DNA from: Fulvivirga maritima
Lineage (GTDB): Bacteria > Bacteroidota > Bacteroidia > Cytophagales > Cyclobacteriaceae
Direction: 5' to 3'
Length of the DNA: 64,000 nt
Assembly: GCF_021389955.1 (NCBI RefSeq)
Contig: NZ_CP089980.1
Location: 4,211,001 to 4,275,000 of the forward strand
Of this stretch, positions 1 to 64,000 are shown piece after piece. The translations under genes were made by a program, and so were the position numbers. Below the pieces are notes generated by a model that was not told where the DNA came from, did no database searches, and saw only the letters and a program-made list of their open reading frames with translations. Every line of letters begins with the position of its first letter. Within the stretch, counting starts at the first letter, position 1.

Positions 1-1737
1 GCGGCAGCTAATACTAGTAAAAAGCAGCAGCTCACTATAGATGATGTAAGAAAGGCGCTTAACGAGACCTTTGCCGATATAAATGTAAGAAAAGTATCTT
101 GGGATAAAGCCCATATTTATAATGATGATGGCTTTGAAATAAGAAACTTCAATGCTGATCTGAAAAATGTAAAAGTGTCTCAGACGGCGGGAAGAAAAGG
201 TAAAATTCCTTTTATGCAGAGCATCACTGGTAATATTCAAGAGATTAAATTGCCTCTTAAAGACGCCTCGGTTACGTTAAAAGGTATAGTGGTAGATTCC
301 AGAGATGACATGATCAGAATCAACGAATTTAGTTATTCTGATTTTGCAGGAATGACTTCTGTAAACTTGCCGCAATTTCAGAGTACCATACCTGATGTAC
401 ATGCACTTTTAGATGACCAAAGACTGGTTTTTAATAAAATCACCTTGCCGCACCCTAAACTTGCTTTTGAAAAGAAAAGCGAAGGTGGAGATAAGAATAA
501 GTTCCTATCTAACACGGCTTTAAAAAGCATAAGCATTAAGCATCTTGACCTTCAGCATGGGGATTTACTTTTAAAAAGGGAAAAGAAAGATTTTGAACTA
601 GATGACTTTTCTATTGATGTTTTCGGTATTGTGCTTAACGAAAACACAGATCTAAGTAAAGACCTTCTGGTGTTTGATAACATACGGCTGGCTACGCCTA
701 ATCTTACTTTTTACACTAAAAATAAGTTAAATAAGTTGGTGCTGGGTAATGTGAAGTTCGCTTCTCAGGATTCAAGTCTTACGGTAACAGACATGTCCTT
801 TTCTCCTGTATATGGCAGAGAAGAGTTTTTTCACCACAAGAAATATGAGAGTGATTATATAAAGGCCGATGCCAAGCTGGTAAAGCTATCTGGTATTAAC
901 CTGGATAAGTTCTTGAACCATCAAATTATTGATAGCCGATTACTGCTTATTGAAGGGGCTGAAGTGGATGTGTTTAGAGATAAGAATATGCCAGATCCAC
1001 CACGTAAGGAGAAGGTGATGTATCAAATGGCTCTGATGAATTATGACAAACCCTTTAATATAGAGAATATACAACTTAGGAATGTAGATATTGCCTATAA
1101 TGAACATGCTGAAAAGGCGCTGAAGCCAGGAACTATTACTTTTAATGACCTCAATGCGGATTTTAAAAATGTGACTAATCGCAAAGATCTGTTAAGAAGG
1201 AATAAAAACATGGTAGTGAATGTTAATGCCCAAGTGATGGGTAAAGCACCATTAAACCTCACCGTTACTTTTGATATGCTGTCTAATGATGGTGCTTTTT
1301 CACTGGGAGGTAATCTGGGAGCCACATCACTAACAGTCTTCAATGATATTACAAGAAATAATGCTTTTATAGATGTGAAAGACGGCTATGCTAATAGTCT
1401 TATGTTTAGCGTAAAAGGAGATGAGAAGGTGGCTTATGGGAATATGGATTTTCATTATGAAGACCTGAAGGTTACAATACTCAATAAGCATTCGGGAGAT
1501 TCTAAGCTGGTGAAATCTATTGCTTCTTTCTTTGCCAATACCTTCGTGATTAATAAAAATAATCCGCACTTATTTAAGTTCAGGGAGGGAAAGATCTATT
1601 TTGAAAGGAACCCTAATAAATCATTATTTAACTACTGGACTAAGTCCTTCTTAAGTGGGTTGGTAGCCAGCATAGGTGTAAATAATAACCGCAAAGAATT
1701 TGAGAAAGTCACTAACGGAGATCAGTCTGATAAGTGA
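1..1737 (+). CDS. AsmA/TamB-like large envelope protein, C-terminal part (5' truncated)
   Basis: The reading frame is open from base 1, so the true start lies upstream; a GTG at 175 is only an internal codon. About 578 residues are visible. The sequence is a long run of short alternating beta-type segments of the form x-L-x-L-x with repeated phrases such as ISIKHLDLQHGDLLL and IENIQLRNVDIAYNE, the pattern of AsmA/DUF748/TamB-like proteins that span the periplasm as a beta-taco and take part in lipid transport or outer-membrane assembly. No signal peptide is visible because the N terminus is missing. It ends in a basic amphipathic tail. The family call is from pattern only; a precise function cannot be given. 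The next gene starts 91 bp downstream. Confidence 0.6.
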   Translation, partial: AAANTSKKQQLTIDDVRKALNETFADINVRKVSWDKAHIYNDDGFEIRNFNADLKNVKVSQTAGRKGKIPFMQSITGNIQEIKLPLKDASVTLKGIVVDSRDDMIRINEFSYSDFAGMTSVNLPQFQSTIPDVHALLDDQRLVFNKITLPHPKLAFEKKSEGGDKNKFLSNTALKSISIKHLDLQHGDLLLKREKKDFELDDFSIDVFGIVLNENTDLSKDLLVFDNIRLATPNLTFYTKNKLNKLVLGNVKFASQDSSLTVTDMSFSPVYGREEFFHHKKYESDYIKADAKLVKLSGINLDKFLNHQIIDSRLLLIEGAEVDVFRDKNMPDPPRKEKVMYQMALMNYDKPFNIENIQLRNVDIAYNEHAEKALKPGTITFNDLNADFKNVTNRKDLLRRNKNMVVNVNAQVMGKAPLNLTVTFDMLSNDGAFSLGGNLGATSLTVFNDITRNNAFIDVKDGYANSLMFSVKGDEKVAYGNMDFHYEDLKVTILNKHSGDSKLVKSIASFFANTFVINKNNPHLFKFREGKIYFERNPNKSLFNYWTKSFLSGLVASIGVNNNRKEFEKVTNGDQSDK

Positions 1738-1828
1738 TTTTGGTCATTTGATTTTTCTTGTGAATGAGGCACATTGAAATACCCTTCTTTTAAAATGAGG
1801 AAGGGTAATTACTTAAACCTCATGAAAA

Positions 1829-2233
1829 ATGACCTACAATAGACAAGAAGCTAACAAAGAGCTTGTAATTCGATTTAATAGAGAGTTTCTGGAACAAGGA
1901 GACTTTGCTGTACTTAATCAGTTGATTGATCCTGATTTTATTAATAGAACACCATTTCATGGCACTCGTACTGTAGAGAGCCTGATAATGTTTAACCGGT
2001 GGCTGCATGAATCTTTAAATGGCATTCAGATAGAAATGAAAGAAATTGTATCTGAAGATGATATGGTGGCTTCCAGAAAAATAATCAAGGGTACTCATAC
2101 AGGAAATATTACTGGGCATCAGCCAGGAGAAGAGGCTTGTTTTCAGGTAATGGATTTTATAAGGGTACAAAGAGGCAGGTGCCTGGAGTACTGGTCTGTA
2201 GATGACTTTAAATATGAACTCCAATATTCATAA
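1829..2233 (+). CDS. SnoaL-like (NTF2-fold) ester cyclase family protein
   Basis: 134 residues, the normal size of a single-domain NTF2-like fold. It opens with NKELVIRFNREFLEQGDF and contains LIDPDFINRTPFHGT, then a helix-rich MFNRWLHESL, and a C-terminal strand pair ending VQRGRCLEYWSVDDF, the order seen in SnoaL-like polyketide-cyclase/ester-cyclase relatives. These small proteins bind or isomerise hydrophobic substrates, but members vary widely, so the substrate is unknown. No signal peptide, so presumably cytoplasmic. It stands alone, ending just before a strong bidirectional terminator shared with the convergent DUF2809 gene. Confidence 0.75.
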   Translation: MTYNRQEANKELVIRFNREFLEQGDFAVLNQLIDPDFINRTPFHGTRTVESLIMFNRWLHESLNGIQIEMKEIVSEDDMVASRKIIKGTHTGNITGHQPGEEACFQVMDFIRVQRGRCLEYWSVDDFKYELQYS

Positions 2234-2241
2234 ATGGAGCA

Positions 2242-2294
2242 AATAATTTCCAGCGCTGAATAATGATTCTCATACATCAGCGCTGGAAATTATT
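2242..2294. terminator. Bidirectional hairpin terminator
   Basis: A perfect 18-bp inverted repeat, AATAATTTCCAGCGCTGA at 2242-2259 and its complement at 2277-2294, with a 17-nt loop. It sits between two convergent genes (stops at 2233 and 2293). The A/T-rich base of the stem supplies a U-tract in both directions. Confidence 0.85.
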
Positions 2295-2685
2295 ATTTAG
2301 CCACCATTTGCTTTCTTTTACTTTTGAGTAAAAACTCTATACCAATAGTGGTAATAATGCCTAAGGTATAAGCTAGCATATCTATCCATTCAAAAGATAC
2401 GCCCAGTACTATTCTGGCCAGTCGGTTATCTTGTAAGCCTAATAGATTAACCATTTTGAGGTATTGCATGGTTTCTATAAAATAGGAGAAAATTAGTACC
2501 CCTATAGCCGTTTTTACTACCGGAAAATCAAAGAAACTTTTCACAAAACAATAGACAAACATCACTACCAGGTAATCTCCAATGTAGGGCCTTACAATAT
2601 TATCATGCACATAAAGCGCTATAAAAACCTCAGTGAGGAATAGTAAAATGGTAAGGACAAAATACCGAATATTAAATTTCAACAT
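2293..2685 (-). CDS. DUF2809 family membrane protein
   Basis: 130 residues with four predicted membrane helices: residues about 8-27, 38-58, 60-75 and 100-120. The phrase VRPYIGDYLVVMFVYCFVKSF is characteristic of DUF2809, a short integral inner-membrane family of unknown function. The start overlaps the end of the upstream alpha/beta hydrolase gene by 14 bp, so the two are probably translationally coupled. No catalytic motif is visible. The stop codon lies inside the shared terminator stem. Confidence 0.75.
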   Translation of the reverse strand: MLKFNIRYFVLTILLFLTEVFIALYVHDNIVRPYIGDYLVVMFVYCFVKSFFDFPVVKTAIGVLIFSYFIETMQYLKMVNLLGLQDNRLARIVLGVSFEWIDMLAYTLGIITTIGIEFLLKSKRKQMVAK

Positions 2686-3643
2686 GTTCAGAATTAGGGT
2701 TTAAAAATTGGGCTACATCTTGCTCCCATTGGTTATTGATGTTCTCTAAAAGTAACCTGTGACCTGCCTCAGGGTAGTTTTTTAGCTTCTTGGGGCCTTT
2801 TAGATTATGATATATATTATCAATTTCTTCTTTGCTCACGCGGTCATCTTTCTCGCCATAGATAATTAAAGATGGCACTTGTATGTCTTTAGCATATTCT
2901 TCAGGGTTATGGTCAAAGGCATTAAACCCATTGATTACTCCACCCCAAAACATGAGCATACGGGCACAAGGGAATGATGGGATATGAAACAGGCTGAAGC
3001 GTGCTTCTACCGCCTCTAGCATAGAATCGAAAGGAGCTTCAAGAATAATAGATTGAGCATTTAGTTGATGGTCTTTCATGGCTTTCATTATGGAAGCGGC
3101 GCCCATAGAAGTTCCAAAAAGTATAATTTTGCTTTCGTTTTTTCTTGCTTTTATAATGTCATAGGCCGCTTTTACTTGGTCAGCTTCATAGTATCCGAGC
3201 GTGGTCTGGTGTCCTTCTGAGCCTCCTGACCCCATGAAGTCAACCAAAAAAGTATTGAAACCCATTTTATGAAATTTTTTTGACTTAGCAATCAGCCGAG
3301 ACTTATCACTGATATAACCATGAAACATGATTACTGTGCCCTTAGACCTCCGAGCTGGTATGTACCATCCTTCCAGCGCTAAATCATTACTTTCAAACAC
3401 TATAGTTTCATAAGGATTGTAAGGTACCTCTGTATTCTTTGGTCTGGCGGTACCCAGGCCATCATAAACCAGGCCTTGTAGCTTTTTCTTTACTTTTTGG
3501 TATCTGCTGGTAACAGTAGGCTCCCCATTACTACTAAAATGGGTAAGCTTATATGCCAGAAATATGGTAATAACATTTAAGCATAGAAAGGCTATTAATA
3601 AGCCTATACCCCAGCGTTTTAAGGTTTTAGTTTTAGGTTTCAA
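2672..3643 (-). CDS. Membrane-anchored alpha/beta hydrolase (serine hydrolase)
   Basis: 323 residues. An N-terminal hydrophobic helix (about 11-31) anchors the protein, with the hydrolase domain probably on the periplasmic side. The oxyanion region is GTVIMFHGYISDKS, the nucleophile elbow is FGTSMGAAS (Ser in G-x-S-x-G), the acid is in IYGEKDDRV and the histidine in PEAGHRLL, so the catalytic triad is complete. This matches bacterial YqkD/FrsA-like hydrolases annotated as alpha/beta hydrolase; the substrate is not deducible. The gene leads a two-gene operon with DUF2809. Confidence 0.85.
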   Translation of the reverse strand: MKPKTKTLKRWGIGLLIAFLCLNVITIFLAYKLTHFSSNGEPTVTSRYQKVKKKLQGLVYDGLGTARPKNTEVPYNPYETIVFESNDLALEGWYIPARRSKGTVIMFHGYISDKSRLIAKSKKFHKMGFNTFLVDFMGSGGSEGHQTTLGYYEADQVKAAYDIIKARKNESKIILFGTSMGAASIMKAMKDHQLNAQSIILEAPFDSMLEAVEARFSLFHIPSFPCARMLMFWGGVINGFNAFDHNPEEYAKDIQVPSLIIYGEKDDRVSKEEIDNIYHNLKGPKKLKNYPEAGHRLLLENINNQWEQDVAQFLNPNSEHVEI

Positions 3644-3753
3644 AGCTAACTATGTTTTACTAGGTGAAGGATGTTGATTATAGCACGTTAATATAATTAT
3701 AAGAGGGGTAAAACTGTGAGTTATTCAATCTTTGTTTTCAATTTACTTAACCT

Positions 3754-5076
3754 TTATTTTTTGATAAACTGGATAAGTGAATTTAAATCCGATTGAGTCA
3801 TTTTAATGCTTCCGTTCAATTTTACATTGTCGTTTTCCTTAGTTCCGTATAATTCTACAACGGATAAATAACTTACTCTATTTTCCAATATAGGTATTTG
3901 AGCTTGTAATTTATTGAAATCAACATAAAGGCCTATTAAATTTTCTGATGCACTGTATTCCGCATCTAAATCTGTGGCTAGGTTGCTGATGATTAGCAAA
4001 GAGTCCTTCTTGCTGGTATTTAGATGATAAAGCGGAAAGAAGCTTTCATTAACCTGACCATTTTTAAAAATGCCTTTGTTTTGAAGATATTTTTGCATGG
4101 AGTCTGCTTCACACTGCACTGCCAAACTAATACCCGGTACTCTTGAGGTGTTGATTTCTTTTTGTTCTACCTTTTCAAAATCATCATTGTACTCATAGTT
4201 GATGATGGTATCCTGCTGTACCGTAGTGCCGGCTATTTGTAAGTCAATGCCATTTCGGTAGTAAGAATTTAGCTTTTCACCGGAAAGCGTCACATGATTG
4301 ATAGTGAAGAGGGTGTCTAGCTCTGCTGTAGGAGTGGCAGATAGCCAGGCGTGTAGTCCCATGCTATCCAGGTTCTGTTTTACCTGGGTTTGTTGAGGTA
4401 TCTCCAGGTATTTGTGCAAGTTAGCTAAGCCGGATATACTTACTTCTCCTGTGTTGAAATCAATGGTTACTTCTGAGTTTTCTCCAAACAGGCTTACATC
4501 ACTTTCAGCATCTCTTAAAGCTGTTATGGTTGGGGTGTTTCTATCCATAGGAGTGAGGTTGAAAAGTAAATCGTGCAATTGGCTTTTTACATTTTCCCTG
4601 TCAAAAGAGAAGGCCACAAAGGCCATGTTTTCATTATAGATTACTTGCAACTGTCTGTTATCAGTAGTGCCATAGGTGTAATTTTCTTCAGGCTGGTATT
4701 CGTCAATAGATAATTCCTTTTTAAAAAAGGCCTGCATGCCTGCACTGTCTTTAATGTGCAGGGAGGTGTAAAAGCTGTTAGGTGTAGTCTTAAGGTTATA
4801 AACGAATACATTGGCAGGTATTACGAATGAAGGATCTTCTGCCTCTTCTTCGTCAGTTTCGGTGCTGTCAGAAGAGCTTTGGTAGTAGTATTTGGGGTTA
4901 GTGATGGAGTTGAAGAGCAGTTTTTTGAATAACTGATCTATGTTAGCGCGCATGACAATCTGAGCACCTTCGGGGATGTTATTGTAAGACCGTGATTGTC
5001 TTAATTGTAAATAGAGGTATAAAGCAAGGAGCAGCAATAGCATAACTATTGCCGCTCTTTTTAAGAATCTTAACAT
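3754..5076 (-). CDS. Membrane-anchored exported protein of unknown function (operon partner)
   Basis: I chose the ATG at 5076 (MLRFLKRAAIVMLLL), one base after the stop of the upstream gene, over an in-frame TTG at 5097; this gives 440 residues and tight coupling. A single N-terminal transmembrane helix (about 7-27) is followed by a large periplasmic domain. The domain starts PEGAQIVMRANIDQLFKKL, and the upstream gene product also opens with a strand of this type (VPARATVVGSLNGSQIF), so the two may be distant paralogues of a DUF4836-like exported fold. An acidic low-complexity stretch (STETDEEEAEDPS) follows at about residue 70. I do not recognise a catalytic motif. Confidence 0.7.
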   Translation of the reverse strand: MLRFLKRAAIVMLLLLLALYLYLQLRQSRSYNNIPEGAQIVMRANIDQLFKKLLFNSITNPKYYYQSSSDSTETDEEEAEDPSFVIPANVFVYNLKTTPNSFYTSLHIKDSAGMQAFFKKELSIDEYQPEENYTYGTTDNRQLQVIYNENMAFVAFSFDRENVKSQLHDLLFNLTPMDRNTPTITALRDAESDVSLFGENSEVTIDFNTGEVSISGLANLHKYLEIPQQTQVKQNLDSMGLHAWLSATPTAELDTLFTINHVTLSGEKLNSYYRNGIDLQIAGTTVQQDTIINYEYNDDFEKVEQKEINTSRVPGISLAVQCEADSMQKYLQNKGIFKNGQVNESFFPLYHLNTSKKDSLLIISNLATDLDAEYSASENLIGLYVDFNKLQAQIPILENRVSYLSVVELYGTKENDNVKLNGSIKMTQSDLNSLIQFIKK

Positions 5077-5077
5077 T

Positions 5078-7222
5078 TTATCTTGATAAATGATCAATCA
5101 AATCTAACAGATAAGTAGTAGCATCAACGTGTTGATCAGGTACTTCCATTATTAACTCGCTGTGCATGGTGTTGTTTTTGAATTTTGATGACTTTATGTA
5201 AAAATCAGTGGCATTATCAGAGATATATTGGAACTGTTGCTCCTCTTTAGGTGCCAGGTGCATTTCTTCTGTAGGCACTTGTGCTAGCAATGCTTTGCTC
5301 TTAAAGTACATAGAATAATTTCCTGCTCTCATCAGCTTTTTATGCTTTTTAGATAATGAAGCATTGTAGTTTCCTCTTTTAATGGCAGTCATATCTTCAG
5401 TAGATGTGCTCAGGAAGAAAATGTCATTTTTAATCATAAAGTAAAGATCCATAGGTACTTCACTTTTAGGAACATTAATGTGGTAATAACCATCAGCAGT
5501 AGTAGTTACCATTTCTGAAATTGATAAGTAATTGATCAGCTTATCAGTAAATTCAGGTGATTCGGTAGAGCACATGAACATGAAATTAGGTAATGTTTCT
5601 GTTTTTGTTTTTGTTACCTCTTTGTAATTATAATCTTCATCATATTCATAACCAGTATAAGTATATTCTTTCTCTTCAAAACTAGTTACATAGAATAGGG
5701 CGTCTCCTTTTATCAGGTCGCCTAAGGCTTCTTCGTCTACCACAAGTGTAAATACATCGGCTAATAGCTGCGCTTCATTCATGTTAGAACCAAATAAACC
5801 ACCATACTGAGCGGCTAATAAATCAGGATACTCTTCTAGCGCCTTTTCCATGTTGAAGTTATATGACATGTAACCTAAAAGCTTGTCTTCATTGATGTAT
5901 TTGAAGAATTTCTTGTTGATTTTGCTGTCAGCCATTCTTTCGAAGGACTTAGAAAATTCATCTTTAAAGCTCACATTAAAATCAATCTTAGCTGATTCTT
6001 TATTTAGGTATAAATTACTGCTTATCTGTCCGTAATTGTTAAAGAAGCTTGCTGGGTTATTAGATAAAGGCCCCATCATAGGCATGGTATTATTTCTTAC
6101 CTCTTTTAGCAAGCTTCCCATATCACCGTTCCATACATTGATCACGGCATCAGAATCAAACTGATCCATGTATTGCTTGTTTTGAGTAATAGGCGTACTG
6201 GCAGGATACATGGTATAGTTAGTCTGTAATCTGGTCCATTTGTTAACTAAGTAATCTTTTTCCTCAGTATTAAGCCCATAGTAACCAGTATACCTTTGCT
6301 GGTGGGTAGAAATATTGAAGCTATCGCTATAATAAGTGATGTTATCTATTACTTCGCTAAGTTGTTTCTGTATTTCTTTATCTTCCAGTTGACTTATTTC
6401 TTTTTCCAGGTCACTGCTTCTTCTGTGTAAAAATTTATCGAGAGAGCTAGGATCGGGAGCATAGATAGAATCAATGCTTTCAATGTTATACCTAATAGAA
6501 ATAGCATCTTGCTCTTTTAGAACGTCAATATATTCGCTATCAATAGTGCCTTCTTTAGCTCTGTCAATAATATCAAGTGTAGTGTTGTTATACTTGTTTA
6601 AGTACAGCTGCAGTGAGTAGTTATACAGATAAGGTGTTCTACCTTCTTCATAAACTGCGGCTTCGGTTTCAGTCATCTCATATTTGCTCTCATCAGAGGC
6701 AGGTTTGTCATTGGCCTGCTGTTGCATTTCTCTCTTTACGGGCTCAAAGTCATATTCATAGAAATAGCTGGTTACACCTGAACCAATGCTCATTACCAGT
6801 TTTTCATCATCCCAGGCAGCATAGGTGCCGTTAGAAAGCTGTACATTAGTGTATTTTCCGCTGGCTACATTTTCCTGGTCTTTATACATTTCATCTAATA
6901 CCTTTTTAGATTGAAGAGGGAAGATGAAGTTAGTGATGGTGATACTATCTGTGCGGATAGCATAAAAGTATGCAGTGCCAGAAGTGTTAATACCTACAGA
7001 ATCAAGTGATGTCACTTTGTACCCCAGTTTCTCAGACAGAGCAGCTAAGAGCTTTTGACCAGGGTTGCTTTTGTTTAACCTCTCTAAAATTTCAGGCTTA
7101 AAAATTTGGCTTCCATTCAGGCTGCCTACCACAGTGGCTCTGGCCGGCACGTAAGAACTAAGATCTTGTGCCTGAGTAACACCAAAGGAAAAAAGTGCTA
7201 GTATGAGTAATAGTTTTTTCAT
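5078..7222 (-). CDS. Large exported protein of unknown function (DUF4836-like)
   Basis: 714 residues with a clear Sec signal peptide (MKKLLLILALFSFGVTQAQ, cleavage after AQ). The body is rich in Tyr, Asp and Glu; it has an acidic/coiled region at about 250-290 (LEKEISQLEDKEIQKQLSE) and a repeat of the N-terminal type of strand. The opening SSYVPARATVVGSLNGSQIF resembles the start of DUF4836 exported proteins, but I cannot confirm membership. It is the middle gene of a minus-strand operon 7958-3754 whose three products are all exported, so they may act together at the cell envelope. No sorting domain or lipobox. Confidence 0.7.
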   Translation of the reverse strand: MKKLLLILALFSFGVTQAQDLSSYVPARATVVGSLNGSQIFKPEILERLNKSNPGQKLLAALSEKLGYKVTSLDSVGINTSGTAYFYAIRTDSITITNFIFPLQSKKVLDEMYKDQENVASGKYTNVQLSNGTYAAWDDEKLVMSIGSGVTSYFYEYDFEPVKREMQQQANDKPASDESKYEMTETEAAVYEEGRTPYLYNYSLQLYLNKYNNTTLDIIDRAKEGTIDSEYIDVLKEQDAISIRYNIESIDSIYAPDPSSLDKFLHRRSSDLEKEISQLEDKEIQKQLSEVIDNITYYSDSFNISTHQQRYTGYYGLNTEEKDYLVNKWTRLQTNYTMYPASTPITQNKQYMDQFDSDAVINVWNGDMGSLLKEVRNNTMPMMGPLSNNPASFFNNYGQISSNLYLNKESAKIDFNVSFKDEFSKSFERMADSKINKKFFKYINEDKLLGYMSYNFNMEKALEEYPDLLAAQYGGLFGSNMNEAQLLADVFTLVVDEEALGDLIKGDALFYVTSFEEKEYTYTGYEYDEDYNYKEVTKTKTETLPNFMFMCSTESPEFTDKLINYLSISEMVTTTADGYYHINVPKSEVPMDLYFMIKNDIFFLSTSTEDMTAIKRGNYNASLSKKHKKLMRAGNYSMYFKSKALLAQVPTEEMHLAPKEEQQFQYISDNATDFYIKSSKFKNNTMHSELIMEVPDQHVDATTYLLDLIDHLSR

Positions 7223-7271
7223 CTTAAAAATTGTAATCTATGTATGGTAATATAAGTTTAAATATAGTGCT

Positions 7272-7958
7272 CTATTTACTGAGCGTTATTTTGTTAGAAA
7301 GAGACGTTTTGCCATTAATTACATCCAGAGCAGAGGCTCTGAGCATCACCGCTTTTTTTGATTTAGAAAGTTTGGCATTAGCATTACTGTAATGGTTCAC
7401 TTCCTTTTCAAAACGGTAGATGCAGGTGTAAAATGAGTCGTCAAATATCTGCTGATCATCACTTTGCAAATCAGTATATTCTCTTTTTGCGGAGGTGCTA
7501 AAAGTATTTTCTCTTTGGAAAGTTTTGCTGCTGTTATCAAAAGAGAAAGAAGTGGTGAAGGGCTTTACTTTTAGTTCTTTAGTAACTTCCCTGATCACCA
7601 TGTCAATATCTTTTACCTGTTTAAAATCACAGCTAAGAGAGAAAATGAAATTATTGAAATCCGTCTTTTTTTGAATATTGCTGATGCCTGATGCTTGTTG
7701 CAAGTATTCTACGGCCTGGTTGAGGGCCGTTTCTATATCTTGCTTTTGCGGTACTTTATGACCATTAATGCTGTCTAAAAGCATTATAGAGGCCAGTTTG
7801 GTTTTACTTTTACTCAGGTTGACGGTGAGGGTCATGCTGCCGGAGCCATCCTGTTTTACATTGATTTCTTCTATAATATCAAAGCAAGAAGAAAGCGAAA
7901 GTAAACAGGTGAAAACCACCAGCCACATGGAAATTCGATTGATTTTTAATAGCCTCAT
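7272..7958 (-). CDS. Exported lipoprotein of unknown function
   Basis: 228 residues. The lipobox LSSC falls at about residue 25 after a hydrophobic segment (MWLVVFTCLLSL), so it is predicted to be a lipoprotein. The mature part opens FDIIEEINVKQDGSGSMTLTVNLS, an IxxxxDGSGxxxxxVxL pattern also found in LppM-like lipoprotein domains; that similarity is weak. It is the first gene of the exported three-gene operon, 49 bp ahead of the 714-residue partner. No enzyme motif seen. Confidence 0.7.
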   Translation of the reverse strand: MRLLKINRISMWLVVFTCLLSLSSCFDIIEEINVKQDGSGSMTLTVNLSKSKTKLASIMLLDSINGHKVPQKQDIETALNQAVEYLQQASGISNIQKKTDFNNFIFSLSCDFKQVKDIDMVIREVTKELKVKPFTTSFSFDNSSKTFQRENTFSTSAKREYTDLQSDDQQIFDDSFYTCIYRFEKEVNHYSNANAKLSKSKKAVMLRASALDVINGKTSLSNKITLSK

Positions 7959-8109
7959 ATCTCTGAGTAATTATTGATAATACAAAGCTATAATACATCG
8001 GTGTTTTTAAACTATAATTGAGGTAATTACTTCGGGTAAAACACTATAAATCACGGTTTTCAGGGAGTGCCCATACCACTTAAAATGGCCATAAATAGGG
8101 AGTTTAGTG

Positions 8110-8141
8110 AGGGTTTTAAAATAATTTAGTTCTAAAACCCT
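8110..8141 (-). terminator. Hairpin downstream of the VOC gene
   Basis: Inverted repeat AGGGTTTTA (8110-8118) / TAAAACCCT (8133-8141) just beyond the stop of the minus-strand VOC gene. The U-tract is weak, so termination is likely rather than certain. Confidence 0.5.
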
Positions 8142-8146
8142 AAGCT

Positions 8147-8509
8147 TTAAGGTCCGGGTTTGAAGTTAGGATTATAGATAAGCCCGATAACATTATCCCA
8201 TGGATCTTTTATGGTAGCGGTAATAATATCATCACCCACCTGTTCGGGTGCTTCATAGCCTGTGGCTCCTAATTCTATTAGCCTTTCGTACTGCTCTTTG
8301 ATATTAATGACTCCCCAGTAGCTCACTACGGTATTGCCGGTTTTTACTTCACCTTCATAAGGCATGAGGCCTAGTTCAAAACCGCCTATATTAAAGCCTA
8401 CATAAAAAGGCTGATCAAAATAAGGAACGGCTTTAAAAGCTTTACAATACCACTCTTTGGCGGCAGAGATATCAGGCACCTTATATATTGTTGTTCTTAA
8501 ACCTAGCAT
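8147..8509 (-). CDS. VOC (glyoxalase/bleomycin-resistance fold) family protein
   Basis: 120 residues, the length of a single two-module VOC domain. It opens with LRTTIYKVPDISAAKEWYCKAF, the hallmark first beta-alpha unit, and closes with IKDPWDNVIGLIYNPNF, the hallmark last strand carrying the metal ligand position. These proteins are metal-dependent lyases, isomerases or binding proteins; no substrate can be assigned. It is a single-gene unit. Confidence 0.85.
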   Translation of the reverse strand: MLGLRTTIYKVPDISAAKEWYCKAFKAVPYFDQPFYVGFNIGGFELGLMPYEGEVKTGNTVVSYWGVINIKEQYERLIELGATGYEAPEQVGDDIITATIKDPWDNVIGLIYNPNFKPGP

Positions 8510-8678
8510 GTCTTTTAATTAAATGATTTTAATGTGAAAAATAATAATTGATTCTTGAGCCAAGTGCATAAGGTAAGTTGAGTAGATCCTGCCATGCCAT
8601 TATGCAGGTTTTAAGATTTTTAACCACTCACATAATTACGCCCCTCCAGTTTTCTTCTGATCAGTATCTTTAAAACCA

Positions 8679-9707
8679 ATGATTCGTATATATAATGTTA
8701 TTTTGGCCATAATGGTTTTGGTATTTTTTAACACAGCCCAAGCGCAGCACCAAAACCTTCCTCTTACTTATAACGCTCACTATACTTCTAAAAGCCTCGT
8801 TATTGATGGCAAGCCGGAAGCTGCCTGGGATAAGGCACCCTGGAGCAGTAGTTTTATTGATATTGAAGGCGAAAAAAAGCCTGCTTATGATACAAAAGTA
8901 AAGATGCTTTGGGATGATGAGTACCTCTATTTTTACGCTGAACTGGAAGAACCTCATATATGGGCTGATATTACTAAACGTGATGAGGTGATTTTTTATA
9001 ATAATGATTTTGAAATATTTATAGATCCTGATGGTGATACCCATAACTATATGGAGTTCGAAATGAATGCTCTAAACACGGTGTGGGACCTATGGCTGGC
9101 TAAGCCTTACAGAAATGATAGCAAGGTGATAGATAACTGGGATATTAAAGGCCTGAAAACCGCCGTTGACATTAAGGGAACACTCAATAACCCGGGTGAT
9201 AAAGACCAAGGCTGGTCTGTAGAAATAGCTATGCCCTGGTCAGCTTTAGGTGAAGCGGCTAAAAACTTAAAGGCACCAGAAGAAGAGATTTGGAGAATTA
9301 ACTTCTCACGCGTTAACTGGGATTATGCGTTGGAAGATGGTGAATATGCCAGAAAAAAGGATGAAAAAGGAAATTACCTTCCTGAATACAACTGGGTATG
9401 GTCTCCGCAATATGCTATAGACATGCATAGGCCTGAGCTTTGGGGGTATGTTTATTTCACTAAGAAAAAGAAGGCCGAATATGAAATGCCTGCTTCTGAA
9501 CAAGTGGTGTGGAAGCTTTATCAGGTTTATCGTGCAATTATAGAGCGTGATGACGTAATGGTGTTTCAGAAACATATTGAAGTAGATGGTAAGAATATAC
9601 CTATAAACCTGGAAGAGCACAGTGCAGGTTGGAACCTGATGGTAGATGATCCTTTCAGCGGAAAAACTATAGTGATTCGAGAAGATGGCTTTTTGATTCG
9701 TAAATAA
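8679..9707 (+). CDS. Secreted CBM9-like carbohydrate-binding protein
   Basis: 342 residues with a signal peptide (MIRIYNVILAIMVLVFFNTAQAQ). Residues 35-250 form a family 9 carbohydrate-binding-like/DOMON domain: SLVIDGKPEAAWDKAPW, then VKMLWDDEYLYFYAELEEPHIW, then NDFEIFIDPDGDTHNYMEFE and SVEIAMPWSALG, all signatures of that beta-sandwich. It lies 16 bp ahead of a glycoside-hydrolase-like gene on the same strand, so the pair probably acts on one extracellular or periplasmic glycan. No catalytic domain is present, so it is a binding or sensing partner. Confidence 0.85.
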   Translation: MIRIYNVILAIMVLVFFNTAQAQHQNLPLTYNAHYTSKSLVIDGKPEAAWDKAPWSSSFIDIEGEKKPAYDTKVKMLWDDEYLYFYAELEEPHIWADITKRDEVIFYNNDFEIFIDPDGDTHNYMEFEMNALNTVWDLWLAKPYRNDSKVIDNWDIKGLKTAVDIKGTLNNPGDKDQGWSVEIAMPWSALGEAAKNLKAPEEEIWRINFSRVNWDYALEDGEYARKKDEKGNYLPEYNWVWSPQYAIDMHRPELWGYVYFTKKKKAEYEMPASEQVVWKLYQVYRAIIERDDVMVFQKHIEVDGKNIPINLEEHSAGWNLMVDDPFSGKTIVIREDGFLIRK

Positions 9708-9723
9708 TCTAAAATTTAAAAAT

Positions 9724-10809
9724 ATGCGTATTTCGATTCTTTTAAAGGTAGTGGTTTTAATGGTGGTGCTTGTCAGTGGTGTTGAAAGTAGGGCACAGCA
9801 ATCTGATCCGGATTTTAAATACTGGACCTGGATGCATTATGGTCATGATAAAAAGGATAAGGAGTACTTGAAGCTGTTTAAAAAACTGAAAGACAGCGGT
9901 ATAGATGCTGTGCTTATTAATACAGATGGCAATACCAAAGACCTGCAGCATGTTACTGATCTTGCGCGAAAAGAAAAGCTGGAAGTGCATGCCTGGATCA
10001 TGGCCATGAACAGACCGGGAGATAAAGTGGCTCAGCAGCATCCTGATTGGTATACCGTAAGCAGAGACGGTAAATCATGTTTTGATACGCGACCTTATGT
10101 AGATTATTACCAATGGCTTTGTCCTACTCGAGAAGCCTCCAGAAATCATGTGCTTAGCCTGGTAGAGGGGCTGGCAACAGTAGAGGGGCTGAGCAGCGTG
10201 CACCTGGATTACATTCGCTTTTGTGATATTTTTCTGCCTATAGGCCTTCTTCCAAAATATAACCTGGAGCAAAATACAGAATTGCCAGAGTTTGACTTCT
10301 GCTACTGCGATGTGTGTATTGCCACTTTTGAAAAAATGCACCATAAAAATCCTTTAGAGATGGAGCACCCTGAACTTGATATCGAATGGCGACAGTTTAG
10401 GCTTAATCAGATAAAAGCGGTGGTAGATGATGCTTATGAAATAGTCCATAAACACAATAAAGACCTGACAGCAGCAGTTTTCCCTTACCCGGAAATGGCT
10501 GGCAGAATGGTGCGCCAACGCTGGGATAAATGGAATATAGATGAAGTATTGCCAATGATCTACCATAATTTCTATAATGAAGAGCTCGACTGGGTGGGCT
10601 GGGCTACGCAGCAAGGAGTGAATGACCTGGAAAACACCGGCACAAAGCTAAATACAGGTGTATATGTTCCTTCAATAGAACCTGCTAAGATAGCTGAGGC
10701 AATACAACTGGCCAAAGAAAATGGAGCCAAGGGAATTGCTTTCTTTGATGTTAATGCTCTAACAGATGAACATTTAAAGGTGATAAAATCTTCAAAGACA
10801 GATCGTTAA
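9724..10809 (+). CDS. Exported TIM-barrel glycoside-hydrolase-like protein
   Basis: 361 residues, signal peptide to about residue 25 (SGVESRAQQ). The mature protein is a (beta/alpha)8-type sequence: KLKDSGIDAVLINTDG, LEVHAWIMAMNRPG, VEGLSSVHLDYIRFCD, LTAAVFPYPEMAG, IDEVLPMIYHNFYNEE and GAKGIAFFDVNAL mark successive barrel strands. The HLDYIR motif with an acidic residue on strand 4 resembles GHL10/DUF187-like glycoside hydrolases. Two CxxC-like cysteines (CYCDVCI) may form a disulfide or bind metal. It is translated together with the preceding CBM9-like protein. Substrate unknown. Confidence 0.75.
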   Translation: MRISILLKVVVLMVVLVSGVESRAQQSDPDFKYWTWMHYGHDKKDKEYLKLFKKLKDSGIDAVLINTDGNTKDLQHVTDLARKEKLEVHAWIMAMNRPGDKVAQQHPDWYTVSRDGKSCFDTRPYVDYYQWLCPTREASRNHVLSLVEGLATVEGLSSVHLDYIRFCDIFLPIGLLPKYNLEQNTELPEFDFCYCDVCIATFEKMHHKNPLEMEHPELDIEWRQFRLNQIKAVVDDAYEIVHKHNKDLTAAVFPYPEMAGRMVRQRWDKWNIDEVLPMIYHNFYNEELDWVGWATQQGVNDLENTGTKLNTGVYVPSIEPAKIAEAIQLAKENGAKGIAFFDVNALTDEHLKVIKSSKTDR

Positions 10810-10935
10810 GTATTAGCTTGGCTTGAAGCTTATAATTCATTAATTTCAGTGTTTGCGGCTCGGGCTATCTCTTGCAACAGAGGGATAGGTTTGAGCTTTT
10901 AATATTGAAACATAGAGAAAAGTTTTAAGCTATAT

Positions 10936-11523
10936 ATGGAAGGAGGCCAAAAGTACTTCGATGCATATTTGAAGCAGTTCGGTCAGTTAAGTGATGAAAT
11001 AATAAATTTCCTCAGGCAACATCTTGCCTTAGTGGAGAAATCTAAAGGTGACTTTTATCTTCAAAGCGGTGAGGTACAATCGCATATGGGCTATGTGAGT
11101 AGTGGTTTGCTAAGAAGGTATTATATCAATGATAAGGGAAATGAGATCACCACTGGGTTCATAAAAGAGAATGAATATTTAACTGATTATCCCGCTTTTA
11201 TTAGGCAACAATCAACCAAATACTATATGCAGTGCCTGGAGCCTTGCATCATTATAGATCTTCCTTATAATATTATTCAGGAGAGCTACAGCAGGTTCAA
11301 AAGTAGTGAAATGCAGGGCAGACTAATTGCTGAAAAGGTCTTGACCATTTTGAGTGATAGGGTAGAGAGTTTTCTCTTTAATACCGCAGAAGAACGATAT
11401 TTAGCTTTTCTTGAAGAAAACGAGGAGCTCATGAACAGAGTGAGCTTAACGCATCTGGCGTCATTTCTAGGTATAGAAAGGCAGTCGCTTAGCCGAATAA
11501 GAAAAAGAATATCACAAAAATAG
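10936..11523 (+). CDS. Crp/Fnr family transcriptional regulator
   Basis: 195 residues. Residues 15-115 form a cyclic-nucleotide-binding-like jelly roll (FYLQSGEVQSHMGYVSSGLLRRYYINDKG), and residues 150-195 a winged helix ending VSLTHLASFLGIERQSLSRIRKRI, the usual HTH of Bacteroidota Crp/Fnr regulators. No [Fe-S] cysteine cluster is visible. A perfect palindrome, TGTCACATATGTGACA, begins 3 bases after its stop codon, in front of the M20 amidohydrolase gene, which is therefore its probable target. Confidence 0.9.
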   Translation: MEGGQKYFDAYLKQFGQLSDEIINFLRQHLALVEKSKGDFYLQSGEVQSHMGYVSSGLLRRYYINDKGNEITTGFIKENEYLTDYPAFIRQQSTKYYMQCLEPCIIIDLPYNIIQESYSRFKSSEMQGRLIAEKVLTILSDRVESFLFNTAEERYLAFLEENEELMNRVSLTHLASFLGIERQSLSRIRKRISQK

Positions 11524-11526
11524 CTT

Positions 11527-11542
11527 TGTCACATATGTGACA
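11527..11542. promoter_or_regulatory. Probable Crp/Fnr operator of the amidohydrolase gene
   Basis: Perfect 16-bp palindrome TGTCACATATGTGACA. A Bacteroidetes-type -7 box (CACCTTTG) follows with TTTG at about 11569-11572. The palindrome centre would lie about 42 bp ahead of the inferred transcription start, the class II activator position. Binding by the adjacent Crp/Fnr protein is inferred. Confidence 0.65.
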
Positions 11543-11576
11543 GGTATAAGCCATCAGATAGCCCCACCTTTGTAAT

Positions 11577-12941
11577 ATGAAAAATCTAAAAACACCCCAT
11601 TACTCGTCTATCATTAAGAGCATTTGTTTTATCTCATATCTCTTAATTTGTAACACCTCCGTGCGAGCGCAAAACAACGAACTGCAAAGCGTACATACTG
11701 CTATTCAGCTTGCCACTGACTCGCTCTACAAAAGTTTAGTAGAAATAAGAAGAGATATACACCTGCACCCGGAGTTGAGTGGCGAAGAAAAAAGGACCTC
11801 AGAGTTTATTTATCAGTACCTGACTGAGCTGGGCCTAGAGGTGAAAAGGGGCATAGGAGGTTACAGTGTTATCGGAATTTTACAAGGAGCTCAACCTGGA
11901 AAAAAAATAGCCTGGCGGGCTGATATTGATGCTATTCCTGTTCATAATCATGGGGCAGGAGAGGCTGCAGCTAAAAAGGAAGAAATGGGCCATAATTGCG
12001 GTCATGATGTGCATACTACCATAGGGCTGGGCATCGCGAATGTATTGACAAAGCAAAAAGATCAAATAAAAGGAACCATATACTTTATCTTTCAGCCTTC
12101 TGAAGAGAATTACAAAGGAGCTAAGATGATGATAGATGATGGCCTTTTTAATGTGATCTCTCCTGAAGAGATATATGCTGCCCATATTTCCCCCATGCCG
12201 GCCGGACTGATAGCTTCTAAACCTGGCTACCTCTTTGCCGATTACAAACAAATCAACATGACCTTCAAAGCCACTGAGGAGAATGATGAAATAGCAGGTT
12301 TTGTAAAAAAGAAAGTTGCAGAGCTGCAAAACGTGGAGCCAGACAGTAAGTTTTGGGACAACAGGAACTTGATGGACCCTAATATTGGAATCGGCAATCC
12401 TAATACTATTTTTAAAGACTTTGTTACTGCTCAAAAGCAGTTTAAGGTAGAAGAAAATGATGGAGAGCTTAAAATTATAGGCTTTATTAGTGCTAGTAAT
12501 GAGGAGCGGATAAATGCCATTCCCGATCAATTGAAAGCCACATTAAAGGAGTCAAAATATGGTCATTTATTAAAAGATGTCTATTATTATTCTAAAATGA
12601 TTGGTTATTCCACAGAGCGAGGAAACATAGATAATGATGAGCACCTCACGTTGCAAACAATCAATACCGTGGCCAATATTTATGGGCCAGCCAGTGCCAT
12701 CCAACTGTATGGTATAATACCTGATGGCCGTGGAGATGATTTTTCTTACTTTCAACAGCAAGTACCAGGAACCTATTTCTTAATGGGAGGATCTAATTTT
12801 GAAAAAGGCATTATCGCTATGCCTCATAGCCCTAATTTTTCAGTAGATGAATCGTGCATAAAAAGTGGAGTGAAGTATTTCGCCTCTATGCTGGTGGAGC
12901 AAGTGAATAAAACTGAAGAATCGGTGAGCATTAAAGATTGA
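11577..12941 (+). CDS. M20 family amidohydrolase, exported
   Basis: 454 residues with an N-terminal signal peptide (ICFISYLLICNTSVRAQ). The M20 metallopeptidase/aminoacylase core is clear: LVEIRRDIHLHPELSGEE at the start, AWRADIDAIPVHN (Asp ligand), MGHNCGHDVHTTIGLG (His ligand), IYFIFQPSEENYKGAKMMID (catalytic Glu and ligand) and a C-terminal GRGDDFSYFQQQVPGTYFLMG. These enzymes remove acyl groups from N-acyl amino acids or related amides. The start is the ATG right after the -7 box, so the transcript may have little or no leader. It ends overlapping the convergent 2H phosphoesterase gene by 11 bp. Confidence 0.9.
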   Translation: MKNLKTPHYSSIIKSICFISYLLICNTSVRAQNNELQSVHTAIQLATDSLYKSLVEIRRDIHLHPELSGEEKRTSEFIYQYLTELGLEVKRGIGGYSVIGILQGAQPGKKIAWRADIDAIPVHNHGAGEAAAKKEEMGHNCGHDVHTTIGLGIANVLTKQKDQIKGTIYFIFQPSEENYKGAKMMIDDGLFNVISPEEIYAAHISPMPAGLIASKPGYLFADYKQINMTFKATEENDEIAGFVKKKVAELQNVEPDSKFWDNRNLMDPNIGIGNPNTIFKDFVTAQKQFKVEENDGELKIIGFISASNEERINAIPDQLKATLKESKYGHLLKDVYYYSKMIGYSTERGNIDNDEHLTLQTINTVANIYGPASAIQLYGIIPDGRGDDFSYFQQQVPGTYFLMGGSNFEKGIIAMPHSPNFSVDESCIKSGVKYFASMLVEQVNKTEESVSIKD

Positions 12942-13623
12942 AAGTAGCGAGTTGCTGCACCTTATCAGCTTTCTGATACCAATCATTAAAAACCAGTTCA
13001 GGCTCATTTACGGTAAAAGAACCAAAATCATGAGTTGTAAATGTATCGAGCATATTCAGATACTGCTTTTGATGAAGCAACGGTTTCTGAAAGCGCACCA
13101 CTGTAGCATGAGCTGTTTTTAAGGTGTACCTTTTGTCAATGGATTCTTCAAGGCCAGAATTCTTAAAATGCTTTCTGAGTTGATCGCGCATCATTTGCAT
13201 GGCATTACCTTCAGGGTATCCGCAGATGATGATAGAAGAAGGAGAAGCGGAAATGCCTTTAAATTGAATATTGAAAGGAGGGATGCCGTTAAGAGCGGTT
13301 TTTATAAGGCCATTATAATCAGGCACATTAATTTGCTCCAGACTAAAACCACTGTAGCAGGAAATGATCGACATGATAGTAACGTGTAGATCTGTTGCAG
13401 GGTAATAATACTGATCAGAATCAATGGCTTTGAGTGAATGGAGAAACTCATCAATGTTATTTTTAACCTTTTCAGAAGGCCGAGCTAATAAAGTAATGCC
13501 ATATCGGTCATCTTGCGTATCATTTAGCAATGGATCTACCGAGCAGCCCTTAGCTTTTATTTGATTGATAGAAGAGTGATACAGGTTTTGGTAGTGCTGC
13601 TCCAGGCTGTTCTCAGTCATCAA
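12931..13623 (-). CDS. 2H phosphoesterase superfamily protein (LigT/2'-5' RNA ligase-like)
   Basis: 230 residues. It has the two H-x-T motifs that define the 2H superfamily: DLHVTIMSI near residue 80 and TAHATVVRF near residue 175. Members hydrolyse 2',3'-cyclic phosphates or join/cleave 2'-5' linkages in RNA; some public annotations misname this group mutarotase. No signal peptide, so cytoplasmic. An RNA end-processing role would fit the other RNA-related genes in the window, but that link is speculative because this gene does not carry their operator. Confidence 0.75.
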   Translation of the reverse strand: MMTENSLEQHYQNLYHSSINQIKAKGCSVDPLLNDTQDDRYGITLLARPSEKVKNNIDEFLHSLKAIDSDQYYYPATDLHVTIMSIISCYSGFSLEQINVPDYNGLIKTALNGIPPFNIQFKGISASPSSIIICGYPEGNAMQMMRDQLRKHFKNSGLEESIDKRYTLKTAHATVVRFQKPLLHQKQYLNMLDTFTTHDFGSFTVNEPELVFNDWYQKADKVQQLATFNL

Positions 13624-13746
13624 AATTGATGTTTATAGATTTTCTTTAATGGTTTCAAAATTAGAAAAAGTGAAACAGTAAGGCCTTTTTTATTATCAAT
13701 TTATTGGCAACATCAGCTAGATTTGCCACGGATAAAATAACAAGAA

Positions 13747-14226
13747 GTGATGGTGAAGCTGCTGAGAACGGATAGTGAGCATGAAGATTATATTCATTTA
13801 ACACATTTACTTAATGATGATTTGGCTGATAGGTATAATGTAGAACCCTCGCTGTTTCTAAAAATCAATGCCAAAAAACTCAGCTGGGTGGTAGTGATTT
13901 ATGCTGGTGATATCGCTATTGGTTGTGGTGCTATTAGATCTTTTGATGATCATTCTGTAGAGATTAAGCGGGTATATGTGCACCCTGATCATAGAGGCAG
14001 TGGAGCCGCTTTTAAGTTACTTACAGAGCTGGAAGCCTGGGCTAAAGAGCTGGGCTATAGTAGAACAGTATTGGAAACGGGCACGGGACAGCCAGAAGCT
14101 ATTAAGTTTTATAAGAAGTATGGCTACACGGCCATTCCTAATTATGGAGAGGGAGGAGATTTGAGCCGTTGTTTCGAGAAAATGCTAGTGAGCGAAGTAC
14201 AGCAATGTTCCGCTGATCAATCATAA
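13747..14226 (+). CDS. GNAT family N-acetyltransferase
   Basis: 159 residues. The acetyl-CoA-binding motif A reads VEIKRVYVHPDHRGSGAAFKLLTELEAWAKE, with the R/Q-x-x-G-x-G/A loop as HRGSGA, followed by the motif B region ETGTGQPEAIKFYKKYGYTAI. Single-domain, cytoplasmic. The acceptor cannot be told. Its last 10 bases overlap the convergent WYL regulator gene. Confidence 0.88.
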   Translation: MMVKLLRTDSEHEDYIHLTHLLNDDLADRYNVEPSLFLKINAKKLSWVVVIYAGDIAIGCGAIRSFDDHSVEIKRVYVHPDHRGSGAAFKLLTELEAWAKELGYSRTVLETGTGQPEAIKFYKKYGYTAIPNYGEGGDLSRCFEKMLVSEVQQCSADQS

Positions 14227-15227
14227 CTCTGAGCCGCTTCTTCATGAATTTTCTTAATTCGCTTCTTTAATCTCTCTGGACTCAGAACTTTAACAGAATT
14301 ACCGAACCCAAGAATCACACGTTCCAATTCATAGTTCAGCTGTACTTCTATAGTGATCTCAATACCTTCAGTAGATTGAGAAACCGCCTGCTGCGACTGA
14401 TGCAGCGGTTTAGTAATTACATAAGGAGCATTTTTTTGATCTATTGCTAAATGTACCTTTTGCGGACGCTGATGGCGCTCCACTGTAACTCCAATTACGT
14501 GCTTAAAATGTTCATCTGCATTGAAATCAGGATCTTCAATAAATGTGAGTTGTTTATTAAGACTTATTTCCTGAATACGATCCAGTGCCAAGGTGAGCAG
14601 GGGCTCTTTTACACTCTTTCGTCCTAGTACAAACCAGCGGTTGCGATATTCCTTTAAAAGGTAGGGGTGCAAAGTGATATTATGAGGTCTTTTCGCTTTG
14701 AAAGATTGATATTTTATGGTTAAAACCTGCTTCTTTTGTATAGCCTGATACAAATCATCCAGATGCTCTATGCCTACTAAATGGTGATTGGTTTCCAGGT
14801 GAATGATAGAGTGCTCCTGAGTTCTTGCAGTATATACTTTGTCTTCCAGCCGCTGAATCATGCCACTCATTTCCTGAAAGTGCGAGAAGCCCTTGAACTG
14901 TCTAAGAATGTCTATGACCTCATTAAGCTTATTCAGATCATTTTCAGTGAGCGGGTTGTTCTTAATAGAGTATTCCGGGTCTTCATATAGATAGTACTTA
15001 CGGTCTTTAACCACTATTGGTGCATTGTACCCCAGCTTGTCACTACGCATCATTTGAATGTCCATTTGCACAGTTCTTTTGCTTACGCCTTTATCTATAC
15101 CTTCATATTCATACAAAGCTTCAGAGCAAGCTTCTATCAGGTCTTCCAAAGTCCACTGTCTGTACTTATTTCTAAGGCATTTATCTATAGTATTATAACG
15201 AATGAGCGCATTTCTGTTAACGGGCAT
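14217..15227 (-). CDS. WYL-domain transcriptional regulator
   Basis: 336 residues. N-terminal winged helix-turn-helix (MPVNRNALIRYNTIDKCLRNKYRQWTLEDLIEAC through VQMDIQMMR), then a WYL domain at about 140-210 (LTIKYQSFKAKRPHNITLHPYLLKEYRNRWFVLGR) and a C-terminal WCX extension. WYL proteins sense nucleic acids or nucleotides and often control phage-defence and RNA-repair genes. It is preceded by about 280 bp of AT-rich DNA containing the divergent SDR promoter region. Its target is unknown; the shared operators at 29512 and 44470 have no visible copy at this promoter. Confidence 0.88.
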   Translation of the reverse strand: MPVNRNALIRYNTIDKCLRNKYRQWTLEDLIEACSEALYEYEGIDKGVSKRTVQMDIQMMRSDKLGYNAPIVVKDRKYYLYEDPEYSIKNNPLTENDLNKLNEVIDILRQFKGFSHFQEMSGMIQRLEDKVYTARTQEHSIIHLETNHHLVGIEHLDDLYQAIQKKQVLTIKYQSFKAKRPHNITLHPYLLKEYRNRWFVLGRKSVKEPLLTLALDRIQEISLNKQLTFIEDPDFNADEHFKHVIGVTVERHQRPQKVHLAIDQKNAPYVITKPLHQSQQAVSQSTEGIEITIEVQLNYELERVILGFGNSVKVLSPERLKKRIKKIHEEAAQSYD

Positions 15228-15506
15228 ACACTTATGATTAGTGATTTGGTCACATTAGTTGAGAACGCAAAAGTAAAATATTTAAAAGTTAAAGCGTGCA
15301 TCTCAGTACTATGATGCTATTGTTATGAATTGGTTAACAAAATTTAACTTTACTCTTTTTATTGTAATTATCTGTATGTCAATGATTTGCGTGTGATTGT
15401 ATTTTATGTGTTGAAAAGACACATATATAGCGAAACAGTGTAAGGCTGAGATCGTTAGCAATAGTGAAAGAACACGGTTTAAATTAAGTTTAAAACTATT
15501 ATAGAT

Positions 15507-16271
15507 ATGGCAAATTTTGAAAATAAAGTGGCTTTGATCACTGGAGGTTCAGGCAGTATAGGATTTGAGACCGCAAAGAATCTTGCAGGAAAAGGAGCCA
15601 AAGTGCTTATTGTAGATATCGATGAAAATGCACTTCAGGAAAAAGAGAAAGAAGCTAAAGATGCAGGGCTGGATATTTCATATTGCGTAGCAGATGTTAC
15701 CAAGAGTGACCAGGTAGAAAACTATGTAAATACCTGTATAGAAAGATATAGAAAAATAGATTTCTTCTTTAATAACGCGGGTATAGAAGGAGTAGTAAAG
15801 CCCATGCAAGAGTACCCTGAAGATGTTTTTGATAAAGTTTTAGCCGTTAACGTAAAAGGGGTTTATCTGGGAATGAAATATGTGATTCCTAAAATTGAAG
15901 ATGGCGGTAGCATAGTAATTACCTCATCAGTAGCAGGATTGCAAGGTAGCCCGGGTATGGTAGGTTATATCACCAGTAAGCATGCTGTGATAGGTATTAT
16001 GCGTACTGCGGCTTTAGAGCTGGGAGCAAGAAATGTAAGAGTAAACACCGTACACCCTGGTGTAGTAGATAATCGCATGATGCGCTCTTTAGAAGATGGA
16101 ATGAATCCGGGACATGGTGCTGAAGTAAAAGCGCAGATGGAAAGTACAGTTCCACTAAAAAGATATGCAAAAGCGGAAGATATAAGTAACATGGCCGCCT
16201 TCTTATTTTCAGAAGAAAGCAGCTATGTAAATGGTACCACAATCTCAGTAGACGGAGGGATGAAAGCGTAA
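15507..16271 (+). CDS. SDR family NAD(P)-dependent oxidoreductase
   Basis: 254 residues, classical short-chain dehydrogenase. The Rossmann dinucleotide motif is ALITGGSGSIGFETAK (TGxxxGxG), the NAD-type acidic residue follows strand 2 (IVDIDE), the NNAG motif is FFNNAGIEG, the catalytic triad is S (ITSSVAG), Y (GYITSKHA) and K, and the C terminus VNGTTISVDGGMKA is typical of the glucose-1-dehydrogenase/FabG-like subgroup. The acidic residue suggests NAD(H). Substrate unknown. A strong terminator follows. Confidence 0.9.
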   Translation: MANFENKVALITGGSGSIGFETAKNLAGKGAKVLIVDIDENALQEKEKEAKDAGLDISYCVADVTKSDQVENYVNTCIERYRKIDFFFNNAGIEGVVKPMQEYPEDVFDKVLAVNVKGVYLGMKYVIPKIEDGGSIVITSSVAGLQGSPGMVGYITSKHAVIGIMRTAALELGARNVRVNTVHPGVVDNRMMRSLEDGMNPGHGAEVKAQMESTVPLKRYAKAEDISNMAAFLFSEESSYVNGTTISVDGGMKA

Positions 16272-16297
16272 GGTTGAAAAACTACTGATTGATTTTG

Positions 16298-16325
16298 AAA
16301 GGCCCGGTTACCCGGGCTTTTTTTA
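16298..16325 (+). terminator. Rho-independent terminator after the SDR gene
   Basis: GC-rich stem GCCCGG/CCGGGC (16302-16307 and 16312-16317) followed by a run of seven T. Confidence 0.85.
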
Positions 16326-16518
16326 TGCATTTAATTATAATTACCCATGTTTATATTGTGATATTTTAATAATATCACATAGGTGGTTTTATGTGATTCT
16401 TTTGATTTTGGATCAATGATTTTTTTTCGAAAATGAGGTGAAGTTTTACTGACCTACTTTTTCATCTGCAGCCTGAACCGGAACCTGTATCATTGATTAT
16501 CTAAACAAAATCAAAACC

Positions 16519-18141
16519 ATGAAAAAGCTAAACCAACTCCTGCTAGTATTTGCTTCGTTATCGTTCATTGCTCTTGTTTTTTACCAATGCTCAAGTCATG
16601 CCTCTATTGATGGCAAGGGCTCTTCGTCCAAAAAGAGTTACCTGGACTTTCCCGAGCCGATCACAGCAGAAACGCCTTATGATGTAGACTCCGAGCTACA
16701 GGCTAAGCTTACCGCTGATAATAAGTTTGCTGAAGTACAAAGGCTTTTTGAAATTCTCAGTTGGCAGTTTTTTATTAGCCTTAACTGGCCTACCGATGAT
16801 ACCGGTCAGCCTCAACCAAAAATCACAGATCAAGGTGACCCGGTATGGTATAGCTGGAAGGAGAGCTTTGAGGTATTCCGCTCTGATGGCTCTAAACCCT
16901 GGGAATGGGGTAAAATGGAACTGCCCGAAGGACTCAATGTAAAGCTCGAGGCAAGTGAGAAAGTGCTTTTTAGAACCAGCAAAGTAGCTGAGTTTCATTA
17001 TGCTGATTCGGTAGATGAGATAGACCAAGCTTTTACGGCTCCTATCTGGGACCAGAGTGGCAATATCGTGAGGTATGAGGTGCGGATGAATAAAAAGGAA
17101 TTCAATTACATAGTGGCCAATGAGCTTTATAACCTGGATGGACAGATAGCCTTTTCCAAATCGCACCCGGAAGGCGTTGATTTCCCTAAAGGAAGTATAG
17201 ACAAGGAAGGCGTTTTTGAGATAAAAATAGCTTGGAAAATAATGGAGCCGGAAGTGGATGATCCTAGCCGTTATTTTACTACTCAAGCTTATGTTATAGA
17301 GCCAGGTTCAGAAGATTTTAAGCTGGCAGAAGTGGGTATGGTAGGTATGCATATTTCTACTAAGACAGAAACTTCGCCTCAATGGATTTGGACCACTTTT
17401 GAGCATGTAGATAATTTGGAAACCAATGCCCTGGAAGAAGCCAATGGCAAACCACTAAAGCCTTCTTTTTATGATCCTGACTGCGCCACCTGTCCGGTTA
17501 ATACTTTCCCTGATCAGAACCAAAAAGTGATCAAAAATCAAATTCAAAGGATGTTGCCTATCTCAGAAGCTACTCAGCAGCTCAACAGTCAGGTGCATGA
17601 TATATTGGCTGAGGCAGGATCAAAACTGCAATATTATGATTTGATAGGCACACAATGGCCCACTGAGCCTGAATCAAGGCCATATCCTGCTGATACCTCT
17701 GTTTTCACCTTGCCTGAGTCGGTGTCTAATAAGTCAGGAGGCATGCCTACGCCGGTCTATCTTACCAATATGATTATGGAGACCTATTTTCAGGGAGGAA
17801 CTATTACCAGTGATACTTTTAAAATCAGACAAAGTTACATTCAGGGCGGAAAAATTACATATGAAGATACCCTGTCAGGATTCAACGTTTATAATGCCAA
17901 TGAGCCTGCCTTTTTTCAGATCCAGGGCTTCCCTGCTAATACAGATATTATTAATACGCACAGCATGATTTTCGGTACGGAGAGCTGTATCGGGTGTCAT
18001 TACTCAGCCTCTATTGCCACCGGATATACCGTAGATCCTAAAACCAATAACAAAGTAGCCATATTCGGACCGCTTGAGGAAGGTGACTTTAGCTGGCTAC
18101 TACAGCTGAAAGCACATTTTAAAGAAGAGCCTACTCCCTAA
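16519..18141 (+). CDS. Exported lipoprotein with one CXXCH haem-binding motif
   Basis: 540 residues. The leader MKKLNQLLLVFASLSFIALVFYQCSS carries a lipobox-like Cys. The body includes LSWQFFISLNWPTDDTGQP and KPWEWGKMELP near the N terminus, a CATC pair at about residue 325, and a C-terminal ESCIGCHYSASIATG at about 490-505, a single CXXCH cytochrome-c-type haem motif. Cytochrome-like proteins with a QFFISLNWP-type opening occur in other bacteria without an assigned function. The stop is 44 bp ahead of the GH31 gene on the same strand, so they probably form one transcript. I cannot assign an electron donor or substrate. Confidence 0.7.
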   Translation: MKKLNQLLLVFASLSFIALVFYQCSSHASIDGKGSSSKKSYLDFPEPITAETPYDVDSELQAKLTADNKFAEVQRLFEILSWQFFISLNWPTDDTGQPQPKITDQGDPVWYSWKESFEVFRSDGSKPWEWGKMELPEGLNVKLEASEKVLFRTSKVAEFHYADSVDEIDQAFTAPIWDQSGNIVRYEVRMNKKEFNYIVANELYNLDGQIAFSKSHPEGVDFPKGSIDKEGVFEIKIAWKIMEPEVDDPSRYFTTQAYVIEPGSEDFKLAEVGMVGMHISTKTETSPQWIWTTFEHVDNLETNALEEANGKPLKPSFYDPDCATCPVNTFPDQNQKVIKNQIQRMLPISEATQQLNSQVHDILAEAGSKLQYYDLIGTQWPTEPESRPYPADTSVFTLPESVSNKSGGMPTPVYLTNMIMETYFQGGTITSDTFKIRQSYIQGGKITYEDTLSGFNVYNANEPAFFQIQGFPANTDIINTHSMIFGTESCIGCHYSASIATGYTVDPKTNNKVAIFGPLEEGDFSWLLQLKAHFKEEPTP

Positions 18142-18185
18142 TCAATAAATATTCACCCTCAATTTTCAACTAACCAAACATAATC

Positions 18186-21125
18186 ATGGCTGTAAAAATT
18201 AAAGAAAAACAATTACAGGGTAATGGGCATGTAGACCCCAAGCTTACCAAAACGCTTACTGAAAATGTGGTACAAATGCAGGAGAACTTCTCTTTTGTAC
18301 AAGTCAATGAATTTCAACCTAATGTGGATGGATGGAATATTATAGGCAAAGTCAGCTATACGCAAAATGGTAATGATATTTTGCTTACTAATGCTCAGGG
18401 CTATCAGGTGAAAGTCTCATTTTTATCACCTCTGGCTATTAGAGTAAGGTTTAAACCTGTGGTTAATCCAAACTATAGCAGTGATAACTCCTATGCTGTG
18501 GTGAATAGAAACTTAGGCAAGGTGAAGATAAAGGTAGAAGAACTGCCAGATGATGGTGGCACCCTGAAAATTGATACGGGAGCACTACAGGTACTTATTG
18601 GTTTGGATCCTTACGGTATTTCTGTTCAAAAAGATGGAAAGGTGATTACCGAAGATACTTATTCTAAGAATTTGGTTTTTAGTAATCAGGCTGTTGCGAA
18701 TCTTAAAAAATCACCTGAAACGGAGTCTTATTTTGGCTTTGGAGAAAAGGCCGGTAGTCAGCTGGATAAGAAGGAGTTTACACTCACATTTTTTAATTAT
18801 GATAACTTCACTTACAATAATACCGCAGCAGATGGTAGCAGGCTGGTGCCAGCCGGAAATGAAGGAGGGCCACTAAATCCTAGTTCTCCATTGTATAATT
18901 CCATGCCTTTTTGCCTGGCAGTAGGCAAAGGCCAACAGTCAGTAGAGTATGCCTATGGTGTTTATTTAGATAATGTTTCTCAAACATATTTTAACCTGGG
19001 TTCCAATGACTATTCTGATATGGATGGTAAGTATTATTTTGGAGCTTTATATGGTGAGTTAGATTATTATCTCATGGTAGGGCAAGAGAGTGATAGTGCT
19101 AATGTGATTGCTGATGTTATTAACCAGTATTCTGAGCTTACTGGCAGAGCCGCCATGCCGCCCATGTATGCGTTGGGCTATCAGCAGGGCTGCTATGGCT
19201 ATTACGATCGGTGGATTCTTACCAGTGTAGCCCAGGCTTATCGGGCAGCCAAAATTCCCATAGATGGGTTGCATATTGATGTAGATTTTCAGAATAACTA
19301 TAGAACCTTTACTAATAGCGAAAACAAATTTCCTAACGTGCAGGAGATGTTTGATCAGCTGCATGAAATGGGCTTTAAGTGCAGTACTAATATTACCGGT
19401 ATCATTACTGCCAATCCGTTAGATGAAAATGGAAATAGCAAAACACCGTATCCTACCCGAGACGGGGTTTTGAATCTGAACCCTAATAATGCTCCTTATT
19501 CTACTTATAAAGATGGGGTGAAGGTAAAGCCATTTATTTATAACACCAGGGCCAATCAGGCGCCGAGCCCTGAGATATTTCTGGCCAACGAAAGCTATGG
19601 AATAGACACAGGCCTTAATCCTTTTAAATACCCAACGCCAGCCCAGCCAGAAGGCACTAATGAGCTGGGTACATATGGTTTTTATTGTGATTTGGGACAG
19701 CCCGATATTCAGGAATGGTGGGGGGACCAGTATGATTATCTGCTGACCATGGGCTTAGATATGATCTGGCAAGACATGACTTGTCCGGCTTTAGTGCCTA
19801 ATGAAGATAATCATAATGAAGATAAAACCCTGCCGCTAGATCTGATGATGTATGATAAGGTGACGGAGATGTATCAGCCCAACGCTAAAATACATAATGC
19901 CTTTTCTCTTAATCTGGTGCAGGCTACCTATCAAGGGATTAAAAAGCTGAAATTGAGCAAGGAATATAAAAAAGGCCCTGATGGCAAGCCATTGTATAAT
20001 TATAATAAGCGAAATTTCATTATTTCTCGAGGAGGCTTTGCTGGCGTACATCGCTATGCTGGTATTTGGACGGGTGATTCATCTTCCAGCTGGGACTTCC
20101 TAGCCATTAATATCCCGGAGGTTTTAAATGTAGGTCTTTCCGGTTTGCCTATTTCTGGCTGTGATATAGGCGGTTTTGCAAATGGTTCTGGTAGTGAAGA
20201 AGGAGGCGTTACTAACTATGAGCTCTTTACCAGATGGATGACCGCCGGAGCGTTTTTACCCTGGTATCGAAATCATTATGATGGTTATACTAAGACTTTT
20301 CAAGAGCCTTATCGCTATGGCTCACCCGTGCCGGAGAATTGTGCTAAATATATTAACATGCGTTATCAGCTGCTGCAGCTGTTTTATGATGCTATGTATG
20401 AAAGCACGCAGACGGGCATGCCTATTTGCCGGGCTCTGTTCTTAAATGAGGTGAATGATCCGGAAGTTTTTTCTTATGCTGATGATCAATTTTTTGTAGG
20501 AAAAAACCTGCTGGTAGCACCAGTAGTTTCGCAAGATTGGAATAAGGAGGTGTATTTGCCTGCTGGCTGTAATTGGTATGTTTTTGATATTAATGGAGGA
20601 AAATTACCGCAACCAACGGCTGGCGGAAGTACTTATAATTGGTATGTAACGCTCGATTTGGTGCCCGTTTATATTAGAGAAGGAGCAATTTTACCAGTAA
20701 GGGAGCTTGAGCAATACGTAGGCGAAAAGCCAGTCAACCCGCTCACCTTCTTTGTTTATCCAGGAAAGGAAAGCACTTATCAGCTCTATCAAGATGATAA
20801 AACTACCATGAATGCCGAAGAAAAAGGCGAGTACAGAGTAACTCAAATTTCTAATATTAATGGAGATGGTTACAAAGAGATCCAATTTCAGAGATCTTAT
20901 GATAAATACACACCGGCAGAGCCTTACTTTATCATTAATTTGCTAGGCAACCTGGCTTCACCATCAGAAGTGCTGGTGAACGATGCGAGCTTAGAGCAGG
21001 TTCAGTCTGAATCAGCGCTTAGTGAAGCAAAAGCAGGAGCGTGGTTCTATGATCAAGCCAATGAGAGAACACTTGTTAATGTTCCTGATAATGATGCCAA
21101 TTTGCTGGTGAGGATTAACTACTGA
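18186..21125 (+). CDS. GH31 family enzyme, resembling alpha-1,4-glucan lyase
   Basis: 979 residues without a signal peptide. GH31 architecture: N-terminal beta-sandwich (about 30-310), catalytic barrel (about 325-700), C-terminal beta domains. The nucleophile region is MGLDMIWQDMTCPAL (Asp about 530) and the acid/base region RYAGIWTGDSSSSW (Asp about 631). Instead of the glucosidase-type DMNE, the nucleophile is followed by MTxPA, and the phrases IDVDFQNNYRTFT, KCSTNIT and WQDMT are, as I recall them, those of red-algal alpha-1,4-glucan lyases (EC 4.2.2.13), which release 1,5-anhydrofructose from starch or glycogen. An ordinary alpha-glucosidase or transglucosidase remains possible. Absence of a signal peptide suggests intracellular glucan as substrate. 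Confidence 0.8.
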   Translation: MAVKIKEKQLQGNGHVDPKLTKTLTENVVQMQENFSFVQVNEFQPNVDGWNIIGKVSYTQNGNDILLTNAQGYQVKVSFLSPLAIRVRFKPVVNPNYSSDNSYAVVNRNLGKVKIKVEELPDDGGTLKIDTGALQVLIGLDPYGISVQKDGKVITEDTYSKNLVFSNQAVANLKKSPETESYFGFGEKAGSQLDKKEFTLTFFNYDNFTYNNTAADGSRLVPAGNEGGPLNPSSPLYNSMPFCLAVGKGQQSVEYAYGVYLDNVSQTYFNLGSNDYSDMDGKYYFGALYGELDYYLMVGQESDSANVIADVINQYSELTGRAAMPPMYALGYQQGCYGYYDRWILTSVAQAYRAAKIPIDGLHIDVDFQNNYRTFTNSENKFPNVQEMFDQLHEMGFKCSTNITGIITANPLDENGNSKTPYPTRDGVLNLNPNNAPYSTYKDGVKVKPFIYNTRANQAPSPEIFLANESYGIDTGLNPFKYPTPAQPEGTNELGTYGFYCDLGQPDIQEWWGDQYDYLLTMGLDMIWQDMTCPALVPNEDNHNEDKTLPLDLMMYDKVTEMYQPNAKIHNAFSLNLVQATYQGIKKLKLSKEYKKGPDGKPLYNYNKRNFIISRGGFAGVHRYAGIWTGDSSSSWDFLAINIPEVLNVGLSGLPISGCDIGGFANGSGSEEGGVTNYELFTRWMTAGAFLPWYRNHYDGYTKTFQEPYRYGSPVPENCAKYINMRYQLLQLFYDAMYESTQTGMPICRALFLNEVNDPEVFSYADDQFFVGKNLLVAPVVSQDWNKEVYLPAGCNWYVFDINGGKLPQPTAGGSTYNWYVTLDLVPVYIREGAILPVRELEQYVGEKPVNPLTFFVYPGKESTYQLYQDDKTTMNAEEKGEYRVTQISNINGDGYKEIQFQRSYDKYTPAEPYFIINLLGNLASPSEVLVNDASLEQVQSESALSEAKAGAWFYDQANERTLVNVPDNDANLLVRINY

Positions 21126-21174
21126 TCGTTATTAAAGGATGCTGCATAAGCAGTTATTAAAGCAGTTATTGAAG

Positions 21175-21203
21175 AAAGGGAGATGGTCTAGTCTCCCTTT
21201 TTT
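21175..21203 (+). terminator. Rho-independent terminator after the GH31 gene
   Basis: Stem AAAGGGAGA/TCTCCCTTT (21175-21183 and 21192-21200) with a T run to 21203. Confidence 0.85.
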
Positions 21204-21221
21204 AATGTAGAAGGAATTTTA

Positions 21222-21385
21222 TCACCTACCCAAAGTCATCCTGAGGCCCTCGAAGGATAGACTTTCTGCTGGCCGGAGATGAGTTAATGCCTATGACAAA
21301 GCGCAAACCTTTGACAATGCAAGTCAGTTTCCATAAACCCGGCCTAAGCATCGAGATCCTCAGCTTGACCTGATTTATTGTATTA
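21222..21385. repeat. REP-like tandem repeat, unit 1 (intact)
   Basis: First of three related units with a period of 164 bp. Its core is an imperfect palindrome, AAAGTCATCCTGAGG then TCGAAGGATAGACTTT, followed by a region ending CAGTTTCCATAAACCCGGCC and CTCAGCTTGACC. Units 2 and 3 have the same order with scattered substitutions. This intact copy gives the empty-site sequence for the IS110 insertions. Confidence 0.8.
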
Positions 21386-21410
21386 TCACCTACCCAAAGT
21401 CATCCTGAGA

Positions 21411-21640
21411 CCTAACATTTGTTTCAACCGCACAAAAAGAAATGACGTTAAGAATAGAAGTGGCCTGTACAATATAGCCGAACCTGGCATAGTGCAATTT
21501 GCCTGTCCCTGAGCATGGTTGGATAGAAAGGAGTCACAAAGTATGGTACTTCCTTGTTTTTATAGGAATGTCCGATTGGTAGTCTGTCGTGTACAATATT
21601 TCATCCTACAGGTCTTTGTTTAACTTTTAGAATATTAGTC
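21411..21640 (+). ncRNA. Candidate bridge RNA region of IS110-A
   Basis: The noncoding left end is where IS110-group elements encode the bridge RNA. Short guide-like matches appear in the expected order. CCTGAG (21508-21513) equals the left target half including the AG core. ATTGGTAG (21575-21582) equals the right end of the element including the core. AGGTCT (21610-21615) is the complement of core AG plus the left end ACCT. The right target guide was not found. The same sequence is identical in copy B at 26144-26373. RNA boundaries are not defined. Confidence 0.55.
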
Positions 21641-22960
21641 ATGAAAAAGATGAGAGCAAATGCTGCAGGCATAGATATAGGAGCCAAGCACATTTTCGTA
21701 TCCGTGGAAAACAAGGATGTTCGTGTTTTTGAGACTTTCACTGAAAGTTTTAAAGAGGCATCGTGTTATTTATTATCAGAGGGGATCGAGACAGTGGCCA
21801 TGGAAGCCACCGGCGTTTACTGGATCATCCTTTATGAGATCCTAGAATCAGCAGGTTTAGATGTCTGGTTAGTAGATGGGCGCCAGACAAGACAAGTACC
21901 AGGTCGAAAGACTGATGTAAAGGACTGTCAATGGATTCAGCAACTTCATAGTCATGGCTTATTGAATCGCTGTTTTGTTCCCGATGCACAAGTGAAGGAA
22001 GTTCGTGCTTACCAGCGGTTGCGAGAAGATCATCTCAGAACAGCCTCTATGCATGTAAACCACATGCAAAAGGCGCTAATAGAGATGAACATCCGGCTCA
22101 AAGAAGTGCTCAGTCAGATACATGGCGCCAGTGGTCTGGCGATCATAGAAGCCATCCTGGCAGGGGAACGTGATGCCCAAAAGCTCTTATCCCTGTGCCA
22201 TAGCAGTATTAGAGAAAAGAAAGCCTCTCAAGTCATCAAGGCACTTTCAGGCTATTATACCGAGTCAGGGTTATTTGCTTTGGGACAGGCATACAGTGGT
22301 TACAAATTTTATAAACAACAAATACTGGCATGTGACCAAAAACTGGAAGAAGTCATGAAGCGGTTCAATAACTACGATTCAGATATGGAAAGCAAAAATG
22401 AAATAGATTCTGTTAAAGATCGAAAACCTGTTAGACATAATAAACCTGATATAGACCACTTAGGAGGACACCTGCTGAAAATCTTTTCAGGCAAAGATGC
22501 TACGTGTTTGCCGGGTATTACCGATTATACCTGGCTACAATTGTATTCTGAAATAGGCATGGAACTTTGTAAGTGGCCCAGTGAGAAACATTTCACTTCA
22601 TGGCTAGGATTATCTCCAGGTCAACACCAGTCTGGCAAGAAAAATAAAACCAGAAACAGAAAGTACAGGCCAAAGGCAGGACAAATATTCAGACAAATAG
22701 CCCAAAGTTTAATAGAAAGCAAAAAGATAGCACTGGGAGCTTTTGGGCGTAGATTGAAAAGCAAAAGAGGTCCAGGCATAGCCACTAAAGCTACCGCCCG
22801 AAAACTGGCCGTACTCTACTGGCGGCTTATGGTAAAAGGGCTTGATTATACAGAACGGGGCATCAAAGCATATGAAGAAAAAATGCAGCTCCATAGAGAA
22901 AGATGGCTAGTAAAAACAGCTAAAGAATTAGGTTATGAGCTTGAACAAATACCTATTTAG
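21641..22960 (+). CDS. IS110 family transposase (DEDD recombinase), copy A
   Basis: 439 residues. The N-terminal DEDD (RuvC-like) domain starts AAGIDIGAKHIFVSVENKD (first Asp), then VAMEATGVYWIILYEIL (Glu) and PGRKTDVKDCQWIQQL (Asp pair). The C-terminal transposase_20 domain includes LPGITDYTWLQLYSEIGME and LGLSPGQHQSGKKNK, holding the conserved Ser/Gly region used for strand exchange. This copy is intact and could be active in cis and for copy B. Confidence 0.93.
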   Translation: MKKMRANAAGIDIGAKHIFVSVENKDVRVFETFTESFKEASCYLLSEGIETVAMEATGVYWIILYEILESAGLDVWLVDGRQTRQVPGRKTDVKDCQWIQQLHSHGLLNRCFVPDAQVKEVRAYQRLREDHLRTASMHVNHMQKALIEMNIRLKEVLSQIHGASGLAIIEAILAGERDAQKLLSLCHSSIREKKASQVIKALSGYYTESGLFALGQAYSGYKFYKQQILACDQKLEEVMKRFNNYDSDMESKNEIDSVKDRKPVRHNKPDIDHLGGHLLKIFSGKDATCLPGITDYTWLQLYSEIGMELCKWPSEKHFTSWLGLSPGQHQSGKKNKTRNRKYRPKAGQIFRQIAQSLIESKKIALGAFGRRLKSKRGPGIATKATARKLAVLYWRLMVKGLDYTERGIKAYEEKMQLHRERWLVKTAKELGYELEQIPI

Positions 22961-22979
22961 TGTATTACGTCATTGGTAG

Positions 22980-23290
22980 GCCAAAGGCAGGACAAATATT
23001 CAGACAAATAGCCCAAAGTTTAATAGAAAGCAAAAAGATAGCACTGGGAGCTTTTGGGCGTAGATTGAAAAGCAAAAGAGGTCCAGGCATAGCCACTAAA
23101 GCTACCGCCCGAAAACTGGCCGTACTCTACTGGCGGCTTATGGTAAAAGGGCTTGATTATACAGAACGGGGCATCAAAGCATATGAAGAAAAAATGCAGC
23201 TCCATAGAGAAAGATGGCTAGTAAAAACAGCTAAAGAATTAGGTTATGAGCTTGAACAAATACCTATTTAGTGTATTACGTCATTGGTAG
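22980..23290 (+). repeat. 311-bp tandem duplication of the IS110-A right end
   Basis: Bases 22669-22979 (end of the transposase gene plus the element terminus) are repeated directly after the first copy. An open frame of about 103 residues inside (22960-23271) repeats the transposase C terminus and is not a separate gene. The duplication junction joins the terminal GGTAG to an internal GCC that itself follows an AG, copying the layout of a real target site. Confidence 0.9.
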
Positions 23291-23374
23291 GTTCTCGAAG
23301 GATAGACTTTCTACTGGACCTGCTACATTTGATTGGACAGTAAGTTAAGCGCTTTTGAGTTAAATTTACTAAAT

Positions 23375-23689
23375 ATGAAAAGAGCAAGAAGAGAGTTTGA
23401 CAAGGAGTTTAAACAGATAGCAGTGAACCTGTGCCTGTCAGGAAAAAGTACAAGAGAAGTAGCTGATGAGCTTGGTTTAAGGACTGAGCTGGTTACCCGA
23501 TGGAAACGTGAATACAATGAGTACAAAGAAGGTAGTTTTTCAGGTCATGGTAATCAGAATTTAACCTCAGAACAAAAGGAGATAGCCCGTTTAAAACGAG
23601 AACTGCGTGAAGCCCAACTAGAAAGGGATATTTTAAAAAAGGCAGTAAGCATCTTCTCCAAGGGAGACAACAAATATTCCGGTTCATAA
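23375..23689 (+). CDS. IS3 transposase OrfA
   Basis: 104 residues from ATG 23375 (MKRARREFDKEFK); a longer frame begins at a non-ATG codon at 23333 and is unlikely. It has the HTH AVNLCLSGKSTREVADELGL and a leucine-zipper-like tail EIARLKRELREAQLERDILKKA. A classical A-AAA-AAG slippery heptamer lies at 23635-23641, in the zero frame as TTA AAA AAG, and the -1 frame runs straight into OrfB, so OrfAB would be made by programmed -1 frameshifting. Confidence 0.88.
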   Translation: MKRARREFDKEFKQIAVNLCLSGKSTREVADELGLRTELVTRWKREYNEYKEGSFSGHGNQNLTSEQKEIARLKRELREAQLERDILKKAVSIFSKGDNKYSGS

Positions 23690-24026
23690 AGGAATACAAC
23701 CACAGATTTGGTGTTGAGAGGATGTGTAAAGTACTTAAAGTCAGTAGAAGTGGTTTCTATAATTGGAGCAACAGAAGGCCATCAATGAGAAAGTTGGAGA
23801 ATGAAAAGGTATCCGCATATATCAGGACTATACACAGCAATAGCAGAGGAAGGTATGGTAGCCCGAAGATCACCGAGGAGTTACGAGACCTGGGTTGGCG
23901 TATCTCTCGCCCCAGAGTGGCCAGGATCATGCGTAACCAGGGCATTAGAAGTATTATTTGCAGAAAGTTCAGAGGAACTACCACCCAATCAAGACACAAC
24001 TATCCAGTAGCTAAAAACCTATTAAA
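23642..24026 (+). pseudogene. IS3 OrfB, N-terminal fragment
   Basis: In the -1 frame after the slippery site the frame reads GRQQIFRFIKEYNHRFGVERM, then SRSGFYNWSNRRPS, SRGRYGSPKITEELR and SRPRVARIMRNQGI, the HTH_21 part of IS3 OrfB. It is cut at ...KNLLN by the IS1380 element. Beyond that point the frame runs through IS1380 sequence to a stop at 24051. The missing DDE domain lies on the other side of the insert. Confidence 0.88.
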
Positions 24027-25449
24027 CCCTGATTATGCATTAGAAAACTAAAAGTTTAGAAAATCCTTCGATAATTGTGTAAAAAGATCGATTTTGATGA
24101 GGTATAAAAATCACCAGAATGGTTACTCAAAATATAGGGTCTTTACCCATTGAATATTCCTCCAAGCCAGTGACACCCTTTGGAGGGATGAGTTTAATGA
24201 AACGATTTATCGATCAGGTAGGGATACGAGAAAAATTAGCCGAACTGGCACTTCCATCTCCTGGTTCTAACCGAGGGTATGACCCCAAGCAAATCGTAGA
24301 GAGTTTTTGGCTGAGTATCTGGACAGGGGCTAGTAGATACATCCATTGTGACTGGTTGAGATATGATACTGTTTTACAGTCAATTTTTGGATGGGATGGT
24401 ATGCCTAGCCAAAGTACCTACAGTCGTTTTTTTGGAAAATTCTCTCAATCCCTAAACAACGAAGTATTTCCAGAGCTTCAACAATGGTTCTTTGACCAGC
24501 TCCGTTTAGGAGCACTCACCATTGATTTTGATAGTACTGTGATCACTCGATATGGAGATCAACAAGGGAGTAGTAAAGGTTATAACCCCAACAAAAGAGG
24601 GAGAAATTCACATCACCCCTTGATGGCCTTTGTGAGTCAAACCAGAATGGTGGCCAATGCATGGCTCAGGCCAGGCAACACAGCGGCCAGTAGTAGTTGC
24701 AGGGAGTTCATGGAAGAAACCTTTAAGCACGCCTTGGCAGGACAAAAAGTAGGTCTGGTAAGGGCCGATAGTGGTTTTTACAACGAAGAAATCATGTCAT
24801 ATCTAGATGAAGAACTCCTCAATTACATTATGGCTGTACGCATGTACCCCAATGTAAAAAGCGAAGTTTGGGGGCTTAAAGATTGGGTCAAACTGGCAAA
24901 GGGAATAGAGCTGAACGAGATGGTTTTCAGTCATGAAAACGGTAAGCCAAGACGATACATTATTGTAAAAAAGCAAGTTGACATCAGGCCACATGCAGGA
25001 GGCAAGGAACTTTTTGAAGATCAGCCTGGCTATCGATATAGTTGCTATGTGACCAATATGGATTTACCTCTGGATCAGATTTGGAACATGTACAACACCC
25101 GCGCCGATTGTGAGAACAGAATTAAGGAATTGAAACAAGATTTTGGGCTTGAAAATTTTTGTTTACAAGATTTTTGGGCAACAGAAGCCTCCTTTCGCTT
25201 TATCATGGTGGCTTACAATTTGATGAGTTTATTCAGGCATTTTGCGTTGAACCATCATCGAAAAGCAACCCTATCAACCCTCAGATCCTATTGCTTTGCA
25301 TTAGGAGCCTGGACAGCAAACCATGCTAATAAAAAGGTTTTAAAAATCTCATTACCCTCCAAAAGAAGACCCTGGATGGAGGGAATATTCTTGAACATAT
25401 CGTCTACTAGTCCTCCTTTTGATTATTCTAATGAATAATCCGGGTTAAA
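24022..25449. mobile_element. IS1380-family element with 5-bp target duplication
   Basis: The element spans 24027-25444 (1418 bp). Terminal inverted repeats: CCCTGATTATGCATTAGAA at the left and, reading inwards, CCCGGATTATTCATTAGAA at the right. TTAAA is duplicated at 24022-24026 and 25445-25449. Removing the element and one TTAAA restores the OrfB frame as NLLN-RDFQANLPG. Confidence 0.9.
24119..25438 (+). CDS. IS1380 family transposase
   Basis: 439 residues. DDE-type transposase of the IS4/IS1380 clan: GALTIDFDSTVITRYG (first Asp), GLVRADSGFYNEEIMSYL (second Asp), and YNTRADCENRIKELKQDFGLENF (Glu in the Y-(2)-R-(3)-E-(6)-K signature). Full length and uninterrupted. The stop codon falls within the right inverted repeat. 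Transcription is in the same direction as the interrupted IS3 genes. Confidence 0.92.
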   Translation: MVTQNIGSLPIEYSSKPVTPFGGMSLMKRFIDQVGIREKLAELALPSPGSNRGYDPKQIVESFWLSIWTGASRYIHCDWLRYDTVLQSIFGWDGMPSQSTYSRFFGKFSQSLNNEVFPELQQWFFDQLRLGALTIDFDSTVITRYGDQQGSSKGYNPNKRGRNSHHPLMAFVSQTRMVANAWLRPGNTAASSSCREFMEETFKHALAGQKVGLVRADSGFYNEEIMSYLDEELLNYIMAVRMYPNVKSEVWGLKDWVKLAKGIELNEMVFSHENGKPRRYIIVKKQVDIRPHAGGKELFEDQPGYRYSCYVTNMDLPLDQIWNMYNTRADCENRIKELKQDFGLENFCLQDFWATEASFRFIMVAYNLMSLFRHFALNHHRKATLSTLRSYCFALGAWTANHANKKVLKISLPSKRRPWMEGIFLNISSTSPPFDYSNE

Positions 25450-25969
25450 CAGAGATTTTCAGGCAAACCTTCCGGGGCATAAATGGGTCTCTGATATTAC
25501 ATACATCCCCACTGGTCAAGGTTGGATGTATTTAACCATCATTATGGATTTGTACGATCGAAAGATTATAGGATGGTCATTGAGTAGGTCTATGGCGTGC
25601 CATGATACAATATGGCCAGCCTGGAGAATGGCTTTAATTAATAGGCCAATAACAAACCAATTAATATTTCATTCCGACCGGGGAGTGCAGTATGCCACCT
25701 ATTCTTTTTCAGATCACCTCAAAAGTAAGGGTATACAACAAAGCATGAGTAGAAAAGGTAATTGCTGGGATAATGCTGTGGCAGAAAACTTCTTTAAGAT
25801 ACTGAAGTCAGAACTGGTCAAACATACCAATTTCTATAGTATTCTTCAGGCCAAGAATGACCTGTTCGAATTTATAGAAATATGGTATAATAGAAAAAGA
25901 AAACATTCGCACTTAGGATATAAGACGCCTGAACAATTTAATAACCATAACTATTCAAAATGTGCTTAA
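25445..25969 (+). pseudogene. IS3 OrfB, C-terminal fragment (rve domain)
   Basis: The frame resumes as NRDFQANLPGHKWVSDITYI (first catalytic Asp), then YLTIIMDLYDRKIIGWSLS, IFHSDRGVQYATYSF (second Asp) and WDNAVAENFFKILKSEL (Glu), a complete rve/DDE domain ending ...KTPEQF. An internal ATG at 25526 would lack the first Asp, so this fragment alone is not functional. Confidence 0.88.
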
Positions 25970-26142
25970 CTTATTGTCCAGTTTTTTGTTGCAAATCCAT
26001 ACTGGACGTAGATGAGTTATTGCTTATTACAAAGCGTAATCCTTTGAAAATATTAGCCAGTTTCCATAAATCCGGCCTCAGCTTCGAGCGCCTCAGCTTG
26101 ACCGTGGTTATTGTCTTATTACCTACGTAAAGTCATCCTGAG

Positions 26143-27712
26143 ACCTAACATTTGTTTCAACCGCACAAAAAGAAATGACGTTAAGAATAGAAGTGGCCTG
26201 TACAATATAGCCGAACCTGGCATAGTGCAATTTGCCTGTCCCTGAGCATGGTTGGATAGAAAGGAGTCACAAAGTATGGTACTTCCTTGTTTTTATAGGA
26301 ATGTCCGATTGGTAGTCTGTCGTGTACAATATTTCATCCTACAGGTCTTTGTTTAACTTTTAGAATATTAGTCATGAAAAAGATGAGAGCAAATGCTGCA
26401 GGCATAGATATAGGAGCCAAGCACATTTTCGTATCCGTGGAAAACAAGGATGTTCGTGTTTTTGAGACTTTCACTGAAAGTTTTAAAGAGGCATCGTGTT
26501 ATTTATTATCAGAGGGGATCGAGACAGTGGCCATGGAAGCCACCGGCGTTTACTGGATCATCCTTTATGAGATCCTAGAATCAGCAGGTTTAGATGTCTG
26601 GTTAGTAGATGGGCGCCAGACAAGACAAGTACCAGGTCGAAAGACTGATGTAAAGGACTGTCAATGGATTCAGCAACTTCATAGTCATGGCTTATTGAAT
26701 CGCTGTTTTGTTCCCGATGCACAAGTGAAGGAAGTTCGTGCTTACCAGCGGTTGCGAGAAGATCATCTCAGAACAGCCTCTATGCATGTAAACCACATGC
26801 AAAAGGCGCTAATAGAGATGAACATCCGGCTCAAAGAAGTGCTCAGTCAGATACATGGCGCCAGTGGTCTGGCGATCATAGAAGCCATCCTGGCAGGGGA
26901 ACGTGATGCCCAAAAGCTCTTATCCCTGTGCCATAGCAGTATTAGAGAAAAGAAAGCCTCTCAAGTCATCAAGGCACTTTCAGGCTATTATACCGAGTCA
27001 GGGTTATTTGCTTTGGGACAGGCATACGGTGGTTACAAATTTTATAAACAACAAATACTGGCATGTGACCAAAAACTGGAAGAAGTCATGAAGCGGTTCA
27101 ATAACTACGATTCAGATATGGAAAGCAAAAATGAAATAGATTCTGTCAAAGATCGAAAACCTGTTAGACATAATAAACCTGATATAGACCACTTAGGAGG
27201 ACACCTGCTCAAAATCTTTTCAGGCAAAGATGCTACGTGTTTACCGGGTATTACCGATTATACCTGGCTACAATTGTATTCTGAAATAGGCATGGAACTT
27301 TGTAAGTGGCCCAGCGAGAAACACTTCACTTCATGGCTAGGATTATCTCCAGGTCAACACCAGTCTGGCAAGAAAAATAAAACCAGAAACAGAAAGTACA
27401 GGCCAAAGGCAGGACAAATATTCAGACAAATAGCCTAAAGTTTAATAGAAAGCAAAAAGATAGCACTGGGAGCTTTTGGGCGTAGATTGAAAAGCAAAAG
27501 AGGTCCAGGCATAGCCACTAAAGCTACCGCCCGAAAACTGGCCGTACTCTACTGGCGGCTTATGGTAAAAGGGCTTGATTACACAGAACGGGGCATCAAA
27601 GCATATGAAGAAAAAATGCAGCTCCATAGGGAAAGATGGCTAGTAAAAACAGCTAAAGAATTAGGTTATGAGCTTGAACAAATACCTATTTAGTGTATTA
27701 CGTCATTGGTAG
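26143..27712 (+). mobile_element. IS110-family element, copy B
   Basis: 1570 bp, the same length and orientation as copy A, with an identical left end and about 99 percent identity by eye in the gene. Inserted at the same AG core in the third repeat unit. The left junction is CATCCTGAG/ACCTAAC, the right CATTGGTAG/GCCCTCG. The candidate bridge RNA region corresponds to 26144-26373. Confidence 0.88.
26374..27693 (+). pseudogene. IS110 transposase, copy B, interrupted by a stop codon
   Basis: Compared with copy A, CAA became TAA at 27436-27438, ending the protein after IFRQIA at residue 354; the remaining 85 codons (to 27693) stay in frame but untranslated. The DEDD domain and the PGITDYTW/SGKK region are upstream of the stop and intact, but the basic C-terminal tail is lost. 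There is also a Ser-to-Gly change at residue 228 and several silent changes, so copy B may depend on copy A for movement. Confidence 0.9.
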
Positions 27713-27770
27713 GCCCTCGAAGGATAGACTTTCTTCCGATCAGCCTTGAATACTATTAAAAAACAACTTC

Positions 27771-27837
27771 ACTAAAACTATAAATGCAACTATGCTGCAT
27801 TTATAGTTTTAGTCTTTATATTTGCACTGTTGTTGCA
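27771..27837. promoter_or_regulatory. Promoter and putative metalloregulator operator of the MerC-COG0523 operon
   Basis: A perfect 18-bp inverted repeat (ACTAAAACTATAAATGCA at 27771-27788; complement at 27796-27813) has a 7-nt centre. Within it lies TGCAACTATGCTGCA (27785-27799), and a related 15-mer, TGCACTGTTGTTGCA, occurs at 27823-27837. A Bacteroidetes -7 box, TATATTTG (27817-27824), lies between, so the second site covers the start of transcription. Both features fit repression by a Fur/Zur-type regulator; this is inference. Confidence 0.6.
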
Positions 27838-27852
27838 TTAAAGAAAGAAGAC

Positions 27853-28272
27853 ATGAAAAATAGTTTCGTAGGGGTTCACTGGGATTTTTTGGGGTTTAGT
27901 GCTTCATTTTTATGTGTGATACACTGCTTGGCTTTGCCTATAATTCTTAGCCTATCGCCTTGGGTGGGCTGGCAGGTGATGCATGATCCCGGCATTGAGC
28001 TTACAATTCTTGTTGTTAGCCTTGTAATAGCTGCTTTTGCGTTGTTTCATGGCTATAGAAATCATCATGGCAATTTCAAACCGATAATAATTGCTTTTGC
28101 TGGCTTTTTATTCATTTTGGTTGGTCATGCCTTTTTTCATGATCATGAAGTGTTCATCACCGCTCCGGGGGCCATTTTGGTGGCTATTGCTCATGTGCTC
28201 AACTGGTATTACGAACGAAATGAAGTGAAGCCAACGCATAGTTCGAAGCAAAATAAATTACACAATAAATGA
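27853..28272 (+). CDS. MerC domain-containing membrane protein
   Basis: 139 residues from ATG 27853 ([14 protein letters not shown]), preferred over an upstream in-frame start at 27784 that would lie inside the operator. Four membrane helices; helix 1 carries [13 protein letters not shown], the paired cysteines typical of MerC-family proteins, which move mercury or other thiophilic metals across the inner membrane. The C terminus is His-rich ([17 protein letters not shown]). It overlaps the COG0523 GTPase gene by 4 bp (ATGA), so the operon probably handles zinc rather than mercury; no mer genes are present. Confidence 0.85.
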
Positions 28273-29468
28273 TAAAGGCCAATAAAATACCAGTAACTGT
28301 GCTGAGCGGTTTTCTGGGAGCAGGAAAAACCACTTTGCTCAACCATATTTTGCATAACCGTGAGGGATTAAGAGTAGCAGTAATTGTAAATGATATGAGT
28401 GAGCTCAATGTAGACAGTCAGCTGGTGCAAAATGAAGTGAAGCTTTCAAGAACGGATGAAAAGCTAGTAGAAATGAGCAATGGCTGTATCTGTTGTACAC
28501 TGCGGGAAGACCTGATGGTGGAGGTAGAGAAGCTTGCCAAAATGAAAAAATTCGATTACCTGCTAATAGAGAGTACCGGTATATCAGAACCTATACCTGT
28601 GGCTCAAACTTTTTCTTTTGCTACGGGTGATGAGCTGTATGATCTTACCAAATTTAGCCGGTTAGATACCATGGTTACGGTAGTAGATGCTTTTAACTTT
28701 TTGAATGATTTTGGAAGTGCAGATACGATTGTAGACAGAGAAATGACTGATGATGCACAGGATCAGCGCTCTGTAGTGAACCTGCTCACTGATCAGATAG
28801 AGTTTGCTAATGTTATTTTACTTAATAAAACAGACTTAGTAGAGCCAGATGAGCTGAAACTCTTAGAAGGGATGATTAAGAAGCTAAATCCTGAAGCCCG
28901 ACTCTTACGAACCAGTTATGGTAAGGTGCCACTGTCAGAAATTATTAATACTAAGCTTTTTGATTATGAAAAGGCAGAGCAATCTGCAGGCTGGATAAAA
29001 GAATTGAATAATGAGCATACCCCTGAAACAGAAGAATACGGCATATCTTCTTTTGTATTTAGGGCTTCAGAGCCTTTTCATCCGGAGCGGTTCCTGGCAT
29101 TTGTTAATAAAAACTGGCCTGGAAACATTATTCGTAGTAAAGGCCTCTTTTGGTTGGCCTCCCGACCTGACCACGCCCTTCTGTGGAGCCAGGCGGGAGG
29201 TTCTTTAAAAGCTGAGCTCTATGGCCGCTGGTGGGCTTCGGTACCCTTGAAACAAAGGGCTATGAATCCTGCGTACATGGAAAATCAGGAGGTCATTATG
29301 GCTAAGTGGGATAAACAATGGGGAGATAGGATGAATGAGCTGGTAATTATAGGTCAGGATTTAGATGAGCAAGCCATTTCAGCCCAACTATCTAAATGCC
29401 TGATTAATGACCATGATCAGCAATCCGTAAAGGAAGGCAAGCAGTTAGTAGACCAATGGCCACTGTGA
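28269..29468 (+). CDS. COG0523 family GTPase (CobW/ZNG1-type zinc metallochaperone)
   Basis: 399 residues. Walker A is [15 protein letters not shown], the metal-binding CxCC motif is [13 protein letters not shown], Walker B is [11 protein letters not shown], and the base-recognition motif is [10 protein letters not shown]. The C-terminal CobW_C domain starts around residue 255 ([19 protein letters not shown]). Such GTPases deliver zinc to client enzymes under metal limitation and are often Zur-regulated, which fits the operator upstream. Translationally coupled to the MerC-like protein. Confidence 0.92.
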
Positions 29469-29506
29469 TCCATTAAAATATTTTAAAAATTTTTCAAAAA
29501 TATTTT

Positions 29507-29545
29507 CACTGCGCAAAAAGACTGCGCAGTGGTGCTGTTGCTTTG
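29507..29545 (+). promoter_or_regulatory. Promoter-operator of the 722-residue protein/RNA array transcript (site 1)
   Basis: Inverted repeat CACTGCGCA (29507-29515) / TGCGCAGTG (29523-29531) with the 7-nt centre AAAAGAC, then a -7-like box TTGCTTTG (29538-29545). The core CGCAAAAAGACTGCGC and its distance to the -7 box are repeated almost exactly at 44470-44503, upstream of the nucleotidyltransferase operon. The position over the promoter spacer suggests a repressor or an activator close to polymerase. Confidence 0.75.
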
Positions 29546-29574
29546 TATCATCATTAAGAAATAAAGGAACAATT

Positions 29575-31743
29575 ATGAAAACTATTGCACTTAACCGATT
29601 AAACCTGATGACCATGCCTAGAGGTAACGGCTGGTCGCCTAAGCAAAAGTTGGTATTTACTGCCGAGTTAGCAAAAATGGGATACAGGCTATCTAATCCG
29701 GCTATGCTGGATGAAGCGGGAGCAGGTTTTCTATTAGATTATAAGCATCTTATTACCGCGCTGAAGCAAAAGAAAGGTGGAAACGTTGCTTACGTTCCTT
29801 TATTTAAAGGATTTCCTAATAATGTGCCTGATGATGCTATTTATTTCTTTAAAAGAGTTTTTGGCTATTTAGGTAATGTGTTAGACTTGTTTCAGTCTGG
29901 AGAAAAGTTAGAAAATGGTATGGTTATACCTCAATCACTTTTTAATCTGGATGACTTTGGGGCAGATCCGGTTACGCAGATGCAGACTAAGGCACTTTAT
30001 GAAAAGTCGCTTGCAGCCAACGCCTGGAAAAAAGGCGATTCCCATACTGAGTGGATAGAGCTTAAAATCATTTTTGACGATGAACTTGAAGCCAGATTAG
30101 AGGCTTATTTGCAATCATTATTGTATGCTAAGTCTTCCATAAAGCAGGAGTTACACGCTGATCTCATAACACTAATAGAGTATTTTGGAATTGATTCCAT
30201 AGATTCGCGTCAGGTGGTCTTTAAAGAGACTAAGGCCTTTTTGTTAAAATATTTATGGGAGCAAGAGCAGTACGCAGCTATTGGTAAAATGGTAAATAAT
30301 GCCGTAGATGTATTGAGAATGTTCGCAGCACTTACTGATACTGATGTGAGCCTGGCTGATAAGGTGAAGTTTCCTAAGCTATCCAGAAAGCAACGTAAGG
30401 AAGTGCTGGCTATGCTGGAAAAAAGTGCAGGATTGGCCGAAGCCTTCAAAAAATACAAAGGTTTATGGTTAGAAATAGGGCGGTATTTGCACCCTGGTGA
30501 ATATAGCAGACAGTTTCCGCTAACGGCTAAAGCTTTTGATGCTTTGCGCAATGGTAAATTAGAAACTTTTGCGTCTAAAACAGAGGCCTTATTACTATCA
30601 GACCAAGTGGAGGAGCTGTTACAGCATTTGGGAGAGAAACCTGGTGTGTTTGGAAGAAAAGTGCACGAAATTTTAAGGAGATTTCCTAAGTCTACTTTTG
30701 AAATAGTAGAGGCTTTTACACAAATAGTTCCTAAAATGGAGCTGAAGAATTTGCTGGTGTTGAGGGATTATTTTAACACTATTAATGATGCAGAAAAAAG
30801 AGTAGTAGTGAATAAGAAGGGCAAAATAAAAGTGTTGGATAACAATGCCTTTATGGAATTAGATGCCAAGCAAACAGGAGCTGTGATTGAAGCCATAGAT
30901 AATGGTATAGCGGAGAAGGTAATTACTAAGGAGTCTTGGGAAAATAAAAAAGTATGGATAGATCCTGAATTAATGAACTATACCGTGCCTTTGCAGCAAA
31001 GAAAAGCTTCTGATGGAATCATCACCGTAGGTAGAGGGAGTAGGATAGGAGCAGATTTCACGAAAGTGATGAGACTCTTTGTGTATTGGAAAGAGGCCGG
31101 TATGCGTACTGACCTGGATCTTTCTGTAGCTCAGTATGATGCCGCTTGGAACTATCTGGGGCATGTGAGCTATACCAACCTAAAAGGGGCAGGTATAGTG
31201 CACTCTGGCGATATACAATCAGCTCCTTACGGTGCTGCGGAGTTTGTAGATATTACCTTGCAGCATTTGTCTGCTAAGGTGAAATATCTTGCCCCTCAGG
31301 TATACCGCTATGCAGGCAATACCTTTGCAGATATGGATTGCCATGCGGGCTGGATGTGTAGACATGAAACCAATGGAGATGTGAAAACTTTTGATATAAA
31401 AACAGTGGTCAATAAGTTCGATCTTAATGGTGCCGGAGCTTATGCAGTGCCTTTTGTGGTAGACATAGATAATGAGGAAATAGTGATGACTGACCTCTTT
31501 GTGGGAGGTAAAGATTTGCATAACAATATAGAAGGCGCAAAAACCAATGTGGCTTTATTATGTAGTGAGGTATGCAAATTCACTAATACTAAGCCTGATA
31601 TGTATACGTTGGCCTGCTTAAATGCAGAATATCGTGGTGCCGAAATGGTTGGTGAGCCAGAAATGGCTGATGTAACCTTCGGAGTGAAAGACTGTACCTA
31701 TAATGCAGATGATGTAGAAAAGGTATTGTCAGAGTTAATATAA
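29575..31743 (+). CDS. Helical-repeat protein with C-terminal TerD-like domain (MXAN_6230/SCO0854-like)
   Basis: 722 residues, cytoplasmic. Residues 1-440 are mostly alpha-helical, HEAT-like, with the marker KGLWLEIGRYLHPGEYSRQFP and repeated ...VEELLQHLGEKPGVFGRKVHEILRRFP, a pattern I recognise from the MXAN_6230/SCO0854 group. Residues about 500-690 form a TerD-like beta domain: DLDLSVAQYDAAWNYLGHVSY, AGIVHSGDIQSAPYGAAEFV, which contains the HSGD motif of TerD proteins. I see no RING finger. The gene has a plausible AAAGGAA ribosome site and its own operator. The RNA array begins at its stop codon, so the protein is a candidate partner of those RNAs. Molecular role unknown. Confidence 0.75.
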   Translation: MKTIALNRLNLMTMPRGNGWSPKQKLVFTAELAKMGYRLSNPAMLDEAGAGFLLDYKHLITALKQKKGGNVAYVPLFKGFPNNVPDDAIYFFKRVFGYLGNVLDLFQSGEKLENGMVIPQSLFNLDDFGADPVTQMQTKALYEKSLAANAWKKGDSHTEWIELKIIFDDELEARLEAYLQSLLYAKSSIKQELHADLITLIEYFGIDSIDSRQVVFKETKAFLLKYLWEQEQYAAIGKMVNNAVDVLRMFAALTDTDVSLADKVKFPKLSRKQRKEVLAMLEKSAGLAEAFKKYKGLWLEIGRYLHPGEYSRQFPLTAKAFDALRNGKLETFASKTEALLLSDQVEELLQHLGEKPGVFGRKVHEILRRFPKSTFEIVEAFTQIVPKMELKNLLVLRDYFNTINDAEKRVVVNKKGKIKVLDNNAFMELDAKQTGAVIEAIDNGIAEKVITKESWENKKVWIDPELMNYTVPLQQRKASDGIITVGRGSRIGADFTKVMRLFVYWKEAGMRTDLDLSVAQYDAAWNYLGHVSYTNLKGAGIVHSGDIQSAPYGAAEFVDITLQHLSAKVKYLAPQVYRYAGNTFADMDCHAGWMCRHETNGDVKTFDIKTVVNKFDLNGAGAYAVPFVVDIDNEEIVMTDLFVGGKDLHNNIEGAKTNVALLCSEVCKFTNTKPDMYTLACLNAEYRGAEMVGEPEMADVTFGVKDCTYNADDVEKVLSELI

Positions 31744-31909
31744 AATTATTCGTGGACTAGTTATTACTTCCTTCTAAACTCCAATCATAGTAATAACGCT
31801 TACCATGAAATTATAAGCGGATTAGAGTGCTCTTCCTTCTAATTTATTGGTAAAAATAGAGCACTCGCTTACCGCAAAATATAAACAGGACTAAAGGTCA
31901 TTTCCTTCT

Positions 31910-31988
31910 TACGGGGAACTGAGGGGCGGTGGTTCGAGTCCACCCTTTGCCTGGCGAAGTAGCTCAGCTGGTAGAGCATCAGGTTATA
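31910..31988 (+). tRNA. Circularly permuted tRNA-like sequence (payload of array unit 3)
   Basis: Order is 3' half, then 5' half. 3' half: ACTGA (31918-31922), variable loop GGGGC, T-stem GGTGG, loop TTCGAGT, CCACC, acceptor strand CTTTGCC (31945-31951), then a single T. 5' half: acceptor strand GGCGAAG (31953-31959), TA, D-stem GCTC, loop AGCTGGTA, GAGC, A, TCAGG TT. The acceptor strands pair over 7 bp with one G-U. Anticodon-stem strands TCAG/CTGA pair, with one G-A mismatch at the fifth position. No CCA is encoded. If 32-33 come from the 5' half and the rest from the 3' half, the loop would read TTGGGGA (anticodon GGG), but the join is unknown, so identity is not assigned. It could be a decoy or structural mimic rather than a translating tRNA. 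Confidence 0.75.
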
Positions 31989-32039
31989 ATGGCCTTGCTT
32001 ACCTGTTCATAAAAAGGCCTAAGGCAGCTGTTTCCTTCT

Positions 32040-32079
32040 ATTTGCAGGTTCGATTCCTGCCTCGAAATTGGTCACTATA
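32040..32079 (+). ncRNA. T-arm-only tRNA fragment (payload of array unit 4)
   Basis: It contains a perfect T-arm, GCAGG TTCGATT CCTGC (32044-32060), followed by CTCGAAA. No matching TTTCGAG 5' acceptor strand and no D-arm follow; the payload ends TTGGTCACTATA. It is either a decayed permuted tRNA or a deliberate minihelix. Confidence 0.6.
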
Positions 32080-32100
32080 ACAGCTGTCATTTCCTTTTTT

Positions 32101-32298
32101 TATGAATTATAAGTCGCATAAAAGGCGAATGACATATAGGCTGGTAATTACGAGGAAAGAAGTAATAAGGGAGTTGGGAAATGCTAGTCTGTAGAAGAAA
32201 GCTCAACATTGCCACAATTCACTCATAATAATCATGCTGGTAGATAATCATGAAATTGGCAGTTTAGCTTTAAAATAGAGATATTAGTGCTATTGCAA
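32101..32298. other. Intergenic DNA after the RNA array
   Basis: Starts with GAATTATAAGTCG (32104-32116), which resembles the lead of an array unit, followed by a small hairpin (CGC...GCG), but no TTCCTTCT or paired strands. The rest shows nothing I can name apart from the presumed promoter of the next Crp/Fnr gene. Confidence 0.4.
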
Positions 32299-32847
32299 AT
32301 GCCTATGAATAAAGAGTTGTTAAATAAAACGGATGAATGGGAGAAATATAGCCGTTTCTTTGAGAGACAGGAGGTCCCTTCTAAGACTACTTTGTTGCGA
32401 GAAGGTGAAATTTCAAAGACAGCTTATCTGATTGAAAAAGGGTGTGTGAGAAGTTGGTTTAACAACAATGGAAAGGACATTACCTTTCAATTTTTCTTTG
32501 AAAATGAGTTTGTTTCTTCTATCGAAAGTTTCAGTACCCACCAGGCCAGTTTGTACAATATTGAGAGTATTGAGCCATGTGTTATTTACGGTATTTCAAT
32601 TAAAGATGTTCATTTTGTTATGGAGCAGTCTGCCCGGATAAAAAAGGAAATTGATGATTACCTGACACAAAGGCTATTCTTTTATCAAAAACTGTTTCTC
32701 TCTCGAATTAAAGACTCACCAGAAAATCGCTATCAGGAATTGCTCAAAGAACGCCCTGAAATTCTGTTACGTATACCTCAGCATTATATTGCCTCCTACT
32801 TGGGGATAACTCCTGTTTCATTAAGTAGAATAAGAAATAGGCGCTAA
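32299..32847 (+). CDS. Crp/Fnr family transcriptional regulator
   Basis: 182 residues from ATG 32299; a GTG at 32287 and an ATG at 32305 are alternatives. Cyclic-nucleotide-binding-like fold (TTLLREGEISKTAYLIEKGCVRSW) and C-terminal HTH RIPQHYIASYLGITPVSLSRIR. It is a distant paralogue of the regulator at 10936. A 12-bp palindrome just after its stop precedes the flavodoxin-fold oxidoreductase, its likely target. Confidence 0.9.
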   Translation: MPMNKELLNKTDEWEKYSRFFERQEVPSKTTLLREGEISKTAYLIEKGCVRSWFNNNGKDITFQFFFENEFVSSIESFSTHQASLYNIESIEPCVIYGISIKDVHFVMEQSARIKKEIDDYLTQRLFFYQKLFLSRIKDSPENRYQELLKERPEILLRIPQHYIASYLGITPVSLSRIRNRR

Positions 32848-32857
32848 AATCATTTCT

Positions 32858-32869
32858 TAACAATTGTTA
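32858..32869. promoter_or_regulatory. Probable Crp/Fnr operator of the oxidoreductase gene
   Basis: Perfect palindrome TAACAATTGTTA. A -7-like box ending TTTG lies at 32898-32901, giving the same spacing (about 28-29 bp from palindrome to TTTG) as at 11527-11572. The centre would be near -41.5. Confidence 0.6.
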
Positions 32870-32927
32870 TCGTCTGGCGGCCGGTTGTCTGCTCAATTTT
32901 GTAGCATAATTTTAATTAACAAACAAA

Positions 32928-33521
32928 ATGAGAGTAGCAATCATATTTAATCATCCTTATGAGGGAAGTTATTGTAACGCAATTTTAACCGCAGTAACCA
33001 AGGGACTTCAAACAGCTAATCATGAAATTGACCTCATACATTTGGATAAAGACAATTTCAATCCTGTAATGACTTCAGCAGATTTGAAAGCATTTAGAGA
33101 TAAAAAGCCTGTTGATCCGAAAGTAACTGAATATAAGCATCGGCTACAAAAAGCAGATCATTTGATTTTCATATTTCCAATATGGTGGGAATTGATGCCA
33201 GCCATGACGAAAGGCTTCATAGATAAGGTGATTTTCCCGGGTGTTGCCTACGACTATACTAATAAGGCCAATACTAGAATGAAACCCCTTTTTGAACAAA
33301 TAAAAAGTGTTACCCTTATTACCACCATGAACACGCCCAAAATGCTTTATAAATGGATTTTCGGTAATGCCATAAAAAAAGCATTTATGCTAGGCACATT
33401 TTGGAAAATAGGCTATAAAAAGCGCAAATGGATCAGCTTGAACATGGTAAAGATGGTTTCTGATAAGAAAAGGAAAAAGTGGCTGAGTGACATGGAAATC
33501 AGATTTGCAAAATTGAATTGA
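32928..33521 (+). CDS. NAD(P)H dehydrogenase (quinone)/flavodoxin-fold oxidoreductase
   Basis: 197 residues. Flavodoxin-like: VAIIFNHPYEGSYCNAIL binds FMN/FAD phosphate, then HLIFIFPIWWELMPAMTKGFIDKVIFPGVAYDY, the typical W-W/P-A-x-x-K-G-F signature of the NQO/MdaB/KefF group. It would carry out two-electron reduction of quinones or other electrophiles. It lies next to a Crp/Fnr gene and a palindromic operator, so it is probably activated in response to a redox or toxic signal. Confidence 0.88.
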   Translation: MRVAIIFNHPYEGSYCNAILTAVTKGLQTANHEIDLIHLDKDNFNPVMTSADLKAFRDKKPVDPKVTEYKHRLQKADHLIFIFPIWWELMPAMTKGFIDKVIFPGVAYDYTNKANTRMKPLFEQIKSVTLITTMNTPKMLYKWIFGNAIKKAFMLGTFWKIGYKKRKWISLNMVKMVSDKKRKKWLSDMEIRFAKLN

Positions 33522-33546
33522 GCAATGGAGGCATCGGTTATTGGTG

Positions 33547-33615
33547 CGAGGGTTGGGGGCAGCCTTGTTTCCCTCGTACTATAACTCCACCACACCGAAA
33601 CCACCCAGAGTTATA
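33547..33615. other. Two hairpins between the oxidoreductase gene and the TPP riboswitch
   Basis: CGAGGG (33547-33552) pairs with CCCTCG (33571-33576); TATAACTC (33580-33587) pairs with GAGTTATA (33608-33615). No T run, so these may be weak terminators of the oxidoreductase transcript. Confidence 0.35.
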
Positions 33616-33661
33616 ACAGAAAAAGGCATTTATTTCATATGATTATCCTTACCTTTGAAAC

Positions 33662-33736
33662 GGCTTTGGGGGTATTCTATAAAGAATTGAGAGAGTCCCT
33701 TTGAACCTGATTCGGTTAGTACCGGCGTAGGGAAAA
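33662..33736 (+). promoter_or_regulatory. TPP riboswitch (THI element)
   Basis: The diagnostic 3' part reads CCCTTTGAACCTGATTCGG, then TTAGTACCGGCGTAGGGAA; the P1/P2 5' strand is GGCTTTGGGGGT. It lies about 70 bp upstream of thiM. Thiamine pyrophosphate binding would reduce expression of the thiM-thiE-thiD-tenA operon. Confidence 0.95.
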
Positions 33737-33805
33737 GTTATTTTTATTTCTTCTTATTCTAGAGGAATTCATCCTTCAGCCATTTATGAAAAGTAAAATA
33801 CTTAA

Positions 33806-34612
33806 ATGATGAAAGATCTCCTTTGGAAAAATATCACACTACTTAAGCAACAATCACCTCTCGTTCATAGCATTACTAATTATGTGGTAATGAACAATAC
33901 GGCCAACGCGTTATTAGCCGCAGGAGCCTCGCCTATTATGGCTCATGCTCATGCCGAAATGGAAGATATGATGAAGATCTGCCAGGCATTGGTGGTTAAC
34001 ATAGGCACGTTAGATGAATACTGGGTTACCTCCATGAAAAAAGCGGCCCAGCAGGCCAACCAGCTGCAAAAATCCTGGGTGCTTGATCCTGTAGGAGCAG
34101 GAGCCACCCCGTATAGAGATGAAGTCTTGGCTGAGTTACTACAAATGAAACCGACCATTATTCGAGGAAATGCTTCAGAAATTATGGCACTGGCCAAACA
34201 TAACACTACCATCACTAAAGGGGTAGATAGCTCTGCTGAAAGTAATGAGGCGGTGGCTACGGCTAAGTTTTTAGTAGATAATTATCAAACCACAGTATGT
34301 ATTTCCGGTGAAACGGATATTATTCTTAACCACGAAAAGGAGATTCATCTTGCTAATGGTAATGCGCTTATGGCCAAAATTACTGGCATGGGTTGCTCTG
34401 CTACTGCTCTGGTGGCGGCTTTTTCAGCAGTAATTGAAGATAAGGCTGAGGCTGTAACTTCTGCCATGGCTTTATTGGGCGTAGCTGGAGAGCTAGCTAC
34501 CAAAGAAAGTAAAGGACCCGGAAGTTTACAGCTCAACATTTTAGATAAGCTATATAACATCACAGAAGCAGAATTTACTTCCACTTTAAAGATAGAGGTG
34601 CAGCGTGGCTAG
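33806..34612 (+). CDS. thiM: Hydroxyethylthiazole kinase
   Basis: 268 residues (a second Met follows at 33809). ThiM signatures: SPLVHSITNYVVMNNTANALLAAGASPIMAHA near the N terminus, VLDPVGAGATPYR, IRGNASEIMALA, and the phosphate/anion-hole region ITGMGCSATALVAAF. It phosphorylates 4-methyl-5-hydroxyethylthiazole for thiamine salvage. First gene of the riboswitch-controlled operon; its stop overlaps thiE by 8 bp. Confidence 0.96.
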   Translation: MMKDLLWKNITLLKQQSPLVHSITNYVVMNNTANALLAAGASPIMAHAHAEMEDMMKICQALVVNIGTLDEYWVTSMKKAAQQANQLQKSWVLDPVGAGATPYRDEVLAELLQMKPTIIRGNASEIMALAKHNTTITKGVDSSAESNEAVATAKFLVDNYQTTVCISGETDIILNHEKEIHLANGNALMAKITGMGCSATALVAAFSAVIEDKAEAVTSAMALLGVAGELATKESKGPGSLQLNILDKLYNITEAEFTSTLKIEVQRG

Positions 34613-35237
34613 TTCATTTCCTTATAAATTATATCTGGTCATTTCTGAGGAAGCCTGTTTACATGATCACTTTTTGAAGGTTGCCGAGCAAGCAGTAAAA
34701 GGTGGGGTAGATGTGGTACAGCTTCGGGAGAAAAACGCTTCAACAGAAGAATTTCTGCGTAAAGCATTTTGGCTAAAAGAAGTCTTAGACCGGTATGAAG
34801 TGCCTCTCATTATTAATGATAACTTGGAGGTAGCCAAGCAGGTGGAGGCGTATGGCATTCACGTAGGAACATCAGATGCGCCACCTACCGAAATCCGTGA
34901 AAAATGGGAGCAGGTACACTGCTTAGGTTATTCTGTAGAGGTCTTAGATCAGCTGGAATCCTTAGAGACGCAGGCTGCCGATTACCTGGGAGTAAGTCCT
35001 GTATTTAAAACGAATACTAAAACGGATACCATAATTGAATGGGGCTTATCTGGCATTCGTACCATTCGTTCTATGACCGATAAACCACTTGTGGCCATCG
35101 GAAATATGAATGCAGAAAACGCCGGGGAAGTGATTAAGGCAGGAGCCGATTGTATTGCGGTAGTTTCAGCTATTTGCGCAGCTAAAGACCCGACAAAAGC
35201 GGCTGAACAATTAAGAAACGAAATTGAGAAATCATGA
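34605..35237 (+). CDS. thiE: Thiamine phosphate synthase
   Basis: 210 residues, TIM barrel. Motifs: GGVDVVQLREKNAS, VPLIINDNLEVAKQVEAYGIHVG, YLGVSPVFKTNTKTD and KPLVAIGNMNAENAGEVIKAGADCIAVVSAI. It joins HMP-PP and the thiazole phosphate to give thiamine phosphate. The usual Gxxx... HVGxxD motif reads HVGTSDAP. Overlaps thiM (8 bp) and thiD (4 bp), so all are co-translated. Confidence 0.95.
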   Translation: MASSFPYKLYLVISEEACLHDHFLKVAEQAVKGGVDVVQLREKNASTEEFLRKAFWLKEVLDRYEVPLIINDNLEVAKQVEAYGIHVGTSDAPPTEIREKWEQVHCLGYSVEVLDQLESLETQAADYLGVSPVFKTNTKTDTIIEWGLSGIRTIRSMTDKPLVAIGNMNAENAGEVIKAGADCIAVVSAICAAKDPTKAAEQLRNEIEKS

Positions 35238-36073
35238 ACTCTAAAAAATATACATACCCTTCAGTGCTCACTATAGCCGGCTTTGATGGCAGCGGCGGCG
35301 CCGGTATTCAAGCAGATATGAAAACCATTTCTGCGTTGGGCTGCTTTGCTACTTCTGCGTTAACTGCTTTGCCGGTTCAAAACACACTTGGCGTTAAATC
35401 TATATTCAGTATTCCTGAAGAGGTGGTAGGCCAGCAAATAGAAACCATTACAGAAGATATTTTTCCTGATGCAGTTAAAATTGGGATGGTGCATACTTCA
35501 GCATTGGTGAAAATAATAGTGGATCAGCTAAGCCATTATGCTGATCTGCCTGTAGTTTTTGATCCTGTAATGGTGGCTACCAGTGGTCACAAATTAATTG
35601 AAGATGAGACTATACAAAGCCTTGTTAAAAATTTGTTTCCTATAGCGAATGTAGTAACGCCCAATCTTGATGAAGCTGCCATTTTAGCCGATATGAAGAT
35701 TGAAACGGTGGAAGAAATGAAAGTGGCGGGCAGAAAAATCATGGAACTGGGTTGTCAGTCAGTATTATTGAAAGGAGGACATTTAAAGACGGAAAAGCTC
35801 ACTTCGCTCTATTTTTTACCAGACGGAAGTATAGAAAGTTTCGAATTCCCAAAGTATGAAACCAATAATACTCACGGTTCGGGCTGTACGCTTTCATCGG
35901 CCATTGCCTCTTATTTGGCACAAGGCAAATCTTTGTTAGAGGCCGTCAGCTTAGGGCAAGAATACATTCATAATGCCATTTATCATGGAAAAGATGTGGC
36001 GATAGGCAAAGGCAATGGACCGGTAAATCACTTTTTTAATCCTCAAAAACTCATAAAAAATGAAATGGACTGA
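35234..36073 (+). CDS. thiD: Hydroxymethylpyrimidine/phosphomethylpyrimidine kinase
   Basis: 279 residues, ribokinase fold. N terminus VLTIAGFDGSGGAGIQADMKTISALGCF, central VVFDPVMVATSGHKLI, VTPNLDEAAIL, and C-terminal NTHGSGCTLSSAIAS anion-hole motif. It phosphorylates HMP twice. The usual AGSD opening is AGFD here, a minor variation. Overlaps tenA by 14 bp. Confidence 0.95.
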   Translation: MNSKKYTYPSVLTIAGFDGSGGAGIQADMKTISALGCFATSALTALPVQNTLGVKSIFSIPEEVVGQQIETITEDIFPDAVKIGMVHTSALVKIIVDQLSHYADLPVVFDPVMVATSGHKLIEDETIQSLVKNLFPIANVVTPNLDEAAILADMKIETVEEMKVAGRKIMELGCQSVLLKGGHLKTEKLTSLYFLPDGSIESFEFPKYETNNTHGSGCTLSSAIASYLAQGKSLLEAVSLGQEYIHNAIYHGKDVAIGKGNGPVNHFFNPQKLIKNEMD

Positions 36074-36713
36074 TAAAACCTGGAAATCGATAGAACCCAT
36101 TTACCAAAAGATTATTGAAATGCCTTTTATTAAGGAGCTCCAAAACGGAACGCTTCCTTTAGAAAAATTTCAATTTTATATGGGCCAAGATTCGTTCTAT
36201 CTGGAAAATTTTGCTAGAAGCCTGGCTTTAATCTCTGCAAGGGCGGAGCGTGTAGATCATGCCCTTGATTTTATTCGTTTTGCTGAAGGAGCTATAGTGG
36301 TAGAAAAAGCTCTGCACGATTCTTATTTTCAAGAATATGGATTGGAGAATCGTGGCCAGATAGAGCCCACCACCCATCATTATATAAATTTCTTGAAAAG
36401 TTCATCCGCTTTAGATCAGGTGGAAGTAGCCATGGCTGCCGTTTTGCCCTGCTTTTGGATTTATCAGGAAGTGGGTAACTATATTTATAAAAATCAACTA
36501 GCTAAAGAAAACCCTTATCAGAAATGGATTGATACCTATGCAGGTGAAGAATTTGAAGTATTAGTGATTAAGGCAAAGGAAATATGTGATGCTGTGGCTG
36601 AAAACTGCACTGAAGCACAGCAACAAAAGATGACAGAAGCTTTTATTGCAGCCAGCAGATTAGAGTTTATGTTCTGGAATAGTGCTTACCAACTCCATAG
36701 TTGGGAGGTTTAA
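36060..36713 (+). CDS. tenA: Thiaminase II/TenA family aminopyrimidine aminohydrolase
   Basis: 217 residues, all-helical. FQFYMGQDSFYLENFARSLALISARA and TTHHYINFL near the middle, then VAMAAVLPCFWIYQEVGNYI with the active-site Cys-type motif, and IDTYAGEEFEVLV. It salvages degraded thiamine by hydrolysing aminopyrimidine to HMP. Fourth gene of the operon; a hairpin terminator lies downstream. Confidence 0.94.
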   Translation: MKWTDKTWKSIEPIYQKIIEMPFIKELQNGTLPLEKFQFYMGQDSFYLENFARSLALISARAERVDHALDFIRFAEGAIVVEKALHDSYFQEYGLENRGQIEPTTHHYINFLKSSSALDQVEVAMAAVLPCFWIYQEVGNYIYKNQLAKENPYQKWIDTYAGEEFEVLVIKAKEICDAVAENCTEAQQQKMTEAFIAASRLEFMFWNSAYQLHSWEV

Positions 36714-36801
36714 ATGGTGTGAGGGAAGTTATTAAACTGCCCTCTTTTACGCTTCATTAAGCTAGCAATTAAGAGTGGGAGCTTATCTGAATACTTAAGA
36801 G

Positions 36802-36833
36802 AAAAAGGCCTTTTCTATAGGGAAAGGCTTTTG
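36802..36833 (+). terminator. Hairpin terminator of the thiamine operon
   Basis: AAAAGGCCTTTTC then GAAAGGCTTTTG form an imperfect stem ending in a short T tract, about 90 bp after the tenA stop. Confidence 0.65.
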
Positions 36834-36941
36834 ATATTGAGAGTTAAAACCTCTGATATTGATTACTTTATCAATAATTTATTTTAATTAATTGAAGGTA
36901 AAGTATAGATTTGGCCACTCAAAATTTATCAGTCATCTTAA

Positions 36942-37361
36942 ATGAAGCAAGTTGAACCCACTAAAAATAAGTTAGGTTTAAAAGGCATGCTGATTTCTGC
37001 AGGCCTTATATTAGGAGTACTCATTTTGTTTTCTTCTTTATCGTTTGCTCCGCTAATTGATAATTACTTCAAGCTGTTAAAGTATGATTCCCGGACAGAA
37101 GGAAAGTTGATATCTGTAGACTATAGTATGGGGTGGACAGATATGACGAAATATAGTCCTCGGGAACCTAAAGTTGATAAATATAATGTTGTTTTTTCTT
37201 ATACCGTTAATGGTGATACGATTGTTAGTCGTGAGCAAATTGATGGGTATATTCATACAGCTAATAAATTGGAGTACATAATGAAGTCTGAAGATAAGAA
37301 GGTAAAAGTAGCCTATATGTCCAAGAGACCTATTAAGAGTGTTATTGATCTTTCTAACTAA
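36942..37361 (+). CDS. Small membrane protein (DUF3592-like)
   Basis: 139 residues. One transmembrane helix (about 15-38: MLISAGLILGVLILFSSLSF) followed by a compact beta domain with RTEGKLISVDYSMGW, NVVFSYTVNGDTIVSREQI and KVKVAYMSKRP, the pattern of DUF3592 proteins (the YxVNG strand and the VxVxYxPxxP end). The function of the family is not established. It stands alone. Confidence 0.6.
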   Translation: MKQVEPTKNKLGLKGMLISAGLILGVLILFSSLSFAPLIDNYFKLLKYDSRTEGKLISVDYSMGWTDMTKYSPREPKVDKYNVVFSYTVNGDTIVSREQIDGYIHTANKLEYIMKSEDKKVKVAYMSKRPIKSVIDLSN

Positions 37362-37540
37362 AATGGCAGGATAGATGGGCTAATGAAATGCCAACTTATT
37401 AGGGAAATAAAGGCATAATAACTGTGAATGTTTAAACAATGAAGGTAATTTATGGTAATTAAAGAGAGGTTTTTTTGGCTATTTAGCATAAACTACTTAG
37501 TCTCAGCACCTTTAAAATTAATCACCTAAATCCTTTAAAA

Positions 37541-40500
37541 ATGAAAACCTTTATTAAATCCACACGTGGGTGTGTGGTGCATTTAATTATTTATGGACTG
37601 TTGTTTTTGGCATTCACCGCACAAGGGCAACGGCAAGACAAGAAATCTCAGATCATCAGGGTCAAGCTCACAGAAAAAGCAGCTTCAGCTTTGGAAAGCA
37701 GATCCTTTACAATCTCACGAACGGGCGCGTTACTCACCGGACTTAGCCGGGTAGATCAGGTCAATGAGCAATATCGGGTGAAATCTATGCGGCGCATGTT
37801 TAGAGATGCTGGTAAATTTGAAGCTAAACACAGAGCGCATGGCCTTCATCTCTGGTATGAAATAATTTATGACAAATCTGCCACTAGCACTTCAAATCAG
37901 GCTACTCTAAGTGCGGTAAAGTCATCCTATGAAGCACTTCCTGACATCCAGGTGGCAGAGCTAATTTTGGATAAGTCTATAGATAATATTGATGATTTTT
38001 CTTCTAAAGATTATAGCAGATTCAGTTTAGAAAATGGATCTAATGATACCTTCTTAGCTGATCAGTGGCACTATAATAATACGGGGCAGACAGGAGGTAC
38101 GCCAGGGGCAGATATAAGTTTGTTAGATGCCTGGACTCAGGAAACAGGCAGCTCAGAAGTGATTGTGGCAGTTACAGACTGGAGCGTAGATGTTACGCAT
38201 GAAGATATCATGGATAATATGTGGGTCAATCAAAATGAAATACCCGGTAACGGCATCGATGATGATGGTAATGGCTTTATCGATGATGTGAATGGATATG
38301 ATTTTGGTAATGATAGAGGAGAACTGGTTCCGTATAATGATCATGGTATGCATGTAGCAGGTACGGTGGCTGCAGAATCTAACAATGGTATAGGTGTGGC
38401 TGGTATTGCTGGAGGTAGTGGTAGTGGAGACGGCGTTAGGATCATGTCTTGTGGCGTGTTTAGCGATGAGAATAGAGGAGGTTTTGCAGAGACTTATATT
38501 TATGCAGCGGATAATGGTGCTGTTATTTCTCAAAATAGCTGGAATTATACTTCTCCAGGTGTTGTAGAGCAGTCTGTTTTAGATGCTATAGACTACTTCA
38601 TAGCTGAAGCAGGGTATGATGAAAATGGCAATCCTTATGGACCTATGCAGGGCGGAGTAGTAGTGTTTTCTGCCGGCAATGACGGTACCGGGGAAGAATG
38701 GTGGCCAGGTTACTACGAGCCAGTGGTGGCAGTAGCAGCTACTGATCATAATGATGTGCGAGCGGATTTCTCTAACTATGGTGACTGGATAGATGTTTCG
38801 GCGCCAGGTGTAGCGGTAATGAGCACTTTTTTGGATGATGAGTATAATACGGCTAGCGGTACTTCCATGGCATGTCCGCATGTAAGTGGTGTCGCGGCTT
38901 TAATTGTCTCTAAATTCGCAGGAAATATCACTCCGGAAGAGGTGAAAGATAGAATAGTGCGCTCGGCTGATGTGGTTAGCACATTAGCTCCCGGCTCTGG
39001 CAGAGGAAGATTAAATGCTTATTATGCTTTGCAGGAAGATGATAATGAAGGTCCTGAAACTATCAATGATGTGGTAGTGGTAAGCTCTTCGCAAAGAGCC
39101 ATAACATTACAATGGACTGCACCTGCTGATAGTGGAAACGTGGTGGAATATGATTTGAGATATTCAACGCAGCCAATCAATGATAGTAATTTCGCTGAGG
39201 CGATCAAATTTGAAGATGTATCTTATCCATTGCCTGCCGGAAAAGCGGACACTATTGAAGTGAGTAACTTACAGCCTGGTACTACTTATTATTTCGCAGT
39301 GAAATCAATAGACTTTTTCGGGAATGTTTCTTCTATTTCTAATGTGGTTATGGGTTCATTGCTCAATGCTCCTAAAGCTATAGTTTCTCCTGATTCTGTA
39401 GCTGTAAGTCAAGAGTCAGGTCAGATAACTACCGTGCCTTTAACAATAATTAATGATGGCCAGACAGTGCTAAATTATTCTTTCCCTGATTTTGCTGATA
39501 GTGCTGAAGTGGTAATAATGGGGCAAGGAGAAGATTTGAACTATGGTTACACCTGGAAAGATAGCGATGAGGTGGGAGGCCCTTCATTTTTATGGAATGA
39601 TATTTCTGAGTCAGGAGTAGAAGTGCCATCGTCAGGAGGGGAGGTAGATTTGCCTTTTATATTTGAATTTTACGGACAAGAGAAAACTTCTTTGAAGATA
39701 AGTCAGTATGGCTACCTTACTTTTGGTAATATTACATCAGATAGGAGCAATGATCCTATTCCGCATAATAATGATCCTAATGACTACCATAGAGATCCTA
39801 ATGATTACATCGCTCCAATGTGGGATGGACTAACTAAAGGGCAGATATATTATGAGGTGAATGAAGAGCGCCTGATTGTGCAGTATGATAAAAAAGCGTC
39901 ATTTACTTATTGGGGAGATGCCTTGTTTACTTTTCAGGTGGTGCTTACTTCATCTGGCAATATTTATTTCTACTACAAAGAGCTGGAAACACCAGATAAT
40001 TTGCCTGAAGTGTGGCCAGCTTATGCGGCTACCGTAGGCATAGAAAATGCTGATGCTTCTGATGGCGTTGAAGTGACTTTTGATGGACAGATTTTGAAAG
40101 ATAGCTTGGCTATAGCTATATACAAACCGGTTGACCTGCTTTCTGTTTCTCCTGTAAGTGGTACTGTTGCGGTAGGTGATAGTGCTGTTGTGGAGGTGGC
40201 TGTTGATAGTAGGGGAGTTAATGCAGGTACTTATTTTAATAATCTGGTGCTGAATACAGATGATCCTTTTCAGGAAGAAATAACTATCCCTTTTGAAGTG
40301 GAAGTAGTAGGTTCCCCACAGATTAATGTTGTTCCTGCTCAGTTAGATTTTGGTGCAGTGGCTGTAGATTCTACTGCAAGCATAACCTTTTCAATAGCGA
40401 ATACTGGTGCCGATAATTTAACGGTGACAAGCATTTCTCATCAGAATAATAATTTTGATATAAGTCTGGAGGGGCCGTTTAATATTGCACCGGGACTATC

Positions 40501-40924
40501 CTTGCAAATTCCAGTTACTTACTCTCCACAAGATAGTACCGGAGATAGTGATGAAATAATTATTGTAAGTAATGATGCTTATGGTAGTGATCAGGCTGCG
40601 GTTAGTTTGGTTGGTAATACAAGTGGAGAAGGAGCAAACTTAGCCAGACTACAAGGGCAATCTGAGGTTATTTCAGAACTGGCGCACTATCCTAATCCTG
40701 CTGATAATACATCAACCTTGAAATATGTTTTGAAAGAAGGACAGCATGTGGAAATACAGATTATTAATATGAAAGGTCAAGTGCTATTCCCGGTCACTAG
40801 TGGATGGGAAAATGAAGGTACGCATCAAGTTACGCAGGATTTAACTGGGTTGCCTAATGGATTGTATATGTACAAAATAACCATTGGTGATGAGACATAC
40901 TTAAGCCGATTAATGGTAGAGTAA
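37541..40924 (+). CDS. Secreted S8 (subtilisin-like) serine protease with T9SS sorting domain
   Basis: 1127 residues. Signal peptide to about residue 30 (LLFLAFTAQGQ). The S8 catalytic triad is Asp about 213 (VAVTDWSVDVTHED), His about 268 (YNDHGMHVAGTVAA) and Ser about 442 (SGTSMACPHVSGVAAL). A Ca-binding-like GNGIDDDGNGFIDD loop lies between Asp and His. Then a fibronectin III domain (about 508-602), a beta region with repeated NDPNDY, and ASPM-SPD-2-Hydin/choice-of-anchor-like repeats (LDFGAVAVDSTASITFSIAN). The C-terminal 80 residues (YPNPADNTSTLKYVL to LYMYKITIGDETYLSRLMV) are a type A T9SS sorting signal. So it is exported through the outer membrane and processed. A terminator follows. 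Confidence 0.93.
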   Translation: MKTFIKSTRGCVVHLIIYGLLFLAFTAQGQRQDKKSQIIRVKLTEKAASALESRSFTISRTGALLTGLSRVDQVNEQYRVKSMRRMFRDAGKFEAKHRAHGLHLWYEIIYDKSATSTSNQATLSAVKSSYEALPDIQVAELILDKSIDNIDDFSSKDYSRFSLENGSNDTFLADQWHYNNTGQTGGTPGADISLLDAWTQETGSSEVIVAVTDWSVDVTHEDIMDNMWVNQNEIPGNGIDDDGNGFIDDVNGYDFGNDRGELVPYNDHGMHVAGTVAAESNNGIGVAGIAGGSGSGDGVRIMSCGVFSDENRGGFAETYIYAADNGAVISQNSWNYTSPGVVEQSVLDAIDYFIAEAGYDENGNPYGPMQGGVVVFSAGNDGTGEEWWPGYYEPVVAVAATDHNDVRADFSNYGDWIDVSAPGVAVMSTFLDDEYNTASGTSMACPHVSGVAALIVSKFAGNITPEEVKDRIVRSADVVSTLAPGSGRGRLNAYYALQEDDNEGPETINDVVVVSSSQRAITLQWTAPADSGNVVEYDLRYSTQPINDSNFAEAIKFEDVSYPLPAGKADTIEVSNLQPGTTYYFAVKSIDFFGNVSSISNVVMGSLLNAPKAIVSPDSVAVSQESGQITTVPLTIINDGQTVLNYSFPDFADSAEVVIMGQGEDLNYGYTWKDSDEVGGPSFLWNDISESGVEVPSSGGEVDLPFIFEFYGQEKTSLKISQYGYLTFGNITSDRSNDPIPHNNDPNDYHRDPNDYIAPMWDGLTKGQIYYEVNEERLIVQYDKKASFTYWGDALFTFQVVLTSSGNIYFYYKELETPDNLPEVWPAYAATVGIENADASDGVEVTFDGQILKDSLAIAIYKPVDLLSVSPVSGTVAVGDSAVVEVAVDSRGVNAGTYFNNLVLNTDDPFQEEITIPFEVEVVGSPQINVVPAQLDFGAVAVDSTASITFSIANTGADNLTVTSISHQNNNFDISLEGPFNIAPGLSLQIPVTYSPQDSTGDSDEIIIVSNDAYGSDQAAVSLVGNTSGEGANLARLQGQSEVISELAHYPNPADNTSTLKYVLKEGQHVEIQIINMKGQVLFPVTSGWENEGTHQVTQDLTGLPNGLYMYKITIGDETYLSRLMVE

Positions 40925-40948
40925 CGAAGTTCATTTAAACCAAAATAT

Positions 40949-40990
40949 AAAACCCCGAAGTAGCATTTTAAGCTCTTTAGGGGTTTTTAT
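40949..40990 (+). terminator. Rho-independent terminator after the S8 protease
   Basis: AAAACCCCGAAG at 40949-40960 pairs with CTTTAGGGGTTTT at 40975-40987, then a T-rich tract. Confidence 0.8.
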
Positions 40991-41067
40991 TTTATAATGC
41001 TTGGTTAAGCAAAAAGCTAGATCACTTTTACGACCTGTTATAATTGCACCAGTCTTTCAAACTTCGG

Positions 41068-41832
41068 TTAATTCCAGATTTCATTGTTCTTGGTGAGGAT
41101 AACAGGGGCATTATCAGTTACCAGAATAGTATGCTCATGCTGAGTAATGTACCCTCCTTTGTTGCCTACCAGCGTCCAGCCATCTTCCAGCTCCACGGCA
41201 AAAGTAGAATTGGTAGCAATGAACGTTTCAATGGCTACAGTAGTGTTCTTTTTAAACCTCTCGCGGTTGCTCCTCACTCTGTAATTTAGTATGCTGTCTG
41301 GCTTCTCGTGTAAGCTGCGGCCTACGCCGTGTCCTGCTAAGTTTTTGATTACCTTAAAGCCTGAATTTCTGGCTTCTGTTTCTATAATATGACCTATATC
41401 TGCTATTTTAACACCTCCTTTGATGCGGCCAATGGCTTTTTGTAATATTTCTTTAGAGGCGTCTACTAATGGTTGGTGGTTATGGATGTCTTCACCTACT
41501 ACAAAAGACCCGCCGTTATCAGCCCAAAAACCGTTTAATTCTGCGGAAACATCAATATTGATTAAATCGCCTTCTTTCAATACTTTTTTGTCTGAAGGTA
41601 TGCCGTGGGCAGCTTCTTCATTTACACTGATGCAGGTATAACCAGGAAAACCGTAAGTTTCAAAAGGGGCCGATTTAGCACCATAACTTTTCAGAATTTC
41701 GCCTCCATATTCGTCTATTTCTTTAGTAGTCATGCCCACCTTAGTGTACTCTCTCATTTTCTTAAGGGTAAGTGCTACTATTTCACTTATATTTTGCATT
41801 CCTACTAATTCTGATTCTTTGTTTATGGACAT
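41068..41832 (-). CDS. map: Methionine aminopeptidase, type I
   Basis: 254 residues. Five metal ligands are placed as in MetAP: Asp in INIDVSAEL, Asp in GFWADNGGSF, His in AGHGVGRSLHE, Glu in VAIETFIA and Glu in QHEHTILV. It removes N-terminal Met from nascent proteins. No N-terminal zinc-finger extension. The gene is isolated here and is possibly a second map copy, because bacteria usually keep map near ribosomal genes; this window cannot tell. Confidence 0.93.
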   Translation of the reverse strand: MSINKESELVGMQNISEIVALTLKKMREYTKVGMTTKEIDEYGGEILKSYGAKSAPFETYGFPGYTCISVNEEAAHGIPSDKKVLKEGDLINIDVSAELNGFWADNGGSFVVGEDIHNHQPLVDASKEILQKAIGRIKGGVKIADIGHIIETEARNSGFKVIKNLAGHGVGRSLHEKPDSILNYRVRSNRERFKKNTTVAIETFIATNSTFAVELEDGWTLVGNKGGYITQHEHTILVTDNAPVILTKNNEIWN

Positions 41833-41905
41833 TGGTCTATGATTTATATTTTTTAATTAAAAATTGGTCTAACACTAAAATAAATGTTTTCGATTTAATT
41901 ATATC

Positions 41906-43150
41906 TCATCCGCCATTTTTAGCTAGCTGATGATGAGTATCTTTTGAGTTTTTAAATACCTTAAAGAAAGAGGCTGCTATTAATATTGAGATTATACCTT
42001 GAACCATTACAGTAAAAGAACTGCCTATAAGGTTAGAAAGCCAACCAATAATAAGACTGCCAAAAGGTAGTGTTCCAAATAATGCCATAGCAAACAGGCT
42101 TATCATGCGTCCTCTCATGTCAGGATCGGAGCGTGTTTGTATGATAGAAAGGCAAATGGTAGACTGTGTTAAAGCACTAAAACCTGAGATAGTGGCAATA
42201 AATAAGGCCAGGTTCAGATTTTTCGCGAAAGCAAAAACAATAAGACTGACGCCCAGCAAGAAGGCGTTGGCTATTAATACCATGGATTGTTTCCTCTCAT
42301 CTTTCAGTGAAGCCAGGAAAATAGTGCCTACTAAAGCACCACAACCTATGCAGCTGGAAATGTAGCCAAAAGTGGCGGCTCCGCCATGAAATACTTCTTT
42401 AGCGAACTCAGGCAATAAAGTATTGTAAGGTAAAACCAGTAAGCTTATTACGCTCAAATACAAGGTGAGTGGAGCCAACAAAGGATGATTTTTAAGGTAC
42501 GACAGTCCTTCTTTAATCTCGTTAAAGCTACTTTGTTTTTTAAGTTTTATAATCTGAGGTTTAAGCTTCAGAAATAACAATGATAGAATTACGGCCAGGT
42601 AGCTGAGTGCATTAATGGAAAAACAAACTCCCGCCCCTAATGTGCTGAGTATTAGTCCTGACAAGGCCGGGCCGGCTAATCTGGCTATGTTTACTACTGA
42701 AGAGTTAAGTGCTACGGCATTAGACACATCTTCCGGCTTGTCTACCAGTTGATGTACTAGCGTTTGACGTGCAGGTACGTCAAAAGCATTAATAATTCCT
42801 AAAATAGTGGTGATTGCTAAGATAGACCATACTTCCGCATAGCCAAGAAGTACAAGTGCAGCCAGTAGGCCGGCCTGCAGCATAGAGGCTACTTGCGTAA
42901 TCATAACTACTTTATGGCGGTTGTATCTATCAGCCACAATGCCACCATAAATTGAAAATATAAAAGAAGGAATCTGAGACATAAATAAGGTGAGACCCAG
43001 CATAAAAGTGGAGTGAGTCATTTCATAGACCACCCAGCTCACCGCAGTACGTTCCATCCAGGTGCCTATCCTGGAGATGGCCTGACCTGTAATGAAAATC
43101 CTGAAATTCGGTGATTGTAGGGCTCTAAAAGTGTTTTGGATTCTGCTCAT
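41906..43150 (-). CDS. MFS transporter (EntS/MFS_3 type)
   Basis: 414 residues with 12 predicted helices. N-terminal ALQSPNFRIFITGQAISRIGTWMERTAVSWVVYEMT and loop YGGIVADRYNRHKVV (the D-R/K-x-x-R/K-x-x MFS motif A) are typical of the enterobactin-exporter-like MFS_3 group. The MarR gene lies 8 bp upstream on the same strand, so this is a regulator-exporter operon, probably for a toxic small molecule. Substrate unknown. Confidence 0.9.
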   Translation of the reverse strand: MSRIQNTFRALQSPNFRIFITGQAISRIGTWMERTAVSWVVYEMTHSTFMLGLTLFMSQIPSFIFSIYGGIVADRYNRHKVVMITQVASMLQAGLLAALVLLGYAEVWSILAITTILGIINAFDVPARQTLVHQLVDKPEDVSNAVALNSSVVNIARLAGPALSGLILSTLGAGVCFSINALSYLAVILSLLFLKLKPQIIKLKKQSSFNEIKEGLSYLKNHPLLAPLTLYLSVISLLVLPYNTLLPEFAKEVFHGGAATFGYISSCIGCGALVGTIFLASLKDERKQSMVLIANAFLLGVSLIVFAFAKNLNLALFIATISGFSALTQSTICLSIIQTRSDPDMRGRMISLFAMALFGTLPFGSLIIGWLSNLIGSSFTVMVQGIISILIAASFFKVFKNSKDTHHQLAKNGG

Positions 43151-43158
43151 ATAAGAAA

Positions 43159-43575
43159 TTAAGCATTTAATTTTTGAAGTATTGGCAGGGCCTGTTCCAG
43201 TAGTTTAATCTCATTGGCATTGAGTCTTGCATCTATTAATGTTCTCAAAGCTTCATTTCTGCTAAAGCGTGCCTGCTCTACAATATCTTTTCCGGCTTTA
43301 GTGAGTGATATGAAAACTTTTCTTTTATCAGAGACACATGAAGTGCGGCTAATAATTCCCCGTTCTTCCATTCCTTTTAAAATCTGAGACATGCTGGGGG
43401 TGGTAATTTTAGTTTTATGCGCTAGCTCTGAAGGTAATATTTTCTCATTACGGTTAATCAGGGCTATGGTCTGTAACTCTGTTAAAGAAAATGATGAACT
43501 ATCAGCAAAAGATCTCTTGATGGTTTTGTGTAATCCGGAAATCACCGTAGTAAGTGCATCGACTAATATATCCAT
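43159..43575 (-). CDS. MarR family transcriptional regulator
   Basis: 138 residues. Winged helix: SFSLTELQTIALINRNEKILPSELAHKTKITTPSMSQILKGMEERGIISRTSCVSDKRKVFISLTKAG. It is the first gene of an operon with the MFS exporter, a standard MarR-efflux arrangement; it probably represses both genes until a ligand binds. The promoter region 43576-43701 is shared with the divergent DUF4184 gene. Confidence 0.92.
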   Translation of the reverse strand: MDILVDALTTVISGLHKTIKRSFADSSSFSLTELQTIALINRNEKILPSELAHKTKITTPSMSQILKGMEERGIISRTSCVSDKRKVFISLTKAGKDIVEQARFSRNEALRTLIDARLNANEIKLLEQALPILQKLNA

Positions 43576-43701
43576 ATTATTTAGTTAAACTAGTTAGTTT
43601 TCCTAACGATATTTATGAGAATAAGTTTCCTTTTTTGTAAAGTAGCGGTGTTGGAAGTGATAAATTATTGATAGTATTGATTGGAGCTTATAGTATCAAT
43701 T

Positions 43702-44433
43702 ATGCCTTTTACTTTCTCGCATCCTGCCGTGGTTCTGCCTTTTGGCCTTTTATCAAAGCGCTGGTTTTCTCTTACCGGGCTGATAATTGGCAGTATGGTG
43801 CCTGATTTTGAGTATTTTATAAGAATGAGGGTGAATAGTATTTACAGTCATACTATTAATGGCATATTCTGGTTTGATTTACCATTAGCACTTTTATTGG
43901 CCTTCATTTTTCATGGAGTCATACGTAATGAGCTTTTTGATCATCTCCCGTTTTATTTTCAGTTAAGGTTTTCGAAATGGAAATCTTTTCATTGGAATGG
44001 ATATTTCAGAAGTCATTTTTTTGTTGTGACTATTTCGATTGTGTTAGGAACCTTATCTCATTTGTTTTGGGATGCTTTTACGCATGAACATGGGTATTTT
44101 GTTAAAGCTATTCCTGGTTTGGCTTATCATATTTCCCTGTTCGGATACACCATTCCTTACTTTAAGTGTTTACAACATATTAGTACACTGGTAGGCTTAA
44201 TTTTTATTGTGATTACAGTAAGTAGACTTCCGAAAAACGAAGTGACATTAATAAAACCGAAACTGAAATTTTGGTTGCTTTTTATAGGAATAGCTGCCTT
44301 AGTACTCATTGTTAGGTTTTGGTGTGGTTTGGAAATATCACAATATGGTCATGTAATAGTGTCTATGATTTCAGCCTCATTAATTAGCTTAATAGTTACC
44401 TGTCTCTTGTTTAGTAGGCTTCATGAAAATTAG
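43702..44433 (+). CDS. DUF4184 family membrane protein
   Basis: 243 residues from ATG 43702 (MPFTFSHPAVVLPFGLL, the standard DUF4184 opening); an in-frame TTG at 43681 is rejected. Motifs: GSMVPDFEYFIRMR and GTLSHLFWDAFTHEHGYF, with acidic/His residues that resemble a membrane metal-dependent hydrolase site, and six or so helices. Function is unknown. Divergent from the MarR/MFS operon. Confidence 0.87.
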   Translation: MPFTFSHPAVVLPFGLLSKRWFSLTGLIIGSMVPDFEYFIRMRVNSIYSHTINGIFWFDLPLALLLAFIFHGVIRNELFDHLPFYFQLRFSKWKSFHWNGYFRSHFFVVTISIVLGTLSHLFWDAFTHEHGYFVKAIPGLAYHISLFGYTIPYFKCLQHISTLVGLIFIVITVSRLPKNEVTLIKPKLKFWLLFIGIAALVLIVRFWCGLEISQYGHVIVSMISASLISLIVTCLLFSRLHEN

Positions 44434-44467
44434 CATTGTTAAATTAAATTTTAACAAAAAACATAAT

Positions 44468-44503
44468 TACGCAAAAACACTGCGTACTTATGCTCTTAGT
44501 TTG
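44468..44503 (+). promoter_or_regulatory. Promoter-operator of the nucleotidyltransferase pair (site 2)
   Basis: Inverted repeat TACGCA (44468-44473) / TGCGTA (44481-44486) with centre AAAACAC; -7-like box TTAGTTTG (44496-44503). Aligned with site 1 (29512), the core CGCAAAAASACTGCG, the following TGCT and the TTTG are shared at identical spacing. The next in-frame start after this promoter is ATG 44526. Confidence 0.75.
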
Positions 44504-44525
44504 CATTATCAAAACAGAGCTAATA

Positions 44526-45299
44526 ATGAAAAAGGTAATACAAAAGCAGTTGGAGCAAATAGAAGAGAGTGATGCACTTAAAATACTATTTGCATGTGAA
44601 ACGGGCTCCAGAGCCTGGGGTTTTCCTTCTCCTGATAGCGATTATGATGTGCGATGCATATATGTAAAAAGTATGGATTGGCACTTATCACTCACCAATA
44701 AGAAGGATTCATTTGAGAAATTTATTAATCAGGAACTTGATATTACTGGCTGGGAAGTAGGTAAGGTGTTGAAGTTAATGTGGAAATCTAATGTTTCGGT
44801 GCTGGAGCGCTTGCAATCGCCTGTTATATATAAGCTGCAAGATATTGATTTGCTAAGTGAACTATGGCGATTGGCTCAAAGTTGTTTTTCGCCAGTGTCT
44901 ACTATGTATCATTACCATAATATGGCTTCTCGCTATATAGATGCTTGTTTTCAGTCTGATGAAGAAGTGAAGCTGAAAAGTTATTTTTATGCTATCAGAG
45001 CAACAATATGTGCCAACTGGGTAAGAGAAATGAATGCCATACCTCCAATAGAGATGAATAAGATGTTTGAGATTCTTTCACCTGAATTGAAGCATAAAAT
45101 AGAAGAGCTTATTGATTTAAAATCAGGTAAAAGTGAAGGGTATTTTCATCCTAAAGATGCCTTAATAGATGAATTTCTACTTCTGTCAACACGTAAAAAT
45201 GAAGAAGTAGCCCCTACATTACCCGGAGCGGTAAACAGAAATATGGAAGAGTTAGAAGATTTTTATCGAAAAATAGTGAGGAGTAATGACTGTAGCTGA
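44526..45299 (+). CDS. Nucleotidyltransferase (COG3541, YcgL-like), first of pair
   Basis: 257 residues from ATG 44526; the upstream start at 44490 lies inside the promoter and is rejected. DNA polymerase beta-type active site: FACETGSRAWGFPSPDSDYDVRC, a GS-x-x-x-G followed by D-x-D. COG3541 proteins are predicted nucleotidyltransferases. I recall such enzymes being reported near RNA-repair genes; none of those (RtcB, archease) is in this window. The overlap with the next gene is 14 bp. Confidence 0.85.
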   Translation: MKKVIQKQLEQIEESDALKILFACETGSRAWGFPSPDSDYDVRCIYVKSMDWHLSLTNKKDSFEKFINQELDITGWEVGKVLKLMWKSNVSVLERLQSPVIYKLQDIDLLSELWRLAQSCFSPVSTMYHYHNMASRYIDACFQSDEEVKLKSYFYAIRATICANWVREMNAIPPIEMNKMFEILSPELKHKIEELIDLKSGKSEGYFHPKDALIDEFLLLSTRKNEEVAPTLPGAVNRNMEELEDFYRKIVRSNDCS

Positions 45300-46341
45300 G
45301 TTAAAAGAAAAGGGAATAATAATATATGAATGCCTCAGTGGTAGCCATGCTTATGGTTTGGCTACTGAGCATTCTGATGAAGATATCAAAGGCGTATTTA
45401 TATTGCCTGAGGAGGAGTATTTTGGCCTTGATTATATTGATCAGGTCAGTAATGATACCAATGATATTGTTTACTATGAGCTCAAGCGGTTTGTAGAGTT
45501 GCTTACTAAGAGTAATCCCGGTGCTTTAGAAATGTTATATAGCCCGGAAGACACTATTTTGTACATGCATCCTGTTTTTGAGCAATTAAGGGGTTTGCAA
45601 CTGTTGTCTAAAAAGTGTGAAGATACTTTTGGTGGATATGCCATTACTCAGGTACGCAAGGCTAAAGGACTCAAGAAGAAAATTGTTAATCCGGTAGAGA
45701 AAGAGAGAAAAGGAGTGCTTGATTTTTGCTTTGTTGCTGAAGGACAGGGAGCTGTGCCAGTACAAGATTACCTAACGGCTCATGGTATTGATGCAAGTAG
45801 TTGTGGCCTGGCAAAAATACCTCATATGCATGATGTTTATGGTTTATACTATGGAGCTTCTGGCTTTAAGGGTATCGTACAGAGCAATGATTCTAATGAT
45901 GTCACGCTGAGCAGTGTGCCTAAAGGAATGCAACCGCTGGCTTACATGTCATTTAATAAGTCGGGTTATTCTACTTACTGCAAAGAGTATAAAGAATACT
46001 GGGAGTGGGTAGAAAAAAGAAATGATCAGCGCTATCAGAACACCTTGGAGCATGGTAAAAATTATGATGCTAAAAACATGATGCATACTTTCAGGCTTTT
46101 GCGTATGTGTAGAGAAATAGCAGAATCTGGCCAGCTAAAAGTGAGGCGTAATGACAGAGACTTTCTTTTAAGTATTAAACAAGGCGATTTTGACTATGAT
46201 GAGCTACTTACTCAGGCTAAAGGCATTGTAGAAACTTTGTCTGAATGCTATAATGATTCAGATCTGCCTGAAGCGCCTGATCGAAAGATGCTTAATGAAG
46301 TTTTGGTGAGATGCAGGCGTATGTTTTATGAGTTAGTGTGA
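45286..46341 (+). CDS. Nucleotidyltransferase (COG3541-like), second of pair
   Basis: 351 residues. Active-site motif YECLSGSHAYGLATEHSDEDIKGVF: GS-x-x-x-G and D-E-D in place of D-x-D, and then a helical domain with LTKSNPGALEMLYSPEDTI and MMHTFRLLRMCREIAESG. Longer than its partner, with an extra central region at about 110-230. The two proteins are co-translated, suggesting a hetero-oligomer or sequential use on one RNA substrate. Confidence 0.82.
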   Translation: MTVAELKEKGIIIYECLSGSHAYGLATEHSDEDIKGVFILPEEEYFGLDYIDQVSNDTNDIVYYELKRFVELLTKSNPGALEMLYSPEDTILYMHPVFEQLRGLQLLSKKCEDTFGGYAITQVRKAKGLKKKIVNPVEKERKGVLDFCFVAEGQGAVPVQDYLTAHGIDASSCGLAKIPHMHDVYGLYYGASGFKGIVQSNDSNDVTLSSVPKGMQPLAYMSFNKSGYSTYCKEYKEYWEWVEKRNDQRYQNTLEHGKNYDAKNMMHTFRLLRMCREIAESGQLKVRRNDRDFLLSIKQGDFDYDELLTQAKGIVETLSECYNDSDLPEAPDRKMLNEVLVRCRRMFYELV

Positions 46342-46409
46342 AATATCTTTCAATATAATTGTGATATTTATTTCATAATTATAAAATTGGGAGACTTTTT
46401 AATTCATTT

Positions 46410-46907
46410 ATGAAATATACTCTACTGCTGCTTGTGCCTATGTTGATGATGGCATGTCTCAAAGAAGAAACCTATGGAAGTGAATATTTTATTAGGGAGT
46501 TTCTTGCAAATAATGATGGGAAATCTTGGCATATAAGTCCCAATGAGGATCAATTGCAGTATGTCTATGATACTACCTGTAGCTTGTTTAGCGCTCGCAG
46601 TCTTGATAATACTTTCAGGTTTCATGCTGATAATACCCTGGAGTTTGATAATGGAGCTATAGTCAACTACCCTGGTTGTGACAGCTGCTGTGTAGATGCG
46701 CCAAGTGGGGTAGGCTATTGGTCAATACAAGGGAGTGGTGAAAATAAATCACTTTTGTTGGTGGTTAATGATGCTGCAGGAGAAGCAGATACCTTAATTT
46801 ATGCTCAATTGGCAAATGCATATGAGGACAGGATATCTCTCAGAAATACTGATGATAATTCAATGTACGATCATTATTGGTTCAGTTTAATCACTGAATC
46901 CTATTAA
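46410..46907 (+). CDS. Small lipoprotein of unknown function
   Basis: 165 residues. The lipobox MMAC is at about residue 15 after MKYTLLLLVPML. The mature protein has a cluster YPGCDSCCVDAPSG (Cys-x-x-Cys-Cys) and beta-type strands (VGYWSIQGSGENKSLLLVV) like lipocalin-fold Bacteroidota lipoproteins. Not recognised further. Stands before the M1 peptidase gene, 68 bp away. Confidence 0.6.
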   Translation: MKYTLLLLVPMLMMACLKEETYGSEYFIREFLANNDGKSWHISPNEDQLQYVYDTTCSLFSARSLDNTFRFHADNTLEFDNGAIVNYPGCDSCCVDAPSGVGYWSIQGSGENKSLLLVVNDAAGEADTLIYAQLANAYEDRISLRNTDDNSMYDHYWFSLITESY

Positions 46908-46975
46908 TGACCTGGTTTTTTCTGTAAAAACCTTCCGGATATGTACTTTTAGATTTTATTTTTTATGTTTATGAC

Positions 46976-49564
46976 ATGTATCGTAAACATTTCCTCAAAC
47001 TTTTATTGTTAGTTGGCATTATGGCGGTTTGGAGTTGTTCAAAACGTGAAGATCCACGTTTGGCAAAGGGTATTCCGCTAAAGCTGGCGCAAGATAGAAA
47101 AGCTCATATCAGTAACGTTGTATATGACCTGTCATTAGACATACCTGTTCAGGTCACCGATTCAATATTAGGAGAGGAAAAAGTGTTTTTTGATCTTACC
47201 GAAAAAACACTGGTGGCACTGGATTTTAATGCCAAACCAGAAAATATTAAAAAAGTAATTATTAATGATAAGGAAGTAGATCCTGTAGTAAGAAATGAAC
47301 ACGTCATTCTTTCTGATGATTACTTAAAGCAGGGGGCTAACGAAATACAAATCACTTTTATAGCGGGAGATCAGTCTCTAAACCGGCATGATGAATACCT
47401 TTATACGCTATTTGTGCCAGACAGAGCTTCTACTTGCTTTCCCATTTTTGATCAACCTGATTTAAAGGCCAAGTTTAATTTATCACTTACCGTACCATCT
47501 GAGTGGCAGGCGGTGGCCAATGCTTCAGTAGCCAAAACATCTAACAAGGGCTCTAAAACTACTTATGATTTTAATACTTCGCCGTTAATAAGCACTTATC
47601 TTTTTTCTTTTGCAGCTGGTAAAATGGAGAAAATCACCAGGCATGTTAATGGCCGGGAAATGAACATGTACCACCGTGAAACGGATACTGTTAAAGTAAA
47701 TAGAAACGTAGACGCTATTTTTGACTGGCACAGCAAGGCTTTATCATGGTTGGAAGAATATACCGGGCAACCTTATCCTTTTGAAAAATTCGATTTTGTG
47801 CTTATTCCCTCTTTTCAATATGGAGGCATGGAGCATCCTGGCGCTATTTTATATAAGTCTAATTCGTTGTTATTAGATGAATCACCCACGCTCAGACAGC
47901 AAATGGGGCAGGGGCAGTTAATAGCACATGAAACCGCTCATATGTGGTTTGGAGACATGGTTACTATGAAGTGGTTTAATGATGTTTGGCTCAAAGAGGT
48001 ATTTGCCAACTTTATGGCTTCTAAGATTGTAAACCCGGGTTTTCCAGATATCAATCATGATTTGCAATTTTTAATGTCTCACTACCCAGCGGCGTATGAT
48101 GTAGATCGTAGCCAGGGCACGCACCCTATTCAGCAGCCTTTGGAGAACCTGAAAAATGCAGGAACGGTATATGGTTCTATCATCTATCATAAAGCGCCAG
48201 TGGTAATGCATATGCTTGAAGATGCTATGGGAGAGGAAGCCTTTAAAAATGGATTGAGGCAATATTTGAAGCAATTTGCCTTTGATAATGCCAGTTGGGA
48301 TGATCTGATAGCTATTATGGCTAAAGATGCGGATTTTGATATTGATGAATGGAATAGAAGTTGGGTGAAAGAAGCAGGCATGCCCTCAGTGTATTTTTAC
48401 ATGAAGAGCAAAGGCAAAAAGACCATTAGCAAATTTGATGTCTATACGCGTGTAGGGGCTAAGAATAATTCAAAAGGTTGGAAACAAGACCTGAGCCTGA
48501 TGGTAGGCAATGAAGATTCTCTATATTTTACACCTGCCCCTTTATTAACTGATCCTAAAGCCTTGGATATGAAGGGGAAACAAGAGCCTAATTATGTCTT
48601 TACTAATGGTGGTGGCTTAGGGTATGGTTATTTTCAATTAGGAAGTCAAACCAAAGGATGGCTATTGGCTAATGTAGATTCTCTGCAGGATCCTGTATTG
48701 AGAGCGGCCGTTTGGATAGACCTTTATGAAAGCATGCTTAGGGCTCAGATAGCTCCAGAAGCACTAATGGACCGATGTGTTAAAAGTATAGTGAAGGAGA
48801 AGGAAGCTTTAATTGTTTCTTATATCACAGATGTTATTAAAGATATTTTTTGGAAGTTCTACACAGAAGAAAAGCAGCAAAAAGTGGCCGGTCAGCTAGA
48901 AGGAATTGCATTGAATATGGCTATTAATACCAGTTCGGAGAATTTGAAATCAACCTTCTTTCAGATGCTCACTTCTATAACCACCACGTCTCATGGCGAG
49001 GCAATATTAAGAAGCTTTTGGTCTCATGATACTGAGGTGGAAGGGCTTACCCTTTCAGAAAGCGATTATACTAACCTGGCCTATGGCTTAGCAGTGCGTG
49101 AGGTAGATGGTTATCAACAAATATTAGAAGAGCAGTTAGAGCGAATTTCTAACCCTGATAGAAAAACCAAATTTAAATTTGTGATGCCTGCTTTATCTGC
49201 TGACTCTGCAGTAAGAAATGATTTCTTTAAAAAACTAAAAGATCCGAAAAATAGAGAAAACGAAGACTGGGTGCTTACCGCACTTTCGTATTTGCATCAT
49301 CCGCTCCGTGCCGAAACTTCAGTACAGTATATAACGCCAAGCCTGGAATTATTGAAAGAAGTACAATTAACAGGCGATATATTCTTTCCGCAAAGATGGC
49401 TGAGCACTACATTAGGTGGTCATAGTTCTGTGGCTGCTCAAGATGAGGTAAACATGTTTTTGTACGCGCATCATAACTATCCGGCGCACCTTAAAAATAA
49501 GATCTTACAGTCATCTGATATGCTGTTTAGAGCAGTAGATGTGAAGAGAAAGTATGCAGAATAA
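46976..49564 (+). CDS. M1 family aminopeptidase (gluzincin), lipoprotein
   Basis: 862 residues. A lipobox at MAVWSC (residue about 21) marks it as exported. The zinc site is HETAH (His318, Glu319, His322) with Glu341 in NDVWLKEVFANFMAS. The exopeptidase motif that is GAMEN in many M1 enzymes reads QYGGMEHPG here, as in the cold-active/leukotriene A4 hydrolase-related group. N-terminal beta-domain, catalytic domain (about 235-500), then C-terminal alpha repeats. It trims N-terminal residues of peptides outside the cytoplasm. Confidence 0.92.
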   Translation: MYRKHFLKLLLLVGIMAVWSCSKREDPRLAKGIPLKLAQDRKAHISNVVYDLSLDIPVQVTDSILGEEKVFFDLTEKTLVALDFNAKPENIKKVIINDKEVDPVVRNEHVILSDDYLKQGANEIQITFIAGDQSLNRHDEYLYTLFVPDRASTCFPIFDQPDLKAKFNLSLTVPSEWQAVANASVAKTSNKGSKTTYDFNTSPLISTYLFSFAAGKMEKITRHVNGREMNMYHRETDTVKVNRNVDAIFDWHSKALSWLEEYTGQPYPFEKFDFVLIPSFQYGGMEHPGAILYKSNSLLLDESPTLRQQMGQGQLIAHETAHMWFGDMVTMKWFNDVWLKEVFANFMASKIVNPGFPDINHDLQFLMSHYPAAYDVDRSQGTHPIQQPLENLKNAGTVYGSIIYHKAPVVMHMLEDAMGEEAFKNGLRQYLKQFAFDNASWDDLIAIMAKDADFDIDEWNRSWVKEAGMPSVYFYMKSKGKKTISKFDVYTRVGAKNNSKGWKQDLSLMVGNEDSLYFTPAPLLTDPKALDMKGKQEPNYVFTNGGGLGYGYFQLGSQTKGWLLANVDSLQDPVLRAAVWIDLYESMLRAQIAPEALMDRCVKSIVKEKEALIVSYITDVIKDIFWKFYTEEKQQKVAGQLEGIALNMAINTSSENLKSTFFQMLTSITTTSHGEAILRSFWSHDTEVEGLTLSESDYTNLAYGLAVREVDGYQQILEEQLERISNPDRKTKFKFVMPALSADSAVRNDFFKKLKDPKNRENEDWVLTALSYLHHPLRAETSVQYITPSLELLKEVQLTGDIFFPQRWLSTTLGGHSSVAAQDEVNMFLYAHHNYPAHLKNKILQSSDMLFRAVDVKRKYAE

Positions 49565-49699
49565 GAGATTATGTGTAGCTAAAAAGGTGTTTTGAAAGAA
49601 ATGCGTTTATTTATTCAATAAAATTATTCTTTTGAGTTGCATTCATCTCTATCGTTTTATTAATTGTCAGGCGTTTCAAAACCTTATGAGGTAGAGTAA

Positions 49700-52600
49700 A
49701 TGAGTGAAGACCTGCTAAAGGCAATTATTCAGCTGTTTGCCATAGTTGCAAAAGAGAGAGTAACAGAAGCTGAGCGAGATAATATTCAAGAATTTATATC
49801 CTTACATGTAAGTCAGGAGTTGGTAGGTGTATATCTGGGGCTTTTTGATAAGCTTTGTTGTGAACATGTGGGAAGCACCAAGGTAGATCTTGATCATGTA
49901 GATACAGAAACAGTCGAATTTGTTGAGGATTGGTCACGTATTATGGCCATCACTAAAGAGGTGAACAAAGCCTTAACTTCGCAGCAAAAGATGGTGCTGG
50001 CGGTAAAAATCATAGAGCTGGTTTTTGCTGATGGAGAGATTTCTGAGCGTCAGGGTAATCTTATATTTTATATCGGGGAGGCGCTAAAGATTTCCCGTAA
50101 GGATATGGTAACGGTCCGTAATTTTGTTACGGCCTATGATCTGGAAGAGCTTTCCTCTAAAGATATTCTTATTATAGATGAAGGCTCAGGAGAGTATGAC
50201 CTGAAAGGGCCACGCCTGGTATCTAAAAACCTGACCGGGGTAATTGCCATTTTAAGGCTGAGAGATATTGAAACCTATTTTATCAAATATCTCGGTATAT
50301 CCGCACTTACTTTAAACGCCATTCCTTTAAAAAGTAGAAAGATTGATATTTTTCCAACGGGTAGCACTATTCGGGGGAATAAGATTGAAACCATTTATTA
50401 CAGTGACATAGTAGGAACTTACCTCCGCAGGCAAGAGCAGAGTGAGATTACCTTTAGCGCAGAACACTTATTTTATCACTTTAAGAGTGGTAGAGCGGGG
50501 CTTCAAAATGTAAATATATCAGAAGAAGGTGGTAAGCTGGTAGGCATCATGGGAGCCAGTGGCTCTGGCAAGTCTACTTTGCTTAATGTTATCAATGGCT
50601 CTGAAAAACCATCTAGCGGCCGGGTGCTGATTAATGGTATTGACATCCATGAGCAGCCATCAGCTATGGAAGGTGTGATCGGCTATATCCCTCAAGATGA
50701 TCTGCTGATAGAGGAACTCACTGTATTTCAAAACCTCTATTATGCAGCAAGGCTTTGCTTTGAGCAATACTCAAAAGAAGAAACAGAGGCGCTGGTGAAT
50801 AAAGTGCTGGCTAACCTTGGGCTCATTGAAATTCAGAACCTGAAAGTGGGCTCACCATTAGAAAAAACCATAAGTGGTGGGCAGCGGAAAAGGGTAAATA
50901 TTGGTTTGGAGTTACTTAGAGAGCCCAGCGTACTATTTGTAGATGAACCGACCTCAGGCTTGTCCAGTCAAGATTCTGAAAATATAATGGACTTGCTCAA
51001 AGAGCTATCTTTGAGAGGTAAAATGGTGTTTGTGGTGATCCATCAGCCATCATCAGATATCTTTAAAATGTTTGATAGCCTTTTGATTTTAGACGTAGGT
51101 GGGCTGCAAATTTATTATGGTAATCCGGTGGCGGCCGTGACTTATTTTAAAGAAATAATAAACGCGGCTAATAAAGATCAGAGCTCATGTCCTGAATGTG
51201 GTAATATAAATGCTGAGCAGATTTTCAGCATAATAGAAACCAAAATAGTAAATGAATATGGGCGACATACTGATAAGAGAAAGGTGTCTCCCGGTCAGTG
51301 GTATCAGTATTTCAGAGAGCGTATAAAAATCCCGAAGGTAAAACAGGTAACTCACCCAATTAAAGTATCACAGCATATTCCTAATTGGTGGAGGCAGTTC
51401 AAAGTTTACTTTGTCCGTGATATTCTCTCTAAGTCAGAAGATATGCAGTACCTGGCCATTAATATTCTGCAAGCACCATTATTGGCGCTTTTTCTGGCTT
51501 ACCTGGTAAGGTATTATGCCACTATCGGTAAAGATGATGCCAGCTATTCGTTCTTTAAGAATGATAATATTCCTATCTACTTTTTTATGAGCATTATAGT
51601 AGCCTTGTTTATGGGGCTTACGGTAAGTGCTGAAGAAATATTTAGAGATAGGAAAATAAGGAAACGGGAACATTTTCTAAACCTTAGCAGAAGTAGTTAT
51701 TTGTTCTCTAAAGTGGTAATTCTCTTTGGTATAAGCGCCCTGCAAACCGCTTCATTTGTATTTATAGGCAATCATATTCTGGAAATCCATGATATTAGTT
51801 TTAACCTGTGGCTGATCCTTTTCAGCTGTTCTTGCTTTGCTAATATGCTAGGGTTAAATATATCGGCTTCTTTTAACTCAGCTGTTACTATTTACATTCT
51901 CATCCCTATCATACTTATTCCTCAGCTGGTGCTCAGTGGAGTGGTGGTAAGTTTTGATAAGTTTAATCCGCAGGTAACTACTATGGAAGGTGTACCTGTA
52001 GTGGGTGATATGATGGCCTCGAGATGGGCCTTTGAGGCTTCTATGGTGGCGCAATTCAAAGAGAATACTTTTGAAAAGGAATTTTATGATATAGATAAAG
52101 ATAAAGCGAATGCTGAATACAAAAAGCTTTATTATATACCCAAGCTGCAGTCAGAGCTGACTTATGTTTTCCATAACATGCACAGGAAGCTAAGTAATAA
52201 TAACGATGATCTGGAAAGTGCTTTAGCCTTGCTAAGAAATGAAATTTCTAATGAGCTTAATGAACTGGGCGTAGATAGTGCATCATTGATTAATGAACTA
52301 ACCATTCAGGAGTTTGATTCGTCAACTTTTGAAAATACTGATCATTTTTTAGACGTATTAAGGCAGCTGTATATTAACCGCTATAAAAAGGCCATGACAG
52401 CGCAAGATGATAAAGTGCAGCAACTGGTAAGCACGCTCGGCAGTCAGGAATCTTTTGATTCTCTTAAAATGATGTATGAAAATGAAGCCATCATGTTGGC
52501 TTTGAAAAATACTAATACTGCTTATAGGGTAATAGAATATGATGGCAGATTAATTCAAAAAGTATATCCTATTTATTTTGATTCTTACCATCCGAAAAAT

Positions 52601-52792
52601 CCATTAGATTACAGAACCAAGTTTTTTGCTCCTAAGAAGCCATTTTTTGGATCCTTAATAGATACCGTGACCTTTAATATTATGATGATGTGGTTCATGA
52701 GTATTTTCCTTTTCATAGCTTTGTATTACAAACTTTTGCCTCGCTTAATCAAGTTCCTATCTGGAGGCGGGAAAAAGAGGTTTAGTAAATAA
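49700..52792 (+). CDS. TerB-like domain fused to an ABC-2 type transporter (ABCG-like)
   Basis: 1030 residues. Residues 1-150 resemble a TerB/DjlA-type helical domain (MVLAVKIIELVFADGEISERQGNLI). About 255-480 is an ABC ATPase: Walker A GIMGASGSGKSTLLN, Q-loop IPQDDLLI, signature TISGGQRKRV, Walker B SVLFVDEPTSGLSS, H-loop VVIHQPSSD. Then a CPECG cysteine pair (about 495) and six membrane helices from about 590, split by a long soluble insertion (about 770-980). A full fusion of ATPase, membrane domain and an N-terminal sensor-like domain, so probably a homodimer. Substrate unknown. Confidence 0.88.
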   Translation: MSEDLLKAIIQLFAIVAKERVTEAERDNIQEFISLHVSQELVGVYLGLFDKLCCEHVGSTKVDLDHVDTETVEFVEDWSRIMAITKEVNKALTSQQKMVLAVKIIELVFADGEISERQGNLIFYIGEALKISRKDMVTVRNFVTAYDLEELSSKDILIIDEGSGEYDLKGPRLVSKNLTGVIAILRLRDIETYFIKYLGISALTLNAIPLKSRKIDIFPTGSTIRGNKIETIYYSDIVGTYLRRQEQSEITFSAEHLFYHFKSGRAGLQNVNISEEGGKLVGIMGASGSGKSTLLNVINGSEKPSSGRVLINGIDIHEQPSAMEGVIGYIPQDDLLIEELTVFQNLYYAARLCFEQYSKEETEALVNKVLANLGLIEIQNLKVGSPLEKTISGGQRKRVNIGLELLREPSVLFVDEPTSGLSSQDSENIMDLLKELSLRGKMVFVVIHQPSSDIFKMFDSLLILDVGGLQIYYGNPVAAVTYFKEIINAANKDQSSCPECGNINAEQIFSIIETKIVNEYGRHTDKRKVSPGQWYQYFRERIKIPKVKQVTHPIKVSQHIPNWWRQFKVYFVRDILSKSEDMQYLAINILQAPLLALFLAYLVRYYATIGKDDASYSFFKNDNIPIYFFMSIIVALFMGLTVSAEEIFRDRKIRKREHFLNLSRSSYLFSKVVILFGISALQTASFVFIGNHILEIHDISFNLWLILFSCSCFANMLGLNISASFNSAVTIYILIPIILIPQLVLSGVVVSFDKFNPQVTTMEGVPVVGDMMASRWAFEASMVAQFKENTFEKEFYDIDKDKANAEYKKLYYIPKLQSELTYVFHNMHRKLSNNNDDLESALALLRNEISNELNELGVDSASLINELTIQEFDSSTFENTDHFLDVLRQLYINRYKKAMTAQDDKVQQLVSTLGSQESFDSLKMMYENEAIMLALKNTNTAYRVIEYDGRLIQKVYPIYFDSYHPKNPLDYRTKFFAPKKPFFGSLIDTVTFNIMMMWFMSIFLFIALYYKLLPRLIKFLSGGGKKRFSK

Positions 52793-52802
52793 AAGCATCA
52801 TA

Positions 52803-53705
52803 ATGTTAAAAATAGCTTGGAAGCCCAATTATGTGCATCCTTTGCCTGAAAAGCATAGGTTTCCCATGATTAAATATGAGCTCTTGCCTGAGCAATTATT
52901 ATATGAAGGTACAGTAAGTCAGGATAACTTTTTTGCTCCTGGTGAGGCGGCGGATAGTATGATTTTGGCCGCCCATGATGCGGAGTACTGGAGGAGGCTA
53001 AAAGGCCTTGAGTTAACTAAAAGTGAAATTAGGAAATCTGGCTTTCCTCTGAGTGCCGGTTTGGTAGAGCGAGAGATTACCATTGCTCAGGGTACTATGG
53101 ATTGTACTCAATATGCTTTTGAAAATGGCATAGCTATGAATATTGCAGGTGGTACCCATCATGCCTTTACGGATAGAGGAGAAGGTTTCTGTTTGCTTAA
53201 TGATCAGGGAATAGCGGCCTATTATTTATTAAATCAAAACCTGGCTAAAAAGATATTGATCATAGATCTGGATGTCCATCAGGGCAATGGCACCGCTGAA
53301 ATATTTGGCGGAGAAGATCGGGTTTTTACTTTTAGCATGCACGGTGCTAAAAATTACCCAATGCATAAAGAGCAAAGTGATCTGGATATAGGCTTACCAG
53401 ACCATACTACTGATGATTTTTATTTGAAAACGCTGGAAGTCAACCTTAAAAACCTTATTCAGCAAGTAGAGCCAGACTTTTTGTTTTATCAGTCAGGTGT
53501 AGATATTTTGAGTACGGATAAGCTGGGGCGGTTAAAAGTAAGTATCCAGGGGTGTAAGGAGAGAGATAGAATGGTGCTGCAAACAGCTAAGGATAATCAA
53601 CTACCCATGGTGGTTTCTATGGGCGGTGGGTACTCCGAAGAGATTAAATATATAATCGAAGCCCACGCCAATACCTATAGACTAGCTCAAGAGATTTACT
53701 TTTAA
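52803..53705 (+). CDS. Histone deacetylase-like (arginase/deacetylase fold) amidohydrolase
   Basis: 300 residues. Motifs in order: LAAHDAEYWRRL, AGGTHHAFTDRGEGFCLLNDQGIAA (His-His pair), ILIIDLDVHQGNGTAEIF (Zn-binding Asp and His), FYQSGVDIL (Zn-binding Asp) and VVSMGGGYSEE. A class IV/bacterial HDAC-like protein acting on acetylated lysine, polyamine or another acyl amide. 10 bp after the ABC transporter gene on the same strand, so probably co-transcribed. Confidence 0.92.
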   Translation: MLKIAWKPNYVHPLPEKHRFPMIKYELLPEQLLYEGTVSQDNFFAPGEAADSMILAAHDAEYWRRLKGLELTKSEIRKSGFPLSAGLVEREITIAQGTMDCTQYAFENGIAMNIAGGTHHAFTDRGEGFCLLNDQGIAAYYLLNQNLAKKILIIDLDVHQGNGTAEIFGGEDRVFTFSMHGAKNYPMHKEQSDLDIGLPDHTTDDFYLKTLEVNLKNLIQQVEPDFLFYQSGVDILSTDKLGRLKVSIQGCKERDRMVLQTAKDNQLPMVVSMGGGYSEEIKYIIEAHANTYRLAQEIYF

Positions 53706-54058
53706 CTATAAGTAACAAAGAGCTTATTTTGCGGATCATAATAAGAATCTAGCTTAGCTAGTAGTGTTATTTGATCCGATTCTAAATCTTGAAGAGTAAA
53801 CTTAGGAGCTTCAGTAATCCATTGAGATGAAAAATTAACCATGAGCTCGTTGGTTTGAGTGTCAATATAAAAACTACTGGCCGGAATAGCTCTTAGAATA
53901 TTGCTACATGAGGTCAGGTTTTGTAAACTTCTTTCTTTGAAGACTATATACTTCTTGCTGGTAGTTAAAATATCAGAAATGGAGCCTATCTCTCCATAAA
54001 TAGGATGATAGATTTTCTTGCTTATTAGTTGGCGTTGCAATAGTTCATCGAGTTCCAT
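53702..54058 (-). CDS. Small protein of unknown function (possible PRC-barrel)
   Basis: 118 residues, no signal peptide. It contains SKKIYHPIYGEIGSISDIL near residue 15, a pattern like a PRC-barrel strand pair, and ends KLDSYYDPQNKLFVTYS. The similarity is weak. Convergent with the deacetylase gene and overlapping its stop by 4 bp. Confidence 0.5.
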   Translation of the reverse strand: MELDELLQRQLISKKIYHPIYGEIGSISDILTTSKKYIVFKERSLQNLTSCSNILRAIPASSFYIDTQTNELMVNFSSQWITEAPKFTLQDLESDQITLLAKLDSYYDPQNKLFVTYS

Positions 54059-54262
54059 TATTAATAATTATTGGTTTGATTGTGTAAGGTTTTATTCTCT
54101 CGCAGTGCAAATTCTTAACCATATTCATATGTGGAAGATTATTGGTTTTTACTTCAGTAAATTGGGAAATTATAATCACACTATATGGAGCCTTTTACTC
54201 ATCTTTTAAACTAAACGCACGGATTAAGGTATAATTATAGGCTGGCAAAATATTGGTACTAA

Positions 54263-54760
54263 ATGAAGTATCAAAACCAAAATATGAATATTATGGACAC
54301 TAGTAATAAAAATATAATTATTGATAAGCTAAATCATTTAATTAAAAGAAATTATGATGCTGAATATGGCTATAAAGATGCGGCTGAAAATGTTGAAGAT
54401 GGGGAGTTGAAAGTCTTGTTTAAAGCCTATGCAGAGCAGAGATACCAATTTGGTCATGACCTGAAAGGTGAAATTGAAAACCTGGGAGGTCAGGTAAAGA
54501 AAGACGGTACATCGATAGCAGGAGATATACATCGTAAATGGATGGATTTTAAGGCTGCGGTAAGCTCTCAAGATGGAGAATCAATGCTGGAAGAAGGTAG
54601 AAAAGGAGAAATGGTTTCGTGGGAAGATTATAATGAAGCACTTGGTTTAGAAGATTTACCCGCTTCTACATACATCTTACTTAAAGATCATAAGGCTAAA
54701 ATAGATGAATCTCTTTATCAGATTATGGAGCTTAAAGATCAGTCTGTGGCCAGCAAATAA
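54263..54760 (+). CDS. PA2169-type four-helix bundle protein (DUF2383)
   Basis: 165 residues; a start at Met11 (MDTSNKN, 54293) is also possible. Four amphipathic helices with conserved features: IKRNYDAEYGYKDAAENVED, FKAYAEQRYQFGHDLKGEIENLGG, GSIAGDIHRKWMDFK-like SIAGDIHRKWMDFKAA, and CEkGE-like EEGRKGEMVSWEDYNEAL. This is a ferritin-like bundle of unknown function often induced by stress. A hairpin terminator follows. Confidence 0.85.
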   Translation: MKYQNQNMNIMDTSNKNIIIDKLNHLIKRNYDAEYGYKDAAENVEDGELKVLFKAYAEQRYQFGHDLKGEIENLGGQVKKDGTSIAGDIHRKWMDFKAAVSSQDGESMLEEGRKGEMVSWEDYNEALGLEDLPASTYILLKDHKAKIDESLYQIMELKDQSVASK

Positions 54761-54788
54761 CATAAGGAATTTTTATAGGCGAAAGATG

Positions 54789-54823
54789 AAAAGGTTGGAA
54801 ATCACTGGTTTTCAACCTTTTTT
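54789..54823 (+). terminator. Rho-independent terminator after the DUF2383 gene
   Basis: AAAAGGTTGGAA / TTTTCAACCTTTT stem with a loop of about 8 nt and a T tract. Confidence 0.8.
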
Positions 54824-54924
54824 AATTTTATGATAAAGTAAATATAATTTAATTTTCTTCTTTAAAGTCTTTGGTATTGCTAATTTTCACATAATAAAAT
54901 TATCAATTCTAAACCTTTTAAATA

Positions 54925-57900
54925 ATGAGGAAATTTTACTTAAGTCAGCTATTGCTGCTTACTTTTCTATTTGTGGTCTCATCGTCAGCCTGGTCTCAGG
55001 GCATTTTCATTAATGAGATACATTATGATAATGCAGGTGCAGATACTGAGGAGGGCGTAGAAATAGCAGGACCCGCAGGGTCAGATCTTACCGGGTGGTC
55101 TTTAGTTTTTTATAATGGTAACGGTGGTGCTGCTTATAGCACTCAGAGCCTTACAGGTACATTGCCTAATCAAGACAATGGATATGGAACTTTGTTTTTT
55201 TATGAAACAGGTCTTCAAAATGGTTCTCCGGATGGCATTGCACTAATTGATGCCAGCTCTAATGTGGTGCAGTTCTTAAGTTACGAGGGTAGCTTTATGG
55301 CTGTGGGCGGACTTGCTGACGGACTGACTAGCACTGATATTGGTGTAGATGAAGCCAGTTCTACTCCTGTAGGATATTCATTGCAGTTGGGAGGTACAGG
55401 TTCAGTGTATTCTGACTTTAGCTGGCAAAGTGCCCAGGCTAGTACTTATGCAGCGATTAATACAGGTCAAAGTTTTGGAGGAACTCCGCCAACCCCTGTG
55501 GTGACCGTGCTAATCAATGAAATAGATGCTGATACAGAAGGAACTGATACCGCCGAATTCATAGAGCTTTATGATGGAGGAGTAGGTAATACTTCTCTTG
55601 ATAGTTTGGTAGTGGTATTATTCAATGGCAGTAATGATTTAAGCTATCAGGCCTATGATCTGGAAGGATATTCCACTGATGCCAATGGTTATTTTGTGTT
55701 AGGCAATGCCGGAGTGAATAATGTAGAAATAACGTTTGGTTCAAACACTCTACAAAATGGAGCCGATGCCGTTGCCCTTTATAAAGCAAATGCTGCAGAC
55801 TTCCCTTCGGGCACAGCTATTACATCAACAGGCCTAATAGATGCTATAGTTTATGATACTAATGATGCTGATGATACAGAATTACTAACCTTGCTCAATG
55901 CCGATGAACCGCAGGTTAACGAAGATGGGGAAGGAGATAAAGATTTTCATTCATTACAGAGATTTCCTAATGGAGAAGGAGGGCTGAGGAATACTAGCAC
56001 CTACGTGGCGGCATTACCTACTCCCGGAGCGGCTAACACCAGTATTACAGAGGCTGTAACTCTAATCATTAATGAAGTAGATGCAGATACTCCGGGTTCT
56101 GATCAGGAAGAATTTGTGGAACTCTATGATGGAGGCGTAGGTAATGTGGCATTAGATGGTTTTGTGGTGGTGTTTTTCAATGGAAATGGAGATGCCAGCT
56201 ATAACGCTTTTGATCTTGCCGGATATACCACTAATGCAGATGGTTATTTTGTTTTAGGAAATGCTGCTGTAGCTAACGTAGACCTGGTATTTTCAAATAA
56301 TGGTTTGCAAAATGGTGCTGATGCCGTAGCGCTTTATCAGGGAACAGCAGCTGATTTCCCTTCTGGCACACTCGTCACTACCACTAATCTGGTAGACGCT
56401 GTAGTGTATGATACAGATGATAGCGATGATGCTGAGCTTTTGGTATTACTCAACTCAGGAGAGCCACAACTCAATGAAAATGAAGGGGGAGATAAAGACA
56501 ACGAGTCATTACAGCGCATGCCTAATGGAAGTGGAGGAGCAAGAAATACCAGTGCTTATGTTACAGCGGCACCAACTCCTGGTGCTGAGAATGGTGGTAT
56601 TTTACCTCCTGGAGAGCTTCAAACTATAGCTGAAGCCAGAGCTTTGCCTTTGGGTACTTCAGTTACAGTGAAAGGAATTATAACCGTTAGTGATCAGCTG
56701 GCTGGCCCGGCTTACATACAAGACAGCACAGGCGGAATAGCTATTTTTGATGCCGCTGTTCATGGTAATGGAGTATTTAACATTGGTGATAGCATAGAGG
56801 TGTCTGGCGTTACAGAGGCTTTTAATGATCAAGTACAGCTGGGTACAGTGAGTAATGTGATGGATTTTGGTCCGGCAACAAATCCTATTGTTCCGCAGCA
56901 GGTGACATTAAGCGAGCTTTCGGCTCATCCTGGAGAGTTAGTGACTGTAGTGAATACTACTTTTCCTAACCCTGGAGATATCCTTTTTGGTAATTCAAAC
57001 TATGCATTATCAGATGCCAGTGGTTCTGGTGAGTTAAGAATAGATGCCGATGTTCAAGAACTAGTGGGGTATGAGCAACCAGAAGCCTGTAGTGCTATCA
57101 CCGGCGTGGTGGGTAGATACCAGGCGGTATATCAGTTGTTACCAAGACAGGTGTCTGACTTGCCTTGTGCTTCTCCTTATGTACCCGATGGTGAAGATCT
57201 GGAAATTCCTCGTGAGTCTACCTTTGATGTGGCAGCCTGGAATATAGAGTGGTTTGGAGATGAAGGCAATGCGCCGGCTGCAGATGCTGTTCAGAAAGAT
57301 AGTGTAAAGGCCATTCTATTAGCGTTAGATGCTGATATTATAGCCGTAGAAGAAATTGTAGATACCGTTTTATTCGATCAGATGGTGAGCGAAATGGCCG
57401 GTTATGATTATTTCCTTTCCAGTTATGTTTCAAACCCCGGGCAGTATGATAATAGTCAGAAAGTTGGGTTTATTTATAATACCAGCACTGTGGTTCCTGA
57501 TTTTGATGCTTCCAGAGCCTTGCTATCTACTATCCATCCTTTGTATAATGGTGGAGATGACTCTTATCTAGTAGGCTACCCAGATGCCAGAGATCGTTTT
57601 TGGGCTAGCGGAAGGCTGCCTTTTATGCTAGAAGCAGATGTAACCATAGAAGGAGTTACAGAGAAAATAAATATGCTGGTAGTGCACGCCAGAGCTAATA
57701 GTAGCAGCGATGCCCAAAGCAGGTATGACATGCGTAAGTATGATGTGGAAGTATTAAAAGACTCTCTTGATGCTTATTATAGCGATGCCAATCTGATTAT
57801 GCTGGGTGATTTTAACGATGATCTGGATGTGACAGTGGCAGATGTTTCTACCACAGTAAGCACTTATGAAGAGTACATAGCTGATACAGCGGAGTATAAG

Positions 57901-58899
57901 TTGCTCACTTTATCACTTAGTAATCAAGGCCTGAGAACTTATGTTTTTTATGAAAATGTGATTGATCATATCATAGCGTCTGATGAAGCGGCTGAGTATT
58001 TCCTTGAAGGTTCTGCAAGAGTAGGATACCAGTTTTATGATAGTGATTATGCTTACAATACCTCCGATCACCTGCCTGTTACAGCACGTTTTCAATTTGC
58101 GGATGAGGTGGTTGAGAACAACTTTACCGTAGCCTCAATTACTAGTTTCAATCAAGGGAATAGAGCCAATGGCTGGCCGGTTTCTTTTATAAGAAGCAAC
58201 CCTGATAAAGCCTTGGGCGAGCCGCTGGAGAATTTCTATTATAATTTTGTAAGCCTTGGTTTCAGTGGAGAAATAGTGTTGGAGCTGGATAATTATATGT
58301 ACGACCTGGAAGGTGATGATTTCAGAGTGTACGAAAGCAGCTTTGGTCCTTTAGAATTGCCTTGTTTTATCTATCCTGAAAAAGCAGAGGTGTTTGTTTC
58401 TGAAGATGGAAGCGAGTTTTATAGTGTCGGTTCTACTTGTCAAAACGGCGATTTTGATCTGGCAACTTCTGGTTTGCAAAAGGCTAAATACATTAAGGTT
58501 AAAGATGTAACGAAGAAGAACATCTTCCTGGGCTTGGCCGATGGTTATGATCTGGATGGTATATACAACTTGCATCAGCCTTCTAATGGGGGTAGAAAGA
58601 TAGCAGATCATCAAAACTATGTACCTAATGAAGATGGTGGACTGGAAGTAGAAGTGTATCCTAATCCTTTTGCTGGAGCCATTACTATTAATGCCAGCAG
58701 TCTGGAAAGCAAAGAAGTGGAAGTGTCTGTAACTGATATTATGGGCAGACAAGTGATGGCTGAACCATTTAGCCTTGAAATGGGACAATCTAGTTTAAGA
58801 CTGGAATTAGGAGAGTTGCCTAAGGGCGTTTATATTCTTCGAATCATAGGAAATGACGATTCTGAAATATTAAAAAGAACCGTAGTAAAAGACCAATAA
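54925..58899 (+). CDS. Secreted multidomain LTD/exonuclease-phosphatase protein with T9SS sorting domain
   Basis: 1324 residues. Signal peptide to about residue 25 (FVVSSSAWSQ). Three lamin-tail-like domains at about 25-190, 195-370 and 385-555 (INEIHYDNAG, INEIDADTEG, INEVDADTPG openings) that are internally similar. Then an OB-fold region (about 570-755: TVKGIITVSDQLAGPAYIQDSTGGIAIF). About 775-1055 is an endonuclease/exonuclease/phosphatase domain: AWNIEWFGDEG, IIAVEEIVD (Glu), LIMLGDFNDDL (Asp/Asn) and YNTSDHLPVTARF (SDH). The C-terminal EVYPNPFAGAITINA to GVYILRIIG is a T9SS signal. Probably an extracellular nuclease for DNA scavenging. Confidence 0.9.
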   Translation: MRKFYLSQLLLLTFLFVVSSSAWSQGIFINEIHYDNAGADTEEGVEIAGPAGSDLTGWSLVFYNGNGGAAYSTQSLTGTLPNQDNGYGTLFFYETGLQNGSPDGIALIDASSNVVQFLSYEGSFMAVGGLADGLTSTDIGVDEASSTPVGYSLQLGGTGSVYSDFSWQSAQASTYAAINTGQSFGGTPPTPVVTVLINEIDADTEGTDTAEFIELYDGGVGNTSLDSLVVVLFNGSNDLSYQAYDLEGYSTDANGYFVLGNAGVNNVEITFGSNTLQNGADAVALYKANAADFPSGTAITSTGLIDAIVYDTNDADDTELLTLLNADEPQVNEDGEGDKDFHSLQRFPNGEGGLRNTSTYVAALPTPGAANTSITEAVTLIINEVDADTPGSDQEEFVELYDGGVGNVALDGFVVVFFNGNGDASYNAFDLAGYTTNADGYFVLGNAAVANVDLVFSNNGLQNGADAVALYQGTAADFPSGTLVTTTNLVDAVVYDTDDSDDAELLVLLNSGEPQLNENEGGDKDNESLQRMPNGSGGARNTSAYVTAAPTPGAENGGILPPGELQTIAEARALPLGTSVTVKGIITVSDQLAGPAYIQDSTGGIAIFDAAVHGNGVFNIGDSIEVSGVTEAFNDQVQLGTVSNVMDFGPATNPIVPQQVTLSELSAHPGELVTVVNTTFPNPGDILFGNSNYALSDASGSGELRIDADVQELVGYEQPEACSAITGVVGRYQAVYQLLPRQVSDLPCASPYVPDGEDLEIPRESTFDVAAWNIEWFGDEGNAPAADAVQKDSVKAILLALDADIIAVEEIVDTVLFDQMVSEMAGYDYFLSSYVSNPGQYDNSQKVGFIYNTSTVVPDFDASRALLSTIHPLYNGGDDSYLVGYPDARDRFWASGRLPFMLEADVTIEGVTEKINMLVVHARANSSSDAQSRYDMRKYDVEVLKDSLDAYYSDANLIMLGDFNDDLDVTVADVSTTVSTYEEYIADTAEYKLLTLSLSNQGLRTYVFYENVIDHIIASDEAAEYFLEGSARVGYQFYDSDYAYNTSDHLPVTARFQFADEVVENNFTVASITSFNQGNRANGWPVSFIRSNPDKALGEPLENFYYNFVSLGFSGEIVLELDNYMYDLEGDDFRVYESSFGPLELPCFIYPEKAEVFVSEDGSEFYSVGSTCQNGDFDLATSGLQKAKYIKVKDVTKKNIFLGLADGYDLDGIYNLHQPSNGGRKIADHQNYVPNEDGGLEVEVYPNPFAGAITINASSLESKEVEVSVTDIMGRQVMAEPFSLEMGQSSLRLELGELPKGVYILRIIGNDDSEILKRTVVKDQ

Positions 58900-58919
58900 A
58901 ATTCAGTAGTTCTTAAAAC

Positions 58920-58963
58920 AAAGAGGCTGTATCAAAAACTACTTTTGATGCAGCCTCTTTTGC
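58920..58963 (+). terminator. Rho-independent terminator after the LTD/nuclease gene
   Basis: Stem AAAGAGGCTG..TCAAAA / TTTTGATGCAGCCTCTTT with a 5-nt loop, followed by TTTG. Confidence 0.85.
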
Positions 58964-59141
58964 TTTCCATTCAACTAATGCTTGCCAGGTCAGTTTCATT
59001 GCTGACTTACTTCTTTGGAGCCAAGCACTTGCTCTTCATCTTGCCAACTTTCATGCTTTCTGTCTGTTAATTAATAGAAAAGATGGCGTAATGATAATTT
59101 ATGTCAGCTTAGTTAAAACAGAATATTTCGATTGATAGAAT

Positions 59142-60045
59142 ATGAAATTTGGTAAACCAGCATCTAAAGAAGAATTAGAAAGTATAGATTTAAACCTCCC
59201 TGAAGATCATCCTGATACACCTAAAAATCTAGCAAAAGGGAATAAATCTGTCGAAGTGTATGTTGGTTGTGCCAAATGGGGCAGAAAGGAGTGGGTAGGT
59301 CTAATTTATCCTCCCAAAACCAGAGACAAAGATTTTTTAAAGCACTATGTGAAAAATTTCAATAGCATAGAATTGAACACTACTTTCTACAGTATTAAAA
59401 AGGAGAATGTAGAATCATGGACTGCCCAGGCACCAGAAGGGTTTAAGTTCTGTCCTAAATTTTCGAGGAGCATAAGTCACCTGAAAAGGTTGAATGATGA
59501 CTCTAAAAGATTCACTGATTATTTTCTTGAAGCGGCCTATTCTTTTGACGATAAGTTGGGGCCTGCTTTCTTACAAATGCCTAATAATTATACTCCGAAA
59601 TACCTTGATCGGTTGGCCGGCTACCTTCAGGATATACCAGAAGATTTTTCTATGTTCATAGAGCTGCGGCACCCTGATTGGTTCTCAGATCCGGTGGTCT
59701 ATGATGAGACATTTCATATGTTCGAAGAATATGGAAGAGGTGCGGTAATTACGGATGTGGCTACTCGAAGAGATGTGCTTCATCAGAGATTAACTAACAC
59801 AAAGGCCTTTGTAAGATTTAATGGTTATGATTTTCATCCTACTGATTTTACCCGCATGGATCAGTGGGTAGAAAAGGATCAAATCTTGGATAGAAAGCGG
59901 CCTTGAAGAACTCTATTTTTTTGTTCATCAGCAAGATGATGTGAACACACCAGAGGCTTGCGAATACCTCATAAATAAGTTAAACCAAAATTGCGGAATT
60001 GATATTCAATTGCCTGATTTAAAAAGAAGTATGAATGTGATATAA
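59142..60045 (+). pseudogene. DUF72 family protein, frameshifted near the 3' end
   Basis: The frame from ATG 59142 gives 254 residues of a DUF72 TIM-barrel protein (VYVGCAKWGRKEWVG, FNSIELNTTFYSI, IELRHPDWF, AFVRFNGYD) but ends abruptly after WVEKDQILDRKRP. Skipping one G near 59876-59877 restores a tail IKSWIESGLEELYFFVHQ and then DDVNTPEACEYLINKLNQ, the expected DUF72 ending, with a stop at 60043-60045. So one base was inserted (in AAAAGG). It could be a sequencing error. DUF72 function is not established. Confidence 0.8.
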
Positions 60046-60348
60046 CTTTTTGTTATAGGTGATTTTGTGTTGTTTCTACCATAGAATTAGGGTGCTATTT
60101 CTCTTTTTTAATGGTGAGGACTCTGAAATTATGATTACTCAAAATCATAGCTTAGATGAAATGCTTAATTGCGCTTCACTAAAAAATAACTTCTTAAAAT
60201 ATTCCTAAACAGTGCGAATCTTTCGTGGTTGAGCATTACAATATGATCAGCTTTTTTTTATCTTTAAAGAGATTGCAATGAATATTAGCTTTCGCCTTTT
60301 GAAAATGCAGTAAACACATTGGTGATTAACTTAAATGAGAGATAATAA
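60046..60348. other. Intergenic region, 303 bp
   Basis: AT-rich. No coding frame, hairpin with a T tract or repeat stands out; it must hold the promoter of the oxidoreductase gene downstream, but I see no clear -7 box. Confidence 0.4.
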
Positions 60349-61341
60349 ATGAAAGCACTAGTATTAACATCACCCGGTAAGGTGGAAATAGTGGAGATGA
60401 ATAAACCAGTATGTCAACAAGATGAGGTACTGGTAAAATTAAAAGCAGCAGCTTTAAATAAACGCGATCAATTTATTAGAGAAGGAAGGTACCCGAACAT
60501 CCAGCTCAATGCCGTACTAGGGTCTGATGGAGTAGGAGAAGTAGTAGAAGTAGGATCAGGAGCCGATAAAAAATGGATGGGGCAGACGGTGATCATTAAT
60601 CCGAACCGAGAATGGGGCGATAACAAAGCGGTACAATCCAGAGATTATTCAATTCTGGGAATGCCCTCTCATGGTACTTTCGCCGAATATATCAGTGTGC
60701 CGGCCAATCGTGTTCATCGTATACCTCAGGGCTTAAAGGAAGAGGAGGCTGCAGCTTTACCTCTGGCGGGTCTTACAGCCTATAGAGCTTGCTTTTATCA
60801 TGGTAAAATCACTGATGGTGTTAATGTACTCATTTCTGGTTTCGGAGGTGGTGTAGCACAGTTTGCCTTTCAATTTTCTATGGCCGTTGGCGCTAAGGTA
60901 TTTGTTACCAGTGGCAGACCAGAGAAGATTAATATGGCCTTAGATATGGGAGCTGAAGGTGGTTTTAACTACAAACTACCAAACTGGCATAAAAATCCAT
61001 GGCAGACTAAAGGTGGATTTGACGTAGTGATAGATAGTGCCGGTGGCGATCAGTTTAATAACTTCCTGAAGATAATGAGACCTGGTGGTAGAATAGTATT
61101 CTACGGGGCTACTAACGGTCTGCCTTCATCATTAGACCTCTATCGTATGTTCTGGAATCAGATCACACTGCAGGGATCTACCATGGGAAATGATACCGAA
61201 TTTGTGGAAATGCTTCGCTTTGTAGAAAAGAATAAAATAAAGCCATTACTCAGTTCGGTGAGAGATTTTGATGACATAGAAAAGTCTTTTGATGAAATAG
61301 CACAACCTACCAAAATGGGTAAGGTTGTGGTGAAGTTTTAA
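60349..61341 (+). CDS. MDR superfamily zinc-type alcohol dehydrogenase/quinone oxidoreductase
   Basis: 330 residues. N-terminal GroES-like part with LNKRDQFIREGRYPNIQLNAVLGSDGVGEVVEVG, then a Rossmann part NVLISGFGGGVAQFAFQFSMAVGAKVFVTSG and DVVIDSAGGDQFNNFLKIMRPGGRIVFYGATNG. The catalytic zinc-binding Cys and His of alcohol dehydrogenase are not in the usual places, so it more resembles the zinc-free quinone oxidoreductase branch. Uses NAD(P)H. The substrate is unknown. Single gene. Confidence 0.88.
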   Translation: MKALVLTSPGKVEIVEMNKPVCQQDEVLVKLKAAALNKRDQFIREGRYPNIQLNAVLGSDGVGEVVEVGSGADKKWMGQTVIINPNREWGDNKAVQSRDYSILGMPSHGTFAEYISVPANRVHRIPQGLKEEEAAALPLAGLTAYRACFYHGKITDGVNVLISGFGGGVAQFAFQFSMAVGAKVFVTSGRPEKINMALDMGAEGGFNYKLPNWHKNPWQTKGGFDVVIDSAGGDQFNNFLKIMRPGGRIVFYGATNGLPSSLDLYRMFWNQITLQGSTMGNDTEFVEMLRFVEKNKIKPLLSSVRDFDDIEKSFDEIAQPTKMGKVVVKF

Positions 61342-61415
61342 TTAGAGTGATATAACCTAACCTATTTGATTAACAATATTTTACGTTCTTAATTGCTAAG
61401 AATTTTAGCAAAGCG

Positions 61416-61736
61416 TTAATCGTCAAATAGGAAGTTGTTATAAGCATTTTGTAACTCTCGCAGTAGTAAAGAATTGTTTTGAGCTTTAGCTAATTCAATT
61501 CCTTTTTCAAAGGTGCTTTCTGCCCGGTCATGCTCTTCAAGGTCTATAAAAAGGTTGGCAGCATGGTAGTAAGTAGGCAGATAGTCCGGGTGCTGGCTGA
61601 GCAAAATGTCATAATATTCAAGGGCCTTTTGAATGTCCGAGTTTCGGTATTCTGTGGCCAGAGCATATAGCGTAAAAGGATCATTTGGGTCCTCTTTTAA
61701 AAACTTAAGCAGTTGATTTATACGGGGTGAATTCAT
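61416..61736 (-). CDS. Tetratricopeptide repeat protein
   Basis: 106 residues, almost entirely TPR: DPNDPFTLYALATEYRNSDIQKALEYYDILLSQHPDYLPTYYHAANLFIDLEEHDRAESTFEKGIELAKAQ shows repeated A-x-x-Y and P-x-x-x-x-A spacing. A small protein-interaction scaffold, conserved as a short ORF next to etfBA in related genomes as far as I recall. It is divergent from etfB with a shared 92-bp promoter region. Confidence 0.8.
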   Translation of the reverse strand: MNSPRINQLLKFLKEDPNDPFTLYALATEYRNSDIQKALEYYDILLSQHPDYLPTYYHAANLFIDLEEHDRAESTFEKGIELAKAQNNSLLLRELQNAYNNFLFDD

Positions 61737-61828
61737 TTATAATACAATTTTTATTTGCTTCATTATTCGTTATCTTCGCTGCAAAAATAACAGCATACTA
61801 TTAACTACTAAACTTAAGCCTCAGATAA

Positions 61829-62566
61829 ATGAAAATACTAGTTTGCATTACCCACGTACCTGATACGACCTCTCGTATCTCGTTCACTAATGGTGATACG
61901 GAATTTGACAAAAGCGGAGTCCAGTATATCATCGGTCCATATGATGATTATGCGCTGGCCAGAGCTGTAGAATTAAAGGAGCAAAGTGGTGGATCTATTA
62001 CTGTTCTTAATGTAGGAACTGCTGAAACAGAACCTACCATCAGAAAGGCACTAGCCATTGGCGCTGATGAAGCCATCAGAATTAATGCCGAGCCTACTGA
62101 TTCATTATTTGTAGCTAGTGAAATTGCTAACGTAGCTAAAGATGCAGGATATGACCTCATACTGATGGGCCGCGAATCTATTGACTTCAATGGAGGTATG
62201 GTGCATGGTATGGTTGGTGAACTTCTTGGCCTTCCATCTGTTTCTCCTGTAATGACTCTCGATATTGAAGGCGATACCGCTAAGATGACTCGTGAGATTG
62301 AAGGAGGAAAAGAAACAATCGAAGTGAAGTTGCCGTTTGTAGCCGGCTGTCAGGAGCCTATTGCTGAGTGGAAAATCCCTAACATGAGAGGGATCATGTC
62401 AGCAAGAACCAAACCGCTTAATGTGGTAGAGCCCTCAGCAGGTGCCTCAGCTACTAAGCTGGAGAAGTTTGAAATGCCTCCTGCCAAAGGAGATGTGAAA
62501 ATGATTGATGCTGACAACGTAGAGGAGTTAGTTAATTTGCTTAAGAATGAAGCAAAAGTAATTTAA
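61829..62566 (+). CDS. etfB: Electron transfer flavoprotein, beta subunit
   Basis: 245 residues. N terminus MKILVCITHVPDTTSRISFTNGD, then IIGPYDDYALARAVELKEQ, LNVGTAETEPTIRKALAIGADEAIRIN, and DLILMGRESIDFNGGMVHGMVGELLGLPSVS, all EtfB signatures including the AMP-binding region. With EtfA it passes electrons from acyl-CoA dehydrogenases to the quinone pool. 51 bp ahead of etfA. Confidence 0.95.
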   Translation: MKILVCITHVPDTTSRISFTNGDTEFDKSGVQYIIGPYDDYALARAVELKEQSGGSITVLNVGTAETEPTIRKALAIGADEAIRINAEPTDSLFVASEIANVAKDAGYDLILMGRESIDFNGGMVHGMVGELLGLPSVSPVMTLDIEGDTAKMTREIEGGKETIEVKLPFVAGCQEPIAEWKIPNMRGIMSARTKPLNVVEPSAGASATKLEKFEMPPAKGDVKMIDADNVEELVNLLKNEAKVI

Positions 62567-62617
62567 TTTGAAGCTATCGATAATAAATCATAAATCAACA
62601 ACGCAAAACCAACCGTT

Positions 62618-63574
62618 ATGTCAATATTAGTTTTTGTGGAAAACGCTGATGGTCAGGTGAAAAAGACCTCTTTAGAAGCCGTAGCTTATGCTGCTGCCAT
62701 TTCTGAAGATGTTACAGCACTGGCTATGGGTAATAATATAGATCAATCTGAGCTTGAAGGTTTAGGCAAATATGGAGCTACTAAAGTGCTTCATGCCGAC
62801 GATGAAAAACTGAACCAAGGTATCATTCAGGCTTATGCTACTGTTATAAGTAAAGCTATGGAAAGTACAGGCGCTGACATCTTAGTGTTGGCTAACTCCT
62901 CATTAGGAGCTCCTGTTTCTGCTCGTGTAGCTATTAAAAATGACGCTAGTTTGGTGTCTAACGTTGTAGCCTTGCCAGATACCAGCGCAGGCTTCAAAGT
63001 AAAAAGAAGCATATATACAGGTAAAGCTTTTGCTAACGTAGAGCTTACTAAAGATAAAAAGATACTCGCCATAAAAAAGAATGCCGCTGAGGTAAAAGAA
63101 ACAGGAGGAGCAGCCACTGTAGAGAAATTTGCAGCTGACCTTTCTGATAGCGAGTTTGACGCGAAAATAACAAATACAGATAAAGCAACCGGTGAAGTAC
63201 TATTGCCAGAAGCAGAAATTGTAGTTTCAGGAGGTCGGGGACTAAAAGGCCCTGAAAACTGGGGTATGATTGAAGAGCTGGCTAAAGAATTGGGAGCTGC
63301 TACAGGTTGTAGCAAACCCGTTTCTGATATGGAATGGAGACCTCACCATGAGCATGTGGGACAAACAGGCGTAAAGGTAAGCCCGCAATTATACATCGCC
63401 ATAGGTATATCAGGAGCTATTCAGCATTTAGCCGGAGTAAATTCATCAAAAAATATTGTGGTGATCAACAAAGATCCTGAAGCGCCATTTTTTAAAGCCG
63501 CTGATTATGGCATCGTAGGTGATGCGTTTGAAGTGGTACCGAAATTAACCGAGGCAATTAGAGCAGCTAAATAA
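62618..63574 (+). CDS. etfA: Electron transfer flavoprotein, alpha subunit
   Basis: 318 residues. The FAD-binding C-terminal domain is clear: IVVSGGRGLKGPENWGMIEELAKELGAATGCSKPVSDMEWRPHHEHVGQTGVKVSPQLYIAIGISGAIQHLAGVNSSKNIVVINKDPEAPFF, including GIsGAiQHxaG. N-terminal part VLVFVEN-type domain. Partner of EtfB. Confidence 0.96.
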   Translation: MSILVFVENADGQVKKTSLEAVAYAAAISEDVTALAMGNNIDQSELEGLGKYGATKVLHADDEKLNQGIIQAYATVISKAMESTGADILVLANSSLGAPVSARVAIKNDASLVSNVVALPDTSAGFKVKRSIYTGKAFANVELTKDKKILAIKKNAAEVKETGGAATVEKFAADLSDSEFDAKITNTDKATGEVLLPEAEIVVSGGRGLKGPENWGMIEELAKELGAATGCSKPVSDMEWRPHHEHVGQTGVKVSPQLYIAIGISGAIQHLAGVNSSKNIVVINKDPEAPFFKAADYGIVGDAFEVVPKLTEAIRAAK

Positions 63575-63577
63575 TTT

Positions 63578-64000
63578 GTGAATAAGATTAAATTAGAAAT
63601 ATTAGGACTTTCTTCCAGTCAATCCCAATCGGGGTCTTTTGCACTAGTATTGGGAGAATCAGAAGGAAGTAGGAGATTACCGATCATCATTGGAATGTTC
63701 GAGGCTCAGGCCATTGCAATAGAGATAGAGAAAATAATACCTAACCGGCCTATGACGCATGATTTGTTTAAATCATTTGCTCATGGGTTCGATTATAAGG
63801 TGGAAGAGATCGTGATCTCTGACCTGAAAGAAGGGGTTTTCTTTGCCAAAATTGTATGTAATAACGGAAGTAAAACTATAGAGATTGACGCCAGACCATC
63901 AGATGCTATAGCCATAGGTCTAAGATTTGATGCGCCCATCTACACTTTCGAATCTATCCTTGCTGAAGCAGGTATCGTACTTACTGATGAGTCAGAAGAT
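63578..64000 (+). CDS. Bifunctional nuclease family protein (DUF151), 3' truncated
   Basis: Begins with GTG at 63578, four bases after the etfA stop, and runs off the window after 141 codons. MNKIKLEILGLSSSQSQSG (initiating GTG read as Met), ALVLGESEGSRRLPIIIGMFEAQAIAIEIEK, RPMTHDLFKSF and IDARPSDAIAIGLRFDAPIYT are the hallmark blocks of DUF151 (BFN). The pairing of etfBA with a BFN gene is common in Bacteroidota as far as I recall. Nuclease activity is known for some members only. Confidence 0.92.
   Translation, partial: MNKIKLEILGLSSSQSQSGSFALVLGESEGSRRLPIIIGMFEAQAIAIEIEKIIPNRPMTHDLFKSFAHGFDYKVEEIVISDLKEGVFFAKIVCNNGSKTIEIDARPSDAIAIGLRFDAPIYTFESILAEAGIVLTDESED

Follow-up and report, generated by a model that had tools for sequence, protein, structure and literature searches.

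To our knowledge, and as far as the relevant part of one review goes (PMC8394870), Ro60/Rsr is the one protein family with which bacterial Y RNAs have been associated. In that part of the review the basal stem of YrlA holds Rsr and its tRNA-like domain holds PNPase, and a bacterial Y RNA is described, in an excerpt from another study, as superposing on tRNA through circular permutation (PMC11472068). Phages have come up in this connection as well: excerpts suggest highly transcribed RNAs near an Rsr-like gene of a Listeria phage as possible Y RNAs (PMC12282133), and note a Ro60-related protein in a jumbo phage (PMC7765460). The locus described here shares with YrlA (RF02553) and Rsr/Ro60 (TROVE plus vWA) a basal stem with an internal loop, a permuted tRNA-like module of T arm, acceptor and D arm, and an RNA gene that adjoins the gene of the partner protein, with RNA-repair neighbours in some loci. 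It differs from YrlA in the sequence of its handle, which is without an Rfam model, and in lining up several units whose heads are unlike, and from Ro60 in its neighbouring 722-aa protein, which is not placed in TROVE by Pfam, NCBIfam or hhalign and which carries TerD in the position of the vWA domain of Ro60. We rate the array and the protein as a variant of the Ro60/Y-RNA kind that lies outside YrlA and TROVE as they are defined today.

The window, that is, the whole stretch of 64,000 nucleotides analysed from Fulvivirga maritima, contains the gene of the 722-aa protein (29575..31743, + strand), and the stop codon of this gene (TAA, 31741-31743) stands directly 5' of four RNA units on the + strand (31749-32106). 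Each unit consists of a constant docking handle, which compensatory change preserves, and a head that varies. Read in order, a unit has a variable lower stem ending in GG, a loop NYTA (AYTA), a strand S, the box TTCCTTCT (exact in all four units), a payload, a strand S', a 3' loop, and CC with the partner of the lower stem. The 3' loop is GCTTA in units 1-3 and ATTT in unit 4, and the internal loop of the handle can be written as GG-AYTA/NNTTN-CC. By sequence and pairing, unit 1 (31749..31809) has its lower stem at 31749-31755/31803-31809, an ACTA loop at 31756-31759, S at 31760-31767, TTCCTTCT at 31768-31775, the payload at 31776-31789, S' at 31790-31797 and GCTTA at 31798-31802. The corresponding parts of unit 2 (31817..31875) are the lower stem GCGG 31817-31820/CCGC 31872-31875, S 31825-31832, the box 31833-31840, the payload 31841-31858, S' 31859-31866 and GCTTA 31867-31871. 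Unit 3 (31884..32007) is held by the lower stem AACAGG 31884-31889/CCTGTT 32002-32007 and has S at 31894-31901, the box at 31902-31909, the payload at 31910-31988, S' at 31989-31996 and GCTTA at 31997-32001. In unit 4 (32006..32106) the lower stem ends in GG 32016-32017/CC 32093-32094, with S at 32023-32031, the box at 32032-32039, the payload at 32040-32079 and S' at 32080-32088; this last lower stem leads into a T7 tract (32095-32101), giving a terminator-like end.

S and S' pair over 8/8 positions in units 1 and 2, over 8/8 with one G-U in unit 3 (9 counting the next pair) and over 9 pairs, one G-U among them, in unit 4. The payloads are 14, 18, 79 and 40 nt long, with ATA immediately 5' of S' in each, and the outer (lower) helix, with GG/CC at its inner end, differs in sequence from unit to unit and pairs in every one. 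The original prediction had described four units with recurring boxes, S/S' pairing of 8, 8, 8 and 9, payloads of 14-79 nt ending in ATA, and an array that starts at the stop codon of the preceding gene and ends in T7, and all of this held when the coordinates were read again. Two of its details held in part: the box GCTTACC, taken as fixed, is exact in units 1-3 but reads ATTTCC in unit 4, and the "lead" is present in the units but is really the 5' half of the second, outer helix. When folded singly against 200 shuffles, units 1, 2 and 4 beat all of them (z -4.48, -4.62 and -4.53), and unit 3 folded no better than its shuffles (z -0.81; 41/200 as good).

The array is real and under selection. 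A box rule gave 31 units from ten loci (the window, L011, L012, L014-L019 and L004), 23 of them with 8/8 and eight with 7/8 S/S' pairs; units found by eye in L015, L016, L018 and L019 that failed the rule were left out, and dropping L011 as a near-copy left a non-redundant set of 27 units from nine loci. Since S' had been chosen for pairing, foreign-S and shuffle controls were applied. In 25 of the 27 units from nine loci, the unit's own S found a partner site (at least 7/8 pairs) that touched the 3' box, compared with 5.8% of 702 foreign-S trials. Without the 3' box the same pairing was reached in 42% of foreign-S trials, and it is therefore the 3' box that discriminates. For covariation, 24 of the 27 units from all nine loci were aligned without gaps, leaving aside window unit 4 (2-nt offset) and L018+672 and L004+91 (misplaced S'). 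In these 24 units 90.6% of the cells were paired, against 57.6% in shuffles (0/500 as high) and 41.9-48.1% after sliding the alignment, and the covariation score was 0.912 against 0.235 in shuffles.

All eight S/S' pairs and five of the seven lower pairs change on both sides (13/15 in total), and the remaining two lower pairs are the invariant GG/CC, which served as a filter in the choice of units. The number of pairs with double change (13) is not distinctive, as 136 of 500 shuffles reach it. The outer lower pairs had no part in the choice: columns 10/48 pair in 24/24 units, as A-U, C-G or U-A, and columns 9/49 in 23/24, with pairing dropping to 11/24 at the outermost pair. The compensatory change between S and S' claimed originally is thereby borne out, and homologous arrays and covariation, two of the three things whose absence had been named as counting against the array, were both found. 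Two helices with an internal loop, 13 of 15 pairs of which change on both sides with two invariant, agree with the basal stem of a Y RNA, which the ends of each RNA would close.

Unit 3 has for its head a mimic of tRNA in circular permutation, of the kind found in bacterial YrlA. According to the Rfam YrlA match and a pairing audit, the module lies at 31919..31982 (+ strand) and comprises a T arm (31928-31944, 5/5 pairs), an acceptor (CTTTGCC 31945-31951/GGCGAAG 31953-31959, 7/7 pairs closing a loop of one T) and a D arm (31962-31977). CTGA at 31919-31922 can pair with TCAG at 31979-31982, and these four pairs, a remnant of the anticodon stem, lead into S/S'. The match to RF02553 covers 31920-31981 and model positions 23-85 of 114 (E 8.1e-08), and its 41.4 bits stay below the gathering cut-off of 69 bits for YrlA. 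The payload of unit 4 has a T-arm-like hairpin (32044-32060, + strand, 5/5 pairs) with no D arm within 75 nt, and units 1 and 2 have no tRNA part. An Rfam tRNA match (31958-32062, 29.4 bits) bridges the D arm of unit 3 and the T arm of unit 4. That the payloads are not arbitrary was a point missed in the original prediction. The audit gave further T-acceptor-D modules, of changing sequence and with 5-7/7 acceptor pairs, in L011, L012, L015, L018 and L019 (a second, self-overlapping row in L018 was not counted), in viral contig L047 and in phage locus L062. Because of the tRNA mimic in unit 3 and the T arm in unit 4, the array is grouped with the bacterial Y RNAs.

Judged from its sequence, the 722-aa protein is related to the MXAN_6230/SCO0854 family (NF041916) but has no RING. 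It has a helical-repeat region at about residues 165-455 and a C-terminal TerD-like domain at about 490-665, and its homology to the family extends over nearly the full length (hhalign probability 99.8, E 2e-30). However, its score of 328.9 bits is below the curated family cut-off of 600, and an alignment shows that the window branch lacks the RING cysteines of L005/L006. The two RING-type proteins scanned (L020 and L006) likewise fall below this cut-off. A TROVE identity was rejected, as neither Pfam PF05731, NCBIfam nor hhalign gave a match. The AlphaFold model of the whole protein was poor (pLDDT 63), that of residues 1-470 better (pLDDT 77), and Foldseek gave no match in PDB at E 0.001 or better. 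A fold search in BFVD returned four phage proteins first, at least one of them a relative, then, at E 6.6e-3, a TROVE protein from a phage; the match ranked directly after it had E 0.16. A literature search on MXAN_6230/SCO0854 by name found no paper, and further searches showed no RNA partner among the matches listed. TerD has been suggested to recognise nucleotide derivatives (PMC7159879).

In phages as well as in several phyla, arrays built in this way stand beside genes for this family of proteins. An array lies 3' of the gene in 10/10 testable close homologues (protein identity 45-94% by piece), with the variant box TTCCTGCT in L004. Two loci stand outside these ten: L013, where the sequence stops 7 nt past the gene, and L009, a 117-aa gene fragment in G029 followed by one TTCCTTCT unit. 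The close homologues with an array include Fulvivirga, Aureispira, Saprospiraceae, Chitinophagales, a Planctomycetota and a Kofleriaceae assembly (Myxococcota). RING-type homologues carry related arrays upstream in 14 of 15 loci (L005-L008 and L020-L029, the latter ten from one genus), and L059 has none. Their boxes are GGTCAA-N7-TTACTTC and ATTACC/ATTATC, and their own S pairs beside the 3' box in 51/55 units; a foreign S succeeds in 1229/2836, and the pairing control is therefore weak for this type.

The module occurs in two permutations, with the handle outside in the window, and with the tRNA ends outside and the handle within the anticodon arm in part of the RING-type units. Rfam matches tRNA end to end in 10 places from 7 of 11 loci scanned (109-205 nt, 38.7-58.7 bits), eight of them in five RING-type loci and two in L030 and L032. 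The latter belong to a third type (L030-L032) that shares the TerD-like part and has, by eye, upstream hairpins and split tRNA-like elements.

Arrays were also seen by eye in all four viral contigs (L045-L048, L045 being the weakest), and a scan of the viral_contigs set with the RING-type alignment found no relative. Searching with tblastn gave relatives in 13 phage and 31 plasmid records. Nine of these 44 were examined, and box-bearing units were found by eye in eight (Weasels2, XacN1, LpeD, RcXuper, Variovorax, Vibrio, Streptomyces and Niallia) and not in SCTP-2. Under the box rule, 17 of 29 units from phages, plasmids and three viral contigs reach 7/8, including two units each at 8/8 in Vibrio and Niallia; no Streptomyces unit reaches 7/8, and the one passing unit of Variovorax, 121 nt away, is probably due to chance. 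Single matches to the 5' handle pattern are scattered over 45/58 and 37/58 genomes, with similar numbers for reversed-pattern controls; they are background, and therefore only clusters (at least two handle matches within 500 bases) were counted. Clusters occur in only 7 of 58 relatives, all with the gene: G000 (the window genome), G006 and G013 of the window type, and G026, G039, G049 and G055 of the RING type. Gene-matching genomes without an exact cluster are G016 (variant box) and G029 (the fragment with one unit). This distribution suggests that a parallel particle exists in several phages and in at least five phyla (Bacteroidota, Planctomycetota and Myxococcota, with Pseudomonadota and Bacillota through the well-paired units of Vibrio and Niallia).

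Genuine TROVE genes (PF05731) are present in 8 of the 58 relatives and provided control loci. All eight have downstream units, one in L037 and more elsewhere, of the pattern GYCGTA-S-TTACTTC/ATACTTC … S'-…TTGCC, and in six of them (L037, L039-L042 and L044) there are YrlA matches that score 22.7-46.4 bits and do not reach the cut-off of 69. As in the window handle, the box follows S immediately and the loops are laid out alike, whereas the 5' loop differs. S/S' with the 3' box was found in 19/25 units against 139/574 (24%) with foreign S, a weak control, and the T-acceptor-D module is present in five of the eight loci (L037, L039, L040, L041 and L044). The window array itself is not beside a TROVE/Ro60 gene, PF05731 having no match in its genome.

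RNA-repair genes lie near the array in some loci. In Fulvivirga sp. M361 (L012) an RNase_T exonuclease and an RtcB ligase follow 3' of it, in Variovorax the gene diverges from a cluster of four genes, the last of which is rtcR, phages XacN1 and RcXuper have RlaP within 1.5 kb, and L030 and L032 are adjoined by RlaP and an RNase_T gene, respectively. No RNA-repair family was found among the scanned neighbours of L015, L017 and L018. The window has no RtcB, RtcR, RlaP or exonuclease genes; the neighbours there are a ZigA-like GTPase, a Crp-type regulator and a flavodoxin-fold protein, and the RtcB of this genome is far off (about 2.60 Mb on G000:C1, with the array at 4.24 Mb). The combination of a protein and tRNA-mimic RNAs with RtcB in L012, and with RtcR adjoining in Variovorax, recalls the Salmonella rsr-yrlBA-rtcBA operon (PMC7790460), but no TROVE protein was seen in the present loci and RtcB is distant in the window genome.

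It is likely, with a probability of about 0.7 in our estimate, that the 722-aa protein uses the four units as scaffold RNAs of the Y-RNA type in a Ro60-like quality-control or repair particle. The helical-repeat part would bind the handle, on the model of Ro60/Rsr with the basal stem of a Y RNA, and the heads may gate the protein or tether partners such as an RNA ligase, enzymes that recognise tRNA or a ring exonuclease like PNPase. By swapping RNAs, one protein could form several particles with different jobs. Such a particle would serve the response to RNA damage, RNA quality control or RNA repair, and TerD would be its regulatory domain; the repair or quality-control role is suggested because of the neighbours in some loci and the analogy to Rsr-YrlA, as the excerpts present it (PMC7790460). 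A ribonucleoprotein with the adjoining TerD-like helical-repeat protein was also the best guess of the original prediction. Its other suggestion, a processing array cleaved at TTCCTTCT or GCTTACC, is unsupported because these boxes are loop elements of the handle. Its remark that it knew no riboswitch, ribozyme or CRISPR family with these boxes agrees with the Rfam and repeat comparisons: the handle gave no family, with YrlA, tRNA, tmRNA and chance-level matches only. The single riboswitch found is TPP (33658-33750), unrelated to the array, and a CRISPR array was rejected, because the copies contain variable stems that pair and, at 68-73% similarity to the reference, are not near-identical repeats. 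"Undescribed" holds for the handle, which is absent from Rfam, but not for the architecture, which matches the bacterial Y RNA type.

The tRNA-like heads could also be read as bait. An array of decoys or antitoxins against anticodon nucleases or other tRNA-cleaving effectors, tied to the protein by the handle, would fit the mimicry, the repair neighbours in some loci and the carriage by phages, and Hughes et al. 2020 name a role of YrlA as a competitive anticodon-nuclease inhibitor as possible (PMC7790460). We consider this unlikely, as the heads have no anticodon loop, the usual target, and the short heads have no tRNA part at all. The same lack bears on the idea that the units are permuted or intron-bearing tRNA genes, from whose precursors working tRNAs would be made by cutting and joining, with RtcB as a possible enzyme. 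The order 5' tRNA half - S' - ATTACC - GGTCAA - S - TTACTTC - 3' tRNA half in RING-type units, the end-to-end Rfam matches and the RtcB adjoining in L012 are what such genes would show. However, there is no proper anticodon arm (in window unit 3 TCAG/CTGA is all that is left), ARAGORN finds no tRNA gene in the window, two of its four units are without a tRNA part and what is conserved is the handle instead, which makes this explanation highly improbable.

A cis-acting mRNA element of the 722-aa gene, serving protein-bound feedback control or 3'-end stability with no separate life as RNA, would account for an array that runs from the stop codon to a terminator-like T7 stem and that adjoins the gene in nearly all loci examined. 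Yet the position of the array varies, being upstream for RING-type genes and part of the phages but downstream for others, and feedback needs neither tRNA-mimic heads nor several different units, and we regard such an element as quite unlikely. Similar rows stand beside related genes in distant bacteria and phages, and the system therefore has the look of a second Ro60/Y-RNA particle that has been overlooked. We lean slightly towards a second, ancient lineage of Ro-type ribonucleoproteins, in which TerD-tailed helical-repeat proteins would work with interchangeable, handle-sharing Y-type RNAs whose tRNA mimic exists in both permutations. Y-type RNAs with TerD or SCO0854 proteins were not reported among the literature matches listed; the review by Sim et al. 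and the paper by Chen et al. 2014 may contain an earlier mention.

The RNAs of the array are absent from Rfam and from the annotations seen, and the functionally blank SCO0854/TerD proteins would gain a testable job as RNA-bound scaffolds. Natural arrays with one handle and many heads also offer a ready library for studying the function of Y RNA heads. Finally, TGGCACGGGCATTGCA, which we take to be a sigma54-type site, lies at 2803 in Variovorax, 72 nt before the start of the gene at 2875.

Of all the arrays in the loci studied, the largest lies upstream of the gene for a RING-type homologue (L006:100-1345), where eight units of the handle motif GGTCAA-N7 were counted by a script rule and three long tRNA matches lie among the elements. 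The proteins of L030-L032 form a third type, with lengths of 594-596 aa for L030 and L032; their C-terminus is TerD-like according to hhalign, and comparison with Pfam gave no significant family. Upstream of the gene, these three loci carry tRNA-like elements that are split, together with hairpins that bear a GTTCCTATA box, and the protein with its upstream elements is probably a further branch of the same theme as the Y-RNA-like arrays. In Rhodobacter phage RcXuper, the Y-RNA-like units have a permuted/alphaproteobacterial tmRNA match (L065:1737-2153, 106-108 bits) close by on their upstream side.

In the window, the gene immediately before the 722-aa gene encodes a ZigA-like GTPase (28269-29468; 575.9 bits against a cut-off of 600), and in Fulvivirga sediminis a 399-aa ORF of the same length as this GTPase (L011:3694-4890) also precedes the homologous gene. 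A TPP riboswitch (33658-33750, 74.1 bits) is followed on its 3' side by putative ThiM, ThiE and ThiD genes (33806-36713), named from the appearance of their translations. Within a transposase-rich stretch, a perfect 311-nt tandem duplication (22667-23291, 100% match) resembles, as judged by eye, the end of a transposase-like ORF at 26374-27438.
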